Shown here: piece by piece, positions 1 to 33,953 of the stretch | How the letters are laid out: every line of letters starts with the position of its first letter | Numbering within the stretch: position 1 is the stretch's first letter | Source: Eubacteriales bacterium | Lineage (GTDB): Bacteria; Bacillota; Clostridia; Lachnospirales; Lachnospiraceae | Length of the DNA: 33,953 nt | Direction: 5' to 3' | NCBI GenBank assembly: GCA_030524585.1 | Contig: JAUNGJ010000033.1 | Location: 1-33,953, forward strand | Notes under the pieces: model-generated | Told to the model about the DNA's origin: nothing | The model's database searches: none | What the model saw: only the letters and a program-made list of their open reading frames with translations | Translations under genes and position numbers: made by a program

Positions 1-13
1 CATAGTTTTCCAT
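1..13 (-). CDS. 5' end of an unidentified gene running off the left edge
   Basis: On the minus strand an ATG at 13-11 is preceded by a good ribosome binding site (AAAAGGAGAG, 28-19) at normal spacing. It is followed by codons for Met-Glu-Asn-Tyr before the window ends. Only four codons are visible, so no product can be named. The gene is transcribed in the same direction as the beta-galactosidase gene, which ends at 306. Confidence 0.6.
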
Positions 14-71
14 TTTTTCTCTCCTTTTTTGTCTAGATATTTCAGAATCATCTTCTCTGATGCTTTTTATA

Positions 72-100
72 CTACTGATGATAGTTATATAAGACAACAA
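72..100 (-). promoter_or_regulatory. Possible promoter for the gene leaving the left edge
   Basis: Reading the minus strand, TTGTCT is followed after 17 bases by TAGTAT. Each box matches the sigma-A consensus at four of six positions. It lies about 60 bases upstream of the partial gene at the left edge. The match is weak and the call rests mainly on position and spacing. The rest of 14-190 is AT-rich and holds nothing else I can name. Confidence 0.3.
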
Positions 101-194
101 ACTTTAGAGATAATAAGTGCAAAAAATACACTTTATTGAAAGAATATCCCGATAAAAGGCGAAATGAGTGTTTATTGATTAACAATTAGGGAAT

Positions 195-238
195 GAAAAA
201 TGACCGCTCTCCCTGTCAGGGAAAAACGGTCATTTTTC
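195..238. terminator. Bidirectional intrinsic terminator after the beta-galactosidase gene
   Basis: A perfect 12-base-pair outer stem (195-206 with 227-238) starts in an A run and ends in a T run. An inner hairpin pairs 210-214 with 218-222. A and T tracts on both flanks let it work in either direction. It lies just beyond the 3' end (306) of the minus-strand beta-galactosidase gene, separating it from the gene at the left edge. Confidence 0.85.
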
Positions 239-305
239 ATGTCGTAGTATGCAGAAAGACTCGCCGGTGACGCGTCTTTCGCGGTAAGGTCTTGTTGTCA
301 GCGGA

Positions 306-3300
306 TCAGATTCCTCTGAAGCGGAAGGTAAATTCCAGCCGCTTATCCGCATGGATCAAATATTCCGGATGTGTCGGTGAGCCCCAGCTGTCATCGCCGG
401 CAACGCCCATCTGCATAAGGGCGGCACGGATGACGGTGTAGTGCACCGGCGGCAGTTCATATGGGTGGCGTGCATTTTCCATCTCATGAGGGGTCCAGGG
501 AAGAGCGGAGAAGCTCATATTGTCACCTTCGAAGATCAGTCCTCTGCCCAGCTTATTGGTTACCTTGGCCCAACGGACGCCGATCTTGTTACCAGTCTCC
601 TGAGGTACGATATAGTCGGCTACGTTGTCTGATACTTCATTTTTGTAGATGCCAAGCTTTGCACCTTTGCAGCGGTCCACATAGGTCTCGTCCGGTCCCA
701 TTCCGTACCATTCCAGCTGGTTATAATCTGCATTGATCTTCATCATCATACCAAATTCCGGCATATCCTCCAATCCCTTTATCGGATCATGGATCAGCTT
801 TGTCTCGATGGTTCCGTCCCCGTATACGGTGTAGGCCACCTGGCAGTAGGTTGCCGGGGAGGTTGGAAGTACGTAGCTGTAGGTGATGGTAGCGCTGTTC
901 TCGTGTTCTTCCAGTATCGGATCTCCGGGAGTGTAACCCTCCTGTGCCGGAGCAATAAAGCTCTTATGTGACAGATAGAGGCTGGCAATCTTCCATTGTC
1001 CATAAACCATCGGCATTCCATTTCCTTCATCATTGTCTACCGGAGCTCTCCAGAAGTTCGGCTTCGGAATGCTCTCGATCATCTCAACGCCGGCATAACG
1101 GTAGGAAACCAGACCGCCTACCAGGTAGGAGAAGAGCACGTCAAAATTTTCGCCTTTTACGCCAATATTTACCTTACCCTTGATAACCTTGATCGGTTTG
1201 CTGCACTGGTAGCCCTTTGCAGCATTTGTATCTTCAACGGTGTATACATACTGCCCAAATGCCACCTCATGCCCTTCTTCGGCCCAGAGGACTGTTTCCT
1301 TCAGGCGGAAGGATACGGTTACGGTGTACTCGCCGGGATGCGTCGGCACCGGAATCGGAAGCGCATATTCCCGCTCAGATAAAGGCGCAACATCGGTTGC
1401 AAGAGCAGCCTGCTTTATAAGCTTTCCGTCTTTAGCCAGCATAACTACGCACCGGAACGTATTGGTATTTATGAACAGATTCTTGTTTTTCACAAGCACT
1501 TTGTCACGGCTTACCTCGGCGGTAATATTCTGATAGTTGAATTTGACCTCCTGCATCTTGGGGGACGGAGCCCGGTCGCCGCCGTATACGATGCCGTTGG
1601 CGCTGAAGTTGTAGTCTGTCGGACGTTCGCCAAAGTCGCCGCCATATGCCTGAAATTCTTTGCCATAGCGGTCTTTCTTGGTAATGGTCTGGTCCACATA
1701 GTCCCAGATGAAGCCGCCCTGATATAATGGTTCGGTATCGGTCAGATCCGTGTATTTGTGCATCGCGCCGCAGGAATTACCCATTGCATGGGTATATTCA
1801 CAGCAGATAAATGGTTTCTCGCGGTTCTTTTCAAGGAATGCCTTGATCGTTGCTGCCGGAGGATACATCTGGCTTTCCATGTCGCTGGAACCATTGTACC
1901 GCCGATCCTGGAATACGCCTTCATAGTGCACTAGTCTGGTGTGATCCAGCTCACGGAACTTATCGGACATTTTCTGGATGACGGATCCGCCGTAGGACTC
2001 ATTGCCGCAGGACCAGATTAAGATAGAAGGATGGTTCTTATCCCTCTGGTAAATCGAATTAACACGGTCAAGCAGGGCTTCTTCCCAATAAGGCTTATCT
2101 CCCGGAATGACCAGACTGTAGTCGCCGCCGCGAAGTACGGGATCCCAGGAACCGTGAGTCTCCATGTTGTTTTCGTCGATCAGATAGAGACCATATACAT
2201 CGCACAGACGGTAGATTGCGGAATCATTCGGATAATGGCAGGTGCGGATCGCATTGATATTGTAACGTTTCATGGTGACAATATCCTGTAACATCTCGTC
2301 CATCTGCGGAACACGTCCGGCCTTGGAACTGAATTCGTGGCGGTTCGCGCCCTTAAATACAATACGTTTGCCATTCAGGCACATGATGCGTTCTTTCATC
2401 TCAAAACGGCGGAAACCTACACCCTCAGCAATTACTTCTGTCACGCTGCCGCTCTCGTCGGTGACGGTCAGCAGAAGCTCATAGAGATTCGGCTCTTCGG
2501 CACTCCAGAGCTTAAAGTGTTCCAGAGGAAGTGTAAGATGACCTTCCCCCGCGGTTAAAGCAAATTCTGCCGCTGCAAATTTTTTATTCGGTTCTTCACC
2601 TAAATCCATGATCAGGCTGCCCGGGAAACGGTATAAAGGCATCTCGGAAAGCAATACCTGAACCTTTCCGGTACCCTGGGCTTTCACGTCGATGGTCAGA
2701 TCACCTTTGGTATAAGTATCGTCCAAAAGTGTCTGGATCTTAAGGTCTTCGATATGTACCGACGGCTTGGTATAGAGGAAGACATCCCGAAAAATACCGG
2801 AGAACCGGTAAAAGTCCTGGCTTTCTGCCCAGCTTCCGCTGGCCCACTTGTATACCTGCAGAGCCAGTTTGTTTTCCCCATCAATCAAATATGGGGTCAG
2901 ATCAAACTCGGAAGGGGTAAAGGTGTCTTCGCTGTATCCTACATACTGGCCGTTCAGCCACAGTGTCATTGCACTTTCCACACCCTGGAAGGAAATGTAC
3001 AGAGACTGTCCCTTCATATGTTCCGGAACATAAAAATACTTCACATAGCTTGCGGTAGGGTTAAATTCAGTGGGAATTTCCCCGTCCCAGATATCTTCGC
3101 GGCCATCCCATGGGTACTGGGTATTCACATAGGCGGGAATGTCATAGCCTTCCATCTGGATGTGTGCCGGGACGCGGATATCGCTCCAGTTTCTGCAATT
3201 GTACTCCATGGCTTCGAATCCGTGGACGGTGTCGTCAAGATTTCTGCCGTAGGAGAATTTCCAGATGCCGTTCAGTGAATAGCGGAAGGAGTTCTCCTGA

Positions 3301-3404
3301 TTTCTTAAGCTGTCTTCGTCCGGATAGTACACATGGTCGGAGTGTGCCGAAAGAGCGTTTTCCTTAAAAAATGTACTGTCTTTTAATTTGCCGTAATCAA
3401 ACAT
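306..3404 (-). CDS. lacZ: Beta-galactosidase, glycoside hydrolase family 2 (LacZ type)
   Basis: This enzyme hydrolyses terminal beta-D-galactosides. The 1032-residue length is close to the 1023 of E. coli LacZ. In order there are an N-terminal sugar-binding jelly roll (about 40-210), Ig-like domains, the TIM barrel (about 340-620) and a large C-terminal beta-sandwich. The acid/base glutamate is E469 in IWSCGNESYGG, and the nucleophile is E536 in ICCEYTHAMGNS. GGFIWDYVDQ near 565 is also a family signature. The ATG at 3404 is chosen because AAGGAGG lies just upstream; the frame stays open to 3581 but without a better site, and residue 1 onward aligns with LacZ. There is no signal peptide, so it should act in the cytoplasm on imported galactosides. 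It is divergent from an AraC-type regulator gene. Confidence 0.95.
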   Translation of the reverse strand: MFDYGKLKDSTFFKENALSAHSDHVYYPDEDSLRNQENSFRYSLNGIWKFSYGRNLDDTVHGFEAMEYNCRNWSDIRVPAHIQMEGYDIPAYVNTQYPWDGREDIWDGEIPTEFNPTASYVKYFYVPEHMKGQSLYISFQGVESAMTLWLNGQYVGYSEDTFTPSEFDLTPYLIDGENKLALQVYKWASGSWAESQDFYRFSGIFRDVFLYTKPSVHIEDLKIQTLLDDTYTKGDLTIDVKAQGTGKVQVLLSEMPLYRFPGSLIMDLGEEPNKKFAAAEFALTAGEGHLTLPLEHFKLWSAEEPNLYELLLTVTDESGSVTEVIAEGVGFRRFEMKERIMCLNGKRIVFKGANRHEFSSKAGRVPQMDEMLQDIVTMKRYNINAIRTCHYPNDSAIYRLCDVYGLYLIDENNMETHGSWDPVLRGGDYSLVIPGDKPYWEEALLDRVNSIYQRDKNHPSILIWSCGNESYGGSVIQKMSDKFRELDHTRLVHYEGVFQDRRYNGSSDMESQMYPPAATIKAFLEKNREKPFICCEYTHAMGNSCGAMHKYTDLTDTEPLYQGGFIWDYVDQTITKKDRYGKEFQAYGGDFGERPTDYNFSANGIVYGGDRAPSPKMQEVKFNYQNITAEVSRDKVLVKNKNLFINTNTFRCVVMLAKDGKLIKQAALATDVAPLSEREYALPIPVPTHPGEYTVTVSFRLKETVLWAEEGHEVAFGQYVYTVEDTNAAKGYQCSKPIKVIKGKVNIGVKGENFDVLFSYLVGGLVSYRYAGVEMIESIPKPNFWRAPVDNDEGNGMPMVYGQWKIASLYLSHKSFIAPAQEGYTPGDPILEEHENSATITYSYVLPTSPATYCQVAYTVYGDGTIETKLIHDPIKGLEDMPEFGMMMKINADYNQLEWYGMGPDETYVDRCKGAKLGIYKNEVSDNVADYIVPQETGNKIGVRWAKVTNKLGRGLIFEGDNMSFSALPWTPHEMENARHPYELPPVHYTVIRAALMQMGVAGDDSWGSPTHPEYLIHADKRLEFTFRFRGI

Positions 3405-3474
3405 TGTTAACCTCCTTGTGGAATCCATCTGTCCCTCGGATAGATTCTCTTGCTCATTTTCTTCTGTTGATTTT

Positions 3475-3503
3475 ATTATGTGGAATGTGTGGAAAATGTT
3501 CAA
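3475..3503 (-). promoter_or_regulatory. Promoter of the beta-galactosidase gene
   Basis: On the minus strand TTGAAC (3503-3498) and CATAAT (3480-3475) are separated by exactly 17 bases. This predicts a leader of about 60 bases before the ATG at 3404. The -35 box overlaps one of three repeats related to AATGTTGCA in this intergenic region, which suggests activator control. Confidence 0.7.
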
Positions 3504-3580
3504 TATAAAATCGGTGCGAAAACATGGAAAAATGTTGCAGAAATTGATTTGATAGCCTATACTTAAGAAAGAATGTTGCA
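3496..3580 (+). repeat. Three short direct repeats between the divergent promoters (possible AraC operators)
   Basis: AATGTTGCA occurs at 3531-3539 and 3572-3580, and the related AATGTTCAA at 3496-3503. The first two share a longer block, GGAAAA(A)TGTT. Starts are 35 and 41 bases apart. AraC-family proteins typically bind direct repeats beside promoters. These overlap the lacZ -35 box, the regulator's -35 box and the regulator's early transcript. Binding by the adjacent AraC protein is an inference. Confidence 0.45.
3535..3563 (+). promoter_or_regulatory. Promoter of the first AraC-family regulator
   Basis: TTGCAG (3535-3540) and TATACT (3558-3563) are separated by 17 bases and point rightward towards the ATG at 3616. 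The -35 box is part of the AATGTTGCA repeat, so autoregulation is possible. Confidence 0.7.
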
Positions 3581-3615
3581 AAGGTATAGAGACACTTTGC
3601 GGAAGGGAGGCAGAA

Positions 3616-4446
3616 ATGGCTGATACGTACAGGTATGCCTATTTTGCCACGGACAAGCAGCTGAATTCTCTGTCTGTGTACAATGCGGGCTATGAAAAAT
3701 GTCATCCCGGATATCAGTGGGGACCGGGAGTGAGAGACCATTATCTGATTCACCACATCATTCGTGGAAAAGGCTGTTACAGGATTGAAGGAAGAAGCTA
3801 TCACCTGAAGGCAGGGGATACATTTTTGCTGTTTCCCAATGTGGAATCCAGCTACCGGGCAGATGATGAGGAGCCCTGGGAATATGCCTGGGTAGGATTT
3901 GCGGGCAATGATGCCTACTCCATCATTGCGAATACGGATTTTTCAAAAGAAAATCCTGTGGTGAATCAAACGGAGATCAGCCGGGAGCTGTTTCGGAAGA
4001 TGCGGGCGGTCTATGAGGCCAATGGAAATACCTTTCAGGATGCGGTGGCTATGACTGGAGCGCTGTATTCTCTGATGGGATTTCTGATGAAGCATTCCCG
4101 GGGAGAAGAAAAATCTCTGAATCTCCAATCAGACTATGTGGAACGCGCGAGACAGTATATTGCAGAGCAGTATTCCTACCCGATTACGGTAGAGGACGTA
4201 GCTTTTTATACGGGAGTCAGCAGAAGCTATCTATTCCGGCTGTTCCGCAAGATTATGAAGCAGTCTCCCAAAGAATATCTTCTGGAATATCGGATCAGGC
4301 AGGCGTGTCAGCTGCTGAATCAGACGGATCTTCCTGTGAGGAGTGTTGCGCATTCGGTTGGATTTGAGGATAATTTATATTTTTCAAAGGTATTTAAAAA
4401 GTATAAGAGCTGCACGCCATCGGAATACCGGAGCATGCAGTCGTGA
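3616..4446 (+). CDS. AraC-family transcriptional regulator, cupin sensor plus double HTH
   Basis: This cytoplasmic DNA-binding regulator has an N-terminal cupin-like ligand domain (about 15-95, with GKGCYRIEGR and the GDTFLLFP turn). Its C-terminal AraC/XylS domain spans about 175-272. The first helix-turn-helix includes VEDVAFYTGVSRSYLFRLF (about 192-210). The second includes VRSVAHSVGFEDNLYFSKVF (about 241-260). The 276-residue length is normal. The start has a GGGAGG ribosome binding site six to seven bases upstream. Divergence from the GH2 gene and position before a sugar importer suggest a sugar-responsive activator of this locus. The inducing sugar is unknown; galactose-containing oligosaccharides are the natural guess. 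Confidence 0.9.
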   Translation: MADTYRYAYFATDKQLNSLSVYNAGYEKCHPGYQWGPGVRDHYLIHHIIRGKGCYRIEGRSYHLKAGDTFLLFPNVESSYRADDEEPWEYAWVGFAGNDAYSIIANTDFSKENPVVNQTEISRELFRKMRAVYEANGNTFQDAVAMTGALYSLMGFLMKHSRGEEKSLNLQSDYVERARQYIAEQYSYPITVEDVAFYTGVSRSYLFRLFRKIMKQSPKEYLLEYRIRQACQLLNQTDLPVRSVAHSVGFEDNLYFSKVFKKYKSCTPSEYRSMQS

Positions 4447-4464
4447 TGATGAGAGGATTAGGAT

Positions 4465-5397
4465 ATGGCAGGAAAGAAGAAGAAACTGCAGTTTCGATAT
4501 TATGAGATGGGACCCAATAAACAGGTGCTTGCACTTTTGGGGGAAGATTGGAGAAGACCATACGGAAATGATCTTGATGTGCTGCATTTTCATAATTATA
4601 TGGAGGTTGGTATCTGTTATGAAGGAGAGGGAGAGAGTGTGCTGCGCGAATATGTAACCCCTTTTGAGGGGGGGTGTATCGTAATTGTGCCACCGAATTA
4701 CCCTCACAATAATGTGTCGAAAGATGGGAGCGTTGCATTTTGGGAATGGATGTATTTCGATATAGAAAGTGTTCTTCAGGAAATGAAAGAAATGTCGTGC
4801 AATAAGCTGGATGTAGAATATATGCAGAATGCGCTATATGATTCGGCGCTTTTCTTTCATCAGGAAGAATACCAGAAGATCAGTCAGATTATTTTGGAAA
4901 TCCGCAGAGAGTGTGATAAAAAAGCATATATGTATCAGGAGAAGCTCAGAAGCCTTCTTCAGGGGTTTGTGGTGGAGCTTTTACGGATACACAATGTGAA
5001 CGTGGAAATGTCAAGAAAGAATCCGAGAAGCTTCCAGATTGCTCCGGCGCTGACCTATGTAAAGAAACACTGTAGTGAAGAGATCCGGATCAGAGATCTG
5101 GCAGATGTGTGCAATATCAGTGAAAGCCATTTCAGGCGGATTTTTCAGGAATGTATGAATATGACGCCAAATGATTACGTGAATGTGGCAAGAATTCACA
5201 AGGCGAGTAAGCTTTTGCTTAAGAGTCATGCTACCATGGAAGAGATTGCTTACCGGGTAGGGTACAGTAATGTGTCGACCTTTAATCGGAATTTTAAGAA
5301 AATGATTGGTATGACACCATATCAGTGGAAGCGGTCTCCGGATAACTATGCAGGGCAGATGTTGGATTTTAAGATTAGTGCGTTGAAAGGATGGTAG
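4465..5397 (+). CDS. Second AraC-family transcriptional regulator
   Basis: This 310-residue regulator has the same plan as its neighbour but is not a recent copy. The N-terminal cupin-like region carries LHFHNYMEVGICYEGEG (about 40-56) and VIVPPNYPHNN (about 73-83). The AraC domain is near 205-300. Its helix-turn-helix segments are IRDLADVCNISESHFRRIF and MEEIAYRVGYSNVSTFNRNF, and it ends with the usual MTPYQW box. It starts 18 bases after the preceding gene, so the two are probably co-transcribed. The ribosome binding site is modest (GAGAGG), so lower expression is possible. The paired histidines in LHFHN are typical of sugar-sensing AraC cupins. Its target is not shown by the sequence; the importer promoter at 5968 is the nearest candidate. 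Confidence 0.88.
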   Translation: MAGKKKKLQFRYYEMGPNKQVLALLGEDWRRPYGNDLDVLHFHNYMEVGICYEGEGESVLREYVTPFEGGCIVIVPPNYPHNNVSKDGSVAFWEWMYFDIESVLQEMKEMSCNKLDVEYMQNALYDSALFFHQEEYQKISQIILEIRRECDKKAYMYQEKLRSLLQGFVVELLRIHNVNVEMSRKNPRSFQIAPALTYVKKHCSEEIRIRDLADVCNISESHFRRIFQECMNMTPNDYVNVARIHKASKLLLKSHATMEEIAYRVGYSNVSTFNRNFKKMIGMTPYQWKRSPDNYAGQMLDFKISALKGW

Positions 5398-5400
5398 GAA

Positions 5401-5913
5401 ATGGATTACAGGATGGTAAAGGAGGTCCACAAGCGGGTGAAGACTTCCACAAAAGTATTAAAGAAAGCGATGATTGTACTGTGTGTTCTCTTTTTGCTTA
5501 CGGGCATTATGATGGACAGGGGGATGATGTTTCTGGCTTTGCTGACGGCAGGCCTGTATTTTCTTTATGATGCCTATGTTATTAAAGATTATGAGTATGT
5601 TATGGAGGGAAATACTTTTACGGTCACGGTAATTTATGGAAAACGGCGGCGTAAAGAGGTACATGAACTGGATCTGAAGAACATGGAGGTGGTAGCGCCA
5701 AACTGGCATGGAGCAGTGGCAAAATACCGTCTGAACGGCGGGACAGAAAAGCTGCGCAAATATGACTATACCTCCTATGAGCCGGATATCCCATATTATA
5801 CGATGATTATTATGGAAGACAGAAAGAAAATTAAGCTGCTTCTGGATCTGGAAGATGATATGCTTAGTGCAATGAAACGCATGTATCCACAGAAAGTTTT
5901 TGTGCAGAATTAA
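5401..5913 (+). CDS. Small membrane protein of unknown function
   Basis: I do not recognise a named family with confidence. The 170-residue protein has a basic N-terminus (about 1-23) and two hydrophobic segments in tandem (about 24-38 and 42-58). A hydrophilic, beta-rich C-terminal part follows (about 65-165), reminiscent of a membrane-tethered PH-like domain. The ATG is three bases after the stop of the AraC gene, with GAAAGGATGG upstream, so it is the last gene of that transcript. Its place between the regulators and the importer may be functional or incidental. Similar small two-helix proteins are common in Lachnospiraceae; this is from memory, not a search. Confidence 0.75.
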   Translation: MDYRMVKEVHKRVKTSTKVLKKAMIVLCVLFLLTGIMMDRGMMFLALLTAGLYFLYDAYVIKDYEYVMEGNTFTVTVIYGKRRRKEVHELDLKNMEVVAPNWHGAVAKYRLNGGTEKLRKYDYTSYEPDIPYYTMIIMEDRKKIKLLLDLEDDMLSAMKRMYPQKVFVQN

Positions 5914-5967
5914 ATAAAATAATCGAAAATGCTTATTTTTTAATTGAATATAAACACAATAGAAGCA

Positions 5968-5996
5968 TTGGAATAAGTATAATCAGTATATAAAAT
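5968..5996 (+). promoter_or_regulatory. Promoter of the sugar importer operon
   Basis: TTGGAA (5968-5973) and TAAAAT (5991-5996) are separated by 17 bases. It would start a transcript near 6003, about 64 bases before the binding-protein ATG. An 8-base inverted repeat immediately downstream could be an operator or a leader hairpin. Confidence 0.55.
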
Positions 5997-6003
5997 ATAG
6001 ATC

Positions 6004-6044
6004 TAGAAGGGATAAAATGTACATATTGCACAATAACCCTTCTA
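6004..6044 (+). repeat. Inverted repeat in the importer leader
   Basis: TAGAAGGG (6004-6011) pairs perfectly with CCCTTCTA (6037-6044) across a 25-base loop. It begins at the predicted transcription start and ends just before the ribosome binding site. It could be a regulator site or a 5' stabilising hairpin for a highly expressed mRNA. Confidence 0.45.
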
Positions 6045-6066
6045 AGAAAGAAGGAGGACTAAAGGT

Positions 6067-7398
6067 ATGAAAAGGAAACTTATTTCAATGCTGCTTGCAG
6101 GAACTATGGTACTTTCTCTGGTTGCATGCGGTGGCGGCGGCAGCGACAGCGGCAGCGGAGACTCAGGTGATGATGCAGAAGCAGAGGTGACCACAAGTGA
6201 TGATGAGAACACTCTGACAGTAGCTGCATGGGATCCAAGCTTTAATATCCCGGCACTTGAGGCAGCAGCAGCTGACTACAAAGAGAATGTAAATGCTGAT
6301 TTCAATCTTGAGATCGTTGAACAGTCTGGTTCATCAGATATTGAGACTAAGATTAAGACAGCAGGTTCTGCAGGCGATTATTCTACTTTGACGGATATCG
6401 TATTATTCCAGGATCACTATTTCAAACAGTATCAGAGAGATTATCCGGATGCATTCGTTGACATTAATGATGCTGACATTAACTGGGATGATTTCGCACC
6501 GGAGAAGATTGACTACTCTACAGTTGACGGCGTTCACTATGGCGCACCTGTAGATGGTGGTACTGTAATCTGCGCATACAGAGTTGATTTGCTTGAAGAA
6601 GCAGGCTACACAATTGATGACCTGACAGGTATTACATGGGAGAAATTCATCGAGATCGGTGAAGCTGTATATGCGAAGACAGGCAAGTATCTTGCAACAA
6701 TCAACAGCGATGGTAATGATTTTATTTATCTGATGCTTCAGGCAGAAGGCGTTTCTCAGTTCAAGGATGGCAAGCCTTATATCACAGAGAACGAGACATT
6801 GGGCGAGGTTGTTGACCTGATCGTAGAGATGGCTCAGAAGAATGTTCTGTATTTTGCAAACAGCTGGTCTGATTACACAGATCAGGTTATCGGCGGAGAT
6901 ATGGTTGCCGGCGTTATGAATGGTAACTGGATTATCCCAACAATTAAGAACGTTGAAGCAAACAGCGGAAAGTGGGAGATTACAACAATGCCTACACTTT
7001 CTGGTGAAGAAGGATACGCTTCTAACGGCGGATCTTCCCTTTACATCACAGCTAACTGTGAGAAAGTAGATCTTGCAAAAGATTTCCTGGCTTACACATT
7101 TGGCGGAAGCACTGTAACATATGATAATGCACTTCTTGACGGCGGTGTTGTTTCTACATATACACCGGCTGCTGAGTCTGAAGTATATCAGCAGGGTGTT
7201 GAGTACTTTAATGATACTCCTATCTATGCACAGATTGCAGAGTGGACAGCTAATGTTCCGGTTATTGAGCAGAGTGATTACCACTACACTGCACGTGAGT
7301 ACCTTGGCGCTGCTATTATTAATATCATCAACGGCGAGGACAGAGATGCACAGCTGAAGGAAGCAGAGGACAATCTGAACTTCGCAATGGGTAACTAA
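6067..7398 (+). CDS. Sugar ABC transporter substrate-binding lipoprotein (family 1)
   Basis: This is the extracellular receptor of a CUT1-type oligosaccharide importer, anchored to the outer face of the membrane. The N-terminus is a lipoprotein signal: basic MKRK, hydrophobic core, then the lipobox LVAC with the lipidated cysteine at residue 21. A Gly/Ser/Asp-rich linker follows to about residue 45, then the periplasmic-binding-protein fold. The 443-residue length is usual. A strong AGGAGG lies 10 bases before the ATG. The two permease genes follow after an internal terminator, so this subunit should be made in excess. The ligand is not readable from sequence. Flanking GH2 and GH53 enzymes point to beta-linked galacto-oligosaccharides (inference). 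Confidence 0.92.
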   Translation: MKRKLISMLLAGTMVLSLVACGGGGSDSGSGDSGDDAEAEVTTSDDENTLTVAAWDPSFNIPALEAAAADYKENVNADFNLEIVEQSGSSDIETKIKTAGSAGDYSTLTDIVLFQDHYFKQYQRDYPDAFVDINDADINWDDFAPEKIDYSTVDGVHYGAPVDGGTVICAYRVDLLEEAGYTIDDLTGITWEKFIEIGEAVYAKTGKYLATINSDGNDFIYLMLQAEGVSQFKDGKPYITENETLGEVVDLIVEMAQKNVLYFANSWSDYTDQVIGGDMVAGVMNGNWIIPTIKNVEANSGKWEITTMPTLSGEEGYASNGGSSLYITANCEKVDLAKDFLAYTFGGSTVTYDNALLDGGVVSTYTPAAESEVYQQGVEYFNDTPIYAQIAEWTANVPVIEQSDYHYTAREYLGAAIINIINGEDRDAQLKEAEDNLNFAMGN

Positions 7399-7429
7399 TT
7401 GTAATTTGTAATTGAATACACTATAGCGG

Positions 7430-7462
7430 ACGGGGAAACGGTTCTTCCGTTTCTCCGTTTTT
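7430..7462 (+). terminator. Internal terminator between binding protein and permeases
   Basis: A 12-base-pair stem (7430-7441 with 7447-7458, one G-T pair) has a five-base loop and is followed by a T run. It lies between the binding-protein and permease genes, which have no obvious promoter of their own. Partial read-through would give many binding proteins per permease. Confidence 0.85.
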
Positions 7463-7492
7463 ATATGATATTGAGTAGAAGGAGTGATGATA

Positions 7493-8392
7493 GTGGAGAA
7501 AAAGAAGGGGATGGGGCTTGTTGCTAAGCAAAAGGCAGCAGGTTGGATTTATTTAGCGCCCGCCACAATTCTGATTGCGATCATGAGTTTCTGGCCGATG
7601 ATTCAGGCGTTTCTGACTTCATTAAAAACAGGTTCCAGTGCTAATATGCAGTGGGTAGAACCAATTTTTTACAACTACACACGAATGTTTCAGGATAAGA
7701 TATTCCTTCGTTCTATTGGCAATACTTTCTTTTATCTGATCATTCAGGTTCCAATTATGCTGGTTCTGGCGATTTTGCTGGCACAGCTGTTAAATAACAG
7801 AGATTTGAGATTCAAGGGCTTTTTCCGTACCTGCGTATTCCTGCCATGTGCAACGGCATTGGTTTCTTATGCGTTGATTTTCAAATCATTATTTGCTACA
7901 CAGGGACTGATCAATACGATTCTTGTGGATTTGCATATTCTGAAAGAGAATTATAATTTCTTAGGAACTTCTGCAAGTGCCAAGGTGGTTATCATTATTG
8001 CTTTGATCTGGAGATGGACCGGATACAACATGGTATTCTATCTTGCCGGATTGCAGAATATTGAATATTCCGTATATGAGGCTGCTAAGATCGACGGAGC
8101 AAACGGATGGAAAACATTCTGGGGTATTACCGTTCCGCTTTTGAAGCCTACAATTATTATGACATTCATCATGTCTATCAACGGTACATTGCAGTTGTTC
8201 GATGAGTCTGTCAACTTAACTAACGGTGGTCCTGCAAATAGTACGATTACAATGTCACATTATATCTACAATAACTCATTTGGTACCAGCGTTGCAAACT
8301 TTGGATATGCATCTGCGATGGCATTCCTTGTATTTATACTTGTGGCTATCCTTGCATTTATCAATATGAAAGTAGGTGATACACGTGACTGA
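7493..8392 (+). CDS. Sugar ABC transporter permease, MalF type
   Basis: This is one of two integral membrane subunits of the importer. About six hydrophobic helices are visible, beginning near WIYLAPATILIAIMSFWP. The cytoplasmic EAA loop that docks the ATPase reads YEAAKIDGANGWKTFWGITV near residue 200. The length of 299 fits the family. I chose the GTG at 7493 because AAGGAG (7479-7484) is eight bases upstream. Earlier in-frame GTG (7484) and ATG (7487) codons overlap or crowd that site. The next permease gene overlaps the end. No ATPase gene is in this operon, so a shared MsmK-like ATPase encoded elsewhere is likely. Confidence 0.92.
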   Translation: MEKKKGMGLVAKQKAAGWIYLAPATILIAIMSFWPMIQAFLTSLKTGSSANMQWVEPIFYNYTRMFQDKIFLRSIGNTFFYLIIQVPIMLVLAILLAQLLNNRDLRFKGFFRTCVFLPCATALVSYALIFKSLFATQGLINTILVDLHILKENYNFLGTSASAKVVIIIALIWRWTGYNMVFYLAGLQNIEYSVYEAAKIDGANGWKTFWGITVPLLKPTIIMTFIMSINGTLQLFDESVNLTNGGPANSTITMSHYIYNNSFGTSVANFGYASAMAFLVFILVAILAFINMKVGDTRD

Positions 8393-9215
8393 GAAAAAGA
8401 ATAGATCCATGATTCAGCGTAGACTGATACCTACCTATATTTTCCTGATTATTGTATCCTTTATATCCGTGTTCCCATTTTACTGGATGATTTCTGCGGC
8501 AACGAATACGTCCTTCGACGTTTCACAGGGTAGAATTATTCCTGGTTCTTATGCGGCACAGAACTTCCACAATCTGATCGCAGGTCAGGATCTGTGGGGA
8601 TCCTTGGGCAATTCATTCCTGTATGCAGTGGTTCAGACAATTGTAGCAATTTTTATCTGTTCTCTGGCTGGTTACGGATTTGAGATTTACCATGATAAGG
8701 CAAAGGATGCTCTGTTTACTGTTTTGCTTCTGGCAATGATGATTCCTGGAGTAGCTACTATGATTCCATTGTTTAAGATGATATCTAATCTGGGATTTTT
8801 GAACAGTGTATGGGGCTTTATCCTCCCATCTATTTCAACGCCGTTCCTGATTATGATGTTCCGGCAGAATTCGAGAAGCTTCCCGATTGATGTTATGGAA
8901 GCAGCGAGAATTGATGGATTGAGCGAGTTCCAGATATTCCTGCGCATGTATATGCCGATCATGAAATCTACTTATGCGGCAGCAGCGGTTGTTACATTTA
9001 TGAATGCATGGAATGCATACCTGTGGCCGAAGGTTATCATGACCGATAACAGCGCACAGACTATGCCGATGTTGATTGCAAACCTGGCAAGTGGATACAC
9101 AACAGATTACGGTATGCTGATGATGGGCGTATTATTCTGTTCTATCCCGACAATGATCGTATTCTTCGTATTGCAGAAGCAGTTCGCAGAAGGTCTTACA
9201 GGAGCTGTTAAGTAA
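8385..9215 (+). CDS. Sugar ABC transporter permease, MalG type
   Basis: This second membrane subunit has about six helices, beginning with IPTYIFLIIVSFISVFPFYW. The EAA loop reads MEAARIDGLSEFQIFLRMYM near residue 170. It also carries the MalG-type FPFYWMISAATN segment early in the protein. The GTG at 8385 is preferred because AGGTGA lies just upstream; an in-frame GTG at 8376 overlaps that site. The start overlaps the end of the first permease by eight bases, indicating translational coupling and equal amounts of the two subunits. The length is 276 residues. Confidence 0.92.
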   Translation: MTEKKNRSMIQRRLIPTYIFLIIVSFISVFPFYWMISAATNTSFDVSQGRIIPGSYAAQNFHNLIAGQDLWGSLGNSFLYAVVQTIVAIFICSLAGYGFEIYHDKAKDALFTVLLLAMMIPGVATMIPLFKMISNLGFLNSVWGFILPSISTPFLIMMFRQNSRSFPIDVMEAARIDGLSEFQIFLRMYMPIMKSTYAAAAVVTFMNAWNAYLWPKVIMTDNSAQTMPMLIANLASGYTTDYGMLMMGVLFCSIPTMIVFFVLQKQFAEGLTGAVK

Positions 9216-9268
9216 GAGAATTTATCATACATATCGAACGTTTATCATCCGATATGCTGTGCTTATTG

Positions 9269-9318
9269 ATCCGGCATCCCTTTGCAATATTAATGTGCTG
9301 GGATGCCGGATATTTTTA
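9269..9318 (+). terminator. Terminator after the importer genes
   Basis: A perfect 12-base-pair stem (9269-9280 with 9300-9311) with a 19-base loop is followed by ATTTTTAT. It lies between the second permease and the downstream enzyme genes. Read-through probably links them, since no clear promoter is seen after it. A weaker inverted repeat, CATATCG/CGATATG, lies just upstream (9230-9256). Confidence 0.75.
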
Positions 9319-9357
9319 TGCACTCATATGAAACATATTTTGAAAGGAGTAAGGAAA

Positions 9358-11190
9358 ATGGGAGAATTCATTCTGAATGTTATCCATAGACCGGAGATGG
9401 TTCCTGAGTACTCAGCTACTGTTACCGGTCATGGAAAAGAAGAGGACATCGGAGACAAGAAGCTTCTGACAGAGTCTTTGGATATCTTCAAAACACAGCA
9501 GAGACTTGCGCATGAAAATGGTCTGAAGGTTACGATTCATATGACGTATGCCGCTCTGTTTAATAAAGAAGCAGTTGAGATTGCGAAACATGATCATGAA
9601 GTGTATGGTGATGAGATTGCGCTGTCACTTCTTGGACTTCCATGTGAAGAATTCCGTGAAAAATATAAGACAAAGGATTTCTGTATCTGGATGTTTTCTA
9701 TGGAGGATAAAAAGACGATTGTGGATGATGTGTTTGGAAAATTCCATGACATATTTGGATTTTATCCGGAGTCCACAGGATCTTATTATATGGATGCGGA
9801 GCTGACAAATTATATTAAAGAGAAATATCCTTCTGTTAAGTGTGCCATTGCTACCTGCTGGGAGGAAGGACCGAAGGCTTATCATACCTGTAATAATTCC
9901 TGGTATACATTGTTTGACGGAGGTCCGTGGGCGCCGTGGATTCCTTCTAAGCAGAATACACATGCACCGGCTGCCAATGAGGCAGAGGATAGTGGAATTG
10001 TAGCAATTCCGCATCTTTCCAGAGACCTGCTTGCGTGTTATGACGGAAATGGTTCAAATTTCGGAACCCATCCGCAGAATGTACTTCGTGGTATGATCTA
10101 TGATTCTAAGACGTGGGAGTTCCCGTATCTGTACAATTTGATCGACCAGTATCGTGCACAGGAGAAATATAATAACGGCTATGCATATAATATGATGTTT
10201 GTAGGTCCGGGATGGATGAATAAAATGGGCCGCTGGGAGGCTCCGTACGAACTGCTTCTGAAGTCCTATTCCGATGGCTGCAAGTATTACGGCGATCTGA
10301 AAAAGGAAGGCAAATTAATAGACATGACCATGTCAGAATTTGCTGATTACTACCGTGAGAAAAAGACTTATACGGAACCGGAATGTGCACTGTGGAGAGA
10401 TATTCTTTATGGATCTGACAAGCAGCTGTTCTGGTATGTAGATCCGTATATGAGAGCTGGTGTTAATATGGATCAGGGCGGCGCTATTTTTGATCTTCGT
10501 CCATATGCGGCGAAGCTGAAATGGGAAGTGGGTATTGGAACAAAGCATGTACAGGATGCGTCATATCCATTCCTGATTCAGGAGAAGTACCGTGCCGGAT
10601 ATTTCACTCACTATGCAGGAGAAGGAACCATCCGCAGCGCAAAAATCTGCTATCAGGGCGAAGAGGTCGATCTGTGTCTGTGCCGTACAAAAGCACATTT
10701 CTCACAGAACGGAAATATTCGAATCCTGACACTGGATCCGGTAGATATTGAGTTCTATGATCTGTCTGTGAAGCTGCAGACCAGATTGTATTTTGAGGAA
10801 GGCGCGGGCTCTATCCGCATCGAAAGAGAGATTCTGGAAATGAGTAATCCGGACGCGCAGGTGGAGATCAACGAGTATATGGTTGCCTGCTACGGAACTA
10901 CAGAATATCCGGAGGATATGAGTGGAATCGTGCTTCGCTGCGAGGGCGAGGATGCTAAGGAAATCATATATGAGTATAAGTGCAGAGAGGAAAGCCTTGC
11001 TGATGCAAAGGCGGTATCAGCGGTAATTCCTGCAATCGAGACGAAGGTATCTATGGAAGCATCAGAGGGCGGAGAAGGCTATATCCGCGAAGGATATGCA
11101 TTTTCTCCGATGTTCACACTGGGATATAAGAAGAAAGTATCAGATAAGGAGGTCTTTGCAACATGGCTCAAGCTGGAAAAGGCAAATTAA
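9358..11190 (+). CDS. Uncharacterised 610-residue protein, possible carbohydrate-active barrel enzyme
   Basis: I do not recognise a characterised family. The N-terminal ~350 residues look like an alpha/beta barrel of the GH57 or NodB deacetylase kind. Suggestive stretches are FGFYPESTGSYYMDAEL (about 135-152) followed by KCAIATCWEEG, and GGPWAPWIPSKQNT. The C-terminal ~170 residues are beta-strand rich. There is no signal peptide or membrane helix, so it is cytoplasmic. The ATG at 9358 has AAAGGAGTAAGG upstream; an open frame back to 9259 lacks such a site and crosses the terminator. Its place after a sugar importer and before a GH53 galactanase argues for action on an imported oligosaccharide. 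DUF3863-like proteins are one possible relationship to test; I cannot confirm it. Confidence 0.85.
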   Translation: MGEFILNVIHRPEMVPEYSATVTGHGKEEDIGDKKLLTESLDIFKTQQRLAHENGLKVTIHMTYAALFNKEAVEIAKHDHEVYGDEIALSLLGLPCEEFREKYKTKDFCIWMFSMEDKKTIVDDVFGKFHDIFGFYPESTGSYYMDAELTNYIKEKYPSVKCAIATCWEEGPKAYHTCNNSWYTLFDGGPWAPWIPSKQNTHAPAANEAEDSGIVAIPHLSRDLLACYDGNGSNFGTHPQNVLRGMIYDSKTWEFPYLYNLIDQYRAQEKYNNGYAYNMMFVGPGWMNKMGRWEAPYELLLKSYSDGCKYYGDLKKEGKLIDMTMSEFADYYREKKTYTEPECALWRDILYGSDKQLFWYVDPYMRAGVNMDQGGAIFDLRPYAAKLKWEVGIGTKHVQDASYPFLIQEKYRAGYFTHYAGEGTIRSAKICYQGEEVDLCLCRTKAHFSQNGNIRILTLDPVDIEFYDLSVKLQTRLYFEEGAGSIRIEREILEMSNPDAQVEINEYMVACYGTTEYPEDMSGIVLRCEGEDAKEIIYEYKCREESLADAKAVSAVIPAIETKVSMEASEGGEGYIREGYAFSPMFTLGYKKKVSDKEVFATWLKLEKAN

Positions 11191-11381
11191 ATTACAGATG
11201 TCCGTCCTGCTTCATGAGGGATCTGGATATTGATATGTTCTATGATAAGGAAAAAGATGAGTACTATTGCCTGCGCTGCCAGTATACGGGTAAGGAAGAG
11301 GATGTATTGGCAGGAAATGAGATGGTAAGGACCAAATATAAGGCAATGTATCAGAGATTTACCAAATTTGATTTCGACTAG
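11163..11381 (+). CDS. Small zinc-ribbon protein, 72 residues
   Basis: Two cysteine pairs, CPSC (13 and 16) and CLRC (36 and 39), separated by 19 residues form a zinc ribbon of the TFIIB/rubredoxin-like type. The rest is charged and probably helical. The gene overlaps the preceding one by 28 bases. A near-perfect AAGGAGG sits inside that upstream gene about ten bases before the ATG, so translation is both coupled and strong. GH53 begins 11 bases after its stop. Its role is unknown. Nucleic-acid binding or a partner role for one of the flanking enzymes are both possible. It is too short for a catalytic domain. Confidence 0.8.
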   Translation: MAQAGKGKLNYRCPSCFMRDLDIDMFYDKEKDEYYCLRCQYTGKEEDVLAGNEMVRTKYKAMYQRFTKFDFD

Positions 11382-11392
11382 GAGATTGCAGT

Positions 11393-12391
11393 ATGAAGAG
11401 GATGATATATGGTGTGGACCTTGGCTGGGCTACCCAGCTTGAGTCCATGGGTTATCGCTGGCTGGATGAAAGTGGAAATGAAACGGATGTGCTGACCGCC
11501 TCACAGGAGCTGGGGGCAAATGCTGTTCGCCTTCGTGTGTTTGTCAATCCACCTAAGGATGCCTTCTGGATGAAGAGAGAAAACGAGAAGGTGATGCTGG
11601 GATTCTGCGATGCACAGAGTGTGCTGGAGATGTCAAAGCGGATAAAAGAACATGGCATGAAGTTGATGATAGATTTTCATTACAGTGATCATTTCGCAGA
11701 TCCTCTGTTTCAGGATATTCCGGAGGAATGGAAGAATGATACCGACGATCAGCTTGAACAAAGAGTGTATGAGCATACCAGAGAGGTTCTCCAGCTGCTG
11801 ACAGATCACGACATATATCCGGAGTGGGTTCAGGTAGGCAACGAGATTAACAATGGAATGATGTGGCCGAAAGCGCATCTGAAAGCAGCGCCGAAGCAGC
11901 TGGTACGCTTCTTAAATGCCGGATATGATGCGGTTAAGGAAGTGTGTCCGGATTGTCAGGTGGTCACCCATCTGGCAGCTGTATGCTCCGAAGAACTGTG
12001 TGAGCCATTTTGGGAAAATTTCTTTGGCAATCATGGAAAAACCGATATTATGGGCTTTTCATATTATCCGCATTGGGAAAACTATGAAAGTGATAAGGAT
12101 AAATTGGCGGGCTATTTAAAACGGTATGCAGAGGAATATCATAAGCCAGTACTGATTGCAGAAATAGGCGGCCTGGATTACGATGACGAGGGCAGCTATA
12201 AAACGATGGTGGATTGTATTGAAGCGATGAAAGAAATGAGTGATCAGGAGGAACTGGCAATCTTTTACTGGGAACCGGAAGCGACAGCAGAGATACTGCC
12301 GGATAAATATCCATTGAGTGCGGCGAAGCTGGTAAGTGAGAAAACTCTGCAGTATAATAAAGCATTGAAAGCGTACCGGGATCATCAATAG
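11393..12391 (+). CDS. Endo-beta-1,4-galactanase, glycoside hydrolase family 53, predicted cytoplasmic
   Basis: GH53 enzymes cut beta-1,4-galactan, the side chain of pectic arabinogalactan type I. The 332 residues form a single catalytic barrel. Family landmarks are GVDLGWATQLESMG (7-20), ANAVRLRVFVNPP (42-54), DFHYSDHFADP (94-104), VQVGNEINNGMMWP (146-159), GFSYYPHW (221-228) and FYWEPEA (291-297). The acid/base is E151 after Asn150, and the nucleophile is E257 in LIAEIGG. It lacks the signal peptide usual for secreted galactanases, so it probably trims imported galacto-oligosaccharides that the GH2 enzyme then finishes. It is the last gene of the operon. The ribosome binding site is weak (AGGAGA), and translation may depend on coupling. 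Confidence 0.9.
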   Translation: MKRMIYGVDLGWATQLESMGYRWLDESGNETDVLTASQELGANAVRLRVFVNPPKDAFWMKRENEKVMLGFCDAQSVLEMSKRIKEHGMKLMIDFHYSDHFADPLFQDIPEEWKNDTDDQLEQRVYEHTREVLQLLTDHDIYPEWVQVGNEINNGMMWPKAHLKAAPKQLVRFLNAGYDAVKEVCPDCQVVTHLAAVCSEELCEPFWENFFGNHGKTDIMGFSYYPHWENYESDKDKLAGYLKRYAEEYHKPVLIAEIGGLDYDDEGSYKTMVDCIEAMKEMSDQEELAIFYWEPEATAEILPDKYPLSAAKLVSEKTLQYNKALKAYRDHQ

Positions 12392-12435
12392 ATATTTACG
12401 ATATAAATATCATCAAAAGACAGAAAAATTATTGA

Positions 12436-12471
12436 GAGGTGTATTGCATATAAGCAATGCGCCTCTTTATT
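12436..12471 (+). terminator. Terminator ending the galactan operon
   Basis: A 12-base-pair stem (12436-12447 with 12454-12465, two G-T pairs) and six-base loop are followed by TTTATT. It lies 45 bases after the GH53 stop. The remaining bases to the next promoter at 12556 show nothing else I can name. Confidence 0.75.
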
Positions 12472-12555
12472 GGTACGGATTGGTATTCTCATTATCGTAG
12501 CGGGATATGTGGTATCGATATTATGAATATATGGAAAATTTTTTCGTGTGATGGA

Positions 12556-12583
12556 TTGTATTATGGATTTTTTGGCATATAAT
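12556..12583 (+). promoter_or_regulatory. Promoter of the desulfoferrodoxin gene
   Basis: TTGTAT (12556-12561) and a perfect TATAAT (12578-12583) are separated by 16 bases, about 75 bases before the start codon. I looked for a PerR-type palindrome here and saw none. Confidence 0.6.
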
Positions 12584-12661
12584 AGAAATAGGCTGATTGT
12601 TATTGAACGATGAGCTGTTACCGTGTTATTTGCAAAAGAGATAAAACAGGAGGATGAAAAA

Positions 12662-13036
12662 ATGGAACAGAAATTTTATATTTGCGGACATTGTGGCAAT
12701 ATTGTAGCCGGAGTCAAAGATGCCGGAGTTCCGATCATGTGCTGTGGAGAAAAGATGAAAGAGCTTATTCCGGGTACGACAGATGCCGCTACAGAAAAGC
12801 ATGTACCGGTATATAAGGTTGAAGGCAATCTTGTAAAGGTAAATGTCGGATCCGTGGAGCATCCGATGCAGCCAGAGCATTATATTGAATGGGTTGCTTT
12901 GCAGACAAAGCAGGGATACCAAAGTAAGCGGTTAGAACCTGGCAGCGCGCCGGAAGTTTGCTTTGCGCTCTGTGATGGAGATGAGGTTGAAGCTGTTTAT
13001 GCATACTGCAATCTGCATAGTCTGTGGAAGGCGTAA
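12662..13036 (+). CDS. dfx: Desulfoferrodoxin (class I superoxide reductase)
   Basis: This 124-residue protein reduces superoxide to peroxide without releasing oxygen, a typical defence of anaerobes. The N-terminal desulforedoxin-like centre has its four cysteine ligands at C8, C11, C27 and C28. The C-terminal catalytic iron site keeps H47, H67, H73, C116 and H119 in EKHVPV, VEHPM, PEHYIEW and CNLHSLW. Having both centres makes it the two-iron class. The ATG at 12662 is eight bases after AGGAGG; an upstream in-frame TTG/GTG extension lacks a site. It is a single-gene unit with its own promoter and terminator, unrelated to the sugar genes beside it. Confidence 0.95.
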   Translation: MEQKFYICGHCGNIVAGVKDAGVPIMCCGEKMKELIPGTTDAATEKHVPVYKVEGNLVKVNVGSVEHPMQPEHYIEWVALQTKQGYQSKRLEPGSAPEVCFALCDGDEVEAVYAYCNLHSLWKA

Positions 13037-13077
13037 GAGTTTTCAGATACTGATTTTCAGGAGTATGAGAATGAAAG

Positions 13078-13108
13078 GAGATGTTGGATACTTCCAATAT
13101 CTCTTTTT
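13078..13108 (+). terminator. Terminator after the desulfoferrodoxin gene
   Basis: An 11-base-pair stem (13078-13088 with 13093-13103, one G-T pair) has a four-base loop and is followed by TTTTTAT. Confidence 0.85.
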
Positions 13109-13457
13109 ATAATAGGAAACTAATATATAGTATCTTGACATATGCTGTTAGAAAAATTAAAATAAATACAGATGGAGACATTTAACCCAAATTCTATTCA
13201 TCACTATTCGATCACGTAAGATATCCAATGTGATATGAATGTGCTGAATTCCATCTAAAATAACAGTTACGAAGATTGGATGAAGCATCTATAAGATATA
13301 TATTGTTTCCTGCAATGATTGTAGATGCGTATCTTGTAGCTTTTAGTGAAGGACAAGGATATCATGTGTTACTTTTTGATTCGGAGATGATATGATTCCT
13401 TGTTTTTTTGTTGTGTAAAAACAGATGATAGGATGTTCTCTCCGGCGATTTGGATGA
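13104..13457 (+). other. AT-rich decayed intergenic stretch
   Basis: About 350 bases without an intact gene. It starts with the near-consensus promoter at 13135-13163. An open stretch without stops runs from 13264 to 13392 and reads like protein (RYILFPAMIVDAYLVAF, then SEGQGYHVLLF). It has no start with a ribosome binding site and ends in TGA. A second short open stretch in another frame (about 13428-13512) also reads like protein. Together these suggest remnants of one or more genes broken by frameshifts and deletions, possibly from the same toxin-like locus that follows. No mobile element ends were found. Confidence 0.5.
13135..13163 (+). promoter_or_regulatory. Near-consensus promoter with no intact gene behind it
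   Basis: A perfect TTGACA (13135-13140), a 17-base spacer and TAAAAT (13158-13163) form one of the best sigma-A matches in the window. The next intact gene on this strand is uvrB, more than 1 kb away, and it has its own signals. It may be a leftover promoter of a lost gene or may drive a short RNA. Confidence 0.55.
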
Positions 13458-14027
13458 AAAAGAAAAAGCGCTGGTATCGCATATCGGCTTTCGGCAGGAT
13501 CTTCGGTAATGGTTGTTGGCCGCATTCGAAATGAAAGTAATAATGTTTGGCTGGTGACATCTGATGGACATTATATTTTTATTGATAATATGGCATTTGA
13601 TTTTGGAACAGCCCTGGTTCAGGCTTATCAGCTATCCTGTGCTGAATTTGGTGCTGAAGAGCCTATCACACTATCAGCATTTTATGATACTTTTGCAAAT
13701 GGTGGTCCATTTGATTTGAAAAATGACAAACATTTGGGATATAAAAGTGATTATAGTGTGACGATTGGTGGTCGTTTGCTTGATGAAAAATTTAAAGGTG
13801 AAGAACTGGGCAATATTCTCTACGGGTATGTTGCAAGCGCGGCTGGATTCGATGAAGAAAATATTATTCAGCTGGGTGGAACAGCAGTTGCACTTGCAAA
13901 TAAAGATATTTTAGGGGCTGCTTCCTGTGCAATTGATGTAGATAACTGTGATAGCAAGGATGATGTCTCTAATATTAGAAAAGGCATTGAGTATTATTGC
14001 ACAGGGAATGTTGATTCACTATATTAA
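13458..14027 (+). pseudogene. Truncated fragment: SH3-like linker plus type-44 polymorphic toxin domain
   Basis: The frame opens after a TGA at 13455 and stops at 14025-14027. The first in-frame ATG (13509) has no good ribosome binding site and falls inside a domain, so the N-terminus is missing. The first part (YRLSAGSSVMVVGRIRNES, then NNVWLVTSDGHYIF) looks like a bacterial SH3-like repeat. The second part resembles the Ntox44 family, with GPFDLKN, ELGNILYGYVASAAGFDEE and DDVSNIRKGIEYY. In intact proteins such modules form the toxic C-terminus of large secreted proteins. No immunity gene or secretion partner is adjacent. Base composition is lower in GC than its neighbours, consistent with transfer. 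The domain names are from memory of the family pattern. A functional short gene cannot be fully excluded. Confidence 0.6.
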
Positions 14028-14069
14028 TATTCCTGAGATAAAAAATAAGGATTAAATCAACAAAATGTT

Positions 14070-14098
14070 AAGCGGTTTGCGTGATACGCAGACCGCTT
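14070..14098. terminator. Strong hairpin between the toxin fragment and uvrB
   Basis: A 13-base-pair stem (14070-14082 with 14086-14098, one G-T pair) closes on a three-base loop. The following tract is CATTATT rather than a pure T run, so termination strength is uncertain in either direction. Confidence 0.6.
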
Positions 14099-14112
14099 CA
14101 TTATTAAACAGC

Positions 14113-14126
14113 AGAACAAAAGTTCG
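14113..14126 (+). promoter_or_regulatory. LexA (DinR) SOS box upstream of uvrB
   Basis: AGAACAAAAGTTCG matches the Gram-positive SOS operator core GAAC-N4-GTTC exactly. It lies just ahead of the uvrB -10 box at 14159, where LexA would block RNA polymerase. UvrBA is a classic SOS target, so damage-inducible expression is expected. Confidence 0.8.
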
Positions 14127-14155
14127 ATTTTGCTCTGTACTTTCTTTTTGTATTC

Positions 14156-14164
14156 TGATATAAT
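14156..14164 (+). promoter_or_regulatory. Extended -10 promoter of uvrBA
   Basis: TGATATAAT is a full extended -10 element (TG-N-TATAAT) with no convincing -35 box. It lies about 70 bases before the GTG start of uvrB and just downstream of the SOS box. Confidence 0.6.
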
Positions 14165-14231
14165 AGCAAAAGGCAGAATAGAGTTTAGCTTGATGAGAAA
14201 TAATAATGGATTCATAAAGGAGGAAACTTTC

Positions 14232-16214
14232 GTGGATCATTTTGAACTAGTATCAGAGTATAAACCTACCGGCGACCAGCCGCAGGCTATCGAAGCCCTT
14301 GTCAAAGGTTTCAAGGAAGGCAATCAGTGCCAGACTTTGCTTGGTGTCACCGGTTCCGGCAAGACTTTCACACTGGCCAATGTCATTCAACAATTAAATA
14401 AACCCACTCTTATAATCGCTCATAACAAGACACTGGCTGCACAGCTCTATGGCGAGTTTAAGGAGTTCTTCCCGGAGAACGCGGTGGAGTATTTTGTGTC
14501 CTATTATGACTACTATCAGCCGGAGGCTTATGTTCCTTCCTCTGACACTTATATTGCCAAGGATTCGGCAATCAACGACGAGATTGATAAGCTGCGGCAT
14601 TCGGCTACGGCAGCACTTTCTGAGCGGCGCGACGTTATTATTGTAGCCAGTGTGTCCTGCATATACGGATTGGGTTCGCCGATTGATTACCAGGAGATGG
14701 TAATTTCGCTGCGTCCAGGTATGGAGAAAGACCGGGATGATGTGATCCGCAAGCTGATCGACATCCAGTATGACCGCAATGAGATGGACTTCCATCGTGG
14801 AACATTTCGGGTAAGAGGAGATGTGTTGGAGATATTTCCGGCAGGTTCCGGCGAAGAGGCTGTACGTGTAGAATTTTTTGGAGATGAAGTGGACAGAATT
14901 ACAGAAGTAGATGTACTGACAGGGGAGATTAAGCGGGAACTGAACCACATTGCTATCTTTCCGGCATCACATTATGTTGTTTCGAAGGAGAACATGGAGC
15001 GGGCTATTCGAGACATAGAAACCGAACTTGAACAACAAATCCGTTTTTTTAAAAGCGAGGATAAGCTTCTGGAAGCACAGCGAATTTCAGAGAGAACTAA
15101 TTTTGATATTGAAATGATGCGGGAAACCGGGTTTTGTTCCGGTATTGAGAACTACTCCAGACACTTGACAGGATTGGAGAAGGGACAGCCGCCGCATACA
15201 TTGATAGATTATTTCCCGGATGATTTTATTATGATGATTGATGAGTCCCATATGACAGTGCCGCAGGTGGGCGGTATGTATCACGGGGATCAATCACGCA
15301 AGAGAACGTTGGTGGAATATGGATTTCGTTTGCCTTCGGCTTTGGATAACAGGCCGTTGAGCTTTGAAGAATTTGAGAGTAAATTGAATCAGGTGCTGTT
15401 TGTGTCTGCAACGCCGGGACCATACGAGGAGCGCAATGAGCTGCTTCGCGCAGAACAGGTAATCCGTCCTACGGGCCTTCTGGATCCGGAGATCGACGTG
15501 CGGCCGGTGGAAGGACAGATTGATGATTTGATTGGCGAGGTGAATAAAGAGGTTGCCAAAAAGAATAAGATTCTTGTTACTACACTGACCAAACGCATGG
15601 CAGAAGATTTGACGGATTATATGAGAGAACTGGGAATCAGGGTAAAATATCTTCATTCGGATATTGACACATTGGAACGCGCAGAAATTGTCCGGGACAT
15701 GCGTTTGGATGTATTTGACGTGCTGGTAGGAATCAATCTGCTGAGAGAAGGCTTGGATATTCCGGAAATTTCTCTGGTGGTGATTCTGGATGCGGATAAG
15801 GAAGGCTTCCTGCGTTCCACTACCTCTCTGATACAGACGGTCGGTCGTGCGGCCAGGAATGCAGATGGGCATGTTATCATGTATGCAGATTCCGTTACTG
15901 ATTCTATGAGGCAGGCAATAGATGAAACGAAGCGCCGGCGAGAGATTCAGATGCGATATAATGAAGAGCATAATATTACACCTCAGTCTATCCATAAGGC
16001 AGTAAGAGATTTGATCAGTATTTCCAAAAAGGTTGCGGCGGAAGAGCTTCGCATGGAAAAAGATCCGGAATCCATGAGCAGAGAGGAACTGGAAAAGCTG
16101 ATTAAAGATATAACCAGGCAGATGAAAAAGGCGGCTGCGGAGCTGAATTTTGAAGCAGCTGCAGAGCTGAGAGATAAGATGACGGAGCTTAAAAAACAGC
16201 TGCAGGATATGTAG
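14232..16214 (+). CDS. uvrB: Excinuclease ABC subunit B
   Basis: UvrB is the damage-verifying helicase-like subunit of nucleotide excision repair; it is loaded by UvrA and recruits UvrC. Visible parts are the Walker A loop GVTGSGKT (38-45), the damage-probing beta-hairpin region [18 protein letters not shown] (about 90-110), helicase motifs including DESHMT and QTVGRAARN, and the C-terminal UVR coiled coil (about 620-660) that contacts UvrC. The length of 660 is normal. The GTG at 14232 is chosen because AAAGGAGG lies eight bases upstream; longer ATG starts are open but lack a site and add a tail the family does not have. uvrA follows after 22 bases in the same operon. Confidence 0.97.
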
Positions 16215-16236
16215 GTATAAAAGCGAGGAGAATAAC

Positions 16237-19080
16237 ATGGCTGGAAAAAGCAAAAACAAGAATTACATTAAAATAAGAGGGGCCAATGAACATAACCTGA
16301 AAAATATCAGTTTGAATATTCCTAGAGATGAATTGGTGGTATTGACTGGACTGTCCGGTTCAGGGAAGTCATCTTTGGCCTTTGATACAATTTATGCTGA
16401 GGGACAGCGGCGCTATATGGAGTCTCTGTCTTCCTATGCAAGAATGTTTTTGGGGCAGATGGAGAAGCCAAATGTAGAGAGCATTGAAGGACTCTCCCCG
16501 GCAATTTCTATTGATCAGAAGTCCACGAACCGAAATCCCCGCTCTACAGTAGGTACGGTGACCGAGATTTATGATTATTTTCGATTACTGTATGCTCGGA
16601 TTGGAATTCCACACTGTCCGAAATGCGGTAAAGAAATTAAGCGCCAAACGGTAGATCAGATGGTAGATCAGATTCTGGAGATGGAGCAGGGAACCAAAAT
16701 TCAATTGTTGGCGCCTGTTGTACGTGGAAGGAAGGGTACGCATGTCAAGCTTTTAGAACGGGCTAAAAAGAACGGCTATGTTCGTGTGCGGATTGATGGA
16801 AGTCTGTATGAGCTATCCGAAGAGATTTCGTTGGACAAGAATATCAAGCATAATATTGAGATTATTGTAGACCGTTTAGTGGTAAAGCCAGGTATTGAAA
16901 AACGATTAACGGATTCTATTGAAAATGTACTTCATCTGGCAGAAGGATTAATGACGGTGGATGTGATTGGCGGTGAACCGGTGAATTTTAGTCAGAGTTT
17001 TTCCTGTCCCGATTGCGGAATCAGTATTGAAGAGATTGAGCCGAGGAGTTTTTCGTTCAATAATCCTTTTGGAGCATGTCCAGAGTGCTTTGGTCTGGGA
17101 TACAAAATGGAATTTGATGAAGATTTGATTATTCCGGATAAGAGCCTGAGTATCAATCAGGGAGCCATTGCCGTAATGGGATGGCAGTCTGCCAGCAAAA
17201 AAGGAAGTTTTACCAGAGCAATTTTAGATGCGCTATGTAAAGAATATAATTTCTCTCTGGACACACCATTTGAGGATTATCCGAAGGAAATTCATGATAT
17301 TTTGATTCATGGAACAAATGGAAGAACCGTAAATGTACATTATTTTGGACAGCGTGGGGAAGGCTTTTATGACATTGCTTTTGAAGGCATTATTAAGAAT
17401 GTGGAGAGAAGATATAAGGAAACTTATTCCGAAGCGTCGAAAGCAGAATTTGAGGAATTTATGCGTATTACGCCCTGCCGTGCCTGCGGTGGCCAGCGAT
17501 TGAAGAAAGGATCATTAGCGGTTACAATAGGAAATAAAAATATTGCTGAAATAACGGAATTATCGATAGAGAAACTTATGAATTTCTTAAAAGAGCTGGA
17601 ACTGACCAATCAACAGCATTTGATCGGTGATCAGATTTTAAAGGAGATTTGTTCCAGATTACAGTTTTTGCTGGACGTAGGCTTGGATTATCTTACGCTA
17701 TCCAGAGCTACAGGCTCCCTTTCCGGAGGTGAGGCGCAGAGAATACGCCTGGCGACACAGATTGGTTCCGGACTTGTAGGAGTAGCATATATATTGGATG
17801 AACCGAGTATTGGTCTGCACCAGAGAGACAACGATAAGCTTCTGGGAACCCTGAAACATCTTAGAGATCTGGGCAATACGGTAATTGTTGTGGAGCATGA
17901 TGAAGATACCATGTTTGCCGCAGACCATATTGTGGATATCGGTCCGGGAGCAGGAGAGCATGGCGGACGGGTTATTGCGGAAGGAACTGCCAAAGAAATT
18001 ATGAAATGTAAGGAGTCTGTTACGGGAGCTTACCTCAGCGGAAGACTTAGAATTCCGGTTCCGGAAGAAAGAAGAAAGCCAAGCGGATGGCTGAGAGTTG
18101 TTGGGGCTGGGGAGAATAATCTGAAGAATATTACGGTGGAGTTTCCGTTGGGTGTTATGACCTGTGTGACGGGTGTATCCGGTTCAGGGAAGAGCTCTCT
18201 GGTGAATGAGATTCTTTATAAGTACCTTGCCAAAAAACTGAACCGTGCAAGAACGATTCCGGGAAAGCATAAAAGGATTGAAGGTGTCGAACGGCTGGAC
18301 AAGGTGATTAATATCGATCAATCTCCGATTGGAAGAACCCCCAGATCCAACCCGGCAACATATACAGGAGTTTTTGATCTGATTCGTGATTTGTTTGCGG
18401 CAACTCAGGATGCAAAAGAACGTGGATATAAAAAGGGACGTTTTAGCTTCAATGTGAAAGGGGGCCGCTGCGAGGCATGTTCAGGAGATGGTATCCTTAA
18501 GATTGAGATGCATTTTCTTCCGGATGTGTATGTTCCCTGCGAAGTCTGCGGGGGAAAACGGTATAACCGGGAGACGCTGGAGGTGCATTATAAAGGAAAA
18601 AGTATTTATGATGTGCTGAATATGACGGTGGAAGAAGCACTGACATTTTTTGAAAATGTTCCGACTATCCGCAGAAAAATCGAGACATTGTATGATGTGG
18701 GACTTTCGTATCTCAGGCTTGGGCAGCCGTCCACTACGCTATCAGGAGGCGAGGCGCAGCGTATTAAGCTGGCCGCGGAACTTAGTAAGCGCAGTACCGG
18801 AAAGACGGTTTATATATTGGATGAACCTACGACAGGTCTGCATTTTGCGGATGTGCATAAGCTTACGGAAATTCTGAAGCGTCTGGCTTCCGATGGCAAT
18901 ACCGTTATAGTGATTGAGCATAATCTGGATGTGATCAAGACGGCGGATTATATTATCGATATCGGACCGGAAGGCGGAGATAAAGGAGGAACCGTTATTG
19001 CTCAGGGGACTCCGGAAGAAGTGGCACAGAATCCGGCATCTTATACGGGCAAATATATTGATATGATGCTGAAGAAGTAA
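16237..19080 (+). CDS. uvrA: Excinuclease ABC subunit A
   Basis: UvrA is the dimeric ABC-type ATPase that finds bulky DNA damage and loads UvrB. The 947 residues carry two ATP sites. Walker A loops are GLSGSGKSS (38-46) and GVSGSGKSS (about 645-653). Signature loops are SLSGGEAQR (about 494) and TLSGGEAQR (about 833). Zinc-binding cysteine pairs are seen at CPKCGKE, CPDCG with CPECFG, and CEACSG with CEVCGG. The GAGGAG site is eight bases before the ATG. No terminator is evident after it. It is co-transcribed with uvrB and shares its SOS control. Confidence 0.98.
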
Positions 19081-19088
19081 AAAAGGTC

Positions 19089-19117
19089 TTTTCAACTGCG
19101 GGAAAGTTTACTATAAT
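19089..19117 (+). promoter_or_regulatory. Probable promoter of the mreB-like gene
   Basis: A perfect TATAAT (19112-19117) has TTTTCA 17 bases upstream, a weak -35 box matching four of six positions. It predicts an untranslated leader of about 175 bases containing a long perfect hairpin. Confidence 0.45.
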
Positions 19118-19179
19118 AGGGGTATACTTTTTAGACGAATGATTTTGAGTCATATTTATGAATAAGAACGAATGAGGAA

Positions 19180-19213
19180 GAGGTATAATAAGTAGAGTTA
19201 CTTATTATACCTC
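19180..19213. repeat. Perfect 15-bp inverted repeat in the leader of the mreB-like gene
   Basis: Bases 19180-19194 pair perfectly with 19199-19213 around the four-base loop GAGT. No T run follows, so it is not a normal intrinsic terminator. Both arms contain TATAAT or its complement, so it could be an operator. As RNA it would be a very stable hairpin. A smaller inverted repeat (19232-19237 with 19252-19257) follows. It sits about 85 bases before the start codon. Confidence 0.7.
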
Positions 19214-19299
19214 TGTGTATAACCACACCTAAAGAGTATATTATCATACAGACTCTTCGGGTGGATATAGATCAGGTATTTGATGAAAGGGGAACAGGA

Positions 19300-20289
19300 A
19301 TGGCAGTTGATATAGGGATTGATTTGGGGACCGCAAGTGTACTTGTATATGTGAAGGGAAAGGGTGTTATACTGAAGGAGCCATCTGTGGTCGCATATGA
19401 CAGAGATACCAATACTATCAAGGCGATCGGCGAAGAGGCAAGATTGATGCTTGGACGTACACCGGGTAATATTGTAGCGGTGAGACCTCTTAGACAGGGA
19501 GTGATTTCAGATTATACAGTTACAGAAAAGATGATCAAATATTTTGTGCAGAAAGCGATGGGCAGACGGTCATTTAGCAAGCCGCGCATCAGTATCTGCG
19601 TACCGAGCGGCGTGACCGAGGTGGAACGCAAGGCGGTGGAAGAGGCGACTTATGCGGCAGGGGCCAGAGAGGTACGTCTGATTGAGGAACCGGTGGCAGC
19701 AGCGATCGGTGCGGGAATCGACATTTCTAAGCCCTGTGGCAATATGATTGTGGATATCGGTGGCGGAACAGCAGATGTTGCTGTGATTTCTCTGGGAGGA
19801 ACTGTGGTCAATACTTCTATCAAGATTGCCGGAGATAATTTTGATGAGGCAATTGTTCGCTATGTGCGCAAAAAGCATAATCTGCTGATTGGAGAGCGTA
19901 CTGCAGAGGATATTAAGATTAAGATTGGAACCACATATCCTTTGATCGAGGAAGAGACCATTGAGGTCCGGGGCCGCAATCTTATGACAGGATTGCCGAA
20001 GATTGTAACTGTGACTTCCTCTGAGACGGAAGAAGCTCTCAGAGAACCAACCGGACAGATTGTCGAAGCGGTGATCAGTGTACTGGAGCGGACACCTCCG
20101 GAATTATCGGCAGATATTCTGGATCGGGGAATCGTGCTGACCGGCGGCGGGGCAATGCTTCGGGGATTGGAAGAGCTGATCGAGGAGAGGACAGGGATCA
20201 ATACTATGACAGCTGAGAACCCGATGACGGTTGTTGCGATTGGAACCGGACAGTTTGTGGAATTTATGAGTGGACGAAGAGAATCATAG
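19300..20289 (+). CDS. mreB: Rod-shape-determining protein, MreB/Mbl family
   Basis: This bacterial actin homologue polymerises under the membrane and guides cell-wall synthesis. The actin-fold nucleotide-binding motifs are IGIDLGTASVLVY near the N-terminus (phosphate 1), DIGGGTADVAVISLGG near the middle (phosphate 2) and VLTGGGAMLRGL (adenosine) near the C-terminus. The 329-residue length is normal. The ATG at 19300 is chosen because GAAAGGGGAACAGG lies just upstream and the protein then starts as MreB normally does; a GTG at 19261 would add 13 atypical residues. mreC and mreD do not follow, so this may be an Mbl-like paralogue. Paralogue identity cannot be settled by eye. Confidence 0.93.
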   Translation: MAVDIGIDLGTASVLVYVKGKGVILKEPSVVAYDRDTNTIKAIGEEARLMLGRTPGNIVAVRPLRQGVISDYTVTEKMIKYFVQKAMGRRSFSKPRISICVPSGVTEVERKAVEEATYAAGAREVRLIEEPVAAAIGAGIDISKPCGNMIVDIGGGTADVAVISLGGTVVNTSIKIAGDNFDEAIVRYVRKKHNLLIGERTAEDIKIKIGTTYPLIEEETIEVRGRNLMTGLPKIVTVTSSETEEALREPTGQIVEAVISVLERTPPELSADILDRGIVLTGGGAMLRGLEELIEERTGINTMTAENPMTVVAIGTGQFVEFMSGRRES

Positions 20290-20324
20290 AATAAAAGTAT
20301 TTGGGATTGAGAAAAAAGTAATAT

Positions 20325-22541
20325 ATGGAAGAAGTAAAGGGATATGTAGAACACATCGTATACCGCAATGAGGATAATGGGTATACGGTATTTAACCTGA
20401 ATAATGAGGATGGGGACCTTACCTGTGTAGGTTCCTTTCTCTATATTGAAGAGGGAGAGCTGCTGCGGCTGAACGGAGAGTATGTGACTCATGCATTATA
20501 TGGTCTGCAGCTTGCAGTGTCTTCCTCTGAAGTCTGTGAGCCGGAGGATTTGCTGTCCATTGAACGCTATCTGGGATCAGGGGCCATCCGTGGGGTGGGA
20601 GCTGCATTGGCAGGACGAATTGTGCGGCGTTTTAAAGAGGATACCTTTCGAATTATTGAGGAAGAACCGGAGCGTCTGGCCGAGGTGAAGGGAATCAGTG
20701 AGCGCAAGGCCAGAGAGATTGCTGAGCAGGTGGAAGAGAAGAAGGATATGCGCCAGGCCATGATTTATCTGCAGAAATATGGCATCTCGACGACACTGGC
20801 GGCGAAGATATACCAGCACTATGGAAATAGTATTTACCGAGTGCTAGAGGAAAACCCTTACCAGATGGCAGATCATATCAGCGGGATTGGATTTAAAACC
20901 GCAGATGAGATTGCCAAACGAATTGGGATTCATACAGATTCTGATTACCGTATACGAAGTGGTATTTTTTACACGCTGCTTCAGGGGGTAAACGCAGGGC
21001 ATATTTTTTTGGATGAACGGATGCTTGCCAGACGTGCAGGTGAGCTTTTGGAAGTTGAGATTGAACATATCGAGAAATATCTGATGGACTTATCCATGGA
21101 GCGTAAGATTGTAATAAAGGAAGCCGAGGGAATACGCAGGATATATCCGTCAAATTATTATTATATGGAATTAAATACGGCAAAGATGCTTCATGATCTG
21201 AACCTTGATTATGAGGTGACAGAGACGGAGATTCTGCACCGGCTGCATAAGATCGAGAAGAATATGGAACTGCCGCTGGATGAGATGCAGCGGCAGGCAG
21301 TGGTGGAAGCGGTGCGCCATGGAATTATGGTGCTGACCGGCGGACCGGGAACCGGTAAGACTACGACGATCAACGCTATGATCCGGTATTTTGAAAGTGA
21401 AGGTCTGGACATCTATTTGGCGGCACCTACCGGTCGTGCGGCAAAGCGTATGACGGAGACTACTGGATATGAGGCTCAGACGATCCACCGCCTTCTGGAG
21501 GTAAGCGGGAATCCGGAGGACGAAAATCAGAAGAATGGATTTGCAAGGAACATGGAGAATCCGCTGGAGGCAGATGTGATCATTATTGATGAAATGTCTA
21601 TGGTGGATCTTCCGCTGATGCATGCGCTTCTCCAGGCAGTTGGCACAGGAACCAGATTGATTATGGTGGGAGACCGGAATCAGCTGCCTTCTGTGGGACC
21701 GGGAAGGGTATTGAAGGATATTATTGATTCGAAGTGCTTTTCTGTGGTTTTGCTGAAGAAGATTTTCCGGCAGGCAGGGGAAAGTGATATTGTGGTAAAT
21801 GCACACCGGATTAACCGTGGAGAACCGGTTGTGCTGGATAATAAAAGCAGGGATTTCTTTTTCTTAAAACGTCAGGATGCAAATACGATTATAAGTGTGA
21901 TGCTTACGCTGATTCAGAAGAAGCTGCCAAAATATGTGAATGCGGGGACCTATGATATACAGGTTCTGACCCCTATGCGAAAGGGGCTGCTGGGAGTAGA
22001 GCGTTTAAATGTTATTTTGCAGGAGTATTTGAATCCCCCGGATCCGTCGAAGGCGGAAAAGGAGTATGGAGAGAAAAAATTCCGGGTGGGCGATAAGGTC
22101 ATGCAGATTAAGAATAACTATCAGTTGGAATGGGAAGTGTGTACGAAGTATGGCATGACGGTGGATAAAGGCCTTGGCATTTTCAATGGGGATATGGGAA
22201 TTGTCAGGGAGATCAATACATATGCGGAGACCCTGACAGTGGAGTATGACGAACACAGACAGGTATGTTATCCGTTTCAGATGCTGGATGAACTGGAGCT
22301 TGCGTATGCGATTACCATACACAAGTCCCAGGGAAGTGAGTATCCGGCGGTGGTAATTCCACTGCTGCAGGGACCGAGACAGTTGTATAACCGAAATCTG
22401 ATCTATACTGCGGTGACCCGTGCAAGAAAATGTGTAACGTTGGTCGGAAGTGATACGGTATTTGCAGAGATGATTCAAAATAATACCGAACAGAATCGGA
22501 ATTCCAGTCTGGAAGAGCATATTCGGGAGTTCTGCCTATGA
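20325..22541 (+). CDS. recD2: RecD2-type ATP-dependent DNA helicase
   Basis: RecD2 is a 5'-3' DNA helicase found in bacteria without a RecBCD partner for it, with roles in repair and replication fork maintenance. The N-terminal ~90 residues form the OB-like domain of the family (GYVEHIVYRNEDNGYTVF). Tandem helix-hairpin-helix elements follow (for example LYIEEGELL, then GSGAIRGVGAALAGRIV and NPYQMADHISGIGFKTADEI). The Walker A loop is TGGPGTGKTTT near 337-347, Walker B is DVIIIDEMSM, and the C-terminal helicase motif is YAITIHKSQGSEYP. The length of 738 is usual. The ribosome binding site is weak (GAGAAAAAAG). It overlaps comF by four bases, so the two are coupled. Confidence 0.95.
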   Translation: MEEVKGYVEHIVYRNEDNGYTVFNLNNEDGDLTCVGSFLYIEEGELLRLNGEYVTHALYGLQLAVSSSEVCEPEDLLSIERYLGSGAIRGVGAALAGRIVRRFKEDTFRIIEEEPERLAEVKGISERKAREIAEQVEEKKDMRQAMIYLQKYGISTTLAAKIYQHYGNSIYRVLEENPYQMADHISGIGFKTADEIAKRIGIHTDSDYRIRSGIFYTLLQGVNAGHIFLDERMLARRAGELLEVEIEHIEKYLMDLSMERKIVIKEAEGIRRIYPSNYYYMELNTAKMLHDLNLDYEVTETEILHRLHKIEKNMELPLDEMQRQAVVEAVRHGIMVLTGGPGTGKTTTINAMIRYFESEGLDIYLAAPTGRAAKRMTETTGYEAQTIHRLLEVSGNPEDENQKNGFARNMENPLEADVIIIDEMSMVDLPLMHALLQAVGTGTRLIMVGDRNQLPSVGPGRVLKDIIDSKCFSVVLLKKIFRQAGESDIVVNAHRINRGEPVVLDNKSRDFFFLKRQDANTIISVMLTLIQKKLPKYVNAGTYDIQVLTPMRKGLLGVERLNVILQEYLNPPDPSKAEKEYGEKKFRVGDKVMQIKNNYQLEWEVCTKYGMTVDKGLGIFNGDMGIVREINTYAETLTVEYDEHRQVCYPFQMLDELELAYAITIHKSQGSEYPAVVIPLLQGPRQLYNRNLIYTAVTRARKCVTLVGSDTVFAEMIQNNTEQNRNSSLEEHIREFCL

Positions 22542-23269
22542 GACGGAGCATACTGAAAACAGGAATAGTCTGGAAAGAACAGGTGCTGAGGTTTTTGTAT
22601 CCTCACACCTGTCCTCTGTGCGGCCGGATAACAGGAGAACGTATCTGCGGCGTGTGTCAGGAAAAATTGGAGTATATCGGAGAACCAAGATGTATGCGGT
22701 GCGGTAAGCCGGTTCGGCAGGAGAATAGAGAATACTGCTATGACTGTGAGAAGCATGTGCATGTGTATGAGCGGGGATATGCGCTGTGGATTCACAGCGG
22801 CAGCGTAAAGAATTCTATCTATCAATTCAAATATCATAATCGAAGAGTCTATGGCCGTTTCTTTGCGGAGGAATTTTTTCTCAGATATGAGAAGGCAGTC
22901 CGCAGATGGAATATCACCACTATTATTCCAATTCCGCTTAGTAAAAGAAGACGAAGATTAAGGGGCTATAATCAGGCAGAAATTCTGGCAGACGAACTTG
23001 GCAGAATGCTTTCTGTTCCTGTAAACAGAAAGAGTCTGGTTCGGGTAAAGGATACAGACCCCCAGAAAAAGATGGACGTACGGGGACGGAAAGACAATTT
23101 GAAGCATGCTTTTGCGTGGAAAGGACAAAAGTGTATTCAAGGGAATGTACTTTTGGTAGACGATATTTATACGACGGGAAGTACCATAGATCATGCCGCC
23201 AGAGTACTGAAAGAGGCAGGGTGCGGGAAAGTTTATTTTTTAACTATTAGTATTGGACAAGGATACTGA
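22538..23269 (+). CDS. comF: ComF family protein: zinc ribbons plus phosphoribosyltransferase domain
   Basis: ComF proteins are linked to handling of incoming single-stranded DNA in natural competence in Bacillus, and occur widely elsewhere. The 243 residues begin with a double zinc ribbon (CPLCGR, CGVC, CMRCGK, CYDCEK, about 25-72). A phosphoribosyltransferase domain follows with the PRPP loop VLLVDDIYTTGST near 204-216 and IIPIPLSKRRRRLRGYNQAE near 128-147. The ATG overlaps the recD2 stop as ATGA, so translation is coupled. No other competence gene is in the window, so a DNA-repair or housekeeping role with RecD2 is as likely. Confidence 0.93.
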   Translation: MRRSILKTGIVWKEQVLRFLYPHTCPLCGRITGERICGVCQEKLEYIGEPRCMRCGKPVRQENREYCYDCEKHVHVYERGYALWIHSGSVKNSIYQFKYHNRRVYGRFFAEEFFLRYEKAVRRWNITTIIPIPLSKRRRRLRGYNQAEILADELGRMLSVPVNRKSLVRVKDTDPQKKMDVRGRKDNLKHAFAWKGQKCIQGNVLLVDDIYTTGSTIDHAARVLKEAGCGKVYFLTISIGQGY

Positions 23270-23282
23270 TATTTGTTATACT
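23253..23282 (+). promoter_or_regulatory. Promoter of the membrane-protein and c-di-AMP gene cluster
   Basis: TTGGAC (23253-23258), inside the end of comF, and TATACT (23277-23282) are 18 bases apart. The -10 is extended (TGTTATACT). It would serve the genes from 23329 onward. Confidence 0.6.
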
Positions 23283-23328
23283 ATTTGATGATGGATTACT
23301 ATAGGGTATTTAGGGGTTGAGGTGCAGT

Positions 23329-23724
23329 ATGATAGATGCGAAGAAGGTAAAGCTGATGACAAGAATGGCTTCCTATGAGAATAATGAAGGAAAGGAAGAT
23401 CTCAGGATCAGCGCTTATTATCGAAAAGATTATGTTAGTCTCCATACACTGTATTCTGTTATTTGGGTGACGGTTGGATACGGATGCCTGGTTCTGCTTA
23501 TGGGAGTCTGTATGTTTGATACATTGATGGAATCTGCGTCTATGGGTCTTCTGATATCAATGGGAGTACTGGTGATTATTGGATATTTCGCGGTGGTGGT
23601 CATATATGCAGCGGTTTCCCATGTGATTTATAATAAGAAGCATCAGAGAGCGCGTATGCGCGTGAAAAAATATAATCATGATCTGACCAGATTGCTGAAG
23701 ATATACGAAAAGGAGAGCAGATAG
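23329..23724 (+). CDS. Small two-helix membrane protein of unknown function
   Basis: The 131-residue protein has a charged N-terminus (1-40), two transmembrane helices (about 41-63 and 72-100) and a basic C-terminal tail (about 102-131) that should face the cytoplasm. The N-terminus KLMTRMASYENNEGKED recurs in Lachnospiraceae proteins next to cdaA by my recollection, but I know no assigned function. The ATG at 23329 follows GAGGTG; a TTG at 23317 is an unlikely longer start. The next gene starts two bases after the stop, so they are translated together. Confidence 0.85.
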   Translation: MIDAKKVKLMTRMASYENNEGKEDLRISAYYRKDYVSLHTLYSVIWVTVGYGCLVLLMGVCMFDTLMESASMGLLISMGVLVIIGYFAVVVIYAAVSHVIYNKKHQRARMRVKKYNHDLTRLLKIYEKESR

Positions 23725-23726
23725 TT

Positions 23727-24902
23727 ATGAATGGAATTTTGGAATTAAAAGGGCAGCTTCAGGAGGTATACGCGAAATATTCAAAGTATATAGATAAAGC
23801 TATCCAATTTATTCTGGCTCTGATTACATTTTATATGATCAACCATAATATTGGATTTATGAATATGCTGAAAAATCCAATCATTACACTGGGACTTTCA
23901 GTTGTCTGTGCATTTTTGCCGCCGGTTTTTACGGTGCTTGCAGCAGCAGCGCTGGTGCTTGGACATGTGTATTCCGTGTCGCTTGGAATGGTACTTGTGA
24001 CGGCAATTGCTTTTCTGCTGATGTTTATTTTTTATCTGAGGCTGGCGCCGAGAACAGCTATCGTGGTACTTTTAATGCCGTTGGCGTATATGCTGAAGAT
24101 TCCGGCGGCAGTTCCGGTTGCTTTTGCTCTGGTTGGAACTCCGGTATATGCAGTTCCGTCAGCTTTTGGAACGATTGTCTATTTTATGATCCGACAGGTG
24201 AAGGATTCTGCGGCGACACTGCAGACAGCGGAGGAGTCGGGCTTTATTGCGGATACGATGGGATTTGCGAAACAGGCTCTTGCCAGCAAAGAGATGTGGC
24301 TGTCTGTGGCCGCGGTTCTGATCTGTATGCTGGCAGTGTACAGCATTAGAAGAAGCGCCGTGGCACATGCCTGGAAGATAGCGAGTGCTGTCGGTGCGGT
24401 GCTTTATATGGTAGTTGTGGCAGTAGGCGGCGTGGCGTTGGGCGTTAAGGCTTCATACGGTTCCTTGTTTGCCGGAGCGATAGCCGCAGTAATCATAGGT
24501 TTAATTCTGGAGATTCTGTTCTTTGCTGTAGATTATGCCAAGTGTGAGAGTCTTCAGTATGAAGATGATGAATATTATTATTATGTAAAGGCAATTCCGA
24601 AGGTTGGAGTTGCGGCACCGGAGAAGACGGTGAAGAGAATTAATAAGAGAGACGAACTGCGAAATGAATCAGAAGTAATTGATTCGGATGAACTGCGCAG
24701 GAAGACGAAGAAACCGGCTGGCGGAAAGAAGAAACCTCAGGCGAAGAGCCAGCAGAAGGCACAGCCAAGAAAAAATGATCCGGTTTATGAGGCGCCGGAA
24801 AGGCGTCAGGCAAAGAAAGAAAAGATGACGGAGAGTGCGGAACATCTTCTGCTGACGAGGAGTCTGCGCAAAGACCTGAATCTGGATGAGGATGGAAAAT
24901 AA
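23727..24902 (+). CDS. Polytopic membrane protein with long basic tail, unknown function
   Basis: The first ~275 of 391 residues contain about eight hydrophobic segments. The last ~120 form a hydrophilic, low-complexity tail rich in Lys, Arg, Gln and Glu (KKPAGGKKKPQAKSQQKAQP). After the last helix there is an acidic and tyrosine-rich patch (YEDDEYYYYVKA, about 277-288). Such tails often bind nucleic acid or anionic partners, but no function is known to me. It is probably co-transcribed with the gene before it and with cdaA 47 bases after, which suggests a link with c-di-AMP or envelope homeostasis. That link is an inference from context only. Confidence 0.85.
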   Translation: MNGILELKGQLQEVYAKYSKYIDKAIQFILALITFYMINHNIGFMNMLKNPIITLGLSVVCAFLPPVFTVLAAAALVLGHVYSVSLGMVLVTAIAFLLMFIFYLRLAPRTAIVVLLMPLAYMLKIPAAVPVAFALVGTPVYAVPSAFGTIVYFMIRQVKDSAATLQTAEESGFIADTMGFAKQALASKEMWLSVAAVLICMLAVYSIRRSAVAHAWKIASAVGAVLYMVVVAVGGVALGVKASYGSLFAGAIAAVIIGLILEILFFAVDYAKCESLQYEDDEYYYYVKAIPKVGVAAPEKTVKRINKRDELRNESEVIDSDELRRKTKKPAGGKKKPQAKSQQKAQPRKNDPVYEAPERRQAKKEKMTESAEHLLLTRSLRKDLNLDEDGK

Positions 24903-24949
24903 GAATGAATATATGCCATTCTGAAGCAAAGAGGTAAGGGGGTGACAGG

Positions 24950-25825
24950 ATGGAACAGAGAATATCACAGTTCTTTGGACAATATTTAGAGGCTCTCTAT
25001 TTTCCGGAAGTAAGTATAACAGATGTATTAGAGATTATTATTATTGCATTTCTGGTATATCAGATAATGGTATGGATTAAAAACACAAAGGCTTGGATGC
25101 TGCTTAGAGGAATTGTGGTTCTGGCTGTATTCATCCTGATTGCAGCTTTACTGCAGATGCATACGATTCTGTGGATTGCAAAGAATTCGGCGGCAGTTAT
25201 GGCTACAGCAGCGATTGTAGTTTTTCAGCCGGAGCTTCGAAGAGGCTTGGAGAAGCTTGGTGAGAAACAGATGATCTCATCTATGATGCCGTTTGACTCG
25301 AAGGAAAAATGCCGTTTTAGTGATGAAACGGTGGAAGGAATTATTCGGGCGGCATTTCAGATGAGTAAGGTGAAGACAGGCGCGCTGATTGTTGTGGAGC
25401 AGGTAATTCAGCTTACAGAGTATGAAAGCACAGGGATTCAATTAGACTGCCTTGTGTCCAGTCAGGTGCTGATTAATATTTTTGAACACAATACGCCACT
25501 ACATGATGGCGCAATTATTGTGCGCAATGATCGGATTGTGGCGGCTACCTGTTATCTGCCACTGTCAGACAATATGGGACTCAGCAAAGATTTGGGAACC
25601 AGACATCGGGCAGCGGTAGGGATGAGTGAGGTTAGTGATGCGCTGATTATTGTTGTTTCGGAAGAGACGGGAAAGGTTTCGGTTGCCCAGGGCGGCCAGT
25701 TGATCAGGGGGATTACGGAAGAAGAGTTAAGGGAGCGGTTTGACGCAATCCAGAATCGGAAGTCATCGTCCAGAAGGTTTATTGCAAAATGGAAAGGAAG
25801 GCTGAAAGATGAAAAAAAGTCTTAA
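24950..25825 (+). CDS. cdaA: Diadenylate cyclase CdaA
   Basis: CdaA makes the second messenger c-di-AMP from two ATP, controlling potassium and osmolyte transport and wall homeostasis. Three N-terminal transmembrane helices (about 24-43, 50-68 and 71-92) are followed by the DAC domain. The catalytic DGA motif is at 186-188 in LHDGAIIV, and the RHR motif at 218-220 in GTRHRAAVG. The length of 291 is normal. A GGGGGTGACAGG site precedes the ATG. The cdaR gene overlaps its end by 17 bases, as is usual for this pair. Confidence 0.96.
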   Translation: MEQRISQFFGQYLEALYFPEVSITDVLEIIIIAFLVYQIMVWIKNTKAWMLLRGIVVLAVFILIAALLQMHTILWIAKNSAAVMATAAIVVFQPELRRGLEKLGEKQMISSMMPFDSKEKCRFSDETVEGIIRAAFQMSKVKTGALIVVEQVIQLTEYESTGIQLDCLVSSQVLINIFEHNTPLHDGAIIVRNDRIVAATCYLPLSDNMGLSKDLGTRHRAAVGMSEVSDALIIVVSEETGKVSVAQGGQLIRGITEEELRERFDAIQNRKSSSRRFIAKWKGRLKDEKKS

Positions 25826-27065
25826 GAATAATCTTGGCCTTAAGCTGTTAGCTTTCTTATTTGCATTCTTGCTGTGGCTGATAGTGGTCAACATAGATAA
25901 TCCGGTTAAAAGTAAAACGTTTTCCGGAATCCCAGTGATAGTAGAGCATTCAGAGGTTCTTACGGAGCAGCAGAAAACGTATCAGATTATAGATGATACT
26001 CAGAATGTGAATGTTACTGTTTCGGCAAAACGCCGTATATTGAGCAATATTAAAGCAGAAGATATAGTGGTAACTGCGGATATTAAAGAGATGTATCTGG
26101 ATTCACAGATCCCGTTAAAAGTAACAATTAATGGTTATGAGGGTAATTATGAGAACGCTGTGACTAATCCGAGGAATCTGCAGATTAAGATCGAGGAGAA
26201 TGTCAGCAAGACGACGTACATTACTCCGATGGCAACCGGACAGGTGAGAGATGGTTATGTTCTTGGAAAACTGCAGACAGATCCGGAAACTGTAACGATT
26301 AACGGACCTGAATCATTGGTTGGCAAGATAAGCAAAGTAGTGGCTGCGGTGGATGTGTCAGGTTTGGCTGAAGATTCTACGCTGGAGTCAGAACTGGTTC
26401 TTTATGATGAAGACAATAATGTGATTGATCAGTCACGGCTGGCGAATAATCTGGGTAATTTCGGTGTAAACGTAGTAGTTACGCTGTATAAAACACGAAC
26501 GGTTCCGATTCATGTAGACACTTCGGAAGTAACGGTTAAAGAAGGATATTCCATCGCATCAGTGAAGCTGGCGCCGGAAGAGATTGAGATTGCAGGGCCG
26601 ACGGAAGTACTGAATGAGGTGGAAAGCATTGAGGTGCCGGCAGAGGAGCTTGGAGGAGAAGAAATTGATTCCAGAACGGAATTAAATATTGATCTGACGA
26701 AATATCTGCCGAAGAATATTCAGCTTGCGGACAGTATGGCAAGTTCGGTGATTGTTACAATTGCTCTGGAAAGAGATGGAACCAGGAATTATGAACTTCC
26801 AATCGGCTCAATTACGGTTAAGAATTTGGACGATGATCTGCGTATGAGCTACAGTAAAACAGACAATTTGGAAGTACATGTGAAAGGCGCCAAGGAATAT
26901 CTGGATGCATTGGATATTGAGCGTATTGCAAGTATTAACCTGAAAGAGTATAAAAAAGCGGGGACATATACCGTACCAGTGTTGATAGAATTACCGGAAG
27001 GCTGCTCCCAGGAGGGAGAGGTTGAGGTAGAGATTATACTAGAGAAAAAGGAGAACGGAGGTTAG
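25809..27065 (+). CDS. cdaR: CdaR, YbbR-domain regulator of CdaA
   Basis: CdaR is an extracytoplasmic protein with a single N-terminal membrane anchor (LKLLAFLFAFLLWLIVV, about 11-27). About four YbbR repeats cover most of the remaining residues; conserved pieces such as VTINGPESLVGKI and IEIAGPTEVLNEV mark repeat boundaries. It contacts the membrane domain of CdaA and modulates its activity. The length of 418 is within the family range. Translation is coupled to cdaA through a 17-base overlap, with GGAAGG inside cdaA as the ribosome binding site. Confidence 0.94.
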   Translation: MKKSLKNNLGLKLLAFLFAFLLWLIVVNIDNPVKSKTFSGIPVIVEHSEVLTEQQKTYQIIDDTQNVNVTVSAKRRILSNIKAEDIVVTADIKEMYLDSQIPLKVTINGYEGNYENAVTNPRNLQIKIEENVSKTTYITPMATGQVRDGYVLGKLQTDPETVTINGPESLVGKISKVVAAVDVSGLAEDSTLESELVLYDEDNNVIDQSRLANNLGNFGVNVVVTLYKTRTVPIHVDTSEVTVKEGYSIASVKLAPEEIEIAGPTEVLNEVESIEVPAEELGGEEIDSRTELNIDLTKYLPKNIQLADSMASSVIVTIALERDGTRNYELPIGSITVKNLDDDLRMSYSKTDNLEVHVKGAKEYLDALDIERIASINLKEYKKAGTYTVPVLIELPEGCSQEGEVEVEIILEKKENGG

Positions 27066-27069
27066 AGAA

Positions 27070-27333
27070 ATGGTTAGTAAGAAGGTTACGATTATTAACC
27101 CTACAGGACTTCATTTGCGGCCGGCCGGAATCTTCTGCAATACAGCAGTAAGATACGACAGCAAGGTTACATTCCAGTATGGAAATATGAGCGCAAATGC
27201 GAAGAGCGTGCTCAGTGTGCTCGGCGCCTGCATCAAAAAAGGCGATGAGATTGAACTGGTATGTGAAGGCAAGGATGAAGAAGAAGCTTTGGCTGCTATG
27301 GTAAAAGCAGTCGAAGATGGATTAGGGGAATAA
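27070..27333 (+). CDS. HPr-family phosphocarrier protein
   Basis: This 87-residue protein carries the phosphorylatable His15 in GLHLRPA and the regulatory Ser46 in ANAKSVLSVLGA. It therefore has both the PTS phosphotransfer site and the HPr-kinase site, unlike Crh, which lacks His15. It begins four bases after cdaR with a GGAGG site, so it is co-expressed with the c-di-AMP genes. In other Firmicutes HPr is usually with ptsI, and glmM often follows cdaR, so the context is unusual. It may be the main HPr or an extra regulatory copy; the window cannot decide this. Confidence 0.92.
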   Translation: MVSKKVTIINPTGLHLRPAGIFCNTAVRYDSKVTFQYGNMSANAKSVLSVLGACIKKGDEIELVCEGKDEEEALAAMVKAVEDGLGE

Positions 27334-27351
27334 GCCCGGTAAGGAGAAGTG

Positions 27352-28269
27352 ATGGGGAAAGCTACTTTAGTGATTATGGCAGCAGGAATCGGCAGCAGAT
27401 TCGGCGGGGGGATCAAGCAACTAGAAGCGGTAGGACCGAATGGCGAAATTATTATGGATTATTCCATCTATGATGCGCTGGAGGCAGGCTTCGACAAAGT
27501 AGTCTTTGTAATCCGAAGAGATTTGGAAGAAGATTTCAAACGGGTGATTGGTCAGCGCATTGAGAAGGTTGCAGAAGTAGAATATGCGTATCAGGAACTC
27601 ACGGATATTCCTGAGCGTTTTCTTAGCAAAACAGAAGGACGAAAGAAACCGTGGGGAACCGGTCAGGCAATTCTGTGCTGTAAGAATGTAGTGCATGAAC
27701 CGTTTTTGGTTATTAATGCTGACGATTATTATGGCAAAGAAGCATACAGGGAGGCCTACGAATACTTGACAGGCAGAAAATCAGATGACGGATATTCTGC
27801 CTGCATGATAGGATTTGTCCTTAAAAATACACTGAGTGATAACGGAGGTGTTACCCGTGGTGTATGTAAGGTTGACGAAAACCGTATGCTGGCCGATATT
27901 GTAGAGACACGTAACATTGTCAAAACGGCGAATGGCGCGGTGGTACAGACTGAAGAAGGAATAACTCCTATTGATGTGGAATCGGAAGTGTCCATGAATA
28001 TGTGGGGACTTTCACCGGCGTTTATGGATGTTCTGGAGAGTGGATTTGAAGCATTTCTGGAAGAATTGGATCCGGAGAATCTGAAAGGAGAGTATCTTCT
28101 GCCGACGATAATTGGCGGTTTGCTGAAGGAAGGAAAAATGAAGGTGGAAGTACTGCAGTCTCATGACAAATGGTTTGGTGTGACTTATAGAGAGGATAAG
28201 AAAGACGTTGTGTCAGAGATACAGAAGCTGATTGCCGATGGAGTGTACGCGGAAAAGCTGTTTCAGTGA
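27352..28269 (+). CDS. Nucleotidyltransferase-fold protein, probably sugar-phosphate nucleotidyltransferase
   Basis: The N-terminal glycine-rich NTP loop reads MAAGIGSRFGGGIKQL (9-24), and WGTGQA (101-106) and INADDYYG (121-128) match the substrate and metal-binding motifs of the fold. Such enzymes join a sugar phosphate or small alcohol phosphate to a nucleotide. The 305-residue length lacks the left-handed helix domain of GlmU. ATG 27352 is chosen because AAGGAG lies five bases before it; a GTG at 27349 crowds it. It starts soon after the HPr gene and ends the operon at a terminator. The substrate is not readable; UDP-glucose or GlcNAc-type enzymes are only candidates. Confidence 0.82.
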   Translation: MGKATLVIMAAGIGSRFGGGIKQLEAVGPNGEIIMDYSIYDALEAGFDKVVFVIRRDLEEDFKRVIGQRIEKVAEVEYAYQELTDIPERFLSKTEGRKKPWGTGQAILCCKNVVHEPFLVINADDYYGKEAYREAYEYLTGRKSDDGYSACMIGFVLKNTLSDNGGVTRGVCKVDENRMLADIVETRNIVKTANGAVVQTEEGITPIDVESEVSMNMWGLSPAFMDVLESGFEAFLEELDPENLKGEYLLPTIIGGLLKEGKMKVEVLQSHDKWFGVTYREDKKDVVSEIQKLIADGVYAEKLFQ

Positions 28270-28283
28270 AACGAATATGAAGT

Positions 28284-28333
28284 AAAAAGGGTGTACCGTT
28301 ATGTGGGAATAACGCATGACGGGCACCTTTTTT
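28284..28333 (+). terminator. Terminator ending the cdaA operon
   Basis: A long imperfect stem pairs AAAAAGGGTG (from 28284) with CACCTTTTTT (to 28333). It continues inward through CCGTTATG and CGCATGACGG with bulges and G-T pairs, and ends in a T run. Confidence 0.8.
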
Positions 28334-28425
28334 GCGTCAAAATTAATGTAATTTTATTAGAAGCAGGGTCAATATCTTATGAAATTATGAATTTGTGCAT
28401 TATGCTGGAAGTATTGGGAAAGAAA

Positions 28426-28434
28426 TGCTATAGT
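28426..28434 (+). promoter_or_regulatory. Possible extended -10 promoter of the dlt-like operon
   Basis: TGCTATAGT fits an extended -10 element, with no good -35 box. It lies about 55 bases before the ATG of the adenylation gene, in the gap after the terminator. The rest of the gap (28334-28425) shows nothing else nameable. Confidence 0.4.
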
Positions 28435-28489
28435 GATACCATCGTGACATAAAGATATAAATTTGTGAAAAGCAGGAGAAGCAGAGAGA

Positions 28490-30037
28490 ATGATGACAAG
28501 AAATATTTTAGAGTATTTGGAACAATCAGCAGAGCAGTTTCCCGATAAAATCGCTTTTGCAGATGAAAATAATGCATGTACGTATATGGAATTAAAAAAT
28601 AAAGCTCAGAAAATAGGAGGCCGTCTGGCTAAGCTTGTACCACCCAGATCACCGATTCCGGTATTTATGGAGAAAAGCGTCAGCGCGATCTGCTCTTTTA
28701 TGGGCGCGGTGTATGCAGGGTCCTTTTATGTGCTTCTGGATCCCAAGCTTCCTGCCGAGCGGCTGAAACAGATTTTGACCACTCTGGATGCTGAAGTGAT
28801 ATTAACAGATATAAAATATGAGAAACAGTTACGGCTGCTTGAATTTGAGGGAGCTGTTGTCGATATCAGCAATGTTTTGAATGCAGCCGCCGGATTGGGT
28901 GATGCCGAACTGCTGTCGGAGGAGAAAGCATTGCTGGAGATGGTCAAAGGACAGCGGCTTGATATAGATCCGCTCTATGCAATTTTTACATCCGGGTCCA
29001 CGGGAGTGCCAAAGGGTGTTGTCGTAAGTCACAGATCACTGATTGACTTCATAGAAGATTTTACGGAAATATTCGGGATTGCAGGCGAAGATGTGATTGG
29101 AAACCAGGCGCCATTTGACTTTGATGTGTCAGTAAAGGATATTTATTCCACACTGAAGACGGGCGCGACGATGCAGATTATCCCTAAGAAGATGTTTTCA
29201 TTTCCGACAAAGCTTTTGGATTATCTGGAAGAGAGGAAGGTGACGACCCTGATATGGGCTGTGTCGGCGCTGTGTATTATCACTACACTGAAGGGATTTG
29301 AATATAAAGTACCCGGGCAGATAAAGCGGGTCATCTTTAGCGGAGAGGTAATGCCGGTCAGACATCTGAATGAATGGAGAAGATATTTGCCGGATGCGAT
29401 GTATGCCAATGTGTACGGACCGACAGAGATCACCTGTAACTGTACGTATTATATCGTTGACCGGGAGTTTGAACCGGGGGAAAATCTTCCGATGGGAAAA
29501 CCTTTTCCAAATGAGAAGGTGTTTCTGCTGGACGATGAAAATAAGCAGATCACAGAGCCGGGCATCAAAGGAGAACTTTGTGTGTCGGGAACGGCTCTTT
29601 CTCTGGGGTATTATAATAATCAGGAACAGACAGCAAAGGCTTTTGTACAGAATCCCTTGAATACAAGCTGGCTGGAACCAATCTATCGGACAGGTGATCT
29701 GGCTTATTATGGAGAAGAAGGATACCTGTACTTTGCATCCAGAAAAGATTTTCAAATTAAGCATATGGGACACAGGATTGAGCTGGGAGAAATTGAGACA
29801 GCAATGGAACGTATGGAGGAAATTGTTCGTACATGCTGTATATACGATGAGGAAAGTAATAAGATTATTGCTTTCTATGAAGGCGACGCCACAAAAAAGC
29901 AGATTGTGCAAAGAATCAGCGCCTCTCTGCCGGCATTTATGATTCCGAATAAGTTTCAGAAGATAAGCGGCTTCCCACTTACTAAAAATGGTAAGATTGA
30001 CCGGGGAAAATTGTTGAAAGACTATCTGGAGGATTAA
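28490..30037 (+). CDS. Amino acid adenylation enzyme, DltA-like
   Basis: This ANL-superfamily enzyme activates an amino acid with ATP and loads it on a carrier protein. The 515 residues carry the P-loop FTSGSTGVPKG (166-176), FDFDVS (209-214), YGPTE (309-313), YRTGD (399-403), DFQIKHMGHRIELGEIE (420-436) and the catalytic lysine K502 in NGKIDR. D212 matches the DltA aspartate that holds the substrate amine. The DltA pocket motif FCGEVLP reads FSGEVMP here (S284 for the cysteine). It is alone, without NRPS domains, as in DltA. The ACP, acyltransferase and SGNH genes downstream fit a dlt-like pathway. It may not use D-alanine. The gene overlaps the next by one base if the first ATG there is used. 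Confidence 0.9.
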   Translation: MMTRNILEYLEQSAEQFPDKIAFADENNACTYMELKNKAQKIGGRLAKLVPPRSPIPVFMEKSVSAICSFMGAVYAGSFYVLLDPKLPAERLKQILTTLDAEVILTDIKYEKQLRLLEFEGAVVDISNVLNAAAGLGDAELLSEEKALLEMVKGQRLDIDPLYAIFTSGSTGVPKGVVVSHRSLIDFIEDFTEIFGIAGEDVIGNQAPFDFDVSVKDIYSTLKTGATMQIIPKKMFSFPTKLLDYLEERKVTTLIWAVSALCIITTLKGFEYKVPGQIKRVIFSGEVMPVRHLNEWRRYLPDAMYANVYGPTEITCNCTYYIVDREFEPGENLPMGKPFPNEKVFLLDDENKQITEPGIKGELCVSGTALSLGYYNNQEQTAKAFVQNPLNTSWLEPIYRTGDLAYYGEEGYLYFASRKDFQIKHMGHRIELGEIETAMERMEEIVRTCCIYDEESNKIIAFYEGDATKKQIVQRISASLPAFMIPNKFQKISGFPLTKNGKIDRGKLLKDYLED

Positions 30038-30039
30038 TG

Positions 30040-31218
30040 ATGAAACGTGAGAGATTGGACGAAGTGGCGAAAAAATATGGTACACCTGCATATGTGTTTG
30101 ATCTGGATATGCTGAGGGAGAGAGTGCATATGATAAAGGAGTGTCTGGGAGAACGGACAAAAATTTGCTTTGCCATGAAAGCAAACCCATTCTTAATAGA
30201 TACGTTATTAAATGTGGCAGATTGTTATGAGGTGTGTTCGCCGGGTGAATTTCATATCTGCGAAAAAGCGCAGATTCCAATGGAACAGATTGTACTTTCC
30301 GGCGTCAGCAAAGACCGGGAAGATATCGATTATGTTTTGGAGCAATATGATGGGAAGGGGATTTATACTGTTGAATCCAGACTACACCTGCATATTTTGG
30401 AAGAATGTGCGGCAAAGCGGAATATGGTAATTCGCGCTCTGGTTCGGGTGACCAGCGGAAATCAATTTGGCTTGGATGAGGAGGATGTGTTGGATATTTT
30501 TTTGCATAGAAACGAATATCCTCATGTTGAATTTCAGGGGATTCAATATTATTCCGGAACACAGAAGAAGGCTGCCAGGATTCAGAAAGAGCTGGAGTGG
30601 CTGGATGAATTGATGATTCGAACGGAACGGGAGACGGGATTAGAGATCAGACATTTGGAATATGGTCCTGGATTTTACGTATCATATTTTGAAGGAGACG
30701 AGGAAGCTGAAGACAGAAAACTGCTGGAATGGTTTGCAGAACAATTGGGCAAAATGCATTTTGACGGACAGATCACACTGGAGATGGGAAGATATATTGC
30801 AGCATATTGTGGGTATTATCTGACCAGTATTGTAGACAGGAAAAAGAATAAAGGACAAAATTATTGTATTGTGGATGGAGGAATCCACCATTTGAATTAT
30901 TATGGACAAATGATGGCGATGAAAATCCCGCATTATGATCAGATTCAATCCGGAGAAAGGGAAGGGAGAGAAGAACTGTGGAATATATGTGGTTCTCTGT
31001 GTACGGTAAATGATGTGCTGGTAAAAAAGCTTCCGCTTCAAAGTCCTAAGCTGGGAGATGTACTGGTATTTAAGCGCGCGGGAGCCTACTCCGTAACAGA
31101 AGGGATGTACCTGTTTTTAAGTCGGGATATGCCGGAGATTATCTTTTATGAGGCGGAAGTGGGCAGCAGGAGTGTGAGAAGAAAACGGGGAACTTATGAG
31201 ATTAACAGCGCAAAATAA
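30040..31218 (+). CDS. Fold-type III PLP decarboxylase (diaminopimelate decarboxylase family)
   Basis: The 392-residue protein has the alanine-racemase-like barrel and the C-terminal beta domain of DAP and ornithine-type decarboxylases. The PLP lysine is K47 in FAMKANP. Phosphate and cofactor motifs are ECGPGF-like EYGPGFYVSY (about 207-216) and EMGRYIAAYCG (248-258). VDGGIHHL and GAYSVTEGM (348-356) are further landmarks. In DAP decarboxylase the substrate motif is CESxD; here it is LCTVND (320-325). The HIGSQ segment reads YYSGTQ. Specificity therefore probably differs. GGAGG is seven bases before ATG 30040, which I prefer to ATG 30037. It lies between adenylation and ACP genes, suggesting action on a free or carrier-bound amino acid. 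Ordinary lysine synthesis is the main alternative. Confidence 0.88.
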   Translation: MKRERLDEVAKKYGTPAYVFDLDMLRERVHMIKECLGERTKICFAMKANPFLIDTLLNVADCYEVCSPGEFHICEKAQIPMEQIVLSGVSKDREDIDYVLEQYDGKGIYTVESRLHLHILEECAAKRNMVIRALVRVTSGNQFGLDEEDVLDIFLHRNEYPHVEFQGIQYYSGTQKKAARIQKELEWLDELMIRTERETGLEIRHLEYGPGFYVSYFEGDEEAEDRKLLEWFAEQLGKMHFDGQITLEMGRYIAAYCGYYLTSIVDRKKNKGQNYCIVDGGIHHLNYYGQMMAMKIPHYDQIQSGEREGREELWNICGSLCTVNDVLVKKLPLQSPKLGDVLVFKRAGAYSVTEGMYLFLSRDMPEIIFYEAEVGSRSVRRKRGTYEINSAK

Positions 31219-31262
31219 GATTACGAAATAATTAAGAAGTGATTAAGATTTTGTGAGTAAGG

Positions 31263-31290
31263 TTGTTTTCCACTTTATGGCTGGTATAAT
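31263..31290 (+). promoter_or_regulatory. Promoter before the carrier protein gene
   Basis: TTGTTT (31263-31268) and TATAAT (31285-31290) are 16 bases apart, with an extended -10 (TGGTATAAT). It allows the carrier, acyltransferase and SGNH genes to be expressed apart from the first two genes. Confidence 0.7.
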
Positions 31291-31325
31291 ACAGGTATTG
31301 GGGCAGGAAAGGAGTATAAATAAAA

Positions 31326-31556
31326 ATGGACAGGTTGATTGAACTTTTAAAAGAAATTAGACCAGATGTAGATTATGATAGCTGTACGACATTGATTGAC
31401 GATGAGATACTGGATTCTTTTGCGATTTTATCAATTGTAGGAGAGCTGGAGGAAGAATATGGAGTTGTGGTAACTCCTGCAGATATTATTCCGGAGAATT
31501 TTAATTCGGCACAGGCTTTGTGGGGGATGGTTCAGAGACTGCAGGCGGAAGCATAG
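31326..31556 (+). CDS. Acyl carrier protein, DltC-like
   Basis: The 76-residue four-helix carrier is rich in acidic residues. The phosphopantetheine serine is S31 in ILDSFAI, the DSF form common in DltC and NRPS-type carriers rather than the DSL of fatty-acid ACP. AAAGGAG lies 10 bases before the ATG. It follows a dedicated promoter and precedes an MBOAT gene by nine bases. It should carry the amino acid activated by the adenylation enzyme at 28490 to the membrane. No phosphopantetheinyl transferase is in the window, so the cell's general one must modify it. Confidence 0.9.
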   Translation: MDRLIELLKEIRPDVDYDSCTTLIDDEILDSFAILSIVGELEEEYGVVVTPADIIPENFNSAQALWGMVQRLQAEA

Positions 31557-31565
31557 GAGAAGAAG

Positions 31566-33098
31566 ATGTCGCTTATATCAATGGAGTTCCTGATATTTGT
31601 ATTTGCAGCAGTATTGGGATATTATCTAATTCCAAAAAGATTTCAATGGATATGGCTGCTGATATTCAGCTATATTTATTATGCGTCCTCGGGTGCGGTA
31701 TATATTCTGTTTATATTATATACGACGCTGGTGACATATGGAACCGGATTGGCGCTGAATGTTATGGAAAATCAAAGTGGCAGGGAAAAGAAAGCAGTTA
31801 AGAAAAGCAAAAGGGGAATACTGGTATTAGCTCTTGTCCTTGATTTTGGCATGCTGGCTGTCTTAAAGTACACCAATTTTGCTATCAGTAATTTTAATAT
31901 GCTGTTCCATGCAGGAATTCCATTTCGGAATTTCCTGCTGCCGCTTGGAATATCGTTTTACACATTCCAATCGGTGGGATATGTGATGGATGTGTATTGG
32001 AGACGGTGCGAACCGGAAAAGAATTTGTTCCGGTTCGCATTATTCGTTTCTTTCTTTCCACAGATACTGCAGGGTCCAATTGGAAGATATCAACGATTAG
32101 CACACCAGCTGTACGAGGAGCACTCCTTTGATTTTACCAGAATTGAGCGGGGACTGCAGCTGGTTATATGGGGATATTTTAAAAAGCTTGTGGTTGCTGA
32201 GACTGCAGCTATTTTTGTGGCGGCGGCTTTTGATGAGTATCAGACTTATCCGGGAATTGCGATATTTGGCGTGCTGGCATATACAGCTCAGCTGTATGGT
32301 GATTTTTCAGGAGGAATGGATGTTGTGATTGGGATTGCCAGTCTTTTTGGGATTGAGCTTGACGAGAACTTCAAACGGCCCTTTTTCGCAGTGTCGATTA
32401 CCGATTTCTGGCACAGATGGCATATTACGCTTGGCACCTGGATGAAGGATTATGTGTTCTATCCCCTTTCTCTTTCCAGAGTAATGAATCGCTTTGGAAA
32501 GCTTTGTAAGCGGGTGCTGGGCAGGGCATATGGAAGAGTGGTGCCAATCTGCTTATCGAACATTGTGGTGTTTTTTGTGGTTGGTATCTGGCATGGAGCC
32601 GCATGGAAATTTATTGTATATGGTCTATACAATGGCTTTATCATTGCATTTAGCGGTTTAATGGCGCAGAATTACCGGAAATGGATGAAAAACTGCCATA
32701 TTGATGGAAAGTCAAAGGGATGGAAGATCTTCCAGATAGCCAGAACCTTTCTTCTGGTAAATATCAGTTGGTTTTTTGACCGGGCAGATACGGTGCCGCA
32801 GGCACTTTCAATGATGAAGAACGCAGTTACCTGTTTTCATCCGGAGGACTTGCTGAAGGTTCATGTGGGAACAGCAGGGACAGTGTATACGGTGTTGGCA
32901 TTGGGGATTCTGGCGGCTGGCTGTGGAGTGATTTTTATTGTAAGTTTTCTGCAGGAAAATGGAATGAAGATACGGGCGATGATTGCGGCAAAGCCATGGC
33001 TGGTTAGATGGGCGGTTTATTTGATACTGCTATTTTCAATTCCGATGCTGGGGCAGCCGCCGGATTCGACAGGAGGATTTATTTATGCACAATTTTAA
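31566..33098 (+). CDS. MBOAT-family membrane O-acyltransferase (DltB/AlgI-like)
   Basis: This 510-residue protein spans the membrane about ten times and moves an acyl or aminoacyl group from a cytoplasmic carrier to an acceptor outside. Family landmarks are PLGISFYTFQSVGYVMDVY, FFPQILQGPIGRY, YGDFSGGMDVVIG and FWHRWHITLGTWMKDYVFYP. The catalytic histidine is H343 in VGIWHGAAWKF. The overall pattern is that of AlgI and DltB. GGAGAAGAAG precedes the ATG. The next gene overlaps its end by 14 bases, matching the usual pairing of MBOAT and SGNH proteins. The acceptor could be a teichoic acid, glycan or glycolipid; the sequence does not say. Confidence 0.93.
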   Translation: MSLISMEFLIFVFAAVLGYYLIPKRFQWIWLLIFSYIYYASSGAVYILFILYTTLVTYGTGLALNVMENQSGREKKAVKKSKRGILVLALVLDFGMLAVLKYTNFAISNFNMLFHAGIPFRNFLLPLGISFYTFQSVGYVMDVYWRRCEPEKNLFRFALFVSFFPQILQGPIGRYQRLAHQLYEEHSFDFTRIERGLQLVIWGYFKKLVVAETAAIFVAAAFDEYQTYPGIAIFGVLAYTAQLYGDFSGGMDVVIGIASLFGIELDENFKRPFFAVSITDFWHRWHITLGTWMKDYVFYPLSLSRVMNRFGKLCKRVLGRAYGRVVPICLSNIVVFFVVGIWHGAAWKFIVYGLYNGFIIAFSGLMAQNYRKWMKNCHIDGKSKGWKIFQIARTFLLVNISWFFDRADTVPQALSMMKNAVTCFHPEDLLKVHVGTAGTVYTVLALGILAAGCGVIFIVSFLQENGMKIRAMIAAKPWLVRWAVYLILLFSIPMLGQPPDSTGGFIYAQF

Positions 33099-33953
33099 AC
33101 GGACAGCAGGCATAATCTCTTTTTTGTTGGTGATTGTATGCATGAATGAAGTGCTGCTGCTGGCGTTAAAGCCCTGTAATTTTTTCAGAAATGATATATA
33201 TCATGCAAGGACAGAACAGTATAATGATATATTTGTGGGAACTTCTCATGGAAAGGCAGGAATTCATCCGGGGATTGTAGATGAAATAACCGGTAAAAAG
33301 AGCATGAATCTCTGCCTGGGCGGGGAGTATCCGATAGACAGCTATTTTATTATAAAAGAGCTGTGCAGGAAATATATACCGGAGAGAGTGATTTATGAGC
33401 TTGATCCTGGATACTGGGTAACCAAACCGTCATTGGGACCGGATTATGCTACAGTATATGAAGAACTGCCCTGGTCAGGCGTGAAATTAGAGTATTTTAA
33501 TGCAAAGATGAAGGATATTGATTTTCGGGCAACCTTATTTCCATGGTATGTGTATCGCCAAGGATACAGAAATATATTGACGACGTTACGTACAAAGCTG
33601 ACCCGGGAATATATGAATTACGGAGATTCATTTTACAGGAATGAAAAAGAAGCCTATGGGCATAGGAGCGCGGTGAGTATTCATCGAACAAATATGCCTA
33701 AAAGTGAAGAAAATCTTGTTCTTTGGGATGAGCGGAAGCTGGAGGAGGAATCGATAGAATACTTTGAAAAACTGGTTCAGCTATGTCAGGATAAAGGAAT
33801 TGATCTGATTGTGATAACCGCCCCCATTCCAGAAGAAACCAGAGAGAAGTATGCAGACAGCTATGAGAAAGCGGATGAGTATTTCCGGGAGTATATGAAA
33901 AAAGAAGGTATAGTATATTATAATTTCAATGAGATAGAGATAGAAGGATTTGA
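33085..33953 (+). CDS. SGNH/DltD-like partner of the acyltransferase (3' end beyond window)
   Basis: The first 289 residues are present and the frame is open to the window edge. An N-terminal signal-anchor helix (IISFLLVIVCMNEVLLLAL, about 10-28) puts the rest outside the membrane. The first SGNH block reads IFVGTSHGKAGIHP (about 49-62), where the usual GDS or GSS is GTS followed by His. Further on NLCLGGEYPIDSY and LIVITAPIPEET fit the family. The start follows AGGAGG at eight bases and overlaps the MBOAT gene. DltD, AlgX/AlgJ and similar proteins take part in the final transfer to the polymer. The end of the gene, with the last catalytic block, is outside the window. Confidence 0.85.
   Translation, partial: MHNFKRTAGIISFLLVIVCMNEVLLLALKPCNFFRNDIYHARTEQYNDIFVGTSHGKAGIHPGIVDEITGKKSMNLCLGGEYPIDSYFIIKELCRKYIPERVIYELDPGYWVTKPSLGPDYATVYEELPWSGVKLEYFNAKMKDIDFRATLFPWYVYRQGYRNILTTLRTKLTREYMNYGDSFYRNEKEAYGHRSAVSIHRTNMPKSEENLVLWDERKLEEESIEYFEKLVQLCQDKGIDLIVITAPIPEETREKYADSYEKADEYFREYMKKEGIVYYNFNEIEIEGF

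Follow-up and report, generated by a model that had tools for sequence, protein, structure and literature searches.

A Dlt-like gene set with a built-in PLP decarboxylase in a gut-type bacterium of the Lachnospiraceae

D-alanylation of Gram-positive surfaces controls their charge and their resistance to cationic peptides. The canonical Dlt system shares with the locus described here a stand-alone adenylation enzyme, a carrier, a DltB-like MBOAT protein with an invariant histidine and an SGNH-like membrane protein, all encoded in one cluster; the locus differs in the insertion of a decarboxylase, and we know of no such gene in the textbook dlt operon, in agreement with the preliminary description of this DNA. 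A decarboxylase paired with a carrier is found in butirosin biosynthesis (BtrK/BtrI), a pathway that makes an antibiotic side chain, in which loading is performed by BtrJ, an ATP-grasp ligase, and which is not known to include an MBOAT or an SGNH protein. The substrate of BtrK is given as Glu-S-BtrI in an excerpt of PMC7857480. In the vicenistatin (VinN/VinO/VinL) and fluvirucin (FlvN/FlvO) systems, as proposed here, a stand-alone adenylation enzyme for an acidic amino acid is combined with a PLP decarboxylase acting on the carrier-bound form, but within a polyketide starter pathway with no surface transferase, and VinN contacts the carboxylate through K330/R331. VinN places 3-methylaspartate on VinL, decarboxylation by VinO requires prior thioester formation, and FlvN uses Asp (PMC11284099, excerpt). 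VinN/VinO are likened to the enzymes of this locus by description, not by sequence comparison. Yet another combination of an adenylate-forming ligase and a fold-type III decarboxylase, the exosortase A-associated pair (TIGR03098 and TIGR03099), is found in other phyla, and both proteins of the present locus score far below its cut-offs (decarboxylase 186.4 of 478.45; adenylation enzyme 202.5 of 592.35).

The window, a whole contig of 33,953 nucleotides, shows that its gut-type host carries a variant of the surface amino-acid decoration gene set, extra decarboxylase included. The five genes A, D, C, B and S (Table 1) are co-directional, which confirms the order of adenylation enzyme, decarboxylase, carrier, MBOAT and SGNH protein claimed at the outset. 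As the window ends with the contig, the rest of S and any genes that follow it are missing. The D start codon overlaps the A stop codon, and A and D overlap or lie no more than 20 nt apart in 52 of 58 pairs, the overlaps being approximate because the ORF scripts set each start mechanically at the first start codon after a stop. The hairpin upstream of A would end the transcription unit before it, keeping the set apart from a nucleotidyltransferase gene further upstream; terminator-like sites number 10 in the region, against a mean of 4.0 in shuffles.

Table 1. Features of the cassette in the window
Feature	Position	Strand	Remarks
Terminator-like hairpin	28296..28322	+	10 pairs, 5 GC, then a T run; consensus match only
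A, adenylation enzyme, 515 aa	28490..30037	+	TIGR01733 match above cut-off, DltA below cut-off
A Lys216 codon (taken as position 239 in GrsA pocket numbering)	29135..29137	+	Lys/Arg at position 239 in 63/63 D-paired A
D, fold-type III PLP decarboxylase, 393 aa	30037..31218	+	nearest solved structure by sequence is BtrK
D Lys48 codon (presumed PLP lysine)	30178..30180	+	invariant in 27 rows; K in 66/67 D rows (one gap)
D Cys322 codon (presumed catalytic Cys of the decarboxylase motif)	31000..31002	+	invariant in 27 rows; C in 66/67 D rows
C, acyl/aminoacyl carrier protein, 76 aa	31326..31556	+	attachment Ser31, codon 31416-31418
B, DltB-like MBOAT acyltransferase, 510 aa	31566..33098	+	MBOAT match
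S, membrane-anchored SGNH-like protein in DltD's position, partial	33085..33953	+	conserved residues

Protein A scores 335.8 bits with the amino-acid adenylation domain model TIGR01733 (cut-off 317.4) and 303 bits with the DltA model TIGR01734, far under its cut-off of 559.85. Its pocket residues, D212, V213, K216, S259, I282, S284, V308, C316 and N317, give the code DVKSISVCN, mostly different from that of DltA; the D-Ala pocket (Leu 236, Met 239, Cys 301) is absent, and DLMS.C of the DltA proteins at L080 and L081 stands against DVKSxSxCN. Every D-paired A has Lys or Arg at position 239, compared with 30 of 61 A proteins from D-less cassettes. A lysine exclusive to D partners is ruled out by its presence in 28 of these 61. 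One pocket type travels with D (31/38 versus 3/38 in a Fisher test that ignores kinship). Three pocket types are seen among the A proteins that occur with D; the IAR type has no amine-binding Asp235, which would fit an amine lying distal to the thioester. A basic pocket is suited to a substrate whose extra carboxylate is still in place, which would put decarboxylation after loading. Against an obligate pairing of A with D stand cassettes that share the pocket but have no D. Ser 301 resembles S299 of VinN, and Val 236 matches the valine of a TycA changed to accept a beta-amino acid (PMC11253843, excerpt). VinN is absent among the structural matches listed for A, which has no bearing either way. 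The comparison covered 74 of 78 A places (all but G091:C63, G076:C61, G055 and G016:C330); the family tally (n = 76) includes two further A-like ORFs in L147 and L153, and the A tree, built by a quick method, took 87 of 124 rows, among them about half of the D-paired main-pocket ones, short, overlong and low-scoring rows being left out.

Protein D matches the N- and C-terminal domains of Orn/DAP/Arg decarboxylases, and the decarboxylase Asp is present in all 67 D rows. The proposed analogy with BtrK holds at the level of sequence: BtrK is the best solved relative of D (24-26% identity), with a D profile score of 199.2 bits, above SbnH (175.0) and the best LysA (171.6). BtrK is also first in rank for the D model in Foldseek; a place for BtrK above LysA by structure was not upheld, since VIA-align gives a tie. 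The models TIGR03099 and TIGR01048 (lysA) each match 27 of 27 D members at E 1e-10 or better, the former scoring slightly higher on D. In a tree of 45 of the 89 rows, D (24 rows) and LysA (16 rows) each form a clade of their own, that of D with support of 100/100, and a gene grouping with D (98/92) lies immediately ahead of a carrier-like gene at L086, in a cluster unrelated to this one. The tree gives no firm link between D and BtrK, which is drawn on the LysA side of the midpoint root, and a Tyr/Phe change in PLP stacking was dropped as a mark of BtrK because Phe also occurs in 8 of 16 LysA rows.

The remaining proteins follow the Dlt plan. The PP-binding match of C is weak (20.6 bits, cut-off 20.8), and its attachment serine is present, being invariant in the 21 of 33 carriers that were aligned. 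B scores 63.7 bits with MBOAT and 165.7 bits with DltB, far below the latter's cut-off of 375, and its His286 and His343 are found in 93 of 93 rows. S, with a hydrophobic stretch at its N-terminus, has G-x-(S/C) in all 73 rows, 58 of them with Ser and 15 with Cys, and a C-terminal block with D and H in 72 of 72, the partial row of the window left out. The incomplete S of the window, differing in this from canonical Dlt, has no match in Pfam or NCBIfam (SGNH/DltD included), nor a PDB sequence match.

The cassette is not confined to this contig. Relatives of D (40-58% identity in the best segment) were found at 32 loci; the check on gene order and co-occurrence put forward in the preliminary description gave the exact order A-D-C-B-S at 39 of 68 D relatives, and a same-strand carrier no more than 7 kb away at 65 of the 68. 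The same neighbourhood across 32 loci and 68 D genes indicates that the five-gene order is not due to chance. The set contains near-duplicate loci, e.g., L007/L008, L029/L030 and L010/L012; L088-L122 were retrieved with the D profile and L006-L037 with short D peptides including YYGQMMAM, so that conservation of the latter stretch is partly by construction. D is kept in the cassette across many genera, and in a sample of 150 genomes from the Lachnospiraceae, to which the host belongs, 35 carry it, while canonical DltA exceeds its cut-off in four. Mutual exclusion of DltA and D is unsupported, canonical DltA being rare across the whole family sample; of the eight genomes whose DltA match reaches E 1e-100 or better, three also carry D (G043, G082 and G090), and among these three only G082 has DltA above the cut-off. 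Sister cassettes without D, A-C-B-S, are common within the family, and a formyl transferase is present in two of the cassettes seen. Two-component genes flank some loci. No gene family is common to more than 14 loci among the 405 flanking ORFs, which leaves no constant polymer gene.

We give an even chance to a Dlt-type surface acylation with built-in decarboxylation on the carrier. A would take an acidic alpha-amino acid, most likely Glu or Asp, activate it at the side-chain carboxylate and load it onto C; D would then strip the free alpha-carboxylate from the C-bound substrate to give an omega-aminoacyl-C (4-aminobutyryl or beta-alanyl), a step with precedents in BtrK (Glu to 4-aminobutyrate) and VinO (3-methylaspartate to 3-aminoisobutyrate). 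Export would fall to B and S, which, like DltB and DltD with D-alanine, would pass the acyl group through the membrane and join it by an ester bond to an envelope polymer, so that a free amine would be exposed outside. Loading of an acidic substrate is suggested by the basic residue at 239, the VinN-like Ser 301 and the TycA-like Val 236, and the on-carrier pathway by the proximity of carrier genes to D, the tight A-D spacing, the separate D clade and BtrK as its top relative; the carrier-like gene that follows the nearest tree neighbour of D also points to a carrier.

The preliminary description offered as a simpler reading that D supplies free lysine. D is not LysA, as judged from its residues, its own clade and genome content, on which grounds lysine supply is also ruled out as its role. 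The TIGR01048 score of 173.3 bits and the match of all 27 members place LysA near the family; the score is below the cut-off of 297.9, but so are the scores (255-287 bits) of 8 among the 15 separate LysA genes that D genomes carry. The catalytic Cys is followed by T or S in 66/67 D rows and by E in 16/16 LysA, and an Arg of all 16 LysA rows falls, as read off the alignment, within a Tyr-Tyr-Gly-Gln stretch of D that is invariant in 27 rows; this Glu and Arg presumably hold the distal end of the substrate in LysA. Genome content was assessed in 24 genomes for lysA, 24 for DltA and 18 for dapB, out of 33 (the host's own and those of the 32 loci). A separate LysA is present in 15 of 24 D genomes; D persists in the other nine, where any other LysA match stays at or below 56 bits and dapB never passes its cut-off. 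Nor is D the only candidate LysA of the present cell, which has another LysA-like gene. A role for D as diaminopimelate decarboxylase, with a free or carrier-bound substrate and lysyl groups reaching the surface as the outcome, is thus very unlikely, even with an Asp at 235 of A and a basic residue able to hold a distal carboxylate.

D might instead act on a free amino acid, as many fold-type III decarboxylases do, and A would then load C with the resulting amine, such as 4-aminobutyrate or beta-alanine. The same-pocket cassettes without D allow another source of the loaded substrate, but a basic residue at 239 in all D-paired A proteins fits a substrate with an extra carboxylate and not a decarboxylated product, and the nearest solved relative of D by sequence is carrier-specific; we consider this order of events unlikely. 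That the product is a secreted small molecule, or a lipid or protein modification served by B and S, seems less probable still: for it speak the antibiotic pathways in which BtrK and VinO act, the wide range of MBOAT acceptors and the lack of a constant polymer gene, whereas the cassette mirrors the Dlt parts list, its D-less sisters are common in the family and two-component genes, often envelope-linked, lie beside some loci. Finally, D could be a passenger, e.g., a housekeeping decarboxylase or racemase, in an ordinary D-alanine system. The Dlt-like B and gene set, and a match of D to Ala_racemase_N (35.2 bits, cut-off 24.1), speak for this; the missing DltA pocket residues, the retention of D across genera, the conserved decarboxylase Cys and Asp, and the DltA found elsewhere in G082 beside D make it barely credible.

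Returning to decarboxylation on the carrier, D probably trims CO2 off a carrier-bound amino acid, and the system may thereby place a different charged group at the cell surface. A literature search gave no title recognised as describing such a cassette, most subscription papers being outside its reach. More tentatively, a family of Firmicutes systems may edit a carrier-bound amino acid before export, with a Dlt-like chassis, a pocket type that would pick the amino acid and a swappable enzyme, mostly the decarboxylase and in two cassettes the formyl transferase, that would set the surface group. If an amino acid is indeed edited on the carrier, 4-aminobutyryl, beta-alanyl or N-formyl-aminoacyl groups would be displayed on the surface, and the charged esters should outlast D-alanine esters in stability. 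To our knowledge, the making of an omega-amino acid on a carrier protein is chemistry known only from antibiotic pathways; given the frequencies of D and canonical DltA in the host's family (35 versus 4 of 150 genomes), many of its relatives would, if decarboxylation on the carrier is the right reading, bear such an omega-amino acid on their surface.

The final 5.5 kb of the window is filled by five plus-strand genes (see the table), encoding an amino-acid adenylation enzyme (A), a fold-type III PLP decarboxylase (D), a small carrier (C), a DltB-like MBOAT protein (B) and an SGNH-like protein (S); the preliminary description, which had placed these five in this order from 28490 to the contig end, is borne out. 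S is incomplete because the window is the entire contig (G000:C114, 33,953 bases). The DltA model gives the window A 303 of 559.85 bits, well under the cut-off. S had no match in the family search; when 73 rows were aligned, all showed G-x-(Ser or Cys) after an N-terminal hydrophobic stretch, and Asp and His lie close to the C-terminus in all 72 rows extending that far. A terminator-like hairpin (28296–28322) separates A from a nucleotidyltransferase gene ending at 28269. Further 5', genes resembling cdaA and ybbR (the latter by Pfam) lie within 24950–27333, and an HPr-like gene comes next, before the nucleotidyltransferase gene; all of these stop 5' of the hairpin. A TATAAT-like stretch within 31270–31320, inside the 107 nt that separate D from C, was read by eye, is absent from the scan's list, and is a possible internal promoter.

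Genes of the cassette in the window and formyl transferase genes of two related loci
Location	Feature	Coordinates	Strand	Remarks
Window	A, amino-acid adenylation enzyme	28490–30037	+	TIGR01733, 335.8 bits, above cut-off
Window	D, fold-type III PLP decarboxylase	30037–31218	+	
Window	C, small carrier	31326–31556	+	
Window	B, MBOAT	31566–33098	+	DltB match below cut-off
Window	S, SGNH-like residues	33085 to contig end	+	incomplete
L126	Formyl transferase	4922–5803	-	between A and C, the slot held by D elsewhere
L125	Formyl transferase	2–850	-	after C

When a collection of 84,980 species genomes was scanned for relatives of D, 32 loci were returned (best-segment identity 40–58%); by title they belong to Lachnospiraceae, Erysipelotrichaceae, other Clostridia and Bacilli, and gut or rumen is the source of many. 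Among 68 D genes in the fetched loci, window excluded, a same-strand carrier was found near D in 65, A in 62 and B in 56, part of the missing neighbours, though not every one, being due to contig ends; the exact order A-D-C-B-S is kept in 39. In 52 of 58 pairs, A and D overlap or are at most 20 nt apart. D is present in 35 of 150 sampled genomes of the host's family and in 3 of 348 of a phylum-wide sample, the host included. Four of those 150 genomes, and none of 24 that carry D, have a canonical DltA above the cut-off. The flanks of D loci (e.g., L009, 1442–3695) contain response-regulator-like genes (14 loci), sensor-kinase-like genes near the cassette (10 loci) and an adjoining AcpS-like gene (3 loci), each class named from one example. 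In an unrelated cluster (L086, 3709–5244) a D-like decarboxylase is followed directly by a carrier-like gene.

D is not the cell's only LysA-like gene, the case that the preliminary description had named as counting against its reading: a second such gene of the host scores 276.5 bits, slightly under the 297.9 cut-off. A separate LysA occurs in 15 of the 24 D genomes (7 above cut-off, 8 at 255–287 bits); the other nine have D only, apart from one additional match in each of two genomes (55.8 and 23.4 bits). Since none of these nine has dapB above cut-off (five without a match, three at 26–32 bits, one at 88 bits), D is retained where the lysine route seems absent, as far as draft genomes of uncertain completeness show; dapB is present in 8 of 9 remaining D genomes tested. 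The residue after the catalytic Cys is Glu in 16/16 LysA rows versus Thr or Ser in 66/67 D rows, and the Arg of all 16 LysA rows aligns within a conserved Tyr-Tyr-Gly-Gln stretch of D. The maximum-likelihood tree, built on 45 rows, places D (24) and LysA (16) each in one fully supported clade, and BtrK, the butirosin decarboxylase of carrier-bound glutamate, groups firmly with neither. By its residues, its separate clade and the genome content, D is not LysA.

Numbered as in GrsA, the pocket of the window A consists of D235 V236 K239 S278 I299 S301 V322 C330 N331; the two DltA-type A of the same data (L080, L081) read DLMS.C. Position 239 is basic in all 63 D-paired A ORFs (Lys 60, Arg 3); among 61 A without D it is Lys in 28 and Arg in 2. 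D accompanies 59 of 67 A of the full D-x-K-...-C-N type and 4 of 57 A of all other types; for the family sample, whose A places, two extra ORFs aside, all came from the A search, the figures are 31/38 versus 3/38. The IAR type, in which Ile replaces the amine-binding Asp, is paired with D three times, and the DAKSAVLGV type once (L107); both are separate lineages in the A tree. A fourth IAR A (L154) stands alone in genome G071, which has on another contig a C-D-B-S cassette (L121) that lacks an A in the 1.8 kb between C and the contig end, possibly a split system. In L107 (3713–7057, minus strand), where the adjoining A is of another pocket type, D runs on into a protein of 1114 aa carrying Rib/Ig-like and transglutaminase domains. 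According to PMC11253843, VinN, the vicenistatin adenylation enzyme, has Ser at 301, as in the window A, and TycA switched to a beta-amino acid has Val at 236 in all sequenced variants; the key residues 330/331 of VinN differ from those of the window A.

Since eight A with the D-type pocket lack a neighbouring D, the pairing is frequent without being obligatory. Two are solitary at contig ends (L087 and L161, the latter from genome G001, whose D lies at a different contig's end), four lie with C, B and S (L123, L124, L128, L143), and two, with C, are accompanied by a formyl transferase domain (PF00551; L125, L126). D occurs elsewhere in the genomes of L124 (G079), L126 (G082) and L143 (G081); the D-positive genomes of the 150-genome sample do not include those of L123 (G002), L125 (G147) and L128 (G057). 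The two loci with a formyl transferase agree with, but do not prove, a role in tailoring at the carrier stage for the gene of this slot. Numerous D-less A-C-B-S cassettes (L070–L084, L127–L162) have at least ten other pocket codes, e.g., DAKSAGLGM, SMxSLALDI, DIFSWALLD and DNLSLCLDV; judged by these codes, they form a diversified Dlt-like set.

The basic pocket residue and, in most A, the kept amine-binding Asp suggest a dicarboxylic amino acid as substrate. PLP decarboxylation requires a free alpha-carboxylate beside the amine, so D could act on the carrier only after loading through the other carboxylate. Were glutamate loaded through its alpha-carboxylate, D would be left without an on-carrier task; an A of this kind would likewise have Lys239. 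Loading before decarboxylation is favoured, as the pocket base would be needless if D acted first. The order favoured by these sequence features is that A would load C, D would decarboxylate the substrate on the carrier, and B and S would export the predicted product, a 4-aminobutyryl or beta-alanyl group. As a proposed overall mechanism for the D cassette this is likely; the D-containing variant of the Dlt chassis is itself real and widely conserved, an unusual combination of ordinary parts.
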